Shown here one piece after another: positions 1-64,000 of a stretch of DNA of 64,000 bases. Where the stretch lies: positions 192,071 through 256,070 of the forward strand of contig NZ_PCQD01000005.1 of NCBI RefSeq assembly GCF_002979975.1, written 5' to 3'. Position 1 is the first letter of the stretch; each line of letters starts with the position of its first letter. The DNA is from Pseudomonas sp. MYb185 (GTDB lineage: Bacteria > Pseudomonadota > Gammaproteobacteria > Pseudomonadales > Pseudomonadaceae). Below the pieces are notes generated by a model. That model made no database searches and was not told the DNA's origin. It worked only from the letters and a program-made list of their open reading frames with translations. A program made the translations under genes and the position numbers.

Positions 1-32
1 CTGCCTCCACAATAATAAAAAGGAATTGAATA

Positions 33-764
33 ATGTGGGTTCGTCTGTTTCTGGTCTTGCTGCTGATGCAGCCGGGTCTGGCTGGCGCGAAGCTCTCCAG
101 CACCCCATTGCATGACGCTCGTATCCAGGCCTTCAGCCTGTGCAGTTTTCTCCTCGCCTACTACAACCCCAACCAGGATGGAATTGATCTGCGCTACGCC
201 GATGGCTACCAGCAGGATCTGGCGTGGCTGAAAGAGCAGTTGGGCAATGATGCGGAGCTGGGTGAGATGGTCGAGGATATCGATATTGCGATTACGGCAT
301 TGGAGGCGATACCGGCGGATTTGCCGGAACTGTATCCCGAGTGGTTGACGCTGGTGCTGATGACCCATGCACGGCTTGATCAGCGGCTTGCCGAGCGCAA
401 CGCCGGAGCAGGGGAGGTATCGGCGCAGTTGAGCACAGTGCAGGAGCTGCAGCTGGATATCGAGCGCCTGCTGCTGTTGTATCAGTCCCGCGCCTTCGGC
501 CTGTTGGGCATGTATGTGCTGGTAGTGGATGAAAACACCGTGGCGGAGCTGGATAAGCGCATTCTGCATGGCTTTGCCGAACTGCAGTCGCAGGCTTTGT
601 CGGCGGATCAGCAACTGGCAAAACTGGAAGGCTTCTACAGCTTTGTACGTCCGCACCTGTTGGAGCAGCAGCGCGGTTGGGTACCCGGTAGTGCGGCCTA
701 TTACCTGCGGCAGACCAGCCAGGGGCTGTCGCTATTCCTGTCAGAGCGAGCGGCCGGTTTGTGA
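33..764 (+). CDS. Secreted protein of unknown function
   Basis: A 243-residue protein with a clear signal peptide: Trp-Val-Arg, then a leucine-rich core, with likely cleavage after Ala-Gly-Ala at about residue 19. It is therefore probably periplasmic or surface-located. The mature part has no further membrane segment. It is rich in Leu, Glu and Gln and looks largely helical, with one Cys in a short motif near residue 37 (Phe-Ser-Leu-Cys-Ser-Phe). I do not recognise a family. The ATG follows AGGA at 21-24 with an 8-base gap, which supports this start. The MFS exporter begins 33 bases downstream on the same strand, so the two may be co-transcribed, but nothing else links them. Confidence 0.75.
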   Translation: MWVRLFLVLLLMQPGLAGAKLSSTPLHDARIQAFSLCSFLLAYYNPNQDGIDLRYADGYQQDLAWLKEQLGNDAELGEMVEDIDIAITALEAIPADLPELYPEWLTLVLMTHARLDQRLAERNAGAGEVSAQLSTVQELQLDIERLLLLYQSRAFGLLGMYVLVVDENTVAELDKRILHGFAELQSQALSADQQLAKLEGFYSFVRPHLLEQQRGWVPGSAAYYLRQTSQGLSLFLSERAAGL

Positions 765-797
765 GAGCCTTGGCGCCGTAGCGCCTGGAGAATGAAG

Positions 798-2003
798 ATG
801 TCCCATAAATTTACTATCAGTGGCCTGCTGTTGCTGGGAGCCTTGACTGCCATCGCACCCATGTCCACCGATATGTACCTGCCGGCACTGCCGGCTATCG
901 CCCTTGACCTCGGGTTGCTGCCGGGGCAGGTGGAGCTGACCTTTTCCGCCTATTTTGTCGGCATGCTGCTGGGCATGTTGTGCTATGGGCCGCTCAGTGA
1001 TCGCTTTGGTCGTCGCCCGCCGTTGTTATTCGGGCTCGGGCTATACAGCCTGGCTTCGCTATTGATTGTGACCAGTGAGTCACTGGATGGGCTGGTATGG
1101 CTGCGCTTTCTGCAAGGGCTGGGTGGTTGTGCCGGTGCGGTACTGACCGTGGCCATTGTCCGCGACCTGTGTCAGCCGCTGCAGGCGGCTAAAGTGATGA
1201 GCATGATCACCCTGGTGATGGGTGTCGCACCGATACTCGCGCCTCTGGCTGGTGGTTTCGTGCTGGAGCTCCGGGGCTGGCAGACGATTTTTCTGCTGCT
1301 GGCCGGTTTCGGTCTGCTATGCCTGCTGGGCATCGGCCTGCTGTTGCCGGAAAGCCTGGCCCAGCCAGCGCTACGCCTGGCGTTGCGCCCGGTTTTTACC
1401 GGTTACCTGGGGCTGCTCAAGGACCGCCGTTTCATCGGCTTCTCCCTGTGCCAGGCCTGCACCACCGGGGCGATGTTCGCCTATATCGTCGGTTCGCCGT
1501 TCGTGCTGATCGAGCTGCACGGCATTCCGGCTGCGCAGTTCGGCTGGTTCTTCGGCATCAACGCCATCGGCCTGGTCGCCGCCAGCCAGTTGAACCGCTG
1601 GCTGCTGCGCCGGCACAGCCCGCGCCGGCTACTGGCGCGGATGCTGTGGTTGCCATTGCTGGCCGGGGCGCTGCTGATGCTGGACCTGCTCGCGGGGCAT
1701 GTCGGGTTGTGGCTGATCCTGCCGGCGTTCTTCCTGCTGGTGTCCAGCGTCGGGCTGGTCGGTCCCAATGCCTCCGCCCTGGCGTTGGCCGAGCAGGGCG
1801 AGCGCGCCGGGCTGGCCTCGGCGCTGCACGTGAGCCTGACCTTCGGCATGGGCATGTGTGCCAGCCTGCTGGTGGCGGCATTGCAGGACGGCAGCGTGCG
1901 CCCGCTGGCGCTGGTGATCTTCAGTTTCAGCGTGGCTGGTCTGCTGGTCTATCACCTGCTGAGCGTGCGGCAACGGGAAGCGTTGCTGGGTGAGTCGCTG
2001 TGA
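798..2003 (+). CDS. Bcr/CflA-type MFS multidrug exporter
   Basis: A 401-residue, twelve-helix major facilitator protein, probably a drug:proton antiporter of the inner membrane. The first helix runs into Pro-Met-Ser-Thr-Asp-Met-Tyr-Leu-Pro-Ala, the signature of the Bcr/CflA drug-resistance branch. The helix 2-3 loop carries the MFS motif Gly-Pro-Leu-Ser-Asp-Arg-Phe-Gly-Arg-Arg. Two in-frame ATGs lie 6 bases apart (792 and 798). GGAG at 787-790 is 7 bases from the second but only 1 base from the first, so I chose 798. The substrate cannot be read from the sequence. It is followed by a non-coding stretch with two related hairpins and then by a convergent gene. Confidence 0.9.
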   Translation: MSHKFTISGLLLLGALTAIAPMSTDMYLPALPAIALDLGLLPGQVELTFSAYFVGMLLGMLCYGPLSDRFGRRPPLLFGLGLYSLASLLIVTSESLDGLVWLRFLQGLGGCAGAVLTVAIVRDLCQPLQAAKVMSMITLVMGVAPILAPLAGGFVLELRGWQTIFLLLAGFGLLCLLGIGLLLPESLAQPALRLALRPVFTGYLGLLKDRRFIGFSLCQACTTGAMFAYIVGSPFVLIELHGIPAAQFGWFFGINAIGLVAASQLNRWLLRRHSPRRLLARMLWLPLLAGALLMLDLLAGHVGLWLILPAFFLLVSSVGLVGPNASALALAEQGERAGLASALHVSLTFGMGMCASLLVAALQDGSVRPLALVIFSFSVAGLLVYHLLSVRQREALLGESL

Positions 2004-2031
2004 CTAAGCCCAGCCAGGGGTGTTCCCGGTG

Positions 2032-2061
2032 GCGCTGTGTCGAGATGGAACTCGACACTCC
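2032..2061 (+). repeat. 30-bp hairpin repeat, copy 1
   Basis: This copy contains a perfect 8-bp stem, GTGTCGAG/CTCGACAC, around ATGGAA (2037-2058). It matches 25 of 30 bases with a second copy at 2151-2180 in the same orientation. It lies between convergent genes, so either copy could help end transcription, but neither has a T-tract. Confidence 0.6.
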
Positions 2062-2150
2062 GAACCACCTGACCCATGGAAGGTGGCGTTCATCATTCGC
2101 GCTGCTGGACGGAAGGCCGGCTTCCATCCCGGCCCGCGGTGTCTCAGACA

Positions 2151-2180
2151 GCACTGTGTGGAGATGAAACGCTACACTCC
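2151..2180 (+). repeat. 30-bp hairpin repeat, copy 2
   Basis: This is the second copy of the 30-bp element at 2032-2061, with five mismatches. Its stem (2156-2177) is weaker, with GTGT/ACAC ends, one G-T pair and one mismatch inside. Its end touches the last codons of the convergent flavin reductase gene. Confidence 0.55.
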
Positions 2181-2182
2181 AG

Positions 2183-3127
2183 TCAGCGTTTGCTGACCAC
2201 CAGCTTCAGCGCTCTCCTGAACACTTCCAGTTCACCTTCGCTGAGTTCGGCGAAGATGTCATCCTGGGCCTGGTGCAGCATGTTCCACAGCTCTTCCAGC
2301 TTGGCGTGACCGGCACTGGTGACCCAGCGCTGGTTACCCTTGATATCCAGGTAGCCCTTGGTTTGCAGGGTCTGCATGGCATCGTTCAGTTCCCGGGCCG
2401 GTATCGCAGCCGCCTGCTGCAGGTCGCCGATACTGGCATTGGGAGCGCTGTCGAGCACCAGCAGCAGGCGCGATTCGCTGTTGCGCATGCCGAGTTTCAG
2501 GTGCTGCTGGACGAAGCGTGGATGACTGGTGCTGACCGCCTGGATCATCAGGTAGAACAGGTTGTCGCCGAGCTTGGTGTGCAGCAGGTCGGCGGACTCG
2601 TTCTGCTCGGTCACCTCGGGTTTGCGACCACGCGGGTGCGGCAGGACCATGGCATAGCTGCCCTGGTGATAGACCAGCGGCGGCTGGCTGAAATCCTCGA
2701 ACTGTTCCACCTGGCCGATGATCAGCCAATGGTCGCCGGCATCGATCTGCTGGAAGGTGGAACACTGGAAGTTGCCGGCACAGCCCGGGAGCAGGGGCGC
2801 GCCGCCGAGGCCGGCATGGTGTTCGATGCCGGCGAACTTGTCCTCCTGCGGGCGGGCGAAGTGATTGGACAGCTCGATCTGGCTGGAGGCCAGGATATTC
2901 ACTGCGAAATGGCTGGCCTGCTGGAAGATGTCCCAGGTGCTGGAGCGCTTGTCCAGGCTCCAGAGAATCAGCGGCGGGTCCAGCGATACCGAGTTGAAGC
3001 TGTTGGCGGTTACTCCGGCCTTGTTTCCCGCTGCATCACAGGCGGTGACTATGGTGACACCACAGGCGAAGTTGCCCAGTGCGCGACGAAACTGGCGGGG
3101 ATCGAGGGAGGCTTGTGTGTTGTTCAT
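2183..3127 (-). CDS. Flavin reductase-like protein with C-terminal winged-helix domain
   Basis: A 314-residue cytoplasmic protein. Residues about 10-160 match the flavin reductase/FMN-binding split-barrel family (HpaC type): Arg-Arg-Ala-Leu-Gly-Asn-Phe-Ala-Cys-Gly-Val-Thr-Ile-Val-Thr near the start, then Gly-Val-Thr-Ala-Asn-Ser-Phe-Asn-Ser-Val-Ser-Leu-Asp-Pro-Pro. The last 130 residues look like a MarR-type winged helix: a helical start, then Arg-Leu-Leu-Leu-Val-Leu-Asp plus a Gly-Tyr-Leu-Asp-Ile-Lys-Gly wing. Most relatives I know of stop after the barrel, so this is an enzyme-plus-HTH fusion. An upstream in-frame ATG at 3181 would add 18 residues. I chose 3127 because GGAG lies 4 bases before it and the family begins there. 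The partner oxygenase, if any, is not in the window. Confidence 0.8.
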   Translation of the reverse strand: MNNTQASLDPRQFRRALGNFACGVTIVTACDAAGNKAGVTANSFNSVSLDPPLILWSLDKRSSTWDIFQQASHFAVNILASSQIELSNHFARPQEDKFAGIEHHAGLGGAPLLPGCAGNFQCSTFQQIDAGDHWLIIGQVEQFEDFSQPPLVYHQGSYAMVLPHPRGRKPEVTEQNESADLLHTKLGDNLFYLMIQAVSTSHPRFVQQHLKLGMRNSESRLLLVLDSAPNASIGDLQQAAAIPARELNDAMQTLQTKGYLDIKGNQRWVTSAGHAKLEELWNMLHQAQDDIFAELSEGELEVFRRALKLVVSKR

Positions 3128-3311
3128 GGTGCTCCAGTGGCCCTGCGTGCGAGGGCCTGTGATGTAGATACTTGGCCCCATCCTAGCAAGCGCTGGAGTG
3201 ACGTCATTGGCGATAAATTGAATGGGTTGTTCGGTTGAGTTGACTGACGGGACGGGGCTGGATTGTTAGGCTTGATTTCCTGATAACGACAAGAGCAAAA
3301 GGAATCCAAGC

Positions 3312-4412
3312 ATGACCACATCTCTGCACTGGATGCGCTGCCATGCGCCTCTGGCCCTGATGCTGATGGCCTGCGCGGCGCAGACCCAGGCCGACCAGGC
3401 TCCGCCCTGCGAAGCCGGCGCCGACTATCGACCGGTGTGCGGCATCGCACCGCCGGAGGACCTGGAGCTGTCAGCTGATGGCAAGCACCTGTTCATGAGC
3501 GTGACTCCCGGCCTGGCCGGACAGCACCGTCCGCGGCTGCGGGTCATGGAGCTGGCTACCGACCGGGTGGAGGATATGAAGGTGAGTTACGCGGCGCAGC
3601 CAGGCTGGGGGGAAGCCGGCTGCGCTGTACCCGAGCATGGCATTGGTGCCCATGGCATCCACCTGTCCGAGCGCGCAGATGGTCGCCAGCAATTGCTGGT
3701 GGTCAATCATGCCGGGCGCGAGGCTATCGAGTTCATCGAGTTGCAGCCGGATGAGCAGGGTTGGCAGGCCATCTGGCGTGGCTGTGTGGAGAACCGCGGC
3801 CAGGGCAAGTTCAATGATGTGGCGGCCACGCCGGACGGCGGTTTTGTCGCCACCGTCATGTTCGTCTCCGACAGCATGGAGCCGCCGCTGCCACTGGAGC
3901 AACTGCTCGATGGGCGCGACACCGGTTATCTGATGCAATGGTCCGCGGCGCAGCCGCTGCGCAAACTGGAGGGCTCCAGTGCGCCTTTCCCCAATGGCGT
4001 GCAGGTATCGGCGGATGGCAATAGCGCCTGGTTCGCCGCATGGACGGCGAAACAGCTGTGGCGATACGACCTGGAAACGGGCGCCATTACGGCCAGGGTG
4101 GACACCGGCTATATGGTCGACAATCTCAACTGGGCAAGCGATGGCCGGCTGCTTGGTGCGGGTGTGCCTGACGGGGATGCGTTCATTCACTGCTTCGAGC
4201 AGCAGATCGAGCACTGTCCGATGGCGGTGCGGGTGTCGGCGCTGGATACGCTCGACCTGCAGCACGACATGCTGTTCAGTATCGAGCCCGGTGTCATGGC
4301 CGGTGCTTCGGTGGCAACCCAGGTCGGTGAGGAGTTGTACGTTGGCACCTTTACCGGCGATCGTCTGCTGCGCGTGACGATCGGGCAAGGAGGCGAGCAT
4401 GCGCAGGAGTGA
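3312..4412 (+). CDS. Exported paraoxonase/SMP-30-like beta-propeller protein
   Basis: A 366-residue protein with an N-terminal export signal (hydrophobic about 12-27). Cleavage near Gln-Ala-Asp looks likely, although Leu-Met-Ala-Cys at 18-21 could be a weak lipobox. Repeated sequence blocks suggest a six-bladed calcium-dependent propeller. His-Gly-Ile-His followed by Leu-Leu-Val-Val-Asn-His-Ala resembles the paraoxonase/arylesterase core. Phe-Asn-Asp-Val-Ala-Ala-Thr-Pro-Asp-Gly and Asn-Gly-Val-Gln-Val-Ser-Ala-Asp-Gly look like SMP-30-type metal-ligand loops. A lactonase or esterase role is inferred, not shown. AAGGA precedes the ATG. Its end overlaps the arylsulfatase start by 14 bases, so the two form an operon. 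Confidence 0.7.
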   Translation: MTTSLHWMRCHAPLALMLMACAAQTQADQAPPCEAGADYRPVCGIAPPEDLELSADGKHLFMSVTPGLAGQHRPRLRVMELATDRVEDMKVSYAAQPGWGEAGCAVPEHGIGAHGIHLSERADGRQQLLVVNHAGREAIEFIELQPDEQGWQAIWRGCVENRGQGKFNDVAATPDGGFVATVMFVSDSMEPPLPLEQLLDGRDTGYLMQWSAAQPLRKLEGSSAPFPNGVQVSADGNSAWFAAWTAKQLWRYDLETGAITARVDTGYMVDNLNWASDGRLLGAGVPDGDAFIHCFEQQIEHCPMAVRVSALDTLDLQHDMLFSIEPGVMAGASVATQVGEELYVGTFTGDRLLRVTIGQGGEHAQE

Positions 4413-6051
4413 CCGGGTGGGCAGGACGATGGCGGTACTGGCGCTGCTGTGGATGGGTGCTGGGGTGGCTGCCGAGCGGCCCAATATCCTGTTGATCATG
4501 GCCGATGACCTGGGGTTCTCGGACCTGGGCAGCTATGGCGGGGAGATAGCTACGCCGAACCTGGACACCCTGGCTGCCGAGGGGCTGCGCATGTCCAACT
4601 TCTACACCGCGCCGACCTGTTCGCCGACCCGGGCCATGGTGATGTCGGGTACCGACAACCATCTGGTGGGGCTGGGGACCATGGCGGAGGTGCTGCCGTT
4701 CCTGCCCCAGCTGCAGGGCCGCCCGGGCTATGAAGGGCACCTGAATGAGCGCGCCCATTCGCTGCCGGCGCTGCTCGGCGAGGCGGGCTACAACACCTAC
4801 CTGAGCGGCAAATGGCACCTGGGCAAGGCGCCGGAGCAGGACCCGCTGCGCCTGGGCTTCGACCGTGCCTTCGTGCTGCTCGATGGCGGCGCCAGTCATT
4901 TCCAGCCGCTGGACGGCAGCCAGGTGCGGGTGGAGAACGTCAGCTATCGCGAGGACGGCCAGCCGGTAGAGGTGCCGGCGGATTTCTTCTCCTCGGATTT
5001 CTACACCGACAAGCTGATCGGCTACCTGGAACAGGGGCGGGCCAGTGGGCGGCCGTTCTTCGCCTGGGCCGCCTATACCGCGCCGCACTGGCCGCTGCAT
5101 GCGCCGCAGGAATATATCGACAAGTACCGTGGGCGCTACGATGCCGGGTATGAGGCCATCCGCGAGCAACGCCTGGCCCGGCAGCGGGATGCTGGCCTGT
5201 TTCCGGTGGCGTTCCCCGCGGCGGCCCCGGCTGATGTGCCGAGCCCGCTGTGGCATCAGCTCGGCGTCCAGGAGCAGGCTCGTCAGGCGCGCCGGATGGA
5301 AGTGTATGCGGCCATGGTCGATCACCTGGACATGAATATCGGCCGGCTGATCGATTACCTCAAGCGCAGCGGGCAGTACGACAACACACTGATCCTGTTC
5401 ATTTCCGACAATGGCGCAGCTGGCGAGGACCACGCCAAGGGCTATTCCCCGGGGGATGGGATGACTGACGATTCGCTGGCCAATATCGGACGGCGCGGCT
5501 CCAATGTGAATTATGGTTTCCGCTGGGCCGAGGTCAGTGCCACGCCTTTCAGCCTGGTCAAGGGCACCTCCGCCGAAGGCGGCATCAGCTCACCGGCCAT
5601 CGTCAGATTGCCGGCCAGCCTGGGTGGTGCCGGTGCGGGGCAGGTGATCCATGATGTTGGGCGGGTCGATGACCTGCTGCCGACCTTCCTGGAGTTGGCC
5701 GGGCAGGATGATCCAGGTGACAGCTTCAAGGAGCAGCCTCGGCATCCGGTTACCGGCGTGTCGCTGCTGGCCGCCTGGCAGGGGCGGGAAGGGGTGCGTA
5801 GCAAGCCCATGGCCGGGGAAATGTTCGGCCAGCCCTATGTGCGCCTGGGTGACTGGAAGTGGCGTTCGGCTTTCGCCCCGGACGGCAGCCCGGCCAGCCT
5901 GAACCAGCCTTACCAGTGGCAACTGTTCAACCTGGCCGAAGACCGTGGGGAAACCCGGGATCTGGCTGCCGACTACCCGGAAAAGGCGGCCGAATTGATG
6001 CAGGCCTGGCGCGAGTATGCCGAGTGGGCAGGGGTGGTGGAGCCGGACTGA
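4399..6051 (+). CDS. Arylsulfatase (type I, Cys-type)
   Basis: A 550-residue exported sulfatase that should hydrolyse sulfate esters in the periplasm. It begins with a signal peptide ending Gly-Val-Ala-Ala-Glu and continues into Arg-Pro-Asn-Ile-Leu-Leu-Ile-Met-Ala-Asp-Asp, which gives metal ligands Asp36 and Asp37. The sulfatase signature Cys74-Ser-Pro-Thr-Arg is intact, so Cys74 would be converted to formylglycine. Later come Ser-Gly-Lys-Trp-His-Leu-Gly and Ile-Ser-Asp-Asn-Gly, both typical of the active site. The start has a strong AAGGAGG at 4387-4393 with a 5-base spacer, inside the end of the propeller gene. No formylglycine-generating enzyme or anaerobic maturase lies in this window. 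The natural substrate is unknown. Confidence 0.9.
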   Translation: MRRSDRVGRTMAVLALLWMGAGVAAERPNILLIMADDLGFSDLGSYGGEIATPNLDTLAAEGLRMSNFYTAPTCSPTRAMVMSGTDNHLVGLGTMAEVLPFLPQLQGRPGYEGHLNERAHSLPALLGEAGYNTYLSGKWHLGKAPEQDPLRLGFDRAFVLLDGGASHFQPLDGSQVRVENVSYREDGQPVEVPADFFSSDFYTDKLIGYLEQGRASGRPFFAWAAYTAPHWPLHAPQEYIDKYRGRYDAGYEAIREQRLARQRDAGLFPVAFPAAAPADVPSPLWHQLGVQEQARQARRMEVYAAMVDHLDMNIGRLIDYLKRSGQYDNTLILFISDNGAAGEDHAKGYSPGDGMTDDSLANIGRRGSNVNYGFRWAEVSATPFSLVKGTSAEGGISSPAIVRLPASLGGAGAGQVIHDVGRVDDLLPTFLELAGQDDPGDSFKEQPRHPVTGVSLLAAWQGREGVRSKPMAGEMFGQPYVRLGDWKWRSAFAPDGSPASLNQPYQWQLFNLAEDRGETRDLAADYPEKAAELMQAWREYAEWAGVVEPD

Positions 6052-6100
6052 TGTGGTGGGATACGGGCCGAACCTTGTCATCCTTCGCGTGCTATTCGAA

Positions 6101-7441
6101 TCAGGCCTGGGCCAGGCTGTCCAGCAACACCCGTACCTTGGTCAGGCTTTCCTGGTACTCGGCCCCCGCCTCGGAGTCGGCGACGATGGCGCCGCCACCC
6201 CAGCAGTACAGGCGGTCGTCCTGGTGTACCAGGCTGCGGATGGCGATATTCAGGTCCATCTGCCCCTCGCAGCCGATATAGCCGATGCTGCCGCAGTACA
6301 GGCTGCGGCGCACCGGCTCCAGCTCCTCGATGATCTGCATGGCGCGGATCTTCGGTGCGCCGGTGATCGAGCCGCCGGGGAAGGCACCGGCCAGCAGGTC
6401 CAGGGCGTCCATCTCCGGTTTCAGCGTGCCCCGCACGCTGCTGACCAGATGATGCACGTTGGGGTAGCTCTCGATCCTGAACAGCTCCGGTACACGAACG
6501 CTGCCAAAGGCGCAGGCGCGGCCGAAGTCGTTGCGTAGCAGATCGACGATCATCAGGTTCTCCGCGCGGTCCTTGGGGCTGCCTTGCAGCTCCTCGGCCA
6601 GCGCCCGGTCCTGTTCCGGCGTATCGCCCCGCGGGCGTGTGCCCTTGATTGGCCGGGTTTCCGCCTGGCCATCCACCACCTTGAGAAAGCGCTCCGGAGA
6701 CAGGCACAGCAGCGCCTGGCCAGGAAATTCCAGGTAGGCGGCAAACGGTGTCGGGCAGGCCTGGCGTAGACGCCGATAGGCGGTCAGCGGATCGCCCTGG
6801 CAGGGTGCCGAGAAGCGCTGGGCCAGGTTCACCTGATAGCAATCACCGGCTCGGATGTACTGCTGGATACGCTCGAAGGCGTCCAGATAGGCCGCTTGCG
6901 GCTGCTCTGCAGTGAAGGGGTGGGTGAGGCTGAATTCGCCTGGATCGACAGTGGCAGCGGCCAGGCGCGCAAGCAATTCGCTCCGATAGCTTTTGTCGAC
7001 AATCGGATGGCACACCAGCCAGCGCCGACGCAACTGGTTGTCGCTGACCAGGCTCCAGCGATAGATGCCCATCTGCAGAAGCGGCAGTTGGATGTCGGCG
7101 CGGGCCTGGACCGGCATGGTCTCCAGTGCCCGACCGAAGTCGTAGCTGACAAAACCCAGGGCGCCGGCACCGAACGGCAGCTGCAACTGCTGCGGCCAAC
7201 TGGCTGGGCCCAGCTCGGCGAGGGCCTGGCGCAGGCGCTCGATGGTCTGCCGACCGGGTTCGTCCGGCTGCGGAGTGAGCAGTATCGACGGGTCCGCCGC
7301 CAGGATGCTGTAGCGGCCCAGCGGGTCGCCGCTGGCGGCCGAGTCGAGCAGTACCGGATGGCCCATGTCACGAATGGCAAAAAGCCCTGGCAGCGGGTCG
7401 GCTTGCCAGGGCAGTTCGGTAATCTGGTAGGACGCGGTCAT
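6101..7441 (-). CDS. pabB: Aminodeoxychorismate synthase component I
   Basis: This 446-residue enzyme aminates chorismate to 4-amino-4-deoxychorismate for folate synthesis, using ammonia from the PabA glutaminase (not in this window). The C-terminal chorismate-binding domain (about 180-446) is complete. Pro-Ile-Lys266-Gly-Thr matches the lysine motif that separates PabB from anthranilate synthase TrpE, which has Ala there. Pro-Glu-Arg-Phe-Leu-Lys precedes it, and Gly-Gly-Ser-Ile-Thr-Gly-Ala-Pro-Lys and the Glu/Gly-rich C-terminus follow. Its ATG overlaps the TGA of the upstream ATP-grasp gene as ATGA, so translation is probably coupled. It is convergent with the sulfatase operon, with only 49 bases between them. 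Confidence 0.93.
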   Translation of the reverse strand: MTASYQITELPWQADPLPGLFAIRDMGHPVLLDSAASGDPLGRYSILAADPSILLTPQPDEPGRQTIERLRQALAELGPASWPQQLQLPFGAGALGFVSYDFGRALETMPVQARADIQLPLLQMGIYRWSLVSDNQLRRRWLVCHPIVDKSYRSELLARLAAATVDPGEFSLTHPFTAEQPQAAYLDAFERIQQYIRAGDCYQVNLAQRFSAPCQGDPLTAYRRLRQACPTPFAAYLEFPGQALLCLSPERFLKVVDGQAETRPIKGTRPRGDTPEQDRALAEELQGSPKDRAENLMIVDLLRNDFGRACAFGSVRVPELFRIESYPNVHHLVSSVRGTLKPEMDALDLLAGAFPGGSITGAPKIRAMQIIEELEPVRRSLYCGSIGYIGCEGQMDLNIAIRSLVHQDDRLYCWGGGAIVADSEAGAEYQESLTKVRVLLDSLAQA

Positions 7442-8454
7442 GCGGTGGGTTCGGGCTCCGCCGGCGCCTCGTCTGCGCTGAGGAAGACCGGTTTGCCAAA
7501 ATGCTTCTGGGCGAACGCCATGCGCTCGTCCACCGTCTCGGTGCGGCCGGTCTTTTTCAGTTCGGCGATGTGTTTCTCCACCGTATGGCAGCGGTGGGTC
7601 AGGCCTGCATCGTTGGCGATCTGGATGTTCAGACCGGGGCGGGCGTTGAGTTCGAGAATCAGCGGACCTTTCTTCTCGTCCAGCACCAGATCCACACCGA
7701 TGTAACCCAGCCCGGACAGCTCGTAGCAGGCCGTGGCCAGACGCATGAAGCCGTCCCAGTCGGGCAACTGCACGCCGTCCACCGGGTTGGCGGTATCCGG
7801 ATGCTTGCTGATCTTGTTGTTCAGCCAGGTGCCCTTGAGGGTGACGCCGGTGGTCAGGTCCACGCCGACGCCGATGGCGCCCTGGTGCAGGTTGGCCTTG
7901 CCGCCGGACTGGCGGGTCGGCAGGCGCAGCATGGCCATGACCGGGTAGCCCATGAGCACGATGACACGGATATCCGGCACGCCCTCATAACTGATGCTCT
8001 TGAAGATCGGGTCCGGCTTGACCCGGTATTCGATCAGCGCCCGGTCCCGGTGTCCACCCAGCGAGTACAGGCCGGAAATGATGTTGGAGATGTGGTGCTC
8101 GATCTCCTCCAGCGTGATGATCTTGCCCGACACCGTACGAAAGCGGCCCTCGTAGCGGTCGCCGATCACCAGGATGCCGTCACCGCCAGCCCCCTGGGCC
8201 GGCTTGATGACGAAGCCCTTGTGGTCCTCCACCAGTTTGCTGAACTGACCGATACCCTTCTCGGTATCGATGATGCCGTAGAGGTCGGGGACGTTGATAT
8301 CGGCGGCGAGGGCGCGCTCCTTGGTCAGGATCTTGTCATCGACCACCGGATACAGGTTGCGCTTGTTGTACTTGAGCACGTAATCCGCGTTGCGCCGATT
8401 GATGCCCATGACCCCATTGTCTCTGAGCGCTTTCCAGGTCTTCCAGAAAAACAT
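7438..8454 (-). CDS. RimK-like alpha-L-glutamate ligase-related ATP-grasp protein
   Basis: A 338-residue ATP-grasp enzyme of the RimK-related ligase family. Such enzymes form amide bonds through an acyl-phosphate, often adding glutamate or another amino acid to a carboxyl group. Lys-Pro-Ala-Gln-Gly-Ala-Gly-Gly-Asp-Gly (about 83-92) is the ATP-binding lysine and glycine loop. Glu-Leu-Asn-Ala-Arg-Pro-Gly near residue 268 supplies the magnesium ligands, so the enzyme looks active. The gene follows the seven-helix transglutaminase-like gene by 10 bases, a pairing seen widely in proteobacteria. Here it also overlaps pabB. The retropepsin-like protease that often belongs to this gene set is absent from the window. 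The substrate is unknown. Confidence 0.85.
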   Translation of the reverse strand: MFFWKTWKALRDNGVMGINRRNADYVLKYNKRNLYPVVDDKILTKERALAADINVPDLYGIIDTEKGIGQFSKLVEDHKGFVIKPAQGAGGDGILVIGDRYEGRFRTVSGKIITLEEIEHHISNIISGLYSLGGHRDRALIEYRVKPDPIFKSISYEGVPDIRVIVLMGYPVMAMLRLPTRQSGGKANLHQGAIGVGVDLTTGVTLKGTWLNNKISKHPDTANPVDGVQLPDWDGFMRLATACYELSGLGYIGVDLVLDEKKGPLILELNARPGLNIQIANDAGLTHRCHTVEKHIAELKKTGRTETVDERMAFAQKHFGKPVFLSADEAPAEPEPTA

Positions 8455-8464
8455 GCGACTCTCC

Positions 8465-9994
8465 TCAACCCTGCTTGGTCAGCGCCTTGAAGCGCATCAG
8501 TTCGGTGAGGCGATAGCCGCGGTAGCGACCCATGGCCAGCATGAAGCCCACCAGTACCAGCAGGATGGCCGGGAAGGTGAAGACGAAGTAGGTCAGCTCC
8601 GGAATGGTCATCAGCAGGTGCGACAGGGTCGCGGCGATCAGGGTGCCCAGGGCCACCTTGAAGGAATGACCACCGCCACGCTCTTCCCAGTTGATCGACA
8701 GGCGTTCGATGGTCATGGTCAGGATCACCATCGGGAACAGCGATACCGACAGGGCGCGGTCGATGCCCAGCTTATGGCTGAACAGGCTGATCACCGCGAT
8801 GATGATCACCACGAAGGTCAGCACGATCGACAGGCGTGGCAGCATCTGCAGCTTGAGGTGTTCCAGATAGGAGCGCAGCGACAGGCCCAGGGCGGTGATC
8901 AGGGTGAACAGCATGATACCCCAGCCGACCTGGGTTTCACGGAAGGCCAGGGCAATCAGTACCGGGGTGAAGGTACCCAGGGTCTGGATGCCGATCAGGT
9001 TGCGCAGCACCAGGATCACCAGGACGCCGATCGGGATCATGATCATCACCTGGTAGACCTGTTGTGCCTGCAGCGGCAGGCCATACAACGAGTACTCCAG
9101 CAGCGCCGAGGGACTGCTCTCGGTGGTCATCTTGGCCAGCCGCAGGGCATTCATTTCACTGTTGTTGACGGTAATGCTGACGCTCCCGTTGCGGGCACCT
9201 TCCAGTTGCAGCAGCGGGAGGTTGCCAGTCCACCAGACCAGGCGGTTTTCCGGCATGCCCTGTTGCCCGGTTTCCGGGTGGAAATACAGCCAGCGCTCAC
9301 CGTTGTGGCTGCGCAGCCAGAGTTCCGGCTCCTGGTTGGGGGTGGCCTCCAGGCGCACGGTGTGCACCATTTCCAGCGGGATGCGCGCATTGGATAGCAG
9401 TACGTCGATCACCCGCGCCTTGTCCAGCGGGGTGCTCTGGCCGCCCAGCAGCAGGCGCACATTGTCATCGGTGATGTCATTGACCCGGCGGATGGTTTCA
9501 CTGATGAAGGTTTCGATATCCGCTGAATGCTGGCGGATCGGGTTGATCAGCGCATCGGCGGCCACCTGTTCGGGACCGTCCAGTGCAATCGGTTGGCGCG
9601 GGGCGGGCGCGGGCGCTTCGACAGCTTCGGAGCCATAGCGCTGAGTCAGTACCAGTCGGTAATAGAGTGTCTGCGAGCCACTGGCGCGACGGGCGGACCA
9701 GGTGACCCGGCGGTTGCCGTTCTGCTGGTTGACGCTGACGCCGTAGTTGTTGGAGATGAAGCTTTCGTTGAGGCTGACGAACTTCTGGTTCAGCGGCGGA
9801 ATGAACAGCTGTGCCTTGACCGGCACGCCGCTGCTGGCACGGAATTCGACTTTGGCATCCAGACTCCAGATATCGTCGGTTTCATCCTCGCGTACGGGAA
9901 TGTCGAGTACATATATCTGATAGCCGGTAATCAGCAGGCCCAGACTGACCATCAGGGCGATGAGGATTTTCAGATGCGTATTGATCGATTGCAT
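8465..9994 (-). CDS. Inactive transglutaminase-like protein with seven transmembrane helices
   Basis: A 509-residue inner-membrane protein. One N-terminal helix (about 8-28) is followed by a large periplasmic part to about residue 310, which includes a transglutaminase-like fold region. Seven hydrophobic helices fill the C-terminal 190 residues. I find no cysteine anywhere in the protein, so a thiol transglutaminase reaction is impossible; this matches the family's description as inactive. The longer ORF begins at 10030. I chose the ATG at 9994 because GAG lies about 6 bases before it and a signal-anchor follows at once. It probably heads the operon with the ATP-grasp ligase and pabB, and may bind peptide or protein substrate at the membrane. 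Confidence 0.82.
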   Translation of the reverse strand: MQSINTHLKILIALMVSLGLLITGYQIYVLDIPVREDETDDIWSLDAKVEFRASSGVPVKAQLFIPPLNQKFVSLNESFISNNYGVSVNQQNGNRRVTWSARRASGSQTLYYRLVLTQRYGSEAVEAPAPAPRQPIALDGPEQVAADALINPIRQHSADIETFISETIRRVNDITDDNVRLLLGGQSTPLDKARVIDVLLSNARIPLEMVHTVRLEATPNQEPELWLRSHNGERWLYFHPETGQQGMPENRLVWWTGNLPLLQLEGARNGSVSITVNNSEMNALRLAKMTTESSPSALLEYSLYGLPLQAQQVYQVMIMIPIGVLVILVLRNLIGIQTLGTFTPVLIALAFRETQVGWGIMLFTLITALGLSLRSYLEHLKLQMLPRLSIVLTFVVIIIAVISLFSHKLGIDRALSVSLFPMVILTMTIERLSINWEERGGGHSFKVALGTLIAATLSHLLMTIPELTYFVFTFPAILLVLVGFMLAMGRYRGYRLTELMRFKALTKQG

Positions 9995-10151
9995 AGTGTT
10001 CTCAGCTGCAGTTTTTGACAGCTGCTCCATTCCCTGGATGTGATGGAAAAGGCAGCGTTAGGCAGGCGGCATAGTAGCATGCCAAGCAGACCGGCACCCA
10101 GAGGCAGAAGTTCCCCCGGATTTTTTTCAAAATATCAGCTCGAATTACCGA

Positions 10152-10162
10152 TTGTTGACAAT
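10152..10162 (+). promoter_or_regulatory. Operator-like site 1 for the GntR regulator
   Basis: TTGTTGACAAT differs by one base from TTGTCGACAAT at 10226-10236. Both match the TNGTNNNACNA type of half-site arrangement used by FCD-class GntR proteins. Centre to centre they are 74 bases apart, close to seven helical turns. This copy covers the -35 hexamer. Confidence 0.5.
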
Positions 10163-10184
10163 CCATGCCTTGGAAGGGCATTAT
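10155..10184 (+). promoter_or_regulatory. Sigma-70-type promoter of the GntR-prp operon
   Basis: TTGACA at 10155-10160 is followed after 18 bases by CATTAT at 10179-10184. It points into the GntR gene and so into the prp cluster. The -35 hexamer lies inside the first operator-like element (10152-10162), so a bound regulator would block polymerase. Confidence 0.6.
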
Positions 10185-10225
10185 CTCGCTCAATCACGGG
10201 CTGGTCGGATTTTATTCTAACAAGG

Positions 10226-10236
10226 TTGTCGACAAT
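10226..10236 (+). promoter_or_regulatory. Operator-like site 2 at the GntR start codon
   Basis: TTGTCGACAA (10226-10235) is a perfect 10-bp palindrome. It lies between AAGG at 10222-10225 and the TTG start codon at 10236. Binding here could block elongation of the transcript and so give autoregulation. Confidence 0.5.
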
Positions 10237-10943
10237 TGGCTGATTCGAATAATGTGATTCCTGCTGCAACATTGTCTGATGGCGCCTTTCAGCGCTTGCA
10301 GACGGCGATTGTCAAAGGCGAGATCCCGCCGGGCACCCGCATCAGTGAGCAGTTCCTGTCCACTACCTACGGTATCAGTCGTGGCCCATTGCGCGAGGCC
10401 ATTCGTCGCCTGGAAGGGCGTCGGTTGGTGGTGCGCGTGCCGCATGCCGGTGTGCGGGTGGTGTCGCTCAGCTATGAAGAACTGATCGAGCTGTACCACG
10501 TGCGTGAAGCACTGGAAGGCATGGCCTGCCGGCTGGCGGCGCAGAACATGACCGATGAGGAAATCGCCAACCTGCGCGACATTCTCGCCACCCACGAACG
10601 TCATGCCGGGCTCAAGGCCAACCAGTCCTACTACCAGCAGGAAGGTGACCTGGATATCCATTTCGTGATTATCCAGGGCAGCAAGAACCGCACCTTGAGC
10701 GATATGCTCTGCGGCGACCTGTACCACCTGGTACGCATGTACCGCTACAAGTTCTCTTCCACGCCGAAACGCCCGCAGCAGGCGTTCGCCGAACACCACC
10801 GAATCATTGAAGCCATCGCTGATCGTGATGGTGAACTCGCGGAAATGTTGATGCGCCGACATATCAGTGCATCCCGCCGCAACATCGAGCGTCGCATGCA
10901 AGAGCAGGGCGATGCTTCCACTTCCTCAGGAGGGACAGTCTGA
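10236..10943 (+). CDS. GntR/FCD-family regulator of the methylcitrate operon
   Basis: A 235-residue transcription factor. Residues about 10-78 form the GntR winged helix: Ile-Pro-Pro-Gly-Thr-Arg-Ile-Ser-Glu then [13 protein letters not shown]. The rest is the helical FCD ligand domain, with metal or acid-binding histidines such as the one in Asp-Ile-His-Phe. The start is TTG at 10236, which gives a short acidic N-terminus; a GTG at 10254 has no ribosome site. The stop at 10941-10943 overlaps the prpB ATG by one base. In Pseudomonas a GntR protein in this position accompanies prpB-prpC, so it probably senses a methylcitrate-cycle intermediate. That role is inferred from position. Confidence 0.88.
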
Positions 10944-11827
10944 TGTCGAAAACCCCAGGTCAACGTTTCCGCGATGCAATTGCCGAAGAGCAGCCATTGC
11001 AGGTCATCGGTGCGATCAATGCCAATCATGCGCTGCTGGCCAAGCGCGCCGGCTTCAAGGCCATCTATCTGTCCGGTGGCGGTGTCGCCGCCGGCTCCCT
11101 GGGGCTGCCGGACCTTGGCATCAATACCCTGGAGGATGTGCTGATCGACGTGCGCCGCATCACCGATGTCTGTGATCTGCCGCTGCTGGTGGATATCGAT
11201 ACCGGTTTCGGCCCCAGCGCCTTCAATATCGAGCGTACGGTCAAGAGCCTGATCAAGGCCGGCGCCGCCGCTGCGCATATCGAGGACCAGGTGGGTGCCA
11301 AGCGCTGCGGTCACCGTCCGGGCAAGGAGATTGTCTCCACCGAAGAGATGGTCGACCGGGTGCGGGCGGCGGCGGATGCCAGGACTGATCCGAACTTCTT
11401 CCTGATTGCCCGTACCGATGCGATTCAGGCCGAAGGGGTGGAAGCGGCTCTTGAGCGCTGCAAGCGCTACGTTGAAGCCGGTGCTGATGCCATCTTCGCT
11501 GAAGCGGCCTATGACCTGCCGACCTACGAGCGCTTCGTCAAGGAGCTGAACGTGCCGGTACTGGCCAATATTACCGAGTTCGGCGCTACGCCGCTGTTCA
11601 CCCGTGAGGAACTGGCATCGGTCGGTGTGGCCATTCAACTGTACCCGCTGTCGGCGTTCCGCGCAGCGAACAAGGCGGCGGAGAATGTCTACAACGCGAT
11701 CCGCACCGAAGGCCATCAGCAGAATGTCATCGACAGCATGCAGACTCGTGCCGAGCTGTATGACCGTATCGGTTACCACGCCTTCGAGCAGAAACTCGAT
11801 GCGTTGTTCGCTGCTGGTAAGAAGTAA
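10943..11827 (+). CDS. prpB: 2-Methylisocitrate lyase
   Basis: This 294-residue enzyme cleaves 2-methylisocitrate to pyruvate and succinate, the last step of the methylcitrate cycle for propionyl-CoA. The ICL/PEP-mutase family signature Lys120-Arg-Cys122-Gly-His is present, with Cys122 as the acid/base residue. Asp84 and Asp86 are in the magnesium-binding motif Val-Asp-Ile-Asp-Thr-Gly-Phe-Gly. Length is normal for PrpB. A strong GGAGGG lies 7 bases before the ATG. The regulator gene ends at its first base, and prpC follows after 81 bases that contain a 9-bp hairpin. Confidence 0.96.
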
Positions 11828-11835
11828 TCGCCCTG

Positions 11836-11858
11836 ACCGCCCCGCCTACCGGGGCGGT
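11836..11858 (+). other. Intercistronic hairpin prpB-prpC
   Basis: ACCGCCCCG pairs with CGGGGCGGT around a 5-base loop. No T-tract follows, so it is more likely an mRNA-stability or processing hairpin than a full terminator. Confidence 0.5.
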
Positions 11859-11908
11859 GTCACAAAGACAATAAAATGCCCGACCGGGTTTAATGAGGAG
11901 AACACGCC

Positions 11909-13069
11909 ATGAGCGCTAACGAATCGACCACCCCGACCTTCAAGCCGAAGAAATCCGTCGCGCTGAGCGGCACCGCTGCCGGCAATACCGCCCTGTGCAC
12001 CGTAGGCCGCAGCGGTAACGACCTGCATTACCGTGGTTACGACATTCTGGATGTGGCCACTACCTGCGAGTTCGAGGAAATCGCTCACCTGCTGGTGCAT
12101 GGCAAACTGCCTAACGCTGCCGAGCTGGCTGCCTACAAGACCAAGCTGAAAGCGCTGCGTGGTCTGCCCGCCGCAGTGATGGGGGCACTGGAGCAACTGC
12201 CGCCGTCGGCCCACCCGATGGACGTGATGCGTACCGGTGTGTCGGTGCTCGGCTGTCTGACCCCGGAGAAGGACGACCACAACCATCCCGGCGCGCGTGA
12301 CATCGCCGACAAGCTGATGGCCTCGCTGGGCTCCATGCTGCTGTACTGGTACCACTACAGCCACAATGGCAAGTGCATCGACGTGGAGACCGACGACGAC
12401 TCCATCGGCGGTCACTTCCTGCACCTGCTGCACGGCGAGAAGCCGCGCGAGTCCTGGGTGCGTGCCATGCACACCTCGCTGAACCTGTACGCCGAGCATG
12501 AATTCAACGCCTCGACCTTCACCAGCCGGGTGATCGCCGGTACCGGTTCGGACATGTTCTCCTGCATCGCCGGTGCCATCGGCGCGCTGCGCGGCCCGAA
12601 ACATGGCGGCGCCAACGAGGTGGCCTTCGAGATCCAGAAGCGCTACGACAATCCGGACGAGGCCGAGGCCGATATCCGCGCCCGGGTCGAGAAGAAGGAA
12701 GTGGTCATCGGTTTCGGCCACCCGGTCTACACCGTCTCCGATCCACGCAACCAGGTGATCAAGCAGGTCGCCGAGGAGCTGTCCCAGGAGCAGGGTAATA
12801 CCAAGATGTACGACATCGCCGAGCGCCTGGAAAGCGTGATGTGGGAAGCCAAGAAGATGTTCCCCAACCTCGACTGGTTCAGCGCCGTGAGCTACCACAT
12901 GATGGGCGTGCCCACTGCGATGTTCACTCCGTTGTTCGTGATCGCCCGTACTGCCGGCTGGTCGGCGCACGTGATCGAACAGCGCATCGACGGCAAGATC
13001 ATCCGTCCGAGCGCCAACTATGTCGGCCCGGAAGATCTGCAGTTCGTTGCGTTGAAGGATCGTAAGTAA
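11909..13069 (+). CDS. prpC: 2-Methylcitrate synthase
   Basis: This 386-residue citrate-synthase family enzyme condenses propionyl-CoA with oxaloacetate to 2-methylcitrate. The compact length, the Lys-Lys-Ser-Val-Ala-Leu-Ser-Gly start and the Asp-Tyr-like block Gly-Tyr-Asp-Ile-Leu near residue 47 are typical of PrpC rather than the longer GltA. Catalytic His motifs are visible in Lys-His-Gly-Gly-Ala-Asn and Gly-Phe-Gly-His-Pro-Val-Tyr, with a later Asp in the Leu-Asp-Trp-Phe-Ser-Ala block. GAGGAG precedes the ATG by 8 bases. It lies between prpB and acnD. The acnD junction contains the first palindrome pair, 18 bases after this stop. Confidence 0.96.
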
Positions 13070-13087
13070 TTTTTGGACGGCTGTTCA

Positions 13088-13202
13088 CCCTCTCCCCAGC
13101 CCTCTCCCGTCAAGGGAGAGGGAGCAATCCGCGCAGTTGATTGGTGTAGTGCACGGGCAAAGCCCCTCTCCCCTTGCGGGAGAGGGGTTGGGGAGAGGGG
13201 GG
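13088..13202 (+). repeat. GGGAGAGGG palindrome pair 1 (prpC-acnD junction)
   Basis: Two oppositely oriented copies of one element. The left copy (13088-13123) is CCCTCTCCCCAG followed by a CCCTCTCCC-GTCAA-GGGAGAGGG hairpin (13100-13122). The right copy (13163-13202) is the mirror form: a CCCCTCTCCC-CTTGC-GGGAGAGGGG hairpin (13163-13187), then TTGGGGAGAGGGG. A 39-base spacer separates them. Next to the right hairpin, AAAGCCC reads GGGCTTT on the other strand and leads to CGTGCA, a tail shared with other copies in the window. The layout resembles REP/BIME pairs, but the sequence is a different family from Pseudomonas REPs that I know well. Confidence 0.88.
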
Positions 13203-13231
13203 CGGAGCTTCAACCAAACACAGGCACAACC

Positions 13232-15841
13232 ATGAACACTGAATACCGTGAACGCTTGCCAGGCACAGACCTGGACTACTACAACGCCCCCGCCGCCGTG
13301 GACGCCATCAAGCCCGGCGCCTGGGCAGGGCTGCCGTACACCTCGCGGGTACTGGCCGAACAACTGGTGCGCCGCTGTGATCCGGCGACACTGACCGACT
13401 CGCTGCAGCAACTGATCGAGCGCAAGCGCGATCTGGACTTCCCCTGGTATCCGGCGCGGGTCGTCTGCCATGACATCCTCGGGCAGACCGCGCTGGTCGA
13501 TCTGGCCGGCCTGCGCGATGCCATCGCCGAGCAGGGCGGGGATCCGGCACTGGTCAACCCGGTGGTGCCGACCCAGTTGATCGTCGACCACTCGCTGGCC
13601 GTCGAACACGCCGGCTTCGATCCGGAGGCCTTCGACAAGAACCGCGCCATCGAGGATCGCCGCAACGAGGATCGCTTCCACTTCATCGAGTGGACCAAGA
13701 CCGCGTTCAAGAACGTCGACGTGATCCCGGCCGGCAACGGCATCATGCACCAGATCAACCTGGAGAAGATGAGCCCGGTGATCCAGGCCCGCGACGGCGT
13801 GGCCTTCCCGGATACCTGTGTCGGTACCGACTCGCACACCCCGCACGTGGATGCGCTGGGCGTGATCGCCATCGGCGTCGGTGGCCTGGAAGCCGAGACG
13901 GTGATGCTCGGTCGTCCGTCGATGATGCGCCTGCCCGACATCGTCGGTGTCAAACTCACCGGCAAGCGTCAGCCGGGCATCACTGCCACCGATATCGTGC
14001 TGGCACTGACCGAGTTCCTGCGTCAGGAGCGGGTGGTGGGGGCCTATGTCGAGTTCTTCGGCGAGGGTGCCGACAGCCTGACCATCGGTGACCGTGCGAC
14101 CATCTCCAACATGTGCCCGGAATACGGTGCCACCGCATCGATGTTCTATATCGACCAGCAGACCATCGAATACCTGAAGCTGACCGGTCGCGAGCCGGAG
14201 CAGGTCGCTCTGGTCGAGCAGTACGCCAAGACCCTGGGGCTGTGGAGCAGTGCGCTGACCACGGCCGAGTACGAGCGGGTGCTGGAGTTCGATCTGTCCA
14301 CCGTGGTGCGCAACATGGCAGGTCCTTCCAACCCGCATCGCCGCCTGCCGACCTCGGCACTGGTCGAGCGCGGCATCGCCGATGAAGCCAAGCTGGAAAC
14401 CGGCAGAACCGAGGAAGCAGAGGGCCTGATGCCCGATGGCGCGGTGATCATCGCTGCCATCACCAGCTGTACCAATACCTCCAACCCGCGCAACGTGGTC
14501 GCTGCTGGGCTGGTCGCGAAAAAGGCCAACGAGCTGGGCCTGGTGCGCAAGCCCTGGGTCAAGACCTCCTTCGCCCCGGGGTCCAAGGTGGCGCGCCTGT
14601 ATCTGGAAGAATCCGGACTGCTGCCGGAACTGGAGCAGCTGGGCTTTGGTATCGTCGGCTACGCCTGCACCACCTGCAACGGCATGTCCGGTGCACTGGA
14701 TCCGGTGATCCAGCAGGAAATCATCGACCGTGACCTGTATGCCACCGCGGTACTGTCGGGCAACCGCAACTTCGACGGGCGCATCCATCCCTATGCCAAG
14801 CAGGCCTTCCTGGCTTCGCCACCGCTGGTGGTGGCCTATGCCATCGCCGGTACCGTGCGCTTCGATATCGAGCAGGATGTGCTGGGGCATGACCAGAATG
14901 GCCAGCCGGTCACCCTGAAGGATCTGTGGCCGAGCGATGAGGAAATCGACGCCATCGTTGCCTCCAGCGTCAAGCCCGAGCAGTTCAAGCAGGTGTACAT
15001 CCCGATGTTCGACCTGGGCACCATCAAGGAAGCGGAAAGCCCGCTGTACGACTGGCGACCGATGTCCACCTACATCCGCCGTCCGCCGTACTGGGAAGGC
15101 GCACTGGCCGGGGAGCGCTCACTCAAGGGCATGCGTCCACTGGCGATCCTGCCGGACAACATCACCACCGACCACCTGTCGCCGTCGAACGCGATCATGA
15201 TGGACAGCGCCGCCGGTGAGTACCTGCACAAGATGGGCCTGCCGGAGGAGGACTTCAACTCCTACGCCACCCACCGTGGTGACCACCTGACCGCCCAGCG
15301 CGCGACCTTCGCCAACCCCAAGCTGTTCAACGAGATGGTGTTGAACGACGACGGCAGTGTGAAGCAGGGCTCGCTGGCACGGGTCGAGCCGGAAGGCGAG
15401 GTGATGCGCATGTGGGAAGCGATCGAAACCTACATGAACCGCAAGCAGCCGCTGATCATCGTTGCCGGTGCCGACTACGGCCAGGGCTCCAGCCGCGACT
15501 GGGCAGCCAAGGGCGTACGTCTGGCCGGCGTCGAGGCGATTGCCGCCGAGGGCTTCGAGCGTATCCACCGCACCAACCTGATCGGCATGGGTGTGCTGCC
15601 GCTGGAGTTCAAACCGGGCACCACGCGCAAGACCCTGGAGCTGGACGGTACCGAAACCTATGACGTGCTCGGCACGCCGGCACCACGCGCCGAACTGACC
15701 CTGGTGATCAACCGCCAGAGCGGCGAGCGCGTCGAAGTACCGATGCTCTGCCGACTGGACAGCGATGAGGAAGTGCTGATCTACGAAGCGGGTGGGGTAC
15801 TGCAGCGTTTTGCCCAGGATTTCCTGGAAGGGAAGGTGTAG
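13232..15841 (+). CDS. acnD: Fe/S-dependent 2-methylisocitrate dehydratase
   Basis: A 869-residue aconitase-family enzyme that dehydrates 2-methylcitrate to 2-methyl-aconitate. With PrpF it does the job PrpD does in other bacteria. The 4Fe-4S cysteines are present in Ser-Cys-Thr-Asn-Thr-Ser-Asn and Ala-Cys-Thr-Thr-Cys-Asn-Gly. The substrate-serine region Gly-Ala-Asp-Tyr-Gly-Gln-Gly-Ser-Ser-Arg-Asp-Trp is in the C-terminal swivelling domain. The reading frame stays open back to 13073, three bases after prpC, through palindrome pair 1. I use the ATG at 13232 because family members begin here and the upstream residues are only repeat translation. Palindrome pair 2 starts 10 bases after the stop. 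Confidence 0.95.
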   Translation: MNTEYRERLPGTDLDYYNAPAAVDAIKPGAWAGLPYTSRVLAEQLVRRCDPATLTDSLQQLIERKRDLDFPWYPARVVCHDILGQTALVDLAGLRDAIAEQGGDPALVNPVVPTQLIVDHSLAVEHAGFDPEAFDKNRAIEDRRNEDRFHFIEWTKTAFKNVDVIPAGNGIMHQINLEKMSPVIQARDGVAFPDTCVGTDSHTPHVDALGVIAIGVGGLEAETVMLGRPSMMRLPDIVGVKLTGKRQPGITATDIVLALTEFLRQERVVGAYVEFFGEGADSLTIGDRATISNMCPEYGATASMFYIDQQTIEYLKLTGREPEQVALVEQYAKTLGLWSSALTTAEYERVLEFDLSTVVRNMAGPSNPHRRLPTSALVERGIADEAKLETGRTEEAEGLMPDGAVIIAAITSCTNTSNPRNVVAAGLVAKKANELGLVRKPWVKTSFAPGSKVARLYLEESGLLPELEQLGFGIVGYACTTCNGMSGALDPVIQQEIIDRDLYATAVLSGNRNFDGRIHPYAKQAFLASPPLVVAYAIAGTVRFDIEQDVLGHDQNGQPVTLKDLWPSDEEIDAIVASSVKPEQFKQVYIPMFDLGTIKEAESPLYDWRPMSTYIRRPPYWEGALAGERSLKGMRPLAILPDNITTDHLSPSNAIMMDSAAGEYLHKMGLPEEDFNSYATHRGDHLTAQRATFANPKLFNEMVLNDDGSVKQGSLARVEPEGEVMRMWEAIETYMNRKQPLIIVAGADYGQGSSRDWAAKGVRLAGVEAIAAEGFERIHRTNLIGMGVLPLEFKPGTTRKTLELDGTETYDVLGTPAPRAELTLVINRQSGERVEVPMLCRLDSDEEVLIYEAGGVLQRFAQDFLEGKV

Positions 15842-15850
15842 AACCGATCA

Positions 15851-16047
15851 CCCTCTCCCCAACCCCTCTCCCGTCAAGGGAGAGGGGCTTTTAGGTCGTG
15901 CATGTAGGAATATTCCGTTTTGCACTATGGCTTCGACATTCTGAGGAACTGGTTCGCTTTCCATGTGTGGCAAGTATGACGTGGATACTGATTCAGTGCA
16001 GGATCAAGCTCCCTCTCCCCTTGCGGGAGAGGGCTGGGGAGAGGGGG
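15851..16047 (+). repeat. GGGAGAGGG palindrome pair 2 (acnD-DUF559 junction)
   Basis: The left copy (15851-15887) has the same orientation and GTCAA loop as the left copy of pair 1. The right copy (16011-16047) is the mirror form with TTGC in its loop. The spacer is 123 bases. After the left copy, GGCTTTTAGGTCGTGCA carries the shared GGCTT...CGTGCA tail. The right copy, read on the other strand, gives a similar GAGCTTGATCCTGCA tail. Confidence 0.88.
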
Positions 16048-16070
16048 AATCAACAGCAGGCACGGACGCC

Positions 16071-16556
16071 ATGGATAAAAAGCACTTCGCCAAACACCTG
16101 CGGCGCAACATGACTGACGCCGAAAAGCTGCTCTGGCGCCACCTGCGCGGCCACCGGCTGGCAGGGCAGAAGTTCCGCCGTCAGCAGTTGCTGGGGCCTT
16201 ATGTGGTGGACTTCGTGCATTTCGGTGCGCGGCTGATCGTCGAGGCTGATGGTGGGCAGCACAGTGGCTGCGGACGGGATGTGCAGCGGGATGAATGGCT
16301 GCGGAATCAGGGTTTGCGGATTCTGCGGTTCTGGAATAACGAGATACTGCTGAACACTGAACAGGTGTTGGCGGTGATATTTGAGGCGGTGAATAGGGTA
16401 TCCCCCTCTCCCCAACCCTCTCCCGCGAGGGGAGAGGGGGCTTGGCCGTGCACATCGGAAGACCTGACGTGCGCGGAGGTCGAGCCGTCGTCACCCCTCT
16501 CCCCTCGCGGGAGAGGGGCCGGGGGAGAGGGGGATTCCAACAGGAGCACACAATGA
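16071..16556 (+). CDS. DUF559 endonuclease-like protein with repeat-encoded tail
   Basis: A 161-residue protein. Residues 1-110 are a DUF559 domain, related to very-short-patch-repair and restriction-like nucleases. A helical Lys-His-Leu-Arg-Arg-Asn-Met-Thr-Asp-Ala-Glu start leads to Arg-Arg-Gln and Val-Val-Asp47-Phe, then Ile-Val-Glu58-Ala-Asp60-Gly-Gly-Gln-His64 and Arg-Phe-Trp-Asn-Asn-Glu. These are the residues expected of a PD-(D/E)xK-like site. From residue 111 the protein is only translation of palindrome pair 3 (Ser-Pro-Ser-Pro-Gln-Pro-Ser-Pro, then Arg-Gly-rich). The TGA overlaps the prpF ATG as ATGA. The frame is open to 15963, but the ATG at 16071 is where the family begins. No cellular role is established that I know of, and its place inside the prp operon looks acquired. 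Confidence 0.8.
   Translation: MDKKHFAKHLRRNMTDAEKLLWRHLRGHRLAGQKFRRQQLLGPYVVDFVHFGARLIVEADGGQHSGCGRDVQRDEWLRNQGLRILRFWNNEILLNTEQVLAVIFEAVNRVSPSPQPSPARGEGAWPCTSEDLTCAEVEPSSPLSPRGRGAGGEGDSNRSTQ
16402..16533 (+). repeat. GGGAGAGGG palindrome pair 3 (DUF559-prpF junction)
   Basis: The left copy (16402-16440) has CCCTCTCCCGCGAGGGGAGA at its hairpin and is followed by GGCTTGGCCGTGCA, the shared tail. The right copy (16494-16533) is the mirror form. The spacer is 53 bases. Unlike pairs 1 and 2, this pair lies inside an open frame that ends on the prpF start codon. Confidence 0.88.
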
Positions 16557-17740
16557 CCCAGGCAACACAAATCAAGATCCCCGCTACCTACCTGCGTGGC
16601 GGCACCAGCAAAGGCGTGTTCTTTCGTCTTGAAGACCTGCCAGCGTCCTGCCAGGTGCCGGGGGAGGCGCGTGATCGGTTGTTCATGCGCGTGATCGGCA
16701 GCCCCGACCCCTATGCGGCGCATATCGACGGCATGGGCGGCGCGACTTCCAGTACCAGCAAGTGCGTGATTCTGTCCAGGAGCAGTCAGCCGGAGCACGA
16801 TGTCGACTATCTCTACGGTCAGGTATCCATCGACAGCCCCTTCGTTGACTGGAGCGGCAACTGCGGCAACCTGTCTACCGGGGCGGGGGCCTTTGCTATC
16901 CACGCTGGTCTGGTCGACCCCGCGCGCATTCCCGAGAACGGGGTGTGCACGGTGCGCATCTGGCAGGCTAATATCGGCAAGACCATCATTGCCCAGGTAC
17001 CGGTGACCAATGGCCAGGTACAGGAAACCGGTGATTTCGAACTGGACGGGGTGACCTTCCCGGCGGCCGAGATCGTGCTGGAGTTTCTCGATCCGTCCGA
17101 TGACGGTGAGGAGGGCGGCTCGATGTTCCCCACCGGGAATCTGGTCGACGATCTGGAGGTGCCGGGGATCGGCACGCTCAAGGCGACCATGATCACCGCA
17201 GGTATCCCGACCGTGTTCGTCAATGCCGAGGATATCGGCTACCAGGGCACCGAGCTGCGCGAGGATATCAATGGTGATCCCGAGGCGCTGGCACGCTTCG
17301 AGGCCATCCGTATCGCCGGTGCGCTGCGCATGGGGTTGATCAGCAAGCCGGAGGAGGCCGCCAAGCGCCAGCATACGCCTAAGATCGCCTTCGTCTCGCG
17401 GCCCAAGGACTATCGGGCCTCCAGCGGCAAGCAGATCCAGGCGGGTGAGGTGGATCTGCTGGTACGGGCGCTGTCCATGGGCAAGCTGCACCACGCGATG
17501 ATGGGCACCGCGGCGGTGGCGATAGGGACGGCGGCGGCGATCCCTGGCACCCTGGTCAACCAGGCCGCCGGCGGCGGCGATCGCGAGGCCGTGCGCTTCG
17601 GCCATCCATCCGGCACCCTGCGGGTCGGTGCCGAAGCGCGTCAGGTGAACGGTGAGTGGCAGGTCACCAAGGCGATCATGAGTCGCAGCGCCCGTATCCT
17701 GATGGAAGGCTGGGTGCGGGTGCCGGCTGATACTTTTTGA
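16553..17740 (+). CDS. prpF: 2-Methylaconitate isomerase
   Basis: A 395-residue protein of the PrpF family (diaminopimelate-epimerase fold). It isomerises the 2-methylaconitate made by AcnD so that aconitase can finish the conversion to 2-methylisocitrate. The typical start Ile-Pro-Ala-Thr-Tyr-Leu-Arg-Gly-Gly-Thr-Ser-Lys-Gly-Val-Phe is present. Gly-Asn-Cys-Gly-Asn-Leu near residue 103 and Gly-Gly-Ala-Thr-Ser-Ser-Thr-Ser-Lys are also family features. AGGAG at 16542-16546 sits 6 bases before the ATG. The DUF559 stop overlaps this start. A strong terminator follows, and no prpD gene comes after it. Confidence 0.95.
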   Translation: MTQATQIKIPATYLRGGTSKGVFFRLEDLPASCQVPGEARDRLFMRVIGSPDPYAAHIDGMGGATSSTSKCVILSRSSQPEHDVDYLYGQVSIDSPFVDWSGNCGNLSTGAGAFAIHAGLVDPARIPENGVCTVRIWQANIGKTIIAQVPVTNGQVQETGDFELDGVTFPAAEIVLEFLDPSDDGEEGGSMFPTGNLVDDLEVPGIGTLKATMITAGIPTVFVNAEDIGYQGTELREDINGDPEALARFEAIRIAGALRMGLISKPEEAAKRQHTPKIAFVSRPKDYRASSGKQIQAGEVDLLVRALSMGKLHHAMMGTAAVAIGTAAAIPGTLVNQAAGGGDREAVRFGHPSGTLRVGAEARQVNGEWQVTKAIMSRSARILMEGWVRVPADTF

Positions 17741-17776
17741 GGCGCTGTCTTCGCTGATCATCGCGGGCAACCCAAG

Positions 17777-17809
17777 GGCCCCGGCAGGTTGACCTGTCGG
17801 GGCCTTTTT
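17777..17809 (+). terminator. Rho-independent terminator of the prp operon
   Basis: GGCCCCGGCAGGT pairs with ACCTGTCGGGGCC (one mismatch) around a short loop and is followed by TTTTTC. It ends the GntR-prpBC-acnD-DUF559-prpF unit. Confidence 0.88.
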
Positions 17810-17968
17810 CATGGGAGGCCGTTATTCCGGTATTCTTTCCAGGTTAGCCAGGCCTGCTCTGCAGGCACTCTGGCGAACGGCAAGAATCGCATTTGAACTG
17901 GTGTGGTGAATTACCTAACCTGCAGTTCATCATCTGAAAGCGGTAGTCACACATGAGTGGAGTCAACG

Positions 17969-18757
17969 ATGGATCTGAATCTAGCCGGTAAGCGCGTCCT
18001 GGTAGGCGGGGCCAGTCAGGGATTGGGGGCAGCCTGTGCCCGGCAATTGGCCTTGCAGGGTGCGGAAATCATTGCCCTGGCGCGCAGCGAGGACAAGCTC
18101 GTGGAACTGGTCGCCCAGTTACCGAGCGCCGAAGGGCAGAAACATGGGTATATCTGTGTCGACTCCACCGACCTCCCGGCACTGACGGTTTCAGTGCAGA
18201 CGGAGATCGAGCAGGGCGGGGCCATCTGTGTATGGTTGAACAATACCGGCGGCCCGGCGCCGGGACCGGCCCATCTGGCGACGCCGGAAAGCTATGCGGC
18301 GGCATTCCAGCAGCACCTGCTGAGCAGCCAGACGATCCTGCAGCTGCTGCTGCCGGGCATGCGTGAGTTCGCTTACGGGCGCATCATCAACGTGCTGTCG
18401 ACCTCGGTGAAAACGCCGATTCCCAATCTGGGTGTGTCCAACAGCATCCGCGCAGCCATGGCCAACTGGGCCAAGACCCTGTCCAGCGAGCTGGCAGCCA
18501 GTGGCATCACGGTGAACAATGTGCTGCCGGGACTGACCCGCACCGCGCGTCTGGAAAGCCTGTTGGCCTATCGCGCAAAGGCCAGCGGCAAGACCGGGCA
18601 GGAAGCCGAACAGGAGTTGTTGCAGAGCATTCCCGCCCGGCGTTTCGCCGAGCCGGAAGAGTTCGCCAATGCGGTGGGCTTTCTGGCATCGCCGGCGGCG
18701 GCCTTCATCAATGGCATCAATCTGCCGATCGATGGTGGCGCTACCGCCAGCTTGTAG
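17969..18757 (+). CDS. Atypical short-chain dehydrogenase/reductase
   Basis: A 262-residue Rossmann-fold SDR. The nucleotide-binding motif Gly-Gly-Ala-Ser-Gln-Gly-Leu-Gly is intact near residues 14-21, and Asn-Asn-Thr-Gly-Gly replaces the usual Asn-Asn-Ala-Gly. The catalytic Tyr-x-x-x-Lys is missing: the aligned stretch is Gly-Val-Ser-Asn-Ser-Ile-Arg-Ala-Ala, so Ser and Arg stand where Tyr and Lys should be. It still has Asn-Asn-Val-Leu-Pro-Gly and a C-terminal Asp-Gly-Gly. The protein may use different chemistry or bind nucleotide without reducing anything. GGAG at 17959-17962 lies 6 bases before the ATG at 17969. A GTG at 17957 is less likely. It stands alone after the prp terminator. Confidence 0.85.
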   Translation: MDLNLAGKRVLVGGASQGLGAACARQLALQGAEIIALARSEDKLVELVAQLPSAEGQKHGYICVDSTDLPALTVSVQTEIEQGGAICVWLNNTGGPAPGPAHLATPESYAAAFQQHLLSSQTILQLLLPGMREFAYGRIINVLSTSVKTPIPNLGVSNSIRAAMANWAKTLSSELAASGITVNNVLPGLTRTARLESLLAYRAKASGKTGQEAEQELLQSIPARRFAEPEEFANAVGFLASPAAAFINGINLPIDGGATASL

Positions 18758-18772
18758 CGGGGTAGGAGGGCC

Positions 18773-18797
18773 CGCAGCCAGCCGAGCGCTGGCTGCG
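18773..18797. terminator. Hairpin between convergent SDR and folD
   Basis: CGCAGCCAGC pairs with GCTGGCTGCG around a 5-base loop. It lies between two converging genes and could serve both, although no T-tract follows on either strand. Confidence 0.5.
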
Positions 18798-18806
18798 GCG
18801 CCTGTA

Positions 18807-19661
<855 letters not shown>

Positions 19662-19751
19662 GATGTTCCTGGGCGGTGCATAGAATGCTGCAATTGTCGC
19701 ACGCGGCGGGGCTTGGGCAAAAGGGCACGGGCGGTTGGATTCTTAACTTAC

Positions 19752-19763
19752 TCAAATATTTGA
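19752..19763 (+). promoter_or_regulatory. A/T palindrome upstream of the tRNA promoter
   Basis: TCAAATATTTGA is a perfect 12-bp palindrome within an A/T-rich stretch (19749-19780) just upstream of the tRNA -35 hexamer. An UP-element or nucleoid-protein site is possible. It is also about 90 bases before folD on the other strand. Confidence 0.35.
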
Positions 19764-19782
19764 AAAAAATGCGAATTCATCG

Positions 19783-19811
19783 TTGACGGGAAGATGGGGG
19801 CTGAGTATTAT
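19783..19811 (+). promoter_or_regulatory. Promoter of the tRNA cluster
   Basis: TTGACG (19783-19788), a 17-base spacer and TATTAT (19806-19811) point toward tRNA-Arg. A GC-rich stretch (TCGCCCCGC) follows, typical of stable-RNA promoters under stringent control. The leader to the tRNA is about 80 bases. Confidence 0.75.
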
Positions 19812-19900
19812 TCGCCCCGCTTCACAAACACAACGAAGTCGGTTTGGAAGGCGATCAGGCTCCAGCATTTCAGGCCTTCGGGATTGAATATGTGCGTTAG

Positions 19901-19977
19901 GCGCCCGTAGCTCAGTTGGATAGAGCACCCGCCTTCTAAGCGGGTGGTCGCAGGTTCGAATCCTGCCGGGCGCGCCA
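19901..19977 (+). tRNA. tRNA-Arg (UCU)
   Basis: A 77-base cloverleaf. The acceptor stem GCGCCCG pairs with CGGGCGC, the discriminator is G, and CCA is encoded. The anticodon stem CCCGC/GCGGG encloses CTTCTAA, giving anticodon TCT for AGA codons. The T arm has GGTTCGAATCC. Confidence 0.97.
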
Positions 19978-20028
19978 CGCGCACATGGTACGATTCGACG
20001 AAGATGTGTTAGTGTTGCAGCTGTAATG

Positions 20029-20104
20029 GTGGGCGTAGCTCAGTCGGTAGAGCACAGGATTGTGGCTCCTGGTGTCGTGGGTTCGATCCCCATCGTCCAC
20101 CCCA
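20029..20104 (+). tRNA. tRNA-His (GUG)
   Basis: A 76-base cloverleaf. The acceptor GTGGGCG pairs with CGTCCAC (one G-T pair), and the CCA end is encoded. The anticodon loop TTGTGGC gives GTG. The base just before the stem (20028) is G and can be the extra G-1 facing the C discriminator at 20101, a histidine tRNA hallmark. Confidence 0.97.
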
Positions 20105-20111
20105 TTTCAGC

Positions 20112-20141
20112 GAAAACGCCAGGCTCCAGCCTGGCGTTTTC
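20112..20141. terminator. Hairpin between tRNA-His and tRNA-Leu
   Basis: GAAAACGCCAGGC pairs perfectly with GCCTGGCGTTTTC around TCCA. The 13-bp stem ends in four T on the plus strand and would look the same on the minus strand. It may end part of the transcripts after tRNA-His or serve as a processing signal. Confidence 0.65.
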
Positions 20142-20158
20142 GTATCTGAACCCGGTTT

Positions 20159-20243
20159 GCGGACGTGGTGGAATTGGTAGACACACCAGATTTAGGTTCT
20201 GGCGCCGCGAGGTGTGAGAGTTCGAGTCTCTCCGTCCGCACCA
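20159..20243 (+). tRNA. tRNA-Leu (UAG)
   Basis: An 85-base type II tRNA with a long variable arm. The acceptor GCGGACG pairs with CGTCCGC, the discriminator is A, and CCA is encoded. The anticodon stem CCAGA/TCTGG encloses TTTAGGT, giving TAG for CUA codons. Confidence 0.96.
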
Positions 20244-20344
20244 TTCAAATACTTTCGGTTCCCGCCCTTGTGCGCCCGGCCTCATGAATTGACGGCTGCG
20301 GTCAATGCTGCCCTCCGGGTGTGCCATTACACACGAGCGGATAA

Positions 20345-20797
20345 ATGGGCGGGTATGGCATGTGGGAAATATCCGGCTATCTCGGCCTCTTTCTGGCTTC
20401 CTTTATTGCTGCTACCTTTCTGCCGCTGCAGTCGGAGGTGGTGCTTGCCGCGCTGCTACTGGCAGGCGATTATCCAACCCCCGCGTTATTCCTGATAGCG
20501 ACCCTGGGCAATGTGCTCGGCTCGCTGGTGAACTGGGTGCTGGGGCGCTATATCGTCCGCTGGCAGCATGAGAGCTGGTTTCCGGTGTCGGAGCATAAGC
20601 TGGGCAAGGCGCAGGCGGCCTATCAGCGATATGGTTTCTGGTCGCTGCTGCTGAGTTGGGCGCCGCTGATCGGTGATCCGCTGACCCTGGCGGCGGGCGT
20701 GATGCGCGAGCCGCTATGGCGTTTTCTGCTGCTGGTCACCCTGGCCAAGGCCGGGCGCTACGCTGTGGTGATCGTGCTTACCCTGAACTGGCTCTGA
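20345..20797 (+). CDS. YqaA/DedA-like small membrane protein
   Basis: A 150-residue inner-membrane protein resembling the YqaA branch of the DedA (VTT domain) family. Leu-Pro-Leu-Gln-Ser-Glu-Val-Val-Leu-Ala-Ala-Leu near residue 30 and Ala-Thr-Leu-Gly-Asn-Val-Leu-Gly-Ser-Leu-Val-Asn-Trp near 52-64 are the conserved half-helix motifs. Further hydrophobic segments lie at about 95-115 and 125-148. DedA-superfamily proteins are lipid transporters or needed for membrane-potential homeostasis; this one's substrate is unknown. The first ATG is at 20345 and another in-frame ATG at 20360 would remove five residues. Neither has a good ribosome site. It starts about 100 bases after tRNA-Leu. Confidence 0.82.
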   Translation: MGGYGMWEISGYLGLFLASFIAATFLPLQSEVVLAALLLAGDYPTPALFLIATLGNVLGSLVNWVLGRYIVRWQHESWFPVSEHKLGKAQAAYQRYGFWSLLLSWAPLIGDPLTLAAGVMREPLWRFLLLVTLAKAGRYAVVIVLTLNWL

Positions 20798-20809
20798 GTC
20801 CCTGCAGGA

Positions 20810-22180
20810 TCACTGCGCCTGGCGGGAAAACAGCCGGGTTGCCATCAGGCCTGCCGGAGTGTGGTGGCTGGTCGGGGCCATCAGGTCGATCAGTCGCTGG
20901 GTTCTGGCCGGCTCGGGCAATGCTTGCAGTTCTTGCTGCAGCAGCCGCTGCCCCGAATTGAAGTCTCCCTTTGGGGTGGTGCCTTTGCCGGTATTTCCTG
21001 GACTGGCAAATCGTCTTGCCGGCTTGGTTTTAGCTGATCCCTGCCACTCGCCGGCTATCCAGTCGTACAGCAGCTGTTGCTCGTAGGGGCTGAATACGCC
21101 GAACATCGGTGCCCGGTTGCCCTGGATCAGTTGCCAGAAACGACTGGCCTCGGGGTCTGCATGGCGGCGAATCCAGTCACGTTTTTCCAGGGCGGCAAGA
21201 AAACCGCCGATCCGGCCTGTCTCGCTCAGCCATTCATTGACCGTGCGACCTTCTATGCGGCAGAAATCCGCATGCATGTTGCGTGCAATCCTGGCTTTCT
21301 GCTCCAGTACCCGGTGCAGTTCCTGCTCCAGATTGAATCCGGTGATGACTGCGGTCGCGGACAGCCCCAGTTCATTCAGCTGATAGCCGCGCCTGACCCG
21401 GTCGTAGAATGCCTGGCGGTTGCCCGTGGTCGGCAGGTTGTCCAGCACCGCTTGGGCGGCCTTCTTTGCATGGCCGGTAGCGGCATTGTCGATGGTGACA
21501 TGCAACTGGAAATAATAGGGATCGATATCCAGTTCGCCGAGCTCGTAGGTAGTGATCAGCAGGTGCAGGGGCAGTTGCTCATAGCCCAGGTTGTAACCAA
21601 TCAGCTCCGGCAGGAACTCCGCCGCCAGATGGCCCAGCGCAAGTTGCTGGGCGCCCTGGACAAAATGGTCGGCGGGGAGGGTGTCGATATCATCGATATC
21701 GTGGCTGGCGAGCAGCTGTTTGTAGAGCAGGACATGATTCTGCGTCGCCTCGCCATCGCCGAGCTCCTCAAGGTAAGTGCGTACCAGGGTATGGAAGCGC
21801 CAGTCCTGCCAGTGGGGGAGGACGCCATACAGCCAGGCACCATCCACCAGTTTGGTGGGGGCGACATTGCGTAGGAAATACAGGGCGTGGGCACGATTGC
21901 TGAAGAAGCGTCGTGGCTGGCCCTGCTTGCGGGCTGTCAGATAATCCCGGTAAGCCTGTGCGGTGCGCGCATGGCTGGCGGTGACCCATTCGCCCAACTG
22001 CAGCGGGTCGGCGGGTAGATCGCAGGGGCAGGCTGTCGTCAGTCGCAATTGCTCGCGCAGAAACTGGCGGCCGCTGGTAAGGTGCTGTTGCGGCGCATGC
22101 AGCAGATCCTGGTAGAGCGCGACGAGATCCTGCGGGCTGCGAGTTGTATGGTGCTGGATGGGCGTGCTCAGCATGGTCAT
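20810..22180 (-). CDS. Haem-oxygenase-like diiron protein (iron-containing redox enzyme family)
   Basis: A 456-residue cytoplasmic protein. Its central 200 residues match the haem-oxygenase-like diiron (HDO) superfamily. Tyr-Leu-Glu-Glu-Leu-Gly-Asp-Gly-Glu-Ala-Thr-Gln-Asn-His supplies one Glu/His ligand group. A second group lies in Tyr-Glu-Leu-Gly-Glu followed by Leu-His-Val-Thr-Ile-Asp-Asn and Gly-His-Ala. Family members include N-oxygenases and oxidative C-C cleaving enzymes, but I cannot assign a substrate here. The C-terminal 110 residues are polar and unlike the core. The frame begins at 22240. I chose the ATG at 22180, about 9 bases after AGGA; 22174 is also possible. It has no metabolic neighbours and is convergent with the YqaA gene. 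Confidence 0.75.
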   Translation of the reverse strand: MTMLSTPIQHHTTRSPQDLVALYQDLLHAPQQHLTSGRQFLREQLRLTTACPCDLPADPLQLGEWVTASHARTAQAYRDYLTARKQGQPRRFFSNRAHALYFLRNVAPTKLVDGAWLYGVLPHWQDWRFHTLVRTYLEELGDGEATQNHVLLYKQLLASHDIDDIDTLPADHFVQGAQQLALGHLAAEFLPELIGYNLGYEQLPLHLLITTYELGELDIDPYYFQLHVTIDNAATGHAKKAAQAVLDNLPTTGNRQAFYDRVRRGYQLNELGLSATAVITGFNLEQELHRVLEQKARIARNMHADFCRIEGRTVNEWLSETGRIGGFLAALEKRDWIRRHADPEASRFWQLIQGNRAPMFGVFSPYEQQLLYDWIAGEWQGSAKTKPARRFASPGNTGKGTTPKGDFNSGQRLLQQELQALPEPARTQRLIDLMAPTSHHTPAGLMATRLFSRQAQ

Positions 22181-22510
22181 ATTTCTCTGTCCTGGTCGGG
22201 GGTGGGCCGCATGCATGAATGTCATGGACAAATGCTGCATGCTGCCTTACCTCGGCATGATTGCGTCGCTGGTAGGTATTTCGAGCCGGGGCCGGCAGAA
22301 AGATTCAATCAATAGGCTGGTTGGTGCCGGAACGGAGTGGCGGGCTGAGGCTCTGCGGCGGCGTATGCAGGGCACTGGCGGCGGATGTGGGGGCGCTGTC
22401 GGAAAATCTGTGCAGCTAAGGCGTGACGGGATGATGACTTCCGGCGCGTGAGCGACTAGAATGTGCGCCTTTTATTTATTCACTCATTGTCTGTTCAACG
22501 AGGACTCTAC
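22181..22510. other. Non-coding stretch between the HDO gene and tig
   Basis: About 330 bases without a supported gene. It must hold the promoters of the divergent HDO gene and tig. For tig the best candidate is ATGACT (22434-22439), a 17-base spacer and TAGAAT (22457-22462), which is weak at -35. An A/T-rich leader and GAGGA (22500-22504) follow. I see no repeat or RNA gene. Confidence 0.5.
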
Positions 22511-23851
22511 ATGCAAGTTTCGGTTGAAACCATCTCCGGTCTTGAGCGCCGCATGACTGTCGGCATTCCTGCCGAGCGCATCGAAAATGAAGTCAACAAG
22601 CGCCTGCAGCAGACAGCTAGCCGTGCACGTGTTGATGGTTTCCGTCCGGGCAAGGTGCCGATGAGCGTGATCCGCAAGCGCTTTGGTGCATCTGCACGTC
22701 AGGAAGTCATTGGCGAAGTCATCCAGTCCTCTTTCTATGAAGCGGTGGTTCAGGAGAAGCTGAACCCGGCCGGTGCACCGAGCGTCGAGCCCAAGTCGAT
22801 CGACGAAGGTACGGATTTCGAATATATCGCCACTTTCGAGGTGTATCCGGAAGTGACACTGGCCGACTTTTCCGAGATCGCAGTAGAGCGCATCGACGCT
22901 GAAGTCACCGATGCCGATCTGGAAAACATGCTGGAAATCCTGCGCAAGCAGCACACCAGCTACGAGGCAGTGGAGCGGGCCGCTGAGGATGGCGATCAGC
23001 TGACCATCGATTTCACCGGTCGCATCGACGGCGAAGCCTTCCAGGGCGGCACTGCCAGCAACAGCAAGCTGGTGCTGGGTTCCGGCCGTATGATCCCCGG
23101 CTTTGAAGATGGTCTGGTCGGTGCCAAGGCTGGTGAAACCCGCACTGTCAGCGTTACCTTCCCCGAGGACTACCAGAACCTGGATCTGGCCGGCAAGGCC
23201 GCCGAGTTCGAAATCATCGTGCACGAGGTGGCTGCTTCCCAGTTGCCCGAGCTCAACGATGAATTCTTTGCCCGCTTCGGGGTGGAAGAGGGTGGCATCG
23301 AAGGTTTCCGTACCGAAGTACGCAAGAACATGGAGCGTGAGCTGCGCCAGGCGATCAAGTCCAAGACCAAGAACCAGGTCATGGATGGTCTGCTGAAAAC
23401 CAACGAGGTCGAAGTACCGAAAGCGCTGATCAGCAGCGAGATCGACCGTCTGCGGGCCCAGGCCGTACAGCAGTTCGGCGGCGCCAACATCGACCCGAGC
23501 CAACTGCCGGCGGAACTGTTCGAAGAGCAGGCCAAGCGTCGCGTCAGCCTGGGCCTGATCGTGGCCGAGATCGTCAAGAAGAACGAGATCAAGCCGGACA
23601 ACGACCGGGTTCGCGCGATGATCGAAGATCTGGCTTCGGCCTACCAGGAGCCCGAGCAGGTGGTGAACTGGTACATGCAGAACGAGCAGCAGCTTGCCGA
23701 GATTCAGTCGGTTGTACTGGAAGAGCAAGTCGTGGATACTGTGCTACAGCAGGCCAAGGTGACCGACAAGCAGGTCGCCTACGAAGAGGCGGTCAAGCCG
23801 GCTCAACCCGAACAGGCTGACGACGAAGCGCAGAGCAGCACAGACGAATAA
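22511..23851 (+). CDS. tig: Trigger factor
   Basis: A 446-residue ribosome-bound chaperone and peptidyl-prolyl isomerase that meets nascent chains at the exit tunnel. The ribosome-binding signature Gly-Phe-Arg-Pro-Gly-Lys-Val-Pro is at about residues 43-50. The FKBP-type PPIase domain (about 150-245) contains [10 protein letters not shown] and Ile-Pro-Gly-Phe-Glu-Asp-Gly-Leu. The helical arms and C-terminal domain follow and end in an acidic tail. The frame begins 16 codons earlier, but GAGGA lies 6 bases before the ATG at 22511 and the protein family begins with this Met. It heads the tig-clpP-clpX-lon block. Confidence 0.97.
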
Positions 23852-23877
23852 TCGTCGCCGATGTTACGCAGTGCATT

Positions 23878-23902
23878 GAGCCAGCCTTCGGGCTGGCTCA
23901 TG
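23878..23902 (+). terminator. Hairpin after tig
   Basis: GAGCCAGCC and GGCTGGCTC form a 9-bp stem closed by the stable TTCG tetraloop, followed by ATGTGTTT. It is a probable partial terminator between tig and clpP. Confidence 0.65.
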
Positions 23903-23973
23903 TGTTTATGCAAGCCCCGATCACACTGTCCAGGGGTTTTACGCGATAGGCAAACGTGGAGTGACACCAGAGC

Positions 23974-24615
23974 ATGATTCATAACAGCTATACCGGGTTA
24001 CCGCCGGAAATCCAGGCCGCAGGCGGTCTTGTGCCCATGGTTGTCGAACAGTCGGCACGGGGCGAGCGTTCCTATGATATCTATTCGCGTCTGCTCAAGG
24101 AGCGGGTGATTTTCCTGGTCGGTCAGGTAGAGGATTACATGGCCAACCTGGTGGTGGCCCAGCTGCTGTTCCTGGAGTCGGAAAACCCGGACAAGGACAT
24201 CCACCTGTATATCAACTCGCCTGGCGGCTCGGTAACCGCCGGCATGGCGATCTACGACACCATGCAGTTCATCAAGCCCAACGTCAGCACCCTGTGCATC
24301 GGCCAGGCCTGCAGCATGGGTGCGTTCCTGTTGGCCGGCGGCGCTGAGGGCAAGCGGTTCGCTTTGCCGCATTCGCGGGTGATGATCCACCAGCCGCTCG
24401 GTGGCTTCCAGGGGCAGGCGTCGGACATCGAGATCCATGCCCGTGAGATTCTCTATATCCGCGAGCGTCTGAACAAGGTGCTGGCACATCACACTGGCCA
24501 GCCGCTGGATGTGATCGCCCGAGACACCGATCGTGACCGTTTCATGAGCGCTGCCGAGGCGGTCGAATACGGTCTGATCGACCAGATGCTGGAGAGCCGT
24601 CCAGCGGCCGAATAA
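23974..24615 (+). CDS. clpP: ATP-dependent Clp protease proteolytic subunit
   Basis: This 213-residue serine peptidase forms the 14-subunit chamber used by ClpX and ClpA. The catalytic triad is visible: Ser114 in Gln-Ala-Cys-Ser-Met-Gly-Ala, His139 in Met-Ile-His-Gln-Pro, and an Asp in Arg-Asp-Thr-Asp-Arg-Asp near residue 188. Positions are three higher than in the E. coli precursor. Residues 1-15 or so are a propeptide. It is followed by an 8-bp hairpin and then clpX. No heat-shock promoter like those of clpX and lon is visible directly upstream. Confidence 0.97.
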
Positions 24616-24639
24616 CGGCCTGACGCACCGATTTAACGA

Positions 24640-24658
24640 CCCGGGCAGTATGCCCGGG
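24640..24658 (+). terminator. Hairpin after clpP
   Basis: CCCGGGCA and TGCCCGGG pair around GTA; CCCTTCATGTTCC follows. This is a short GC-rich hairpin of terminator type without a long T-tract. clpX has its own promoter downstream. Confidence 0.6.
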
Positions 24659-24714
24659 CCCTTCATGTTCCTTCAGCCAGACCGGTATTGTCGGTACGGG
24701 TTGGATGGATTGCA

Positions 24715-24743
24715 CTTGCAAACAGGCTTGGCAGCCCTCATCT
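24715..24743 (+). promoter_or_regulatory. Sigma-32-type promoter of clpX
   Basis: CTTGCAA (24715-24721), a 14-base spacer and CCTCATCT (24736-24743). The heat-shock consensus is CTTGAAA and CCCCATNT, so there is one mismatch in each box. The same -10 box and the same spacer length occur before lon. Confidence 0.7.
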
Positions 24744-24778
24744 TTATCCAAAGAGTGATCTGCAAGCAGGGGTTTTAG

Positions 24779-26062
24779 ATGACAGATATGACTGGGAAGG
24801 GTGACGACAACGGCAAACTGCTGTATTGCTCCTTCTGCGGCAAGAGCCAGCATGAAGTGCGCAAGCTGATTGCCGGCCCCTCCGTATTTATTTGTGACGA
24901 ATGTGTCGACCTGTGTAACGACATCATTCGGGAAGAGGTGCAGGAAAGCCAGAGCGACAGCGGCGAACAGAAGTTGCCGTCGCCCATGGAGATCTGCGGC
25001 ATCCTCGACCAGTACGTGATTGGCCAGCAACAGGCCAAGAAAGTGCTGTCCGTGGCTGTGTACAACCACTACAAGCGGCTCAACCAGCGCGAAGGCAAGG
25101 ATGAGGTCGAGCTGGGCAAGAGCAACATCCTGGTCATCGGTCCGACCGGTTCGGGCAAGACCCTGCTGGCTGAAACCCTGGCGCGCTTGCTGAACGTACC
25201 GTTCACCATCGCTGATGCGACCACCCTGACCGAAGCCGGGTATGTCGGTGAGGATGTCGAGAACATCATCCAGAAGCTGCTGCAGAAGTGCGACTACGAT
25301 GTGGAAAAGGCCCAGATGGGTATCGTCTACATCGACGAGATCGACAAGATCTCGCGCAAATCCGACAACCCGTCGATCACCCGCGATGTATCGGGTGAGG
25401 GTGTGCAGCAAGCACTGCTGAAGCTGATCGAGGGCACCGTAGCCTCGGTTCCGCCGCAGGGTGGGCGCAAGCATCCGCAGCAGGAGTTCCTGCAGGTCGA
25501 TACGCGCAATATCCTGTTCATCTGTGGTGGCGCCTTCGCCGGGCTGGAGAAGGTCATCCGCGATCGGTCGGAGAAGAGCGGCATCGGCTTCAATGCCAGC
25601 GTGCGCAGCAAGGACGGCGGCAAGAAGGTCGGTGAGACGCTGATGGAGGTCGAGCCGGAAGATCTGGTGCGCTTTGGCCTGATCCCCGAGTTTGTCGGCC
25701 GCCTGCCGGTGATCGCAACTCTCGCCGAGCTGGATGAGGATGCGCTGATCCAGATCCTCACCGAGCCGAAGAACTCGCTGACCAAGCAGTATGGGCGTCT
25801 GTTCGAGATGGAAGGCGTGGAGCTGGAGTTCCGCACCGATGCGCTGAAGGCGATCGCCCAGCGGGCGCTCAAGCGCAAGACCGGTGCCCGTGGTCTGCGC
25901 TCCATCCTCGAGAACGTACTGCTGGACACCATGTACGAAATCCCCTCGGCCGAGCATGTCAGCAAGGTCGTGATCGACGAGAACGTCATCAGTGGCAGTG
26001 CCAAGCCGCTGTTGATGTACGAGTCCGCCGAGCAGCCGCCCAAGGCGATGCCCGAAGAGTAA
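24779..26062 (+). CDS. clpX: ATP-dependent Clp protease ATPase subunit
   Basis: A 427-residue AAA+ unfoldase that recognises tagged substrates and feeds them to ClpP. The N-terminal zinc-binding domain has Cys17, Cys20, Cys39 and Cys42. The Walker A loop is Gly-Pro-Thr-Gly-Ser-Gly-Lys-Thr (about 120-127), with Walker B Val-Tyr-Ile-Asp-Glu-Ile-Asp. The Ile-Gly-Phe loop that contacts ClpP is present near residue 265, where it reads Ser-Gly-Ile-Gly-Phe. A sigma-32-type promoter lies about 35 bases before the ATG, which follows AGGGG. Confidence 0.97.
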
Positions 26063-26069
26063 GCTGTTC

Positions 26070-26097
26070 CCGCGCCGCCGCTTCTGGTGGCGCGGTT
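26070..26097 (+). terminator. Hairpin after clpX
   Basis: CCGCGCCGCC pairs with GGTGGCGCGG (one G-T pair) around a 6-base loop and is followed by TTCCC. It lies just after the clpX stop. Confidence 0.6.
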
Positions 26098-26149
26098 CCC
26101 TCCGCTAGTTCAAAAATCGGCATACGGCAACATTCGCTGCCACATGCAT

Positions 26150-26178
26150 CTTGTAATTTGCTCCGTGCGCCCTCATCT
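26150..26178 (+). promoter_or_regulatory. Sigma-32-type promoter of lon
   Basis: CTTGTAA (26150-26156), a 14-base spacer and CCTCATCT (26171-26178). The -10 box is identical to that of clpX. It would start transcription about 60 bases before the lon ATG. Confidence 0.7.
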
Positions 26179-26247
26179 TGAACCCATGAATACTTTCAAT
26201 TCCGGGTGCGGCCAGCGGCTGTGCCCCACTGCGAGCGAGCCCAAGCC

Positions 26248-28647
<2,400 letters not shown>

Positions 28648-28723
28648 TGTTAAGCTAGCCGGTATTGGGTCAGGGCGGCCAACCTTGACCCAGCGGCCAT
28701 GCCGCCGTTACCGCAAGCATTCC

Positions 28724-28753
28724 TTGACACGGTTTTTGACCGCTTGATATAAA
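28724..28753 (+). promoter_or_regulatory. Sigma-70 promoter of hupB
   Basis: A perfect TTGACA (28724-28729), an 18-base spacer and TATAAA (28748-28753), the strongest housekeeping promoter match in the window. The leader to the GTG start is about 100 bases. Confidence 0.8.
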
Positions 28754-28858
28754 GCGTGCTTCGACCCAAGCAGGTATGCTGACTGGCTACAGCGTTGCTA
28801 GAACCACAAGCTTACATAACGACTAATCAACTCATTGAAATGTATAAGGGGACTTAGA

Positions 28859-29131
28859 GTGAACAAGTCTGAACTGATCGATGCCATCGCTGCATCTGCC
28901 GATATTCCGAAAGCTGCTGCCGGTCGTGCTCTGGACGCCGTCATCGAGTCCGTCACTGGTGCTCTGAAAGCAGGTGATTCGGTTGTGCTGGTAGGTTTTG
29001 GCACCTTTGCTGTCAAGGAGCGCGCTGCTCGCACTGGTCGCAACCCGCAAACTGGCGAGCCGATTGAAATCAGCGCTGCCAAGATTCCTGGCTTCAAAGC
29101 TGGTAAGGCACTGAAGGACGCCGTCAACTGA
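28859..29131 (+). CDS. hupB: DNA-binding protein HU-beta
   Basis: A 90-residue nucleoid protein that bends and wraps DNA as a dimer. It begins [11 protein letters not shown] and contains Gly-Phe-Gly-Thr-Phe and Arg-Asn-Pro-Gln-Thr-Gly, the family signature. The start is GTG at 28859, after AAGGGG with a 7-base gap. An in-frame ATG at 28835 would add eight residues not found in HU. A strong terminator lies about 100 bases downstream. Confidence 0.97.
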
Positions 29132-29233
29132 TAGCGTCCCGCAACTGACAGGACATGTCAGCACCGCACCACGTGCGACATGCGTTTGGACTCCTGGTCA
29201 GCAGGAAAGACACAGAGGTTCAGTCAGTTCCCG

Positions 29234-29263
29234 AAAGGCGCATCATTCCGGTGCGCCTTTTTT
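29234..29263 (+). terminator. Rho-independent terminator of hupB
   Basis: AAAGGCGCA pairs with TGCGCCTTT around a 9-base loop and is followed by TTT. This is a classic intrinsic terminator. Confidence 0.88.
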
Positions 29264-29355
29264 GTTTGTACAGGATTAGGATTGGCGGGTAGACCTTTCT
29301 GGTTTGCCAGCCTCGTCGCCTGCACCAAGGGCGACTGACCAGAAGATTTGGGGGC

Positions 29356-31242
29356 ATGATGCTGCAAAATATGAGGGACAAGGCGCAAAGCTGGGTCGCG
29401 AAAGTGATCGTGGGCGTCATTGTGCTGATTTTCGCGTTGACCGGGTGGGAGTCCATCAGTCGTTTCACCAGTAACGATCAGAAAGCGGCGGAGGTTAACG
29501 GAACTGTCATCAGTACGGCTGAACTCGAGCAGGCCGTATCTCAGCAGCGTCGTCAGTTGACGCAGCAGTTGCAGCAGATGGGGGAACAGTTCGACCCGGA
29601 CATGATCGATGACCAACTGCTGCGCGATTCCGTGCTGCAAGGGCTGATCGAGCGTGCGGTTCTGCTGGAAGGCGCCAAGGATGCCAAGCTGCGCATCTCC
29701 GAGCAGATGATCGACCAGATGCTGCTCAACACGCCGGACTTCCAGGTCAATGGCCAGTTCGATGCGAACCGCTTCGATGTGGTGATTCGCAACATGGGCA
29801 TGAGTTCACGCATGGCATTCCGCGAGCTGGTACGCCAGGAGCTCATGCTGGCGCAGCTGCGCAATGCCTATCAGGCCAGCTCGTTCGCCACCCCGGCGGA
29901 GCGCCAGATGCTGGCGCGCCTGGAAAGCCAGAGCCGCGACTTCGCCGTGGTCGAATTCGATCTGGTGACCGATGCCGTCCAGGTGAGCGATGAGCAGGTC
30001 GAACAGTACTACAACGACAACCAGGCCGACTTCCTCAGCCCCGAGCAGGTGGTGTTGGAAACCCTGACGTTGTCGCGCAGTGATTTCTTCGAAGAAGCCA
30101 GCGTCGATGAGACTGCGCTGGCGGCACTCTATCAGCGGGAAGTCGGCAACCTGGCCGAGCAGCGCCGGGCCGCGCATATCCTGTTCGAGGTCGACGGCGA
30201 CAACGAGGCCGCCACTCTCGAGCAGGCTGAAGCGGTCAAGGCGCGTCTCGATGCGGGTGAGGACTTTGCGACGCTGGCCAAGGAGCTGTCCCAGGATACC
30301 GGTACGGTGAACCGTGGTGGCGATCTGGGTTATATCGAACACGACAGTTTCGATCCGGATTTCGAGGCAGCGCTATTCGCCCTGCAGGAGAATGAGGTAT
30401 CGGCACCGGTACGTACCGGCTACGGCTATCACCTGATCAAGCTGACCGATCTGCGGTCGGCGGATGTGCCCAGTCTGGAGTCCATGCGACCGACCCTGGA
30501 GCGCGAGCTGAAGAACGAGCAGGTAGCACGCCGCTTCGTCGAGGTCTCCCAGGAGCTGGCCAACCTGGCCTATGAGGCTGAAGACCTGGCCGAGCCGGCC
30601 CGGGTACTGAATGTCGAGATCGAGACCCATGGCCCGCTGGAGCGCAGCGGTGGGGAAGGCATCACCGCCAATCCGAAGGTGATGGCCGCTGCCTTTGCCG
30701 AGGACGTGCTGCTGGACCGCCGCAACAGCCCGTTGATCGAGCTGGATGCTGACACCGTGGCAGTGGTACGGGTCAAGGAGCATCTGACCCCCGAGCAGCG
30801 TCCGCTGGAGCAGGTGAAGGCGGAAATCGCCGATCTGCTGCAGTTCCGTCAAGCTGCCAGGCAGGCTGACGAGCAGGCGCAGGAGCTGATTACCAAGCTG
30901 CAACAGGGTGAACTCCAGGTCGAGGCTCTGGCTGAGCAGCTGGGACATCAATGGCAGACCTATGAGGCCATCAGCCGCTCCGACCAGGACGTGCCCCAGT
31001 CATTGTTGCGCAACGTGTTTGCCATGCCCAAGCCTGACGATGCACCGGTTTACGGTCACTTCCGCCAGCCCGACGGCAGCCAGTGGATCGTCGAGCTGCG
31101 CGGTGTGTCGACGCCGGACGAGGCGCTGACCGAGGCCGACGCGCCCATGTATGGCAACTACATCGCGGGGCAGACTGGCGAGCAGGACTTCTCAGCGGTA
31201 CGCCAAGCGCTGCAGGAAAGCGCGGATATCGAGCGTTTCTGA
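29356..31242 (+). CDS. ppiD: Periplasmic folding chaperone PpiD
   Basis: This 628-residue membrane-anchored chaperone sits at the SecYEG exit and assists secreted and outer-membrane proteins. A short cytoplasmic start is followed by one helix (about residues 14-32: Val-Ile-Val-Gly-Val-Ile-Val-Leu-Ile-Phe-Ala), then a SurA-like N-domain. A parvulin PPIC domain (about 265-360) contains Ala-Ala-His-Ile-Leu-Phe and Gly-Gly-Asp-Leu-Gly-Tyr. Two adjacent ATGs (29356 and 29359) are equivalent choices. It follows hupB as in other Pseudomonas. Its usual neighbour fabI is displaced here by an RND efflux operon. Confidence 0.94.
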   Translation: MMLQNMRDKAQSWVAKVIVGVIVLIFALTGWESISRFTSNDQKAAEVNGTVISTAELEQAVSQQRRQLTQQLQQMGEQFDPDMIDDQLLRDSVLQGLIERAVLLEGAKDAKLRISEQMIDQMLLNTPDFQVNGQFDANRFDVVIRNMGMSSRMAFRELVRQELMLAQLRNAYQASSFATPAERQMLARLESQSRDFAVVEFDLVTDAVQVSDEQVEQYYNDNQADFLSPEQVVLETLTLSRSDFFEEASVDETALAALYQREVGNLAEQRRAAHILFEVDGDNEAATLEQAEAVKARLDAGEDFATLAKELSQDTGTVNRGGDLGYIEHDSFDPDFEAALFALQENEVSAPVRTGYGYHLIKLTDLRSADVPSLESMRPTLERELKNEQVARRFVEVSQELANLAYEAEDLAEPARVLNVEIETHGPLERSGGEGITANPKVMAAAFAEDVLLDRRNSPLIELDADTVAVVRVKEHLTPEQRPLEQVKAEIADLLQFRQAARQADEQAQELITKLQQGELQVEALAEQLGHQWQTYEAISRSDQDVPQSLLRNVFAMPKPDDAPVYGHFRQPDGSQWIVELRGVSTPDEALTEADAPMYGNYIAGQTGEQDFSAVRQALQESADIERF

Positions 31243-31290
31243 TCGACTGAATCAAGCACGTACGCCAGGCCATGGATGGCCGGTCAGAAG

Positions 31291-31324
31291 AAACCGCGTG
31301 TTCCTCAGGACATGCGGTTTTTTT
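31291..31324 (+). terminator. Rho-independent terminator of ppiD
   Basis: AAACCGC pairs with GCGGTTT around a 16-base loop region and is followed by TTTT. It separates ppiD from the efflux operon. Confidence 0.85.
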
Positions 31325-31484
31325 GTGGCTTGCCATCCGTGGCGGCCATCCTTACCGGTTTCTTTATGTTAAGAATAATCGTTTGCAAGTGGCACTTTGA
31401 TCCTTTACTGTTGCCGCTGCTCCGATCGGGCCGCCATGGCGGTGCCCTGTCACCCTGTCCGTTACTTATGGGTTTGTGCTTTTC

Positions 31485-32648
31485 ATGACCGACTCCTCGC
31501 CGTTGTCCGCCCGCCACAAACGTCTGATCGGTATCCTGGCATTATTGCTGGTGCTGGTCGGGATCTGGTACCTGCTCGGAAGAACACCACCGTCGGCCCA
31601 GCCGCCGCAGCGTAGCCCCTGGAACCAACCAACACCGGTGCGCGTCGTTCCGGTCGAGCGGGGCAGCCTGGATGTGCAGATCAGGTCCATCGGTACCGTC
31701 ACTCCGCTCAACACCGTAACGGTACGCAGCCGGGTCGACGGCGAGCTGACCCGGGTGCTGTTCAGCGAAGGCACCGAGGTGGAGCAGGGCGCCTTGCTTG
31801 CCGAGATCGATCCGCAGCCCTACCGGGCCCAACTGGCTCAGGCCGAAGGGCTGGCCCAGCAGAACCAGGCCCAGTTGGCCAACGCCCAGGCGGATCTGGA
31901 GCTGTATGAAGGTTTGTACGAGCAGGATTCCATCGCCCGCCAGCAACTGACCAGTCAGCGCGCCCTGGTAGAAGAGCTGCGTGGCACGCTCAAGACCAAT
32001 GCGGCCCAGGTCGAGGATGCCCGGCTGCAGTTGTCCTGGACGCGCATCGAGGCGCCGATTGCCGGCAAGCTGGGCCTGCGCCGGGTGGATGCCGGCAACC
32101 TGGTAAGCAGCGGCGATACCGAGGGGCTGGTGAGCATTACCCAGATGCGTCCGATCGCGGTGGAGTTCACTGTACCGGAACCGGATGTGCCTGCCCTGCG
32201 CCGGGCCGCGGCCAGCGGCGAGGAGCTGGCGGTGCAGGCGCTGGACCGCAGCGAGCAACTGGTGCTGGGCAGTGGCCGGCTGTACACCCTGGATAACCAG
32301 ATCGATATCGCCACCGGTACGCTGCGGGCCAAGGCGCTGTTCGAGAACGAGGATGACGAGCTGTTTCCCAACCAGTTCGTCAATGTCCGCCTGCGCCTGC
32401 ACACCCTGCCGTCGGTGATCACCATTCCCTCGGATGCAGTGCAGTTCGGTTCCCGAGGCACTTATGTCTACGTGGTGAACCCGGATGAAAACAAGGCCTA
32501 CACCCGGCTTGTCAAACTGGGTGCTACTGCTGATGGGCGGGTGGCGGTGACCGAAGGGCTGGAGGAGCAGGAATTGGTGGTGCTGGAAGGCCTCGATCGG
32601 CTGCGCGAGGGTCGCGAGGTGCTGGTCAGCGACGAGGATGCTGGCTGA
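31485..32648 (+). CDS. muxA: RND efflux periplasmic adaptor (MuxA/MdtA type)
   Basis: A 387-residue membrane-fusion protein. A signal anchor at about residues 12-32 (Leu-Ile-Gly-Ile-Leu-Ala-Leu-Leu-Leu) leads to a barrel-sandwich domain with Gly-Thr-Val-Thr-Pro-Leu-Asn-Thr-Val-Thr-Val-Arg-Ser. A coiled-coil hairpin rich in Gln and Ala and the beta-barrel with Ala-Pro-Ile-Ala-Gly-Lys-Leu-Gly-Leu-Arg follow. It would join the two inner-membrane pumps to the outer-membrane channel. The frame begins with GTG at 31476, and I prefer the ATG at 31485; neither has a good ribosome site. The mux name rests on the A-B-C-channel order with two RND pumps. Confidence 0.9.
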   Translation: MTDSSPLSARHKRLIGILALLLVLVGIWYLLGRTPPSAQPPQRSPWNQPTPVRVVPVERGSLDVQIRSIGTVTPLNTVTVRSRVDGELTRVLFSEGTEVEQGALLAEIDPQPYRAQLAQAEGLAQQNQAQLANAQADLELYEGLYEQDSIARQQLTSQRALVEELRGTLKTNAAQVEDARLQLSWTRIEAPIAGKLGLRRVDAGNLVSSGDTEGLVSITQMRPIAVEFTVPEPDVPALRRAAASGEELAVQALDRSEQLVLGSGRLYTLDNQIDIATGTLRAKALFENEDDELFPNQFVNVRLRLHTLPSVITIPSDAVQFGSRGTYVYVVNPDENKAYTRLVKLGATADGRVAVTEGLEEQELVVLEGLDRLREGREVLVSDEDAG

Positions 32649-32719
32649 TGAGGTGTCTGGCCGTGATTGCAGCGGCGCTACCGGGAGCGGTGCAGCCAAC
32701 TGAGGCCAGCGGCGAATGA
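32648..32719 (+). CDS. Possible 23-codon coupling ORF between muxA and muxB
   Basis: ATG at 32648 overlaps the muxA stop (TGATG), and its own TGA at 32717 overlaps the muxB ATG (ATGA). The frame between is open and encodes a short hydrophobic then polar peptide ([10 protein letters not shown], then Glu-Ala-Ser-Gly-Glu). GAGGA at 32634-32638 lies 9 bases before it. It would let ribosomes pass from muxA to muxB without a long free gap. It could be chance in 67 bases of GC-rich DNA. No homologue is known to me. Confidence 0.35.
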
Positions 32720-35700
32720 GCAACTTGTCGCGCCCCTTCATCCTGCGCCCGGTTGCCACCTCGCTGCTGATGCTGGCATTTCTGATCACCGGCATCATCG
32801 CCTGGCGGATGCTGCCAGTGGCGGCGTTGCCGCAGGTGGACTATCCGATCATCCAGGTCTTCACCTTCCAGCCCGGTGCGGGGCCGAACGTCACTGCCCG
32901 CACCATCACCGCACCGCTGGAGCGGCACCTGGGGCAGATCCCCGGCCTCAAGCAGATGTCCTCCACCAGCTCTGCCGGTGCCTCGGTCATCACCCTGCAG
33001 TTCGGTCTGGAGGTGGATCTCGGCGTGGCGGAGCAGGAAGTGCAGGCGGCAATCAATACTGCCGACAGTCTGTTGCCCAATGACCTGCCCGCACCACCCA
33101 TCTACCGCAAGGTCAACCCGGCTGACGCGCCAATTCTCACCCTGGCCATCACCTCCGATGCCATGCCGCTGCCACAGATCCACGACCTGGTGGACACCCG
33201 CATGGCACAGAAGCTCGCCCAGTTGTCCGGGGTGGGGATGGTCAGCCTCGCCGGCGGCCAGCGCCCGGCGCTGCGGGTGCAGGCCAATCCGGCGATGTTG
33301 GCGGCCCGTGGCCTGAGCCTTGATGATGTGCGTGCGGCCATCGCCGCCACTAACGTCAACCAGCCCAAGGGCAGCTTTGACGGCCCGCACCGCACCACCA
33401 TGCTGGATGCCAACGACCAGATCCGTTCAGTGGAGGATTATCGCGATCTTATCCTCGCCTGGGAGGAGGGTGCCGCACTGCGCCTGGGAGATGTGGCGAC
33501 CATCGTTGATGGGGCCGAAGACCGCTTTCTGGCGGCCTGGGCAGACACCCAGCCGGCCGTACTACTCAACGTGCAGCGCCAGCCTGGTGCCAACGTCATC
33601 GAGGTGGCGGATCGGGTACAGGCGCTGCTGCCACAGTTGACCGCGACCCTGCCGGCGGCAGTGGACGTGATGGTGCTCACCGACCGTACCCAGAGCATCC
33701 GCGCCTCGGTACGTGATGTGCAGCATGAGTTGCTGTTCGCGATTTTTCTGGTGGTGCTGGTGACCTTTGCCTTTCTGCGCAGCATTCCCGCCACCATCAT
33801 CCCCAGCGTTGCGGTGCCGCTGTCACTGGTTGGCACCTTCGGCTTCATGTACCTGATGGGCTTTTCCATCAACAACCTGACGCTGATGGCCCTGACCATC
33901 GCCACCGGCTTCGTGGTGGACGATGCCATCGTCATGCTGGAGAACATCGCCAGGCATCGAGAGCAGGGCGCCTCGCCGATGGAGGCTGCACTCAAGGGAG
34001 CGGCGCAGATCGGCTTCACCTTGATCTCGCTGACCCTGTCGTTGATCGCGGTACTGATTCCGCTGTTGTTCATGGGCGACCTGGTCGGCCGGTTGTTCCA
34101 CGAGTTCGCTGTGACGCTGGCCGTGGCCATTGCCATTTCCCTGGTGGTGTCCCTGACGCTGACGCCGATGATGTGTGCACGCATGCTGCGCGAGCCGCTG
34201 GTCCATGATGAGCAGGCAGAGGGCCGCAGCCTGATGAGCAGGACCATTCGTCGCTACGGTGAGCTGCTCGACTGGGTGCTGGATCGCCAGCCGCTGATGC
34301 TGTTGGTGATGCTGGCGACCATTGCCCTGACCGCGCTGCTGTATCTGGCCGTGCCCAAGGATTTCTTTCCGGTGCAGGACAGCGGCGTGATCCAGGTGGT
34401 GACCGAAGCTCCCCAGGATATCTCCTTCGGCGCCATGGGCGAGCGGCAGCAGACGCTGGCCGCGGCGTTGCTCGAGGATACCGGGGTGGTCAGCCTGTCG
34501 TCCTTCATCGGCGTGGATGGCACCAACACCAGTCTCAACAGTGGGCGCATGTTCATCAATCTGCCACCGCACGCTGAGCGTAGCGAAACGGTGTTCACCG
34601 TCATCGAGCGATTGCGTCAGCGCGCCGCCGAGGTGGAGGGTATCCAGGCCTGGTTCCAACCGGTGCAGGAGTTGAGCATCGAGGACCGGGTCGCCCGGAC
34701 CCAGTACCAGTTCACCCTTACCAGCCTCGACAGCGAGACCCTGGGTGAGTGGACGCCGCGCCTGGTGGATGCCCTTAGCCTGCGGCCGGAACTGACCGAT
34801 GTGGCGTCCGACTTGCAGCAGCGCGGACAGGAGCTCTACCTGGAAATCGACCGCGACGCCGCAGCGCGTCTCGGCGTCAGCGTCTCGACCATCGCCGAGG
34901 TGCTGCAGAACGCCTTCGGCCAGCGACAGATCTCTACACTGTTCACCCAGGCCAATCAGTACCGGGTGGTGCTGGAGATGGACCCTGCGCTGGCCCGGGG
35001 CCCGGAGGCGCTGAGCAACATTTATGTATCTACCGCCTCCGGTGGCCAGGCGCCACTGGCCACGTTGACGCGGCTGCACCAGCGCGCGACCTCGCTGATG
35101 GTCAACCATCAGGGCCAGTTCCCGGTGGCTACGGTGTCCTTCAATCTGGGGGCCAAGGCCTCGCTTGGCCAAGCAATAACCGCGATCGAGCAGGTCAAGC
35201 AGGAGTTGGCCATGCCGGCGGAGATCGAGACCCGTTTCCAGGGCGCAGCCGAAGCCTTCCAGGCTTCGCTGTCCAATACCCTGTGGCTGATTCTTGCTGC
35301 GATCCTGACCATGTACATCGTGTTGGGTGTGCTCTATGAGAGCACCATCCATCCGATTACCATTCTTTCCACCTTGCCGTCGGCAACGGTCGGTGCGCTA
35401 TTGGCGCTGCTGATCAGTGGCCGGGCACTGGACATGATTGCGGTGGTCGGGGTGGTCCTGCTGATCGGCCTGGTGAAGAAGAACGGCATCATGATGGTGG
35501 ACTTCGCCCTCGAGGCCCAGCGCAACCAGGGCATGGCGCCACGCCAGGCGATTCACCGGGCGGCGATGCTGCGTTTCCGACCGATTCTGATGACCACGCT
35601 GGCGGCACTGTTTGGCGCGGTTCCGCTGATGCTGGCCAGTGGTTCGGGGGCCGAGCTGCGCCAGCCGCTGGGGCTGGTGATGGTCGGCGGCCTGCTGGTC

Positions 35701-35808
35701 AGCCAGGTGCTGACGCTGTTCACCACGCCGGTGGTGTACCTGTTCTTTGACCGGTTGAGCCGGCGCCGCCACAACCCGGCCGGTGCGGACGTGGCGAGTC
35801 AGGGTTGA
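32716..35808 (+). CDS. muxB: RND efflux pump inner-membrane subunit (MuxB/MdtB type)
   Basis: This 1030-residue proton-driven transporter has twelve helices and two large periplasmic loops. It starts with [13 protein letters not shown]. The proton-relay aspartates are in Gly-Phe-Val-Val-Asp-Asp-Ala-Ile-Val helix 4. The MdtB-type HAE1 motif [13 protein letters not shown] is near residue 918. Together with the next gene it forms a heteromeric pump, as in MdtBC and MuxBC. The muxC ATG overlaps its TGA (TGATG). Confidence 0.94.
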
Positions 35809-38800
35809 TGAACCCGGCGCGCCTGTTCGTCAGTCGGCCGATAGCCAGCTGTCTGCTGGCCCTGGCCTTGTTGGCCTGCGGTCTGCTGACCTGGCGGCTG
35901 CTGCCGGTGGCACCACTGCCGGAGGTGGATTTTCCGGTAATCACGGTCAGCGCCAGCCTGCCGGGGGCCAGCCCGGAAAGCATGGCCACCACCGTCGCTA
36001 CACCGCTGGAACGGGCGTTGGGCAGTATCTCCGGGGTGGTCGCCATCACCTCTGGCAGCAACCAGGGCTCCACCGAGATCATGTTGCAGTTCGAACTGGA
36101 CCGCAATATCGACGAGGCAGCGCGGGAAGTGCAGGCTGCCATCAACACCGTGCGTGGCGAACTGCCCGCCGGCATGCCGGGTAACCCCGAGTATCGCAAG
36201 GTCAACCCGTCCCAGGCGCCGATCATGGCACTGGCGCTCAGCTCGGCCAACCTGGATTCCAGCGATCTCTACGATGCGGCTTCCACCATCCTGGCGCAGA
36301 AATTGGCACAGGTCACCGGGGTGGGGGAGGTGAGCGTCACTGGCGCCTCGCTGCCGGCGGTGCGGGTGCAGCTGGACCCAGGCGCACTGCTACATAACGG
36401 TATCGCCCTGGATGAGGTGCGCAATGCCATCACCCAGAGCACCGCTCTGTATCCGTTGGGTTTCATTGAAGACGAGGAGCACCGCTGGCGGGTAGGCATC
36501 AGTGATTCGCTGCGTACCGCCGAGCAGTACCGCAAACTGGTGATTCGCCACCGCGACGGTGCGGTGGTACGGCTGGGCGATGTGGCCAGCGTTGCCGACT
36601 CGGTGGAAAACCGCTACACCAGCGGTTTTCACAACCACGACCCAGCGGTAATCCTGATGATCAGCCGCCAGAGTGGCGCCAACATCGTGCGTACCATCGA
36701 TGCCATCCATGAGCAGTTGCCGCAGCTGCAGGCGCTGATGCCCGCCGACAGTGAGCTGGCGGTGGTGATGGACCGCTCGCCAGTGATCCGTGCCACGCTC
36801 AACGAGGCCCAGTTCACTCTGGTGCTGGCCTCGGTGCTGGTGGTGCTGGTGGTCTGGCTGTTTCTCGGCAGTGCGCGCACCGCGCTGATTCCCTCGGTGG
36901 CGCTGCCGGTATCGCTGGTCGGCAGCTTCGTGGTGATGTACTTCTATGGTTTTTCCCTCAACAACCTGTCGCTGATGGCGCTGATCGTCGCTGCGGGACT
37001 GGTGGTGGACGATGCCATCGTGGTGCTGGAGAACGTCGAGCGGCATATAGAAAACGGCCTGACACCCTTCCAGGCGGCGTTGAAGGGAACCCAGGAGGTC
37101 GGCTTCACGCTGCTGGCGATGAACGTGGCGCTGGTGGTGGTGTTCGTTTCCATCCTGTTCATGGGTGGGGTGGTGGAGCGGCTGTTCCGCGAGTTTTCCA
37201 TCACGCTGGCCGCGGCCATGCTCATCTCCCTGCTGGTGTCCCTGACGCTGACGCCCAGTCTGTGCGCGCTGTGGTTGAAAAGCCGGGCGCAGCAGGCACC
37301 CGGGCCGGTGGCGCGGTATAGCGAAAGCCTGTTCGCTGCGCTGCGTGACGGCTATCAGGGGACGCTCGACTGGGCACTGCGCCATGGTGTGCTGATCCTG
37401 TTGGCACTGGCGGTGGTGATCGCCGGCAATGCCTGGCTGTATGTCGATATCACCAAGGAAACCCTGCCGCAGCAGGACACCGGTCAGATCCGCGGCTTCG
37501 TGCGGGGTGACGATGGCTTCTCGTTCCGGGTCATGCAGCCGAAGATCGAAGCCTACCGCCAGTACATCCTCGCCGACCCGGCGGTGCAGGACCTTACCGG
37601 CACCAGTGGCGGCGCCGGCGGCACCACCAATGCGCAACTGTCGATCAATCTCAAACCGCTGGAACAGCGTGGCGTCTCCGCCCAGCAGGTGGTCGAACGG
37701 CTGCGGGAGAACACCCCGCAGATTCCGGGCGCGATGATGATGCTGATGGTGGATCAGGATCTGCACCTGGGCTCGCCGTTTCGACGCAGCGAGCACGAAG
37801 TGGTCTTGCGCTCCGACTCACTGGAGGCCTTGAAGCTCTGGTCGCAACGGGTCTCCGAAGCCATGCAGGATATGCCTGAACTGGTGGACGTTGATTCGGC
37901 CGGTGGTGAAGAGACGCGCCAGGTGGTACTCGATATAGACCGGGAGGCCGCCCGTCGCCTGGGTGTGGATATGGCGACCATTGCCTCGCTCCTCAACAAC
38001 TCCTTCTCCCAGCGCCAGGTGGCGACCCTCTACGATGAGCTGAACCAGTACCGCGTAGTGATGGAACTCGACCCCCGCTACACTGAAGATCCGGTAGTGC
38101 TGGGGCAGATCGAGGTGATCACCGATGTCGGCACCCGTGTCCCGCTGTCCTCCTTCGCCCGTTGGGATTACGGCATGGCCAGCGACCGGGTGCGGCATGA
38201 CGGGCAGTTCGCCTCGGTCGGTGTCGGCTATGCGTTAGCCCCTGGTGTGACGGCCTATGAGGCGGAGCAGGCCATCGATCGTGTGCTTGGTGAGATCATG
38301 CTGCCGACCAGCGTGCATACGGTGCCGGCGTCCTCCGGGCGCCCGGATTTCAGTGTCGACCTCAACCAGCCATGGCTGCTGCTATGGGTGGTGCTGGCTG
38401 TCTATCTGGTGCTGGGGGTGTTGTACGAAAGCACCCTGCATCCGCTGACCATCCTCTCGACCCTGCCGTCGGCCGGGGTTGGCGCATTGCTGGCGTTGAA
38501 TTTCAGCGGTACGAATTTCAGCCTGATTGCGCTGCTGGGTCTGTTCCTGCTGATCGGAGTGGTGATGAAGAACGCCATCATGATGATCGACTTCGCCCTG
38601 GCGGCTCAACGTCGTGATGGTTTGTCACCCCAGGCGGCGATTCGCCACGCAGCGGTGCTGCGGCTACGCCCGATCCTGATGACCAATCTCGCCGGGTTGC
38701 TCGGTGCGGTGCCGCTGGTGCTGGGCTTTGGTGAAGGAGCGGAAATGCGCCGACCGCTGGGCATCACCATCATCGGTGGGCTGGCGGTCAGCCAGTTGTT

Positions 38801-38906
38801 GACCCTGTACACCACCCCCGTCATCTACCTGTATCTGGAGCGCCTGCGTCAGCGGGTGCTGCGCCACCGGGAGCAACCGGCCGACCCAATGAATCCATCG
38901 CCATGA
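35808..38906 (+). CDS. muxC: RND efflux pump inner-membrane subunit (MuxC/MdtC type)
   Basis: A 1032-residue second RND subunit, a paralogue of the preceding gene. It begins [13 protein letters not shown]. It has Gly-Leu-Val-Val-Asp-Asp-Ala-Ile-Val in helix 4 and Gly-Val-Val-Met-Lys-Asn-Ala-Ile-Met-Met-Ile-Asp-Phe near residue 925. The loop beginning Thr-Ser-Gly-Gly-Ala-Gly-Gly-Thr-Thr-Asn is specific to this subunit. The start ATG at 35808 shares its first base with the muxB stop. The ATG of the channel gene overlaps its stop as ATGA, so all three are translationally coupled. Confidence 0.94.
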   Translation: MNPARLFVSRPIASCLLALALLACGLLTWRLLPVAPLPEVDFPVITVSASLPGASPESMATTVATPLERALGSISGVVAITSGSNQGSTEIMLQFELDRNIDEAAREVQAAINTVRGELPAGMPGNPEYRKVNPSQAPIMALALSSANLDSSDLYDAASTILAQKLAQVTGVGEVSVTGASLPAVRVQLDPGALLHNGIALDEVRNAITQSTALYPLGFIEDEEHRWRVGISDSLRTAEQYRKLVIRHRDGAVVRLGDVASVADSVENRYTSGFHNHDPAVILMISRQSGANIVRTIDAIHEQLPQLQALMPADSELAVVMDRSPVIRATLNEAQFTLVLASVLVVLVVWLFLGSARTALIPSVALPVSLVGSFVVMYFYGFSLNNLSLMALIVAAGLVVDDAIVVLENVERHIENGLTPFQAALKGTQEVGFTLLAMNVALVVVFVSILFMGGVVERLFREFSITLAAAMLISLLVSLTLTPSLCALWLKSRAQQAPGPVARYSESLFAALRDGYQGTLDWALRHGVLILLALAVVIAGNAWLYVDITKETLPQQDTGQIRGFVRGDDGFSFRVMQPKIEAYRQYILADPAVQDLTGTSGGAGGTTNAQLSINLKPLEQRGVSAQQVVERLRENTPQIPGAMMMLMVDQDLHLGSPFRRSEHEVVLRSDSLEALKLWSQRVSEAMQDMPELVDVDSAGGEETRQVVLDIDREAARRLGVDMATIASLLNNSFSQRQVATLYDELNQYRVVMELDPRYTEDPVVLGQIEVITDVGTRVPLSSFARWDYGMASDRVRHDGQFASVGVGYALAPGVTAYEAEQAIDRVLGEIMLPTSVHTVPASSGRPDFSVDLNQPWLLLWVVLAVYLVLGVLYESTLHPLTILSTLPSAGVGALLALNFSGTNFSLIALLGLFLLIGVVMKNAIMMIDFALAAQRRDGLSPQAAIRHAAVLRLRPILMTNLAGLLGAVPLVLGFGEGAEMRRPLGITIIGGLAVSQLLTLYTTPVIYLYLERLRQRVLRHREQPADPMNPSP

Positions 38907-40324
38907 AAATATCGTCGCTATTCCTGACTCTGCTTGCCGTTCTGCTGTCCGCCTGCACCCTGGGGCCGGACTATACCCAGCCCGATATCGCGGATACCAC
39001 CACCGTGCGCCATCAGGAGGGCTGGAAGCCAATGCCCGCGCAGAGCTGGGCAGCCAGCGGTAGTTGGTGGCTGGCATTCGAGGACGACGCCCTGACTGCG
39101 CTGGTGGAGCGCAGCGCTCAGGCGAACCAGACCCTGGCCCAGGCCGAAGCCCGCTTCCGCGCTGCCGAGGCCCAGTGGCGACTGTCCCGCGGCGGCTTGA
39201 GTCCCGAGGTGGGCGCGACCCTGGGTGGCAGCCGCAGCGGTGGCAGTGGTGACACTGGGCGGTCCGCTTCCGAACAGTACGATGCGCGTCTACAGATCGG
39301 CTGGGCTCCGGATCTCTGGGGCCGGGTGCGCCGGGAGATCGAGGCCGATCGGGCCAGTCTGCAGGCCAGCGCCGCCGACCTCGCGGCGGCCCGTCTTGCC
39401 ATTCAGATGGCGGTGGCCGGCGCCTATGTCAATTTGCGCGCGCTGGATCGTCAGCAGGACATCCTCAACGAGACCATGACCGCCTACGACCGCTCCGCGA
39501 CCCTGACCCGCAACCAGTATGAGGCCGGTATCGTCTCCCGGGCCGACGTGATCCAGGCCGAAACCCAGCGCCAGTCGCTGCGTACCGAGATGTACGACCT
39601 GCAGGCCGCACGGGCCCGGGAGCAGAATGCCCTGGCAGCCCTGCTGGGCATCGCACCGGCCGAACTCAGCCTGCAACAGGAAGGGGAGCAACTGCCGGCC
39701 ATCCCCGCCTTGCCACAAAGCCTGCCCGCGGTACTGATCGCCCGGCGTCCGGACGTGGTCGCTGCTGAACGGCTGGTGGCGTCAGCCAATGCCCGCATCG
39801 GCGTGGCCCAGACCGCCTGGCTGCCGGACCTCACGCTGGATCTGTGGGGAGGAGTGCAGAGCGGCAGCTTCAGCGGCTTGTTCGACGCGCCGGCCAGGGT
39901 CTGGTCACTGGGGCCAACGCTGGCCCAGACGCTTTTCGATGGAGGTCAACGCGCGGCGACCCGGGACATGGCCATCGCCCGCTACGATGAACAGGCAGCG
40001 TTCTACCGCCAGACCGTGCTCGACAGTCTGCGGGAGCTGGAGGATGCACTGGCCACCTTGCAGATTCTCGCCGAGAAGACCGAGCAGCAGGACGCCCTGT
40101 TGCAACTGGCGCTGGAGAACGAGCGGGTGATCAGCAACCGCTATCGAGCGGGGCAGGTGTCTTTCCTGGAAGTGGCGACAGCGCAGAACATCACCTTGAG
40201 CACCCGGCGGGTGGCGGTGGATATTCACGCGGAGAGGTTGGCGGCGACGCTGCAGCTGGCAGCGATCATTGGTGGTGGCTGGGATCTGGACGACCCGGTA
40301 ATCCAGTCGGTAACGGGCGAGTAA
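38903..40324 (+). CDS. opmB: Outer-membrane efflux channel lipoprotein (OpmB/NodT type)
   Basis: A 473-residue TolC-family outer-membrane factor of the NodT lipoprotein branch. The lipobox Leu-Leu-Ser-Ala-Cys is at about residues 14-18 and is followed by Thr-Leu-Gly-Pro-Asp-Tyr. Two repeated helical halves contain the usual Ala/Gln-rich heptads, and Arg-Arg-Pro-Asp-Val near residue 283 is the conserved OEP motif. It would export the pump's substrates across the outer membrane. The start overlaps the muxC stop by four bases. After the stop a hairpin lies between this gene and the convergent fabI. Confidence 0.93.
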   Translation: MKISSLFLTLLAVLLSACTLGPDYTQPDIADTTTVRHQEGWKPMPAQSWAASGSWWLAFEDDALTALVERSAQANQTLAQAEARFRAAEAQWRLSRGGLSPEVGATLGGSRSGGSGDTGRSASEQYDARLQIGWAPDLWGRVRREIEADRASLQASAADLAAARLAIQMAVAGAYVNLRALDRQQDILNETMTAYDRSATLTRNQYEAGIVSRADVIQAETQRQSLRTEMYDLQAARAREQNALAALLGIAPAELSLQQEGEQLPAIPALPQSLPAVLIARRPDVVAAERLVASANARIGVAQTAWLPDLTLDLWGGVQSGSFSGLFDAPARVWSLGPTLAQTLFDGGQRAATRDMAIARYDEQAAFYRQTVLDSLRELEDALATLQILAEKTEQQDALLQLALENERVISNRYRAGQVSFLEVATAQNITLSTRRVAVDIHAERLAATLQLAAIIGGGWDLDDPVIQSVTGE

Positions 40325-40342
40325 ATCCGGCCGAGAGAGGGA

Positions 40343-40366
40343 GGCAGCCGCCGCTCGGCGGCTGCC
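40343..40366. terminator. Bidirectional hairpin between opmB and fabI
   Basis: GGCAGCCGCC pairs perfectly with GGCGGCTGCC around a 4-base loop. It is placed between two convergent stops, 49 bases apart. T-tracts are weak. Confidence 0.65.
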
Positions 40367-40373
40367 GTACAGC

Positions 40374-41174
40374 TTATTCCTGGTCGACGCTGCCCATGGC
40401 GGTGGTGTTGAAGCCGCCATCGACATAGAGGATCTCGCCGGAAATACCGGAAGCCAGATCCGAACACAGGAAGGCGCCGGCGTTGCCGACTTCCTCGATG
40501 GTCACGTTGCGACGCAGCGGGGTGCGCGCTTCGTTGTAGGCCAGCATCTTGCGGAAGCTCTTGATGCCTGAGGCGGCGAGGGTGCGGATCGGACCGGCGG
40601 AGATGGCGTTGACGCGGATGCCGTCCTCGCCCAGGCTGCCGGCCAGGTAGCGTACGCCAGCTTCCAGGCTGGCCTTGGCCATGCCCATGACGTTGTAGTT
40701 CGGCATGGTGCGTACCGCGCCCAGGTAGGTCAGGGTCAGCAGGTTGCCGTTGCGCTTTTTCAGCAGTTCGCGACCCGCCTTGGCCAGGGCCACGAAGCTG
40801 TAGGCGCTGATGTCATGGGCGATCTTGAAGCCGTCGCGGGTGGTGGCTTCGGTGAAGTCGCCGTCCAGCTGGTCGCCAGGGGCGAAACCGACCGAGTGCA
40901 CGATACAGTCGATACCATCGGGCCATTTCTTGCTCAGCTCGGCGAATACCTGCTCGATCTGTGCATCATCGGCCACATCACAGGGGAAGCACATGTCCGC
41001 GCTGGAACCCCAGTCGCTGGCGAAACCTTCGACACGGCCCTTGAGCTTGTCGTTCTGATAGGTGAAGGCCAGTTCAGCGCCTTCGCGGTGCATGGCCGCG
41101 GCAATGCCCGATGCGATGGACAGTTTGCTGGCTACGCCAACGATGAGTACACGCTTTCCGCTTAGAAATCCCAT
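40374..41174 (-). CDS. fabI: Enoyl-[acyl-carrier-protein] reductase (NADH)
   Basis: This 266-residue enzyme reduces trans-2-enoyl-ACP with NADH in each round of fatty-acid elongation, and is the target of triclosan in homologues. It begins [20 protein letters not shown]. The active-site pair is Tyr160 and Lys167 (Tyr-x6-Lys), with Tyr150 ahead of it. The longer frame to 41285 is rejected because AGGAAAAG lies 4 bases before the ATG at 41174. It begins 25 bases after nppD, which it follows in direction, so it may share that transcript. The order npp-fabI is conserved in Pseudomonas. Confidence 0.97.
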
Positions 41175-41199
41175 GTTCTTTTCCTGTTTTGCTATGGCC

Positions 41200-42825
<1,626 letters not shown>

Positions 42826-42826
42826 G

Positions 42827-43855
42827 TCATTTCCTCGGGTCGAAGGCATCCCGCAGCGCCTCGCCAATGAATACCAGCAGCGACAGCATCACCGACAGCA
42901 CCACGAAGGCGGTGATGCCCAGCCAGGGTGCCTGCAGGTTGGCCTTGCCCTGGGCGATCAGCTCGCCGAGCGAGGGCGAGCCGGGTGGCAGGCCGAAGCC
43001 CAGGAAGTCCAGCGAAGTCAGGGTGATCACCCCGCCGGTGAGGATGAAGGGGAAGAAGGTCAGGGTGGCGACCATGGCATTGGGCAGGATATGGCGGAAC
43101 ATGATGCTGGTGTTGCCGGCGCCCAGCGCCCGGGCCGCACGCACATACTCCAGGTTGCGTCCACGCAGGAACTCGGCGCGCACCACATCGACCAGCGCCA
43201 TCCAGGAGAACAGCAGCATGATGCCCAGCAGCCACCAGAAGTTGGGCTGCACGAAGCTGGCCAGGATGATCAGCAGATAGAGCACCGGCAGTCCCGACCA
43301 GACCTCGATGAAGCGCTGACCGAACAGGTCGATGCGCCCGCCATAGAAGCCCTGGATGGCCCCGGCGATGACACCGATGATGGAGCTGAGGATGGTCAGG
43401 GTCAGGGCGAACAGCACCGAGATGCGGAAGCCGTAGATGACCCGGGCCATGACGTCCCGGGCCTGGTCATCGGTGCCCAGCCAGTTGTCCGCCGAAGGCG
43501 GAGCCGGTGCCGGCAGCTGCAGGTCGTAGTTGATGGTCTGATAGCTATAGGGGATCGGTGGCCATAGCATCCAGCCACCGGCATCATCGATCAGTTCGCG
43601 TACATAGGGGCTGCGGTAGTCCGCCTCGATGGGGAACTCGCCGCCGAACTCGGTTTCGGCGTAGCGTTTGAATACCGGGAAATACAGCTCGTCCTGGTAG
43701 CTCAGCAGCAGCGGCTTGTCGTTGGAGATGAACTCGGCGCCCAGACTGAGCACGAACAGCAACATGAAGACATGCAACGACCACCAACCGCGGCGATTGG
43801 CTCGAAAGCGCGCGAAACGCCGGCGATTGAGCGGTGACAACTGGAAATGGAACAT
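42827..43855 (-). CDS. nppC: Peptide ABC transporter permease (YejE/NppC type)
   Basis: A 342-residue inner-membrane permease. After a first helix (about 28-46) there is a periplasmic stretch of about 90 residues with Ser-Asn-Asp-Lys-Pro-Leu-Leu, typical of YejE. Then come the helices with the ABC-permease EAA-type loop (Arg-Ala-Ala-Arg-Ala-Leu-Gly-Ala-Gly). It follows nppB by 3 bases and touches nppD within 1 base. It would form the channel with NppB. Confidence 0.93.
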   Translation of the reverse strand: MFHFQLSPLNRRRFARFRANRRGWWSLHVFMLLFVLSLGAEFISNDKPLLLSYQDELYFPVFKRYAETEFGGEFPIEADYRSPYVRELIDDAGGWMLWPPIPYSYQTINYDLQLPAPAPPSADNWLGTDDQARDVMARVIYGFRISVLFALTLTILSSIIGVIAGAIQGFYGGRIDLFGQRFIEVWSGLPVLYLLIILASFVQPNFWWLLGIMLLFSWMALVDVVRAEFLRGRNLEYVRAARALGAGNTSIMFRHILPNAMVATLTFFPFILTGGVITLTSLDFLGFGLPPGSPSLGELIAQGKANLQAPWLGITAFVVLSVMLSLLVFIGEALRDAFDPRK

Positions 43856-43858
43856 CGC

Positions 43859-44932
43859 TCAACCCTCCCGGCTTTCGAAGTCGATGCGCGGATCGACCAG
43901 GGTATAGGCGATATCGCCGATCAGTTTCACCACCAGCCCCAGCAGGGTGAAGATGTACAGGGTGCCGAACATCAGCGGGTAGTCGCGATTGATCGCGGCC
44001 TCGAAGCCGAGCAGGCCCAGGCCATCCAGGGAAAAGATCACCTCGATCAGCAGCGCGCCGGTGAAGAACACGCTGATCAGTGCCGAGGGAAAGCCGGCGA
44101 TGATCAACAGCATGGCATTGCGGAACACGTGGCCGTACAGCACCCGATTCTCCGACAAGCCCTTGGCCCGAGCGGTGGTCACGTACTGTTTGCCGATCTC
44201 ATCGAGAAAGCAGTTCTTGGTCAGCATGGTCAGGGTGGCGAAGCTGCCGATGACCATGGCGGTGATCGGCAGCACCAGGTGCCACAGGTAATCGAGGATC
44301 TTGCCCCAGGTATCCAGTTCTTCCCAGTTGTTGGAGGTCAGTCCGCGCAGTGGGAACCAGTCGAAGTAGCTGCCGCCGGCGAACAGGACGATCAGCAGTA
44401 TGGCCAGCAGGAAGCCGGGGATGGCATAGCCGACGATGATCAATGAACTGGTCCAGACGTCGAACGCCGATCCGTGACGGATGGCCTTGCGGATGCCCAG
44501 TGGAATGGAGATCAGGTAGGTGAGCAGAGTCGTCCACAACCCCAGGGAAATGGAAACCGGCATCTTCTCGATGATCAGGTCGATGACGCTGGCGTCGCGG
44601 AAGAAGCTGTCACCGAAGTCGAAGGTCAGATACCCCTTGATCATCAGCCAGAAACGTTCATGCGCCGGCTTGTCGAAGCCGTACATACGCTCGATCTCGG
44701 CGATGATGTCCGGGTCCAGGCCCTGGGCGCCGCGGTAGTTGCTGCCGCTGGCCACCTCACCCTGGGTGCTGCCGGAAATCCGGCTGGTGGCCCCCTCGAA
44801 GCCTTCGAGGTTGGCGATCATCTGCTCCACCGGGCCACCGGGAGCGGCCTGGATGATCAGGAAGTTGATCAGCAGAATGCCGAACAGGGTCGGGATGATC
44901 AGCAGCAGGCGCCGAATGATGTAGGCAAGCAT
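43859..44932 (-). CDS. nppB: Peptide ABC transporter permease (YejB/NppB type)
   Basis: A 357-residue permease of the dipeptide-transporter class. It begins [18 protein letters not shown], the standard first helix. It carries Thr-Thr-Ala-Arg-Ala-Lys-Gly-Leu in the EAA loop and a Gly-Ala-Gln-Gly-Leu-Asp-Pro periplasmic segment seen in YejB. It follows nppA2 after 3 bases and precedes nppC by 3 bases. Confidence 0.93.
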
Positions 44933-44935
44933 GGC

Positions 44936-46771
44936 TCAGTTCTCCTGCGCAGGGTCGGGCAGGAGCACGGGGGCCGGTTGTTCCGCCACGCTGGTCGCCC
45001 ACCAGGTGTACAGCCCCAGGTCATACTTGGGAGCGACCGGCGGATGGGCGAACTTCTTCCAGTAGGCTACGCGGTACATGCTGGTGTGGTAGTTGGGTAC
45101 CAGATAATGGCCGGCGCGCAGTACCCGGTCCAGCGCGCGGGTATGGGTGACCAACTCGGCCCGGGAATCGGCCTGGATCAGACCTTCCACCAACTGGTCG
45201 ATGGCCGGATCCTGCAGTCCCATCAGGTTGCGGCTGCCGGGGTTGTCGGCACTGCTGGAATGCCAGTATTCGCGCTGCTCATTGCCCGGCGAGTTGGACT
45301 GGGCGAAGCTGGAGACGACCATGTCGAAATCGCGGGAACGCAGGCGGTTGACGTACTGCGACACATCGATGCGACGTAGTTCCATGTTGATGCCCAGCGA
45401 AGCCAGGTTGCGCTTGAATGGCAGCAGGACCCGCTCGAAATCGGCCTGGATCAGCAGGAACTCGAAACTCAGCGGTTCGCCCTCGGCATTCACCAGGCGA
45501 TCATCCTCGATACGCCAGCCGGCTTCCTGCAGCAGCGCATAGGCCTGGCGGCGCTGCTCGCGGATATTGCCGCTGCCATCGGTGACCGGCGGTACATAGG
45601 CCGGGTCGAACACGGCCGCTGGCAGATGCTCGCGCAGCGGTTCGAGCAGCGCCAGCTCATCCTCGCCCGGCAGCCCTTCGGCACCCAGTTCGGAGTTGCC
45701 GAAATAACTGGAGCTGCGGGTATAAGCGTCATGGAACAGGCGGCTGTTGGCCCACTCGAAATCGAACAGCAGGGCGATGGCCTTGCGCACCCGTACATCC
45801 TGGAAGTAGGGCTTGCGCAGATTGAACACGAAGCCCTGCATGCCCCTGGTGTTGAGATTGGGGATCTCTTCCTTGACGATCCGTCCGGCGCTCAGCGCCG
45901 GGCTGTCATAGCCGGTACTCCAGTTCTTGGCGGCGTACTCTTCATTGAAGTCGAACTGACCGGCCTTGAAGGCTTCCAGGGCAACGCCGAGGTCGCGATA
46001 GTAGTCGATGGTGATCCGGTCGAAATTGTAGAAGCCTCGGCGTACCGGCAGCTCGGCGGCCCAGTAGTCGGTCACCCGCTCGTAGCTGATGGAGCGGCCG
46101 GGGCGTACCTGGCCGATGCGGTAGGGACCGCTGCCCAGCGGCGGCTCCAGCCCGCTGCGGGTGAAGTCTCGCTCAGCCCAGTAATGCTCGGGCAGCACCG
46201 GCAACTGGCCGAGCACCAGTGGCAGCTCGCGGTTGCGGCCATGCTGGAAATGGAAGGTGACACTGTGCTCGCTGTCTGCGACTACCTCCTTCACGTCGCC
46301 ATAGTAGGCGCGATAGAAGGGCGCGCCGTGTTCCATCAGGGTGTTGAAGGTGAATACCACATCCGCGGCGGTAACCGGGTGGCCGTCGTGGAAGCGCGCC
46401 TGGGGACGCAGGTGAAAGCGCACCCAGGTATTATCATCGGCTCTCTCGATGCGCTCTGCCAGCAGGCCGTATTCGGTGAAAGGCTCATCCAGCGCGTGCG
46501 CGGTCAGGGTGTCGTAGATCAGCCCGATCTGGTCGGCGGGCGTACCGCGGCTGATGAAGCCATTGAACGAGTCAAAGCTGCCGAAGCCGGACAGGCGCAG
46601 GGTACCGCCCTTGGGCGCATCGGGATTGACGTAGTCGAAGTGGCTGAAGCCTTCCGGGTACTTGGGCGGCTCGCCATACAGCGTCATGGCATGACTGGCA
46701 GGGGCTGCGTTGGCGGCCACGGAGCCAGCCAGCAACAGGCATCCCAGGCAGGTTTTCAATTTATCGAACAT
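44936..46771 (-). CDS. nppA2: Peptide-binding periplasmic protein (NppA2/YejA type)
   Basis: A 611-residue extracellular solute-binding protein family 5 member. The signal peptide (Cys-Leu-Gly-Cys-Leu-Leu-Leu-Ala-Gly-Ser) ends near Ala-Asn-Ala at residue 22. The YejA signature Phe-Asp-Tyr-Val-Asn-Pro-Asp-Ala-Pro-Lys-Gly-Gly follows. It is a clear paralogue of the gene just upstream, which has the same block, so the transporter has two binding proteins. It lies 19 bases after nppA1. Confidence 0.92.
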   Translation of the reverse strand: MFDKLKTCLGCLLLAGSVAANAAPASHAMTLYGEPPKYPEGFSHFDYVNPDAPKGGTLRLSGFGSFDSFNGFISRGTPADQIGLIYDTLTAHALDEPFTEYGLLAERIERADDNTWVRFHLRPQARFHDGHPVTAADVVFTFNTLMEHGAPFYRAYYGDVKEVVADSEHSVTFHFQHGRNRELPLVLGQLPVLPEHYWAERDFTRSGLEPPLGSGPYRIGQVRPGRSISYERVTDYWAAELPVRRGFYNFDRITIDYYRDLGVALEAFKAGQFDFNEEYAAKNWSTGYDSPALSAGRIVKEEIPNLNTRGMQGFVFNLRKPYFQDVRVRKAIALLFDFEWANSRLFHDAYTRSSSYFGNSELGAEGLPGEDELALLEPLREHLPAAVFDPAYVPPVTDGSGNIREQRRQAYALLQEAGWRIEDDRLVNAEGEPLSFEFLLIQADFERVLLPFKRNLASLGINMELRRIDVSQYVNRLRSRDFDMVVSSFAQSNSPGNEQREYWHSSSADNPGSRNLMGLQDPAIDQLVEGLIQADSRAELVTHTRALDRVLRAGHYLVPNYHTSMYRVAYWKKFAHPPVAPKYDLGLYTWWATSVAEQPAPVLLPDPAQEN

Positions 46772-46790
46772 CGAGGTGACCTTTTCTTGT

Positions 46791-48638
46791 TCAATCGGTC
46801 CTGCCGTCCACCCACCAACTGCGGATGGATAGCGAATAGGGCGGAATCGGTGGTGACCGCAACGTACTTCGATGGGCTATGCGGTGGTAGTTTATATACC
46901 AGTTTGGAATTGTATAGTGCTCCCACAGCAATACCCGGTCGATTGCCTGTGCCGCGGCGATCTGCCTGGTTCGGGTGTCGGCGGTCAACAGCTCGCCGAG
47001 CAGGTCGTCGACGATCGGGTTGGCGATGCCGGCATAATTGCGGCTGCCCTTGACGTCGCGCTGGGAGGAATGGAAATAGACGTGCTGTTCATACCCCGGC
47101 GACAGGCTCTGCGGCAGGCTGGTGAGGATCATGTCGAAATCGAACTGATCGAGGCGCGCCTTGTACTGGGCGCGGTCCACGGTACGAATGCGCAGGTCTA
47201 TGCCCAGGCGCGCAAGGTTGGTGCGCCAGGGCAACAGGATGCGTTCCAGGCTCGCATTGACCAGCAGCACCTCGAAGGCCAGCGGACGCCCATCACGGCT
47301 CTGCAGACGGCCGTTATGCAGTGTCCAGCCGGCCTCGGCGAACAGCTCCACCGCCTGGCGCAGGGTTTCCCGCGGGATGCCCCGGCCATCGGTGGTCGGC
47401 AGGCTGAAGGGTTTCAGGAACAGTTCATTGGGCAATTGCTCACGGTATTCACTCAGGAACAGGAACTCCTGGCCAGAGGGCAGCTCCGTGGCACTGAAAG
47501 GGCTGTTGGGGTAGTAGCTGAGCGAGCGCTGGTAGGCATCGTAGAACAGCACCCGGTTGGACCACTCGAAGTCGAACAGCATGCCGAGTGCCTGACGCAC
47601 CAGACGCTGGTCGAAGGGGCTGCGCCGGGTATTGAAGAACAGCGCCTGGGTCGAAGCGGGAATCTGGTGTTCGATGGCCCGTTTCAGCACGGCCCCCGAC
47701 GTCACCGCGGGAAAGTCATAGGCGTTGGCCCAGTTGCTCGCCTTGTGTTCGAGGTAGATGTCGAATTCGCCGGCCTTGAAGGCTTCGAAGGCGATGTTGT
47801 TGTCGCGGTAGAACTCCACTTCCAGCCGGTCGACATTGTACTTGCCGCGGTTGATCGGCAGGTCCTTGCCCCAGTAGTCCTTGACCCGCTGGAACACCAG
47901 CCGCCGGCCCGGAGAGACCTGGGTGATGCGGTAGGGGCCGCTGTTCAGTGCCGGCTCGAAGGTGGTCTCGCCAAAGGGCCGGTCGCGCCAGTAGTGCTCG
48001 GGCAGTACCGGCAATTCGCCCAGGCGCAGTATCAGCAGGGGGTTGTTGCTGCTCTTGAAGATGAAGCGGATGCGGTAGGTGCCGAGCAGGTCGATACGCT
48101 CCACCTCCTGCAGCATCGCCCGGTAGTTCGGATGCCCCTGTTCGCTCAGCAGCCGATAGCTGAAGGCGACGTCGTGGGCGGTGATCGGCCGGCCATCATG
48201 AAAGCGCGCCTCGGCTCGCAGGTTGAACACCACCCAGCTACGGTCATCGGGAAACTCCAGGGTTTCCGCGATCAGGCCGTAGGCGGAATAGGGCTCATCA
48301 CCCGAGGGATCATAGATGCCGCTGCCGACCATCAGCGGCTCGTTCAGCTCGCTGATGCCGTACTGATAGAAGTTACCGGTGCTGATCGGGCTGGTGCCCT
48401 TGAGGGTGTAGGGGTTGAGGGTATCGAAGGTGCCGCTGCCCATCACCCGCAGGCTGCCGCCCTTGGGCGCGTCCGGGTTGACGTAGTCGAGATGGGTGAA
48501 GTCGTTCGGATACTTGGGCTGGCCAAAGACCGCATAGCCATGCTGCCGATAGATCGTCGCATCTGCGTCGGGGCACAGCGAGATGAAGAGGAGCAGGGCG
48601 CAGAGCAGTTTGAGCGGCAGTATCATGGACGGTCGCAT
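46791..48638 (-). CDS. nppA1: Peptide-binding periplasmic protein (NppA1/YejA type)
   Basis: A 615-residue solute-binding protein, first gene of the transporter operon. A hydrophobic signal (Leu-Pro-Leu-Lys-Leu-Leu-Cys-Ala-Leu-Leu-Leu-Phe) ends near Asp-Ala-Asp-Ala. Then come Gly-Gln-Pro-Lys-Tyr-Pro and Leu-Asp-Tyr-Val-Asn-Pro-Asp-Ala-Pro-Lys-Gly-Gly. Three starts are possible (48665, 48638, 48626) and none has a convincing ribosome site. I chose 48638 because it gives a normal signal peptide. The divergence from NppA2 suggests different peptide preferences. Confidence 0.9.
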   Translation of the reverse strand: MRPSMILPLKLLCALLLFISLCPDADATIYRQHGYAVFGQPKYPNDFTHLDYVNPDAPKGGSLRVMGSGTFDTLNPYTLKGTSPISTGNFYQYGISELNEPLMVGSGIYDPSGDEPYSAYGLIAETLEFPDDRSWVVFNLRAEARFHDGRPITAHDVAFSYRLLSEQGHPNYRAMLQEVERIDLLGTYRIRFIFKSSNNPLLILRLGELPVLPEHYWRDRPFGETTFEPALNSGPYRITQVSPGRRLVFQRVKDYWGKDLPINRGKYNVDRLEVEFYRDNNIAFEAFKAGEFDIYLEHKASNWANAYDFPAVTSGAVLKRAIEHQIPASTQALFFNTRRSPFDQRLVRQALGMLFDFEWSNRVLFYDAYQRSLSYYPNSPFSATELPSGQEFLFLSEYREQLPNELFLKPFSLPTTDGRGIPRETLRQAVELFAEAGWTLHNGRLQSRDGRPLAFEVLLVNASLERILLPWRTNLARLGIDLRIRTVDRAQYKARLDQFDFDMILTSLPQSLSPGYEQHVYFHSSQRDVKGSRNYAGIANPIVDDLLGELLTADTRTRQIAAAQAIDRVLLWEHYTIPNWYINYHRIAHRSTLRSPPIPPYSLSIRSWWVDGRTD

Positions 48639-48702
48639 AGCCAGAGAATGTCCGTACGCTAACATTCTGCGGCTATAAGCGAAAGCCTGGCCCAGACGCC
48701 GC

Positions 48703-50052
48703 TCAAGGCATCTGCAGGGTCAACTGCTGGCCGGGCTTGAGGTGCGTGTCGACACCGTTCCAGGCGCGCAGCTGCTTGATCTCGACATTGAAGCGCCGGG
48801 CGATGCTGTATAGCGAGTCACCGGACTGTACAGTATAGATACGCTTGCGCGCTGCGGGAGCGCTGGCCGGCGGGGGTGTGGCACCATGAGGCACCATGAG
48901 CGTCTGGCCGACATTGATCAGGCTGCCCTGGATATCGTTAGCCTGGCGCAGCGCATTCACGCTCAGATTGTGTTTGCGGGCGATCTGCGAGAGGTTGTCA
49001 CCGCGGCGCACGGTATAGCGGGTGAAAGGAATGCGCTCACTGTCAGGCAACTTGGTCAGCGCAGCGCTGAACTGTTCGGCCTGCTCCACTGGAATCAACA
49101 ACTGGTAGGGTTCGGCGGGAGTGACGACGCGATGCGTGAAGGCCGGGTTCAGGTACTTGATCTCATCGGTGGAAATGCTCGCCAGCTCTGCCGCTTTGTA
49201 CAGGTCCAGGGGACGTCTGATGGTGATCTGAGCAAAGTAGGGCTCGTCATTCAGCGCCGGCAGAATGGTGCCGTACTGCTCCGGGCTGCTGACGATCTGT
49301 GCCAGGGCCAGCAGGCGGGGCACGTAGTCCATGGTCTGGCCAGGCAACTGCAGGTTCCAGTAATCGGCTGGCAATCCCAGGCTCTGGTTGCGTTTCACCG
49401 CACGACCGACACAGCCCTCGCCACAGTTGTAGGCGGCCACAGCCAGCAACCAGTCACCGTCGAACATGTCGCCGAGCTTGCTCAGATAGTCCAGGGCGGC
49501 GGCGGTGGAGGCGGTAATATCACGCCGGCCGTCGTACCAGTCATCCTGGCGCAGGGAGAAGACCTGGCCGGTGGAGGGAATGAACTGCCAGATGCCGGCG
49601 GCGTTGGAAGTGGAGTAGGCCATGGGGTTGTAGCCGCTTTCCACGAACGGCAGCAGTGCCAGTTCCAGCGGCATGTCGCGCTTGTCCAGTTCTTCCACTA
49701 CATAATGCAGATAACGCTGGGCGCGTTGCGAGGTGATCTCGAAATAGCGGGGCTGGGAGGCGAAATACAGCCTTTGCTGATCGATGCGCGGATTGTCGAT
49801 GACGCTCGGGTCGAGCAGGAAGCCGTCGCGGATGCGAGTCCACAGGGTGCGCGGCTCGTCGATTTTCTGCGGCGATCGCCAGCGCACGGTATTGCTGCTG
49901 GCGGTGCGCTTGGCGGAGGTAGTGGAGTGTGCGGGCACTGCGGAGGTGACCGCAGAGCGGTCGGGAGTGCCGGTGGTGGTCTGGCAGCCAACCAGAACCA
50001 CGAGCCACAGCGTCAGGAGTCCATTTCTGAGTGCGTTGGGCGAAAGAGTCAT
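48703..50052 (-). CDS. mltD: Membrane-bound lytic murein transglycosylase D
   Basis: This 449-residue lipoprotein cuts peptidoglycan glycan strands to anhydromuramyl products. The lipobox Leu-Val-Gly-Cys lies near residue 23. The SLT domain (about 95-240) holds the catalytic Glu in Pro-Phe-Val-Glu-Ser-Gly-Tyr-Asn-Pro, followed by Ala-Ala-Gly-Ile-Trp-Gln-Phe. Two LysM repeats end the protein, each starting Tyr-Thr-Val-x-x-Gly-Asp-x-Leu, at about 340-385 and 405-447. The frame goes up to 50106, but the ATG at 50052 starts directly before the signal sequence. The npp operon begins 64 bases downstream of its stop, and gloB lies upstream on the same strand. Confidence 0.95.
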   Translation of the reverse strand: MTLSPNALRNGLLTLWLVVLVGCQTTTGTPDRSAVTSAVPAHSTTSAKRTASSNTVRWRSPQKIDEPRTLWTRIRDGFLLDPSVIDNPRIDQQRLYFASQPRYFEITSQRAQRYLHYVVEELDKRDMPLELALLPFVESGYNPMAYSTSNAAGIWQFIPSTGQVFSLRQDDWYDGRRDITASTAAALDYLSKLGDMFDGDWLLAVAAYNCGEGCVGRAVKRNQSLGLPADYWNLQLPGQTMDYVPRLLALAQIVSSPEQYGTILPALNDEPYFAQITIRRPLDLYKAAELASISTDEIKYLNPAFTHRVVTPAEPYQLLIPVEQAEQFSAALTKLPDSERIPFTRYTVRRGDNLSQIARKHNLSVNALRQANDIQGSLINVGQTLMVPHGATPPPASAPAARKRIYTVQSGDSLYSIARRFNVEIKQLRAWNGVDTHLKPGQQLTLQMP

Positions 50053-50195
50053 GGGCCGATCCGTTAAAATTTGCCCGATTCTAGGGAGTCGCCTCCCCAG
50101 GGTCAAGGAAGCCGGGCGGGACCCTCTGTCGCATCCCTGCTCCTGGCTCGACAGGCACCTGTAGTTCGCGGCTTCGGCTCAGCGTTGCTACTATT

Positions 50196-50981
50196 TCAAA
50201 ATGTGTCTTTCCAGGCGCGGATGGCGGCGAAGGTCTGCACCCCGGGGGCGCTGACCGCGCCACTGTGCGCGGCGGCCGCACCCACGACGTGCGGTTCCTC
50301 GCAGCGCAGGAAAGGGTTGGTACGCTTTTCCAGCGCCAGGGTGGTGGGCAGGGTGATCCGGCCATCGCGGCGCAGCTCATCCACGACTTCCAGGCGTACC
50401 TGGATATCCGGATTGTTCGGTTCCACCGCCTGGGCGAAGCGCAGGTTGGACTGGGTGTATTCATGGGTGCAATAGATGGTGGTGTTGTCCGGCAGGCTGG
50501 CCAGGCGCTGCAAAGAGGCGTACATCTGTTCTGGGGTGCCTTCGAACAGTCTGCCGCAACCACCGGCGAACAGCGTGTCGCCACTGAGCAGCCAGGGTTC
50601 CTGTGGGTCATTGCAGAAGAACGCGATATGATCCAGTGTATGACCGGGTACCGCCAGCACCTCGATTTCCTGTTCATACAGGCGCAGCTGGTAGCCTTCC
50701 GCCAATGGACGGTCGATGCCCTGGATGCTGTCGTTGGCCGGCCCCCAGACCTTGCAGCCGGTGGCGGCCTTGAGCGTCAGGACACCACCGGTGTGGTCGC
50801 GGTGGTGGTGCGTGAGCAGAATGGTGTTGAGTTGATATTCCGGATGACGGCTCAGCCAGGTGATGACCGGCCGGGCGTCTCCCGGGTCCACGGCGGTGAC
50901 CTGCAGGGTGCTGTGATCCTGTAGCAACCAGATATAGTTGTCCTGAAACGCGGGTAGCGCAATGAACGTTGGCATGGGCAT
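50196..50981 (-). CDS. gloB: Hydroxyacylglutathione hydrolase (glyoxalase II)
   Basis: This 261-residue metallo-beta-lactamase-fold enzyme hydrolyses S-D-lactoylglutathione, the second step of methylglyoxal detoxification. The metal motif Thr-His58-His-His60-Arg-Asp62-His63 is complete. Later come Gly-His-Thr-Leu-Asp-His and the Gly-Asp-Thr-Leu-Phe-Ala-Gly-Gly-Cys-Gly-Arg block specific for glyoxalase II. I use the first ATG (50981), because AGGA lies 6 bases before it; the second is 6 bases later. It is divergent from the methyltransferase gene with 70 bases between. Confidence 0.96.
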   Translation of the reverse strand: MPMPTFIALPAFQDNYIWLLQDHSTLQVTAVDPGDARPVITWLSRHPEYQLNTILLTHHHRDHTGGVLTLKAATGCKVWGPANDSIQGIDRPLAEGYQLRLYEQEIEVLAVPGHTLDHIAFFCNDPQEPWLLSGDTLFAGGCGRLFEGTPEQMYASLQRLASLPDNTTIYCTHEYTQSNLRFAQAVEPNNPDIQVRLEVVDELRRDGRITLPTTLALEKRTNPFLRCEEPHVVGAAAAHSGAVSAPGVQTFAAIRAWKDTF

Positions 50982-51051
50982 TCACCTTCCTGGAATAGTT
51001 GTTTTCGCTATCTTATAGAGGTCGTATCACCCAGGCCAACCCGGAGGCTGT

Positions 51052-51825
51052 ATGGAGATTCCCGAACTGTCCCGTTCCATCAGTCAGGAGGACCTGATCC
51101 GCCTGCTCACGGGCGCGCGGCAATGGTTGACCAGCGCCCCGGGGCAACTGCTGCTGGAGACCGAGCGGGCGGTGCTGGGTCGCGAACTGGGCAACTGCTT
51201 CGGCCAGCATCTGGTGCAGTATGGGCTGGCACCGGAGCTGCTGGATAACCAGCGCTCGGTGCTGCGTAACCACTGGCGGCTGGATCTGCTGGCCGGAGAG
51301 GCAGTGTTGCCGGTCGAGGAAACCCATTGGCCGTTCGCTCCCCATTCGCTGGATGTGGTGCTGCTGCACCACGGTCTGGACTTCTGCCTGTCGCCGCGCA
51401 GCCTGTTGCGCGAGGCCAGCCAGGCGGTACGTGCCGGCGGCCATCTGCTGGTGTTCGGCTTCAATCCCTGGAGTTGCTGGGGGCTCAATCACTTCGCCGG
51501 ACGTGACTGGTTCAGTGAAGCCGGTTTCATCAGCCCGGCGCGGCTGACCGATTGGCTCGACCTGCTGGGTTTTGCGGTGGAGAAACGCGTCGATGGATGC
51601 TATCGTCCGCCCCTCAAATCGCAGGCCTGGCTGGACCGGCTTGCGCGCATCGAAGCGTTGGGCGAACGGCATCAGCTGCCGGGCGGTGGCTTCTATTTTC
51701 TGCTTGCGCGGCGCCAGACCCTCGGCGCCATGCCGCGCCGGCAGCGTGGCATGGCGTTCCCGGCGCTGAGCCTGCCGCCACTGGTTGCCGGCAACCGACG
51801 GGCACACAAACGGAACAAGCAATGA
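51052..51825 (+). CDS. SAM-dependent methyltransferase, substrate unknown
   Basis: A 257-residue class I methyltransferase. The glycine-rich SAM loop is poorly conserved here. [12 protein letters not shown] (about residues 99-110), [15 protein letters not shown] and the following Trp-Gly-Leu motif belong to the group found next to rnhA in Pseudomonas. The C-terminal tail is basic. The stop TGA overlaps the rnhA start as ATGA. No substrate is known to me. Confidence 0.85.
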
Positions 51826-52283
51826 GTCATACGATCGAGATATTTACCGACGGCGCCTGCAAGGGGAATCCGGGCCCCGGCGGCTGGGGGGTGTTGTTGC
51901 GCCTGGGCGAACATCAGAAGACCCTGTTCGGCGGCGAGCTGAACACCACCAACAACCGCATGGAGCTGACGGCGGCCATCCGCGGGCTGCAGGCATTGAA
52001 GAAACCGGCCCGGGTATTGCTGACCACCGACTCGGAATATGTCATGAAGGGTATCCGCGAATGGATGCCCAACTGGAAGAAGCGTGGCTGGAAAACCGCC
52101 AGCCGCCAGCCGGTGAAGAATGCCGACCTGTGGCAGCAGCTGGATGAGCTGGTCAACCAGCATCAGGTGGACTGGCGCTGGGTCAAGGGGCACAGTGGTC
52201 ATCCGGAAAATGACCTGGCCGATGAGCTGGCCAATCGCGGAGTAGATCAGGTGTTGGGCAGGAGGAGTGCTCTGGATGCGTGA
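51822..52283 (+). CDS. rnhA: Ribonuclease HI
   Basis: This 153-residue enzyme cleaves RNA in RNA-DNA hybrids. The four catalytic acids fall exactly where they do in E. coli: Asp10 in Phe-Thr-Asp-Gly-Ala-Cys, Glu48, Asp70 in Thr-Thr-Asp-Ser, and Asp134, plus His124 in the mobile loop. The start overlaps the methyltransferase stop by four bases and dnaQ starts before this gene ends. The overlapping rnhA-dnaQ pair is common in gammaproteobacteria. Confidence 0.97.
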
Positions 52284-53010
52284 AGTCGTTCTGGATACCG
52301 AAACCACGGGTATCGAAGTACGGGAAGGTCACCGGATCATCGAGATCGGCTGTGTCGAGTTGATCGACCGGCGCCTGACCGGCCGCCACTTCCATGTCTA
52401 CATCAATCCCGAGCGGGAGGTAGAGGAAGGCGCTTTCGCGGTGCATGGCATCAGCGACGAGTTTCTTGCCGACAAGCCGTTGTTCGGCCATGTGGTCGAT
52501 GACTTCATGGACTTCATCAAAGGGGCGCGGCTGGTCATCCACAACGCAGCGTTCGACGTCGGTTTCATCGACGCTGAGCTGGAGCGGCTTGGCGGTCGCC
52601 ACGGACGGGTCGCCGAGCATTGCGGTGTGGTGGACACCCTGCTGATCGCCCGTGAAAAGCATCCCGGCCAGCGCAACAGCCTCGATGCCCTGTGCAAACG
52701 CTATGGTGTCGACAACTCCCAGCGTGACCTGCACGGCGCCTTGCTCGACGCGGAAATCCTGGCTGACGTCTATCTGGTGATGACCGGTGGTCAGACCGCG
52801 TTGCTGCTGGCCAGTCAGAACAGCGGTGACCATGGTTCTGCGGAGGTGGGGAGCATTCGTCGACTCGATCCCCAGACGCGGCCCCGATTGCAGGTGCCGC
52901 GGGCCAGCGAGGCCGAATTGGCCGCCCATGCCGAGCGCATTGCGGCCATCGAGAAGGCCGCCGGCTTCGCCTTGTGGAGTCAATCCGAAGCGGTCGATGC
53001 GAGCGTCTGA
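52276..53010 (+). CDS. dnaQ: DNA polymerase III epsilon subunit (proofreading exonuclease)
   Basis: This 244-residue DEDDh exonuclease removes mismatched 3' ends during replication. Exo I is Val-Leu-Asp7-Thr-Glu9-Thr-Thr-Gly, Exo II is His-Asn-Ala-Ala-Phe-Asp-Val-Gly-Phe, and Exo III has His and Asp in His-Gly-Ala-Leu-Leu-Asp-Ala-Glu. The C-terminal segment that binds the polymerase is present. The frame begins three codons up, but the ATG at 52276 overlaps rnhA by 8 bases and gives the usual N-terminus. GGAGGA lies about 10 bases before. Confidence 0.96.
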
Positions 53011-53169
53011 CTAGCGTGTTTCGGTCTGTGGCAAAAGGCCGTCGATGCGAAATTGCGGAGCCTGCCACAGATCGAAATGGCGAATGCCGCCCAAGGTATG
53101 CCGCTGATACCCATGCTTGATATAGTGCGTGATTGGCCATCGATGCAGGGCCAGTCTCAGCACAGGCAA
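53011..53169 (-). other. Possible short or remnant reading frame between dnaQ and the crotonase gene
   Basis: A 52-codon open frame on the minus strand. It ends with TAG directly against the dnaQ stop. The translation is aromatic and basic (Trp-Pro-Ile-Thr-His-Tyr-Ile-Lys-His-Gly-Tyr, then Gly-Gly-Ile-Arg-His-Phe-Asp-Leu-Trp) and looks like protein, not chance. It has no ATG, only TTG (53169) or GTG (53163), and no ribosome site. A 9-bp inverted repeat, TCTGTGGCA (53025-53033) and TGCCACAGA (53063-53071), lies inside. It may be the tail of a lost gene. I do not recognise a family. Confidence 0.3.
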
Positions 53170-53186
53170 TCAGGGAGCCGCTACAC

Positions 53187-53999
53187 ATGCACCAATATCA
53201 GTCACTGAAAGTCGAGCAGCAGGGCGCTATCGCTCATGTCATGATCAATCGTCCGGCCAAGGCCAACGCCATGGACGAGGCGTTCTGGACCGAGATGGTG
53301 CAGGTGTTCGACTGGGTCGACCAGACCGACAGCGTCCGCGTGGCGGTGATTTCCGGCGCTGGCAACAACTTCTCGGCGGGAATCGATCTGACCATGCTGG
53401 CGCAGGCCGCCGGCGATATGGTGCAGGATGTCGGTCGCAATGCCGAGCGCATACGCCGCAACATCCTGCGTCTGCAGGCTGCTTTCAATGCAGTCGATGA
53501 ATGCCGCAAGCCGGTCATCGCCGCGATTCACGGCTATTGCATCGGTGGTGCCATCGATCTGATCGCTGCCTGCGACATGCGTTATGCTACCGGCGATGCG
53601 CATTTTTCCATCAAGGAAATCGACATGGGCATGGCGGCGGATGTAGGCACTTTGCAACGATTGCCCCACCTTATCGGGGATGGCATGATGCGGGAACTGG
53701 CCTATACCGGACGGGCGGTGTATGGCGATGAGGCGGCGCAGCTGGGGCTGGTCAACCGGGTATACGCAGATCATGGCGCATTGATCGAAGGTGTGATGGA
53801 CATCGCCGCGCAGATTGCTGCAAAGTCCCCCCTGGCGATCCGCGGAACCAAGGAAATGATTCGCTACAGCCGCGACCACAGCGTTGCCGATGGTTTGAAC
53901 TACATAGCGACCTGGAACGCGGCCATGCTGCAGTCGGAAGACCTCAAGCTGGCGGTGGCGGCACACATGAGCAGAAAACCAGCCGAGTTCGCCGATTGA
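53187..53999 (+). CDS. Crotonase, probable delta(3,5)-delta(2,4)-dienoyl-CoA isomerase
   Basis: A 270-residue enoyl-CoA hydratase/isomerase family protein for unsaturated fatty-acid oxidation. The oxyanion-hole region is Gly-Tyr-Cys-Ile-Gly-Gly-Ala-Ile-Asp. The acids expected for dienoyl-CoA isomerases are all present: Asp in Ala-Ala-Cys-Asp-Met-Arg-Tyr, Glu in Ile-Lys-Glu-Ile-Asp, and Asp in Ala-Ala-Asp-Val-Gly-Thr-Leu-Gln-Arg-Leu. The last block is a strong match to that subgroup, so an isomerase is more likely than a hydratase. The frame goes up to 53133, but AGGGAG at 53172-53177 fits the ATG at 53187. It precedes fimL by 40 bases. Confidence 0.88.
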   Translation: MHQYQSLKVEQQGAIAHVMINRPAKANAMDEAFWTEMVQVFDWVDQTDSVRVAVISGAGNNFSAGIDLTMLAQAAGDMVQDVGRNAERIRRNILRLQAAFNAVDECRKPVIAAIHGYCIGGAIDLIAACDMRYATGDAHFSIKEIDMGMAADVGTLQRLPHLIGDGMMRELAYTGRAVYGDEAAQLGLVNRVYADHGALIEGVMDIAAQIAAKSPLAIRGTKEMIRYSRDHSVADGLNYIATWNAAMLQSEDLKLAVAAHMSRKPAEFAD

Positions 54000-54039
54000 G
54001 CGTGCCAGTCTGACTGCAGGGACGAAGGAGACTGAAGCG

Positions 54040-55692
54040 ATGTTAACCGGTGCCACATCACTTGATCTTGTCAGGGACGAACTCTTTGTCAGCGTGACCG
54101 GCGTCGAGGAGCTGCTGCAGCAGTTCCTCGAGGAGCGCCATAATGGCAGCCTGCTGCAACAGGCCATCGAAGGGTTGCAGCAACTGCGCGGAACCTTGAA
54201 TCTGATCGAGCTGGACGGCGCCGCCTTGCTGCTCGAGGAAATGATCGCCCTGGCGACCGATATCCCGGTGCATGAGGGCGAGGGCCGCAATGCCCCACTG
54301 TCGACGCTGTGCAACAGCCTGTTCCTGCTGCAACGCTATCTGCATCTGTGCCGCCAGCAGGGGCGCGAACGCCCCGAACTGCTGTTGCCGGTGATCAACG
54401 AACTGCGTTCGCACAGACCGGATATGCAACCCCTGCCGGAAAGCCATTTCTATCCCCTGGACCCATACCGGATGCCGGCGGCCCTGCGTGATGGCGCGCG
54501 CCAGCCGCTCGATCCCCGGACCTTTGCGCGGCTGCGCCAGATGTATCAATTGGGATTGCTGGGCATGATCCGTGATGAGCGGCCGGGGGCCGGGATTTCA
54601 CTGATGCAGCGGGCGCTGCAGCGCTGGGAGACCCGCCTGGATGACCGTGCCGCCACGCTGTGCTGGATCGCCTCGGCCTCGCTGGAGGCGGTGGAGCGGG
54701 TACCGCTGCAGCTGACCGGGGAGCGCAAGCGCCTGTATTCGCGTCTGGATCGGCAGATCAAGCGGCTGGTGGCGGGCGGCACCGAGTCGGACGATACCGC
54801 TCGGCTGCGCCGCGACCTGCTGTATCTGGTGGCGCTGGCCGACTCGCGCTGCGTGTTGTGCGAAGAGGTCCGGCGAGCGGTCAACCTGCCGGATCCAGGC
54901 TACACCGAGGCAGCCTTGCAGCATGACTTTGCCAGCCTGCGCGGGCCGGGGGCCGATGTCATGCGCTCGGTTGCCGAGGCGCTGCATGAAGAAATCAACG
55001 CGATCAAGGATCTGCTCGACCTGCTGGCGCGCAATGCCGGTGATGCCGAGCAGTCACTGGAAACCCTGGATGTATCACTGCAGCGGTTGTGGAAGACCCT
55101 GGGTATGCTGGACATGACCAGCGTCTCCGAACAGATTCGCCGCGCCGCCGAGCTGCTTGATGGCTGGCGGGCGGGTGACCAGGGTGTCCTGGAACAGGTT
55201 GCCGATGCGGTCTTGCATGCCGAACTGACTGTCACCCGCATGGAGAGCGAAGGTGAGGGCGCTGCGGTCTTTGCCGAGGACCAGCAGCCAGCGCCAGTCG
55301 AGCTCAAGGAAGCGCATATTGTACTGGTGGAGGAATCCCAGGCCGGCCTGGCTCTTGCCAGAAGGGCGGTAACCGCCTATATCGAATCGGGTAATGACCG
55401 CATGCACCTGCTGAACGTGCCGGCGACCCTGGAAACCGTGCGTGGCGGTCTGATTTTCCTCGGCATGACCCGGGCGGCAGACATTATTCGCACGGCATCG
55501 CGCTTTATCCGCGAAGCGATGCTGGAGCAACAGAAGGTACCAGGCGTGCAGCAACTGGAAATACTTGCCGATGCACTGACCAGCATCGAATTCTATCTGG
55601 AATCGGCGGAGCGCTCTTCGGTGAATACCGGTGATGTGCTGGCTCTGGCCGAAGACAGCCTGGCAGAACTTGGTTATACGGTAGGTGCCTGA
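54040..55692 (+). CDS. fimL: FimL-like twitching-motility/cAMP regulator
   Basis: A 550-residue cytoplasmic protein, helical and without a catalytic domain. It resembles the N-terminal region of the chemotaxis kinase ChpA, and FimL of P. aeruginosa has this size and lies just before nudC, as here. It contains Hpt-like helical bundles (for example Leu-His-Glu-Glu-Ile-Asn-Ala-Ile-Lys-Asp near residue 325), but I see no phospho-accepting His in a standard His-x-Leu-Lys-Gly motif. FimL is reported to promote type IV pilus function through adenylate cyclase and Vfr. The same role here is inferred from similarity and position. The stop is 1 base from the nudC start. Confidence 0.82.
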   Translation: MLTGATSLDLVRDELFVSVTGVEELLQQFLEERHNGSLLQQAIEGLQQLRGTLNLIELDGAALLLEEMIALATDIPVHEGEGRNAPLSTLCNSLFLLQRYLHLCRQQGRERPELLLPVINELRSHRPDMQPLPESHFYPLDPYRMPAALRDGARQPLDPRTFARLRQMYQLGLLGMIRDERPGAGISLMQRALQRWETRLDDRAATLCWIASASLEAVERVPLQLTGERKRLYSRLDRQIKRLVAGGTESDDTARLRRDLLYLVALADSRCVLCEEVRRAVNLPDPGYTEAALQHDFASLRGPGADVMRSVAEALHEEINAIKDLLDLLARNAGDAEQSLETLDVSLQRLWKTLGMLDMTSVSEQIRRAAELLDGWRAGDQGVLEQVADAVLHAELTVTRMESEGEGAAVFAEDQQPAPVELKEAHIVLVEESQAGLALARRAVTAYIESGNDRMHLLNVPATLETVRGGLIFLGMTRAADIIRTASRFIREAMLEQQKVPGVQQLEILADALTSIEFYLESAERSSVNTGDVLALAEDSLAELGYTVGA

Positions 55693-55693
55693 C

Positions 55694-56527
55694 ATGCAGA
55701 AATTCACCCGCTTCACCGCATCGATATCGACTGAAACCCGCGGGGATGGCTGGGTGCTGATTCGTCATGAGCAATCCTTCGCGATGTATCAGGGCAACCT
55801 GTTGCATGATCCGGACATGGCGCGTTATCTGGGTGATGCCGAATATCAGCTGACCTTGGGGCTGGTCGATGACAAGCCCTGTCAACTGGTGCGGGTCAAG
55901 GAACAGATCGACCTGCCGGGACTGTCCTGGCATGGTCTGCGTGGTTTGCTTGGGCACGTGGATGACTCCACCTTCCGTCTGCTCGGCGTGGCCCAGCAGC
56001 TGGATATCTGGCATGACACCCATCGCTTCTGTGGCCGTTGTGGCCAACCAACCCAGGTGCGACTCGACGAACGGGCCATGGAATGCAGCGCCTGTGGCAA
56101 TCGCCAGTATCCCAAACTCTCACCCTGCATCATCGTTCTGGTGACGCGGGGCGATGAGGTCCTGCTGGCGCGTTCGGCGAATTTCCGTTCGGGTTTCTTC
56201 AGCACCCTGGCCGGTTTCATCGAGCCGGGCGAGTCGGCGGAAGAAGCCCTGCGCCGCGAGGTAATGGAGGAGGTGGGCGTCGAGGTCGATCAGCTGGAGT
56301 ACCTCGGCAGCCAGAATTGGCCGTTCCCCAATTCGCTGATGCTGGGATTTCACGCCCGCTACGCGGGAGGCGAGATCGTGCCCCAACCCGGGGAAATCGA
56401 GGAAGCCCATTGGTGGCATGTCGACCAGCTACCTTCCATTCCGCCGCACGGCACCATTTCACGCTGGTTGATCGATTGTTACCTGGCGCGGCTGGCCGGC
56501 CAGCCGGAGCCGCCGGTTCCGGCCTGA
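55694..56527 (+). CDS. nudC: NAD-capped RNA hydrolase / NADH pyrophosphatase
   Basis: A 277-residue Nudix hydrolase that cleaves NADH and removes NAD caps from RNA. Zinc ligands Cys113, Cys116, Cys131 and Cys134 are in place. The Nudix box runs from Gly174 (Gly-Phe-Ile-Glu-Pro-Gly-Glu) to Arg-Glu-Val-Met-Glu-Glu-Val-Gly. The NADH-specific Ser-Gln-Asn-Trp-Pro-Phe-Pro-Asn-Ser motif follows at about 206. The ATG at 55694 is 1 base after fimL; a GTG three codons up is less likely. The next gene begins 19 bases downstream. Confidence 0.95.
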   Translation: MQKFTRFTASISTETRGDGWVLIRHEQSFAMYQGNLLHDPDMARYLGDAEYQLTLGLVDDKPCQLVRVKEQIDLPGLSWHGLRGLLGHVDDSTFRLLGVAQQLDIWHDTHRFCGRCGQPTQVRLDERAMECSACGNRQYPKLSPCIIVLVTRGDEVLLARSANFRSGFFSTLAGFIEPGESAEEALRREVMEEVGVEVDQLEYLGSQNWPFPNSLMLGFHARYAGGEIVPQPGEIEEAHWWHVDQLPSIPPHGTISRWLIDCYLARLAGQPEPPVPA

Positions 56528-56546
56528 CTGTCTACAAGGAGTTCGC

Positions 56547-57194
56547 ATGCAATATGCTGGTCTGGCAGCGCTGGTGGGATGCCTCGCGCTGCTGTTGCTG
56601 TGTCTGACGCTACGTTTCGGTTGGCGTCTGGAATGGTTGCTTGGCTGGCTCAAGGGGTGCGGCCTGCTGCTGTTGCTGGGTGTGTGTGTATCAGCGGCGG
56701 CAGTGGCCTGGGAGCTGTATCAGTTCCGCAGCATCACCGATGGGGGCCGGGTAGCCACGCTGGAATTGCGGCAGATTGCCGAGCAGCAGTACGAGGCGCG
56801 ATTGGATGCCGCTGCCGGCAGCCATCAACTGCCTTTGCATGGCGATCTCTGGGAGCTGGAAGTACAGGTGCTGCGCTGGCGCGGCCTGCCGCATATTCTC
56901 GGCCTGGAGGATGGCTACCGGCTCAATGGCGTGAATGGCCGTTACCTGAGGCTGGAGCAGCAGCGCGAGATGGGCGCGGTGCTGGCCCGTCCCCTTCACG
57001 ACACACCACCCTGGCGCGATGCCTGGCGCTGGTTGGACCGCCTGGATCTGGGCTGGCTGTATGCCGATGCCTTCGCCATCCGCTTCATGCCCATGGCGGA
57101 CGGGGCGCGTTACGTGATCGAGATTGGTGCCACCGGGCTGTCACCGGTGGCGATGAACGCCCAGGCACTGGGGGCGATGAAGGGCTTCGAGTGA
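56547..57194 (+). CDS. Conserved membrane protein of unknown function
   Basis: A 215-residue protein with two N-terminal helices (about 4-22 and 32-55) and a soluble domain of about 155 residues, which probably faces the periplasm. Trp-Glu-Leu-Tyr-Gln-Phe-Arg-Ser-Ile and Trp-Leu-Tyr-Ala-Asp-Ala-Phe-Ala-Ile-Arg-Phe are distinctive, but I recognise no named domain. The ATG has AAGGAG with a 6-base gap. It is the third gene of the fimL-nudC run and is found after nudC in other Pseudomonas. Old annotations that call it an efflux pump are not supported by what I see. Confidence 0.8.
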   Translation: MQYAGLAALVGCLALLLLCLTLRFGWRLEWLLGWLKGCGLLLLLGVCVSAAAVAWELYQFRSITDGGRVATLELRQIAEQQYEARLDAAAGSHQLPLHGDLWELEVQVLRWRGLPHILGLEDGYRLNGVNGRYLRLEQQREMGAVLARPLHDTPPWRDAWRWLDRLDLGWLYADAFAIRFMPMADGARYVIEIGATGLSPVAMNAQALGAMKGFE

Positions 57195-57201
57195 AGGGAA
57201 G

Positions 57202-57225
57202 GATGCCGGCCAAGCTGCCGGCATC
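57202..57225. terminator. Bidirectional hairpin between membrane gene and SDR
   Basis: GATGCCGGC and GCCGGCATC pair perfectly around a 6-base loop. It lies between convergent stops and is followed by GTCGTTTC, a weak T-tract. Confidence 0.6.
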
Positions 57226-57231
57226 GTCGTT

Positions 57232-57999
<768 letters not shown>

Positions 58000-58145
58000 C
58001 TGTCTTGTCCTTGTTGATATAGGCGTGGTCGCTGGTCAATCTACTGCAGCATCCGAGGCCTGCCAACAGCCAGCATTGCTTATCAGAAACCGTGTTGGAG
58101 GTGGATTGGTTGTATCTATGTGACCGGGTGACGGTAGCCAAGAGC

Positions 58146-58173
58146 AAAAAACCGGAGCCAGGCTCCGGTTTTT
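58146..58173. terminator. Terminator of the SCP2 gene
   Basis: AAAAACCGGAG pairs with CTCCGGTTTTT around CCAGG. Both strands have A/T flanks, so it is a good intrinsic terminator for the minus-strand SCP2 gene and would also work on the plus strand. Confidence 0.85.
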
Positions 58174-58197
58174 CATTGTGGCTGTGTTGTTGTCCGA

Positions 58198-58512
58198 TCA
58201 GACCGGAAACAGCTCACCAAGCTTCAACGCCAGCATCATGTCGCCTTCAGCGCGCAGCTTGCCGCCCATGAAGGCCTGCATGCCGTCGGTTTCTCCGGAA
58301 ATGACGCCCTGCAGCGTGGCAGCATCCATGATCAGCGTGACGTTCGGGTCTTCGGCATCACCCTGATTGACGGAGCAGGTACCGTCCTTGATGACAGCGT
58401 AGAAGTTGGAGTCATCTTCGATGTTGAACTGGAAAACCAGATCCAGGCCAGCCGCGGCGGCCGGATTGAACTTGCCTTCCATGTTGTTGATGATGTCGGC
58501 AACGGTAGTCAT
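58198..58512 (-). CDS. SCP2 sterol/lipid-binding domain protein
   Basis: A 104-residue single-domain protein of the sterol carrier protein 2 family, which binds fatty acyl chains or other lipids in a hydrophobic tunnel. Phe-Gln-Phe-Asn-Ile-Glu-Asp, Thr-Leu-Ile-Met-Asp-Ala-Ala-Thr and Ala-Phe-Met-Gly-Gly-Lys-Leu-Arg-Ala-Glu-Gly-Asp-Met-Met-Leu-Ala are typical. The frame opens to 58677, but AAGGA lies 8 bases before the ATG at 58512. It is divergent from sohB. Many bacteria carry such genes near acyl-CoA metabolism. No specific ligand is known. Confidence 0.92.
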   Translation of the reverse strand: MTTVADIINNMEGKFNPAAAAGLDLVFQFNIEDDSNFYAVIKDGTCSVNQGDAEDPNVTLIMDAATLQGVISGETDGMQAFMGGKLRAEGDMMLALKLGELFPV

Positions 58513-58718
58513 GGGTTCATCCTTATAGGGCTGTTTCATTGAGGCAACGGCGCAGCCGTCGCGGGGCATCGTTGTGCAGCTCAACAGAGGGTATGGTGGG
58601 TGGCGGGGCCTGTCAACAAAAATCATACGACCGTTTGAATTCGGCCTGTGCGGCCCAGTCTCCAGCGGCGGAATCATCCTGTATGCTTGGCAGGATCGAA
58701 TCGAATAGGGAGATATCT

Positions 58719-59738
58719 GTGGATTGGCTTGCTGAGTATGGAATGTTTGCCGCGAAGGCGCTGACGACCCTGGTGGTGATATTTATCGTCTTGCTGATGG
58801 TGGCCTCGCTCAAGGGGCGGCAGCGTAAGGGCGAAGGCGCGTTGCAGGTGACCCGGCTGAATGATCAACTGGCGCGGATGACCGAGCGGCTCGGCCAGGC
58901 GGTGCTGGACAAGCCGGCACTCAAGGCCTTGCACAAGACCCGCAAGCAGGAGGCCAAGGCGCGCAGCAGGGGCAATGCCGACCGGGACAAGGTCTTCGTG
59001 CTGAACTTTCATGGCGATATCAAGGCCAGTGCCCTGGAGAACCTGCGTCATGAGGTGACCGCGGTGCTGGAGCTGGCTACCCCGCGGGACGAGGTCATCG
59101 TCAAGCTGGAAAGCGGTGGCGGCATGGTGCATGCCTACGGCCTGGCTGCGGCGCAGTTGACCCGGGTGCGTGAGGCAGGGATACCGCTGACCGTGTGTGT
59201 CGACAAGGTGGCGGCCAGCGGTGGCTACATGATGGCCTGCATTGCAGATCGTATCCTGGTGGCGCCCTTTGCCATGCTGGGATCGATTGGCGTGGTGGCG
59301 CAGTTGCCCAACTTTCACCGGGTACTGAAGAAGCACGAGATCGACTACGAGATGCTGACCGCGGGGGAGTACAAGCGCACCTTGACCCTTTTCGGTGAGA
59401 ACACCGACAAGGATCGGGAGAAATTCCAGGAAGACCTGGAAAACATCCATCGTCTGTTCAAGCAGTTCGTGACCCGTTATCGTCCGGTACTGGATATCGA
59501 TGCGGTGGCCACAGGGGAGGTCTGGTTCGGTAGCGAGGCTCTGGAGCGCGCTCTGGCGGATGAACTGAAAACCAGTGACGAGTATGTCAGCCAGCGTATT
59601 CGCCAGGCCGATGTGTTCGAGGTGCATTTCGCTCGTCCCAAGCGGCTGCAGGATCGTCTGAGTTCCAGCGTGTCCGCCGCCCTGGACCGTCTGCTGCTGA
59701 CCTGGGTCTCGCGTTTCTACAATCAACGTTTCTGGTAG
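58719..59738 (+). CDS. sohB: Inner-membrane S49 peptidase SohB
   Basis: A 339-residue membrane-anchored serine peptidase of the SppA/SohB family. One helix at about 9-28 is followed by a basic stretch and the protease domain. Ser168 in Val-Ala-Ala-Ser-Gly-Gly-Tyr is the nucleophile, and Lys219 in Ala-Gly-Glu-Tyr-Lys-Arg-Thr-Leu is the likely general base. The start is GTG at 58719, with AGGGAGA 5 bases before; the frame extends further up without a ribosome site. The next gene begins 9 bases after the stop. Confidence 0.92.
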   Translation: MDWLAEYGMFAAKALTTLVVIFIVLLMVASLKGRQRKGEGALQVTRLNDQLARMTERLGQAVLDKPALKALHKTRKQEAKARSRGNADRDKVFVLNFHGDIKASALENLRHEVTAVLELATPRDEVIVKLESGGGMVHAYGLAAAQLTRVREAGIPLTVCVDKVAASGGYMMACIADRILVAPFAMLGSIGVVAQLPNFHRVLKKHEIDYEMLTAGEYKRTLTLFGENTDKDREKFQEDLENIHRLFKQFVTRYRPVLDIDAVATGEVWFGSEALERALADELKTSDEYVSQRIRQADVFEVHFARPKRLQDRLSSSVSAALDRLLLTWVSRFYNQRFW

Positions 59739-59747
59739 GAGTCTGTC

Positions 59748-60734
59748 ATGTCCGAGTTCAAGGCGTTGCTGGTCAGTGAAGAACAGGGGCGGTTCGTCCC
59801 CCGGGTGGTTGCCCGGCAGGTGGATGACTTGCCGGCCGGCGAAGTACTGATCCGCGTGCAATGGTCATCGCTCAATTACAAGGATGCCCTGTCCGCCAGT
59901 GGCAACCGCGGCGTTACCCGCAACTATCCGCATACACCGGGCATCGATGCCGCTGGTGTAGTCGAAGCCAGCTCGGTATCGGAGTTGGCAGCCGGTGACG
60001 AGGTCATCGTCACTGGCTATGACCTGGGCATGAATACCCCGGGCGGGTTTGGCCAGTACATCCGCGTGCCAGCGGCCTGGGTGTTGAAGCGGCCCTCCGG
60101 CCTGACCCTGCGCGACAGCATGGTGCTGGGCACCGCCGGGCTGACCGCCGCGCTGTGCATCGACAAGCTGGAACGTTCCGGGCTTACTCCCGGCGCTGGT
60201 CCGGTGCTGGTCACTGGCGCCACCGGCGGTGTGGGCAGTATTGCCGTGGCTATGCTGGCCGGGCTCGGACATGAAGTGGTGGCGGTGACCGGCAAGGCCG
60301 AGCAGGCCGATTTTCTCCGCCGGCTCGGCGCCGCCCAGGTCCTGGAGCGCAGCGAGTTGCAGGCTGGCACCGACAAGATGTTGCTGGCCGAACGCTGGGC
60401 TGGTGCCGTGGATACGGTCGGCGGCGATATCCTGTTCAATGTGATCAAGTCGCTACGTTATGACGCCAGCGTGGCCTGCTGCGGCCTGACTGCCGGTGTC
60501 CAGTTCCAGGCCAGCGTATTCCCCTTCATCCTGCGCAACGTCAATCTGCTGGGGGTGGACTCAGTGGAGCAGCCGCTGGTGGCCAAGGCGTCGATGTGGG
60601 ACCGTCTGTCCCTGCAATGGAAGACCGACCTGCAACAGTTGGAGCATGAGGTCACGTTGGAGCAGTTGCCGGAGCAGATCAGTACCATTCTCGGTGGTGG
60701 CATGGTTGGCCGTACGGTGGTCAACCTCGGTTGA
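59748..60734 (+). CDS. Acrylyl-CoA reductase-like MDR oxidoreductase (YhdH/AcuI family)
   Basis: A 328-residue medium-chain reductase without the catalytic zinc Cys. Ser-Ser-Leu-Asn-Tyr-Lys-Asp-Ala-Leu is the quinone/enoyl reductase start, and Val-Thr-Gly-Ala-Thr-Gly-Gly-Val-Gly-Ser is the NADPH loop (about 154-163). Family members such as AcuI reduce acrylyl-CoA to propionyl-CoA. If this one does, its product could enter the prp pathway elsewhere in the window, but that link is speculative. It probably shares a transcript with sohB. Confidence 0.85.
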   Translation: MSEFKALLVSEEQGRFVPRVVARQVDDLPAGEVLIRVQWSSLNYKDALSASGNRGVTRNYPHTPGIDAAGVVEASSVSELAAGDEVIVTGYDLGMNTPGGFGQYIRVPAAWVLKRPSGLTLRDSMVLGTAGLTAALCIDKLERSGLTPGAGPVLVTGATGGVGSIAVAMLAGLGHEVVAVTGKAEQADFLRRLGAAQVLERSELQAGTDKMLLAERWAGAVDTVGGDILFNVIKSLRYDASVACCGLTAGVQFQASVFPFILRNVNLLGVDSVEQPLVAKASMWDRLSLQWKTDLQQLEHEVTLEQLPEQISTILGGGMVGRTVVNLG

Positions 60735-60750
60735 GACGGTTGCCGCCGGC

Positions 60751-61395
60751 ATGAGCACTCTCGATCTGTTTCAAGTGCCGGGACAACGGCTGCCGCTGGG
60801 CGCCCAGGCGTTCATCCTGTGTGGTTTTGCCATGCCGTATCAGGATGAGCTGTTGGCGGCGCTGAGCGCCATCGAGGCGCAGTCACCGTTTCGTAAGATG
60901 CAGACGCGTGGTGGCTACCGGATGTCGGTGGCCATGACCAACTGTGGTGAAGTGGGTTGGGTTTCCGATCTTCAGGGTTATCGCTACAGCAGTATCGATC
61001 CGCACAGTGGTGCTCCATGGCCTGCCATGCCCGGCGTATTCTCCAGGCTGGCGGAGACCGCCGCGGCAGCGGCGGGTTTTGCAGCCTTCCAGCCGGATGC
61101 CTGTCTGATCAATCGCTATCTGCCAGGCTCGCGGTTGTCGCTGCATCAGGATAAGGATGAACGGGATTTTTCCGCGCCCATTGTCTCCGTGTCGCTGGGT
61201 ATGACCGCGACCTTCCTGTTCGGCGGACATCGGCGGGAGGAAAGAACCGCCAGGGTGCAGCTATACCATGGGGACGTGGCAGTGTGGGGCGGAGAAGACC
61301 GGCTGCGCTATCATGGCGTGCTGCCGCTCAAGGGAATGGCGCATCCGCTGCTCGGCGAGCGGCGAATCAATCTGACTTTCCGCAAGGTGCGCTGA
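60751..61395 (+). CDS. alkB: Alpha-ketoglutarate-dependent DNA dealkylase
   Basis: This 214-residue Fe(II)/2-oxoglutarate dioxygenase repairs 1-methyladenine and 3-methylcytosine in DNA and RNA. Iron ligands are His132, Asp134 and His188, and 2-oxoglutarate is held by Arg205 and Arg211. All are within one residue of their E. coli positions. The nucleotide-recognition lid is Met-Thr-Asn-Cys-Gly-Glu-Val-Gly-Trp. The frame runs further up inside the preceding gene, but the ATG at 60751 gives the known N-terminus. It starts 16 bases after the reductase gene. Confidence 0.94.
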   Translation: MSTLDLFQVPGQRLPLGAQAFILCGFAMPYQDELLAALSAIEAQSPFRKMQTRGGYRMSVAMTNCGEVGWVSDLQGYRYSSIDPHSGAPWPAMPGVFSRLAETAAAAAGFAAFQPDACLINRYLPGSRLSLHQDKDERDFSAPIVSVSLGMTATFLFGGHRREERTARVQLYHGDVAVWGGEDRLRYHGVLPLKGMAHPLLGERRINLTFRKVR

Positions 61396-61433
61396 CGGTT
61401 GAGTGTCGTGGCGGGGAGCGGGGCGGTGCAAGC

Positions 61434-61455
61434 CGGACGGGCATCGACCCGTCCG
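61434..61455. terminator. Hairpin between convergent alkB and DUF934 genes
   Basis: CGGACGGG and CCCGTCCG form an 8-bp stem around CATCGA. No T-tract is present on either side. Confidence 0.45.
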
Positions 61456-61475
61456 ACTGACCTGGGTAGAGCGGA

Positions 61476-61970
61476 TCAGCGGCGACGGAACAGCGGCAGC
61501 GGTTCGTCGGTGGCGGCCTGATAGACCTCCGAGAAATCCTGCAGGCTGGCCAGGGCCGCATGTGGATCGTGGTCCTCACGCAGGGCATAGGCATCGAAGC
61601 CGCAGCGGCGCATGAAGAACAACTGATCGCGCAGCACGTCGCCGATCGCACGCAATTCTCCACGGTAGCCATAGCGATCACGCAGCAGGCGGGCATTGGA
61701 GTAATTGCGTCCATCGCTGAATACCGGGAAGTTCAGCGCGATGACCTGGAAGTGCTGCAGGTCATCGGCGATGCTCTCGGCTTCCTCATCGGAATCCAGC
61801 CAAACACCCAGTCCGCCATCGCGGGCCCGGAGCGCATGGGCGTGTTCGAGCCAGAGCGCCAAGGGCACGATGAGGTTACCTGAGTTGGTCAGGTCCTCGG
61901 TGCCGGCGTCCTTGGGCAGCAGTTGCCAGGTGTCCTCGATGACCTGATTACCCTTAATGATTTGCTGCAT
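61476..61970 (-). CDS. DUF934 protein linked to CysI
   Basis: A 164-residue protein of the DUF934 family, always found next to the heme-siroheme reductase CysI in pseudomonads. Gly-Val-Trp-Leu-Asp-Ser-Asp-Glu-Glu-Ala, Phe-Pro-Val-Phe-Ser-Asp-Gly-Arg-Asn-Tyr-Ser-Asn-Ala-Arg-Leu-Leu-Arg and Met-Arg-Arg-Cys-Gly-Phe-Asp-Ala are conserved blocks. It starts at 61970, inside the last 17 bases of cysI, so the two are translationally coupled. The family is described as an oxidoreductase or assembly partner, and its exact role is not settled. Confidence 0.9.
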   Translation of the reverse strand: MQQIIKGNQVIEDTWQLLPKDAGTEDLTNSGNLIVPLALWLEHAHALRARDGGLGVWLDSDEEAESIADDLQHFQVIALNFPVFSDGRNYSNARLLRDRYGYRGELRAIGDVLRDQLFFMRRCGFDAYALREDHDPHAALASLQDFSEVYQAATDEPLPLFRRR

Positions 61971-63612
61971 ACACTCGCTCCTTAAACGGGGCCATGCCAA
62001 TACGCTCGAAAGTATCGATGAGGCGCTCTTCCGGGGTGCGGTTTTCCACATAGACGTCGATCAGTTTCTGCACCACCGTCGGCATCTGGTCGGCAGCGAA
62101 GGACGGCCCGAGGATCTGGCCGATGGCGGCGTCGCGGCCGGACTTGCCGCCCAGCGATACCTGGTAGAACTCCTGACCTTTCTTGTCGACACCGAGGATG
62201 CCGATATGGCCGACGTGGTGATGGCCGCAGGCGTTCATGCAACCGGAGATGTTCAGTTCCAGGTCACCGATGTCATACAGGTAATCCAGATCATCGAACT
62301 GGCGTTGGATGGACTCGGCGATCGGGATCGACTTGGCGTTGGCCAGCGAGCAGAAGTCACCGCCGGGGCAACAGATGATATCGGTCAGCAGGCCGATATT
62401 CGGTGTGGCGAAGCCCAGTTCACGGCACTGGCTCCACAGTTCGTACAGATCCTGCTGACGTACGTAGGGCAGCACCAGGTTCTGATAGTGGGTGGAGCGG
62501 ATTTCACCGAGGCTGTATTTATCCGCCAGATCTGCAGCGGCATCCAGCTGCTCGGCGGTAATGTCGCCAGGGGATACCGAGGTCGGTTTCAGCGACAGGG
62601 TCACCGCGGCGTAGCCGGGGGCGCGGTGTGCCTGCACGTTGCGGCTGGCCCAGTTGTCAAAGCCCCTGTCGCTGCCACGCTTGTCCAGGTAGCTGGCATC
62701 ATCACCAGCGAAGCTTTCCAGCTCCGGAGTAACGAAGTATTTGCTGACGCGCTGCAGTTCAGCGTCGGTCAGGGTGACGCCGCTGTCCTTGAAGTTCTCC
62801 CACTCGGCTTCGACCTTCTCGGCGAAGACCGCAGGAGTCAAGGCCTTGACCAGAATCTTGATGCGCGCCTTGAACTTGTTGTCCCGACGACCGTAGCGGT
62901 TGTATACGCGCAGGATGGCTTCCAGGTAGGTCAACAGGTGCTGCCAGGGCAGGAAGGCGCGGATTTCCGCACCGACCATGGGCGTGCGGCCGAGGCCGCC
63001 GCCGACCAGTACCTGAAAGCCCAGCTCGCCGGCTGCGTTACGCACGGCATTCAGGCCGATATCATGCACGCTGATGGCGGCGCGGTCCTGCTCGGCACCA
63101 TTGATGGCGATCTTGAACTTGCGCGGCAGGAAGGCGAATTCGGGGTGGAAGGTCGACCATTGGCGGACGATCTCGCACCAGGGGCGTGGGTCGATCAGCT
63201 CATCGGCAGCCACACCAGCGAATTGGTCGGTGGTGGTGTTGCGAATACAGTTGCCACTGGTTTGGATGGCATGCATCTGCACCGATGCCAGTTCTTGCAG
63301 AATGTCCGGCACGTCTTCCAGTTCGGGCCAGTTCAACTGGATATTCTGGCGTGTGGTGATGTGTGCATAACCCTTGTCGTAGCGGCGGGTGATGTAAGCC
63401 AATTTACGCAGGCGTTCGGATGAGAGGACGCCATAGGGTACCGCGATACGCAGCATCGGCGCGTAGCGCTGGACATACAGGCCATTCTGCAGGCGCAGCG
63501 GCAGAAATTCCGTTTCGGATAGTTCGCCAGCCAGATAGCGGCGTACCTGATCGCGGAACTGCTTGGCGCGGTCCTCTACGATACGTTGGTCATACTCGTC
63601 GTAAATATACAT
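61954..63612 (-). CDS. cysI: Sulfite/nitrite reductase hemoprotein (siroheme-4Fe4S)
   Basis: A 552-residue reductase that performs six-electron reduction, here most likely sulfite to sulfide for cysteine synthesis. The iron-sulfur and siroheme cysteines are Cys415 and Cys421 (Cys-x5-Cys) and Cys458 and Cys462 (Cys-x3-Cys), with Ala-Cys-Gly-His-His-His-Val-Gly-His after the last. Arg-Gln-Asn-Ile-Gln-Leu-Asn is the sulfite-binding region. The ATG at 63612 gives the Met-Tyr-Ile-Tyr-Asp-Glu-Tyr start of Pseudomonas CysI. A GTG at 63639 is a longer alternative. The DUF934 gene overlaps its 3' end. Confidence 0.95.
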   Translation of the reverse strand: MYIYDEYDQRIVEDRAKQFRDQVRRYLAGELSETEFLPLRLQNGLYVQRYAPMLRIAVPYGVLSSERLRKLAYITRRYDKGYAHITTRQNIQLNWPELEDVPDILQELASVQMHAIQTSGNCIRNTTTDQFAGVAADELIDPRPWCEIVRQWSTFHPEFAFLPRKFKIAINGAEQDRAAISVHDIGLNAVRNAAGELGFQVLVGGGLGRTPMVGAEIRAFLPWQHLLTYLEAILRVYNRYGRRDNKFKARIKILVKALTPAVFAEKVEAEWENFKDSGVTLTDAELQRVSKYFVTPELESFAGDDASYLDKRGSDRGFDNWASRNVQAHRAPGYAAVTLSLKPTSVSPGDITAEQLDAAADLADKYSLGEIRSTHYQNLVLPYVRQQDLYELWSQCRELGFATPNIGLLTDIICCPGGDFCSLANAKSIPIAESIQRQFDDLDYLYDIGDLELNISGCMNACGHHHVGHIGILGVDKKGQEFYQVSLGGKSGRDAAIGQILGPSFAADQMPTVVQKLIDVYVENRTPEERLIDTFERIGMAPFKERVYAANH

Positions 63613-63843
63613 TCTGACAACCTGTTGTTGGGCGTTCACGCCCTTGGCTAACGGAGGTTCAACCCGGCAGGGCTCAGGAAGCGCCGAGACGATATCAGTT
63701 TTTTTTTATGCTTAAAAGGAATGTTTGTATATATGCTTATGTCGAATATCTAGGTTCAGATGATGCTGCTTGTACATCCGGCGGGACTGGTCTTAACTGT
63801 AGCGACAGTACATTCCCATTCCAAGAACAAGAGGAATCGCATC

Positions 63844-63963
63844 ATGAACGACAATGACATGCACACCGGTGGCGACCACAATAGTGGGCTGGATGCCTTT
63901 GCTGCCGTCGCGCTGATTCTCATCGCGGTGGCGACTGCTGTGTTCTGGGTCAGCCAGCACTAG
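63844..63963 (+). CDS. Small membrane protein, 39 residues
   Basis: A polar, His/Asp-rich N-terminus (Met-Asn-Asp-Asn-Asp-Met-His-Thr-Gly-Gly-Asp-His) is followed by one hydrophobic helix at about 17-36. GAGGA at 63831-63835 lies 8 bases before the ATG, a convincing ribosome site for a short gene. It is divergent from cysI with about 230 bases between. I do not recognise a family. The metal-like N-terminus is an impression, not evidence. Confidence 0.65.
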   Translation: MNDNDMHTGGDHNSGLDAFAAVALILIAVATAVFWVSQH

Positions 63964-64000
63964 GACTGGCCTGACCTGGACCAACTATTCTAGCTTCCCG

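Follow-up and report, generated by a model that had tools for sequence, protein, structure and literature searches.

An rloB-rloC pair assigned to the RloABC envelope-stress system in Pseudomonas sp. MYb185, and Cys-His homologues of RloB in loci without RloA

The window analysed here is a 64,000-nucleotide stretch of the Pseudomonas sp. MYb185 genome (contig NZ_PCQD01000005.1, positions 192,071 to 256,070). Within it, three genes stand at the positions given by a first-pass annotation, all on the minus strand, beside a divergently transcribed regulator:

6101-7441, minus strand: pabB, aminodeoxychorismate synthase component I (TIGR00553 and synteny), judged a neighbour and not a partner
7438-8454, minus strand: rloC, RimK-like ATP-grasp ligase, predicted cytoplasmic (TIGR02291 and invariant residues)
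8465-9994, minus strand: rloB, 509 amino acids, frame open to 10030; one N-terminal transmembrane helix, a transglutaminase-like domain and seven transmembrane helices
8480-9217, minus strand: PF14402 match in rloB (seven transmembrane helices), residues 272-517 of the 521-residue frame
9443-9922, minus strand: PF14400 match in rloB (inactive transglutaminase, N-terminal part), residues 37-196 of the 521-residue frame
10236-10943, plus strand: gntR-family regulator (PF07729 and PF00392), first gene of a gntR-prpB-prpC block

Ten nucleotides separate rloB from rloC, and the ATGA overlap reported between rloC and pabB is real, with the rloC stop at 7438-7440 and the pabB start at 7441-7439. The rloB start at 9994 is residue 13 of the longest frame, where the match to NCBIfam NF052267 begins. 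A promoter/terminator scan of the locus gave promoter-like sites on the plus strand at 10155-10184 and 10226-10253 and a single one on the minus strand, within rloB; its two terminator-like sites, both on the plus strand within rloC, were not above chance.

RloB scored 920 bits against NF052267 (cut-off 900), in addition to its two Pfam matches. In an AF2 model (pLDDT 85.5, pTM 0.62) the transglutaminase part, which is probably periplasmic, has the fold of 3ISR, a transglutaminase-like putative cysteine protease of Cytophaga hutchinsonii (Z 15.4), but the alignment columns of the catalytic Cys-His-Asp triad of active transglutaminases read P, E and H. The protein contains no cysteine at all, and the first-pass claim that it cannot be a thiol enzyme holds. 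The seven-helix part, modelled within a longer chain, gave no convincing Foldseek or VIA match, a result that does not speak for a new fold. Poly-gamma-glutamate synthases (PgsB-PgsC, CapB-CapC) also combine a cytoplasmic ligase with a membrane partner, a likeness to RloB-RloC in idea only: RloB has no match to the CapC/PgsC family PF14102, nor has any other protein of this genome. A relationship of the seven-helix part to CapC/PgsC was dropped at an hhalign probability of 0.5 in 100, obtained with a CapC set of three sequences only.

RloC belongs to TIGR02291 (530 bits, cut-off 314) and matches PF14397 at 319 bits. Across 34 aligned homologues K84, E142, D161, R163, R177, N188-L-H190, D255, E268, N270 and R272 are unchanged, which bears out the proposal that the presumed ATP- and metal-binding residues of this enzyme are intact. 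Among PDB sequences RloC found a single weak match, a probable alpha-L-glutamate ligase (E 0.025). The further suggestion that this enzyme works near the membrane is plausible.

On these family matches, both above cut-off, we assign the pair to rloB-rloC of RloABC, a hypo-osmotic and envelope-stress system of Pseudomonas. Calling the pair known is right; calling it poorly understood is out of date except as regards its product, for the system has since been named and its mutant phenotypes described (PMC12239564). According to that paper, P. aeruginosa RloA cuts stretches of 8 or 10 Glu in vitro, a triple rloA mutant is rescued in low salt by deletion of rloB or rloC, and rlo mutants show cell-shape, ampicillin and biofilm phenotypes; the hypo-osmotic phenotype and the suppression of rloA loss by rloB or rloC loss are given there for P. 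aeruginosa only (PMC12239564).

The window shares with the P. aeruginosa system the RloB and RloC families, the order rloB-rloC, the inactive transglutaminase and a secreted RloA-type protease in the genome. It differs in that the operon of its genus has pabB directly downstream and no rloA, which was directly upstream of rloB in none of 34 genus loci, and in that the genome encodes one secreted protease where P. aeruginosa has three. The protease said to be missing from the window is thus absent from the operon but present in the genome: RloA3, an RloA-type retropepsin (226 bits against NF052264, cut-off 210) with an N-terminus that looks, by eye, like a signal peptide, is encoded on this contig at a distance of 137 kb. 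Family loci from other genera carry rloA directly upstream of rloB in 18 of 20 cases, and a stricter count beyond the window's genus gives 72 of 77 distinct Rlo-type loci; a crude test detected no hydrophobic N-terminus in 10 of these 72 upstream frames. A separate pair in the same genome has RimB adjoining the true RimK, which scores 486 bits against NF007764 and 287 bits against TIGR00768. Rlo resembles the RimB-RimK ribosome-modification system, (PMC11957791) as outlined in PMC12239564, in combining a RimK-like ATP-grasp ligase with a retropepsin, but it adds a membrane protein, its protease is secreted, and RloC falls far under the RimK cut-off (46.6 bits against TIGR00768, cut-off 143.4).

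The new element of this analysis is a form of RloB that retains the transglutaminase Cys-His, has RloC adjacent or fused to it, lacks RloA in the sampled loci, and is often accompanied by TPR and beta-barrel-like proteins. It occurs in records named after about eleven phyla. None of 82 distinct Cys-His RloB proteins had an RloA-type match in its sampled locus; in 77 of these loci the sequence upstream of RloB was 600 bases or longer, in five it was shorter. Most of the set was gathered with patterns that include the Cys motif, which kept 80 of 223 relatives, or by searching with a Cys-His protein. Outside the window's genus, 81 of 86 distinct RloB proteins without Cys-His had such a match; the 86 include nine group-3 proteins (L204, L205, L325-L330, L338), which have neither Cys nor an RloC of their own and in which the protease takes other arrangements, the match of L205 being RimB-like. 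Two genomes (G198, G465) hold both kinds of RloB, and in each the protease adjoins only the copy without Cys-His. Of 13 genomes encoding a Cys-His RloB, 7 showed no PF05618 protein, though some of the seven are incomplete (two at 88%). L206 and L203 keep the full triad and exceed the PF01841 cut-off, which the Cys-less L204 and L205 also pass. The barrel-like partner was recognised with an HMM built from a BLAST cluster; a version seeded with L281 did not extend. A literature search for a system of transglutaminase, ATP-grasp ligase and TPR protein found no paper. The pair was probably first described by Iyer et al. 2009, where the Cys-His form may already have been noticed.

The 33 sampled Cys-His proteins form one clade, so a test of Cys-His against RloA by independent pairs had one pair and no power. 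The trees did not settle the direction of change: in a RimK-rooted RloC tree Rlo is nested among the partners of Cys-His proteins, a hint that an AU test did not uphold, since constraining those partners together gave a higher likelihood (p-AU 0.67; reduced set without group 3, L312 and L323). In natural RloB-RloC fusions (L206, 838 amino acids; L322, 816; L323, 808) RloC follows the C-terminus of the seven-helix part, an arrangement that fits ligase and transglutaminase domain lying on opposite faces of the membrane. In a model of L206 (pTM 0.67) the transglutaminase part matched 3ISR (Z 24.0), and the closest folds to the ligase part were ArgX/LysX (Z 19.7), RimK, poly-alpha-Glu synthetase (Z 17.9) and cyanophycin synthetase (Z 17.2). 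LysX and ArgX ligate onto a carrier protein.

Taken as a whole, we lean towards a scheme in which the cytoplasmic ligase RloC feeds RloB and processing in the periplasm falls to the transglutaminase domain in the Cys-His form and to RloA in the other. RloC would spend ATP on making or lengthening a glutamate-rich peptide in the cytoplasm, docked on the cytoplasmic C-terminus of RloB, which would carry the product to the inner membrane or across it. In the periplasm the dead transglutaminase domain would hold the product without cutting it and secreted RloA3 would trim it; upon loss of the protease the RloBC product would build up and become harmful in low-salt medium. We infer what the product is and that it passes through RloB, as well as the contact between RloB and RloC in the window species. 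RloB may likewise have lost a cutting activity of its own, the job passing to a secreted retropepsin, a swap that sequence comparison supports through essentially one deep split, the Cys-His clade against the rest. It is conceivable, though we would not bet on it, that RloB-RloC is what remains, kept in the periplasm, of a widespread trans-envelope machine for making and exporting a poly-amino acid (cytoplasmic ATP-grasp ligase, seven-helix protein with a periplasmic papain-like transglutaminase domain, membrane-anchored TPR protein, outer-membrane beta-barrel), and that it dropped barrel and TPR protein when Cys-His was lost and RloA took over; the literature search found no such machine.

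Instead of making a free polymer, RloC might glutamylate an acceptor that is exported or bound to the membrane, such as a lipoprotein, a periplasmic protein or a precursor of peptidoglycan, with RloB presenting or flipping the acceptor and RloA editing the modification. The carrier-protein ligation of LysX/ArgX, the best fold matches, would agree with this. So would the cell-shape, ampicillin and biofilm phenotypes noted above (PMC12239564) and the hypervesiculation of Shewanella reported for a mutant in a membrane protein with an inactive transglutaminase domain (PMC12096838). However, Lormand et al. 2025 found no periplasmic poly-Glu substrate encoded in the genome (PMC12239564), a result that leaves room for modified proteins, and in 33 Rlo-type loci of the class no neighbour besides rloA and rloC turns up more than five times; we regard an acceptor as rather unlikely. 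Still more doubtful is that RloB senses envelope state or a peptide and switches cytoplasmic RloC through its seven-helix part, with no transport and with RloA cutting the ligand or RloB. A dead enzyme domain outside with an enzyme inside would suit a sensor, as would the control of the V. cholerae rlo genes by the envelope regulator VxrB (PMC12239564), but the retained Cys-His and the TPR and barrel-like set of many homologues resemble processing and export more than sensing.

PabB itself is a clear member of TIGR00553 (370 bits, cut-off 328.4). Its gene directly follows rloC in 34/34 genus loci, co-directionally and with the 4-nt overlap in 18 of them, but in only 9/20 loci of other family genera and 0/40 class loci; within the family the divergent gntR beside rloB (34/34 genus loci) is the better conserved neighbour (15/20). 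The separation of pabB from the pair in close relatives, named at first pass as grounds for refuting the coupling, is seen at family level but not within the genus; the proposed folate coupling is unsupported, and we judge pabB a co-directional housekeeping neighbour. That RloC polyglutamylates folates or cooperates with PabB is rejected on this synteny as very improbable, the predicted P. aeruginosa operon being PA1768-PA1767-PA1766 without pabB (PMC7314104) and the rlo phenotypes in PMC12239564 concerning the envelope.

The identity of the RloB-RloC product is the key question in a system that affects osmotic survival, biofilms and cell-wall antibiotics. Since the homologues with an intact transglutaminase site sit without RloA, both activities may act on the same product, and the strain studied here, having a single secreted retropepsin where P. 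aeruginosa has three, would be a simpler test organism. Following up the Cys-His form, which records from many phyla show with TPR and barrel-like partners, may reveal a secreted poly-amino acid that has so far escaped notice.

The window's rloB (8465-9994, minus strand), rloC (7438-8454, minus) and pabB (6101-7441, minus) encode proteins that exceeded the cut-offs of the NCBIfam models NF052267 (RloB), TIGR02291 (RloC-type ligase) and TIGR00553 (PabB), which bears out the description of the three genes in the first-pass annotation. The rloB start most likely lies at 9994, judging from where the NCBIfam match begins. As had been claimed, the membrane protein RloB has a cysteine count of 0; when 202 distinct RloB sequences from 217 loci were aligned, its catalytic columns read P, E and H. 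The ligase residues also proved to be kept, RloC having every residue invariant across 34 aligned homologues, including K84, E142, D161, R163, R177, N188-L-H190, D255, E268, N270 and R272.

This locus is a member of RloABC, characterised in 2025 in P. aeruginosa. Excerpts of that work describe RloA as a secreted retropepsin that in vitro cuts Glu runs of 8 or 10 and leaves 6 or fewer uncut, and report that in low salt a triple rloA mutant is rescued by loss of rloB or rloC (PMC12239564). Excerpts of other studies report transposon hits in PA1766, PA1767 and PA1768, a predicted PA1768-PA1767-PA1766 operon, in a flagellar-mutant suppressor screen (PMC7314104), and increased vesicles in Shewanella on disruption of an inactive-transglutaminase membrane protein (PMC12096838). 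The window operon differs modestly from published RloABC: it lacks the protease and has pabB attached.

PF14397 was found over cut-off in 34 of 37 genus genomes. All 34 genus loci (33 fetched plus the window) had rloB-rloC-pabB with a divergent gntR alongside, and none had an adjoining rloA. Among 20 family loci from 18 other genera (two genera sampled twice), rloA adjoined in 18, pabB in 9 and divergent gntR in 15; the two loci of one genus, g14, disagreed on pabB. PF14402 was present in 79 of 369 class genomes; across 40 loci hand-picked from these to be diverse, rloA adjoined in 31 and pabB in none. From these family and class adjacency counts, pabB is a family-level neighbour: its place beside rloC held in all 34 genus loci but only in part of the family and in no class locus, and the proposed functional coupling is not indicated. 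The four-nucleotide rloC-pabB overlap occurred in 18/34 genus loci, the remaining gaps hinging on the start chosen, and pabB is likely co-transcribed with the pair in the window genus. Beyond pabB lie a CSPTR-motif sulfatase and an SMP-30-like protein (window 3312-6051, plus strand), a pair seen in one of 33 other genus loci (L033) in the stretch fetched. A further feature of the window was:

13088-13207, inverted repeats between prpC and an aconitase-like gene, arms of 29 nt, 83% complementary

A frame was called from 13073; it probably opens before the repeat, whereas the gene itself probably begins after it.

The protease noted as missing is absent from the operon and present in the genome. 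The strain encodes two PF05618 (retropepsin) proteins: RimB (NF052261, 221 bits, cut-off 200), which adjoins RimK (NF007764, 486 bits, cut-off 331), and RloA3 (NF052264, 226 bits, cut-off 210):

L002 1339-2052, RloA3, on the same contig, 129 kb outside the window and about 137 kb from rloB

RloA3 has a signal-peptide-like start and an acidic tail, with Asp/Glu at 13 of its final 25 residues. In a tail survey covering L339-L358, such tails (11-14 Asp/Glu) were found in this protein and 13 of the 15 proteases of L339-L353; L348 (RloA1-like), L351 (RloA3) and L356 (a second RloA3 of genome G007) lacked them. The L348 protease (G016) scored 215 bits, under the RloA1 cut-off of 280. Other unlinked proteases of the family are kept by some members of the window genus. 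Given RloA's cleavage of poly-Glu, such a tail might act as a decoy or in regulation.

RloB with the transglutaminase Cys and His was found in 5/40 class loci, in 5 of the 30 phylum loci that best matched a Cys-His query and in 80 loci kept from 223 relatives in one named-genome scan, whose patterns contain the Cys motif and so select for Cys but not for RloA absence. After removal of identical sequences, 82 distinct Cys-His proteins remained, 67 also keeping Asp and 15 having Cys or Gly in that column. An RloA-type match occurred in none of these 82 loci, with at least 600 bases of upstream sequence in 77 and at least 2,000 in 63; outside the window genus it occurred in 81 of the 86 without Cys-His, which include nine divergent group-3 proteins. 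For Rlo-type loci alone, RloA lay directly upstream in 72/77. Seven of 13 genomes with Cys-His RloB, two of the seven at 88% completeness, had no PF05618 protein. Two of the 13, G198 and G465, carry a further RloB copy, and there the protease adjoined only the copy without Cys-His. Record titles spanned Pseudomonadota, Nitrospirota, Desulfobulbaceae, Campylobacterales/Helicobacteraceae, Calditrichota, Myxococcales, Anaeromyxobacter, Bacteroidota, Spirochaetes, Fibrobacteres, Krumholzibacteriia and Bdellovibrionaceae, mostly as metagenome bins whose names may be wrong.

RloC was found in 78/80 named loci, the other two contigs stopping just past RloB. A TPR cluster was present in 70/80, the TPR gene mostly downstream of RloC (22 loci drawn) and its product starting with a hydrophobic stretch in the five inspected. 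An approximately 400-residue protein came next in 59/80; it occurred in 60/82 distinct Cys-His loci, or 51/56 where 4.5 kb of downstream sequence was available, and was absent from the 86 and the 34 loci without Cys-His, 25 phylum loci among these having flanks too short to reveal it. Its starts were mostly signal-peptide-like (eight inspected), one member had weak, below-cut-off beta-barrel matches, and 28/58 ended in Phe, Tyr or Trp, as beta-barrels often do. Apart from rloA and rloC, no neighbour recurred in more than five of 33 Rlo-type class loci. CapC-type segments, two per open frame, were seen in five genomes of family f207 (L359-L363, L365-L369), the frame being about 1080 aa long in four genomes and 502 aa in the fifth.

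Three loci encode RloB and RloC as single proteins of 808-838 aa, joining a Cys-His transglutaminase, seven TM helices and an ATP-grasp ligase:

L206 4990-7506, natural fusion
L322 5977-8427, natural fusion
L323 5959-8385, natural fusion

The putative cysteine protease 3ISR, which is transglutaminase-like, was matched at Z 24.0 by the L206 model (pLDDT 90.9, pTM 0.67) and at Z 15.4 by the window RloB model (pLDDT 85.5, pTM 0.62), whose 7TM part gave no clear structural match. The L206 ligase part resembled ArgX/LysX (Z 19.7), RimK (17.9) and cyanophycin synthetase (17.2), which extend peptides or carriers; D-Ala-D-Ala ligases followed closely at 17.0 and below. Such fold likeness is no proof of substrate. 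The one-plus-seven helix count suggests a cytoplasmic RloB C-terminus, which fits the ligase fused there.

Group 3 (L204, L205, L325-L330 and L338) comprises divergent Cys-less transglutaminase-7TM proteins with no RloC of their own. A RloA/RimB-family protease was present in 8/9 of its loci, often on the opposite strand, and the nearby ligase grouped with RimK in L205, L328 and L330. Nine proteases from eight loci were scanned; the best model was RimB for two (the L205 protease and one of the L328 pair) and RloA for seven, none reaching cut-off.

In a tree of 7TM columns only, a branch (98) set the 33 sampled Cys-His proteins apart from the other rows, and the five sampled window-genus rows formed one clade (98); the tree gave one independent contrast. 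In a RimK-rooted RloC tree, whose root branch was very long, 40 Rlo rows formed one clade (100) nested among Cys-His partners; in a reduced set omitting group 3, L312 and L323, constraining the 30 Cys-His partners to group together improved the likelihood by 10 log units (p-AU 0.67). The trees therefore do not give the direction of change, and loss of the triad is argued on plausibility over its regain at homologous positions.

Most strongly, we infer that the retropepsin RloA substitutes for the chemistry of the transglutaminase itself, given the one deep split, the two within-genome contrasts and the published poly-Glu cleavage. In our reading, the system would comprise a ligase inside, a membrane carrier and a protease outside.
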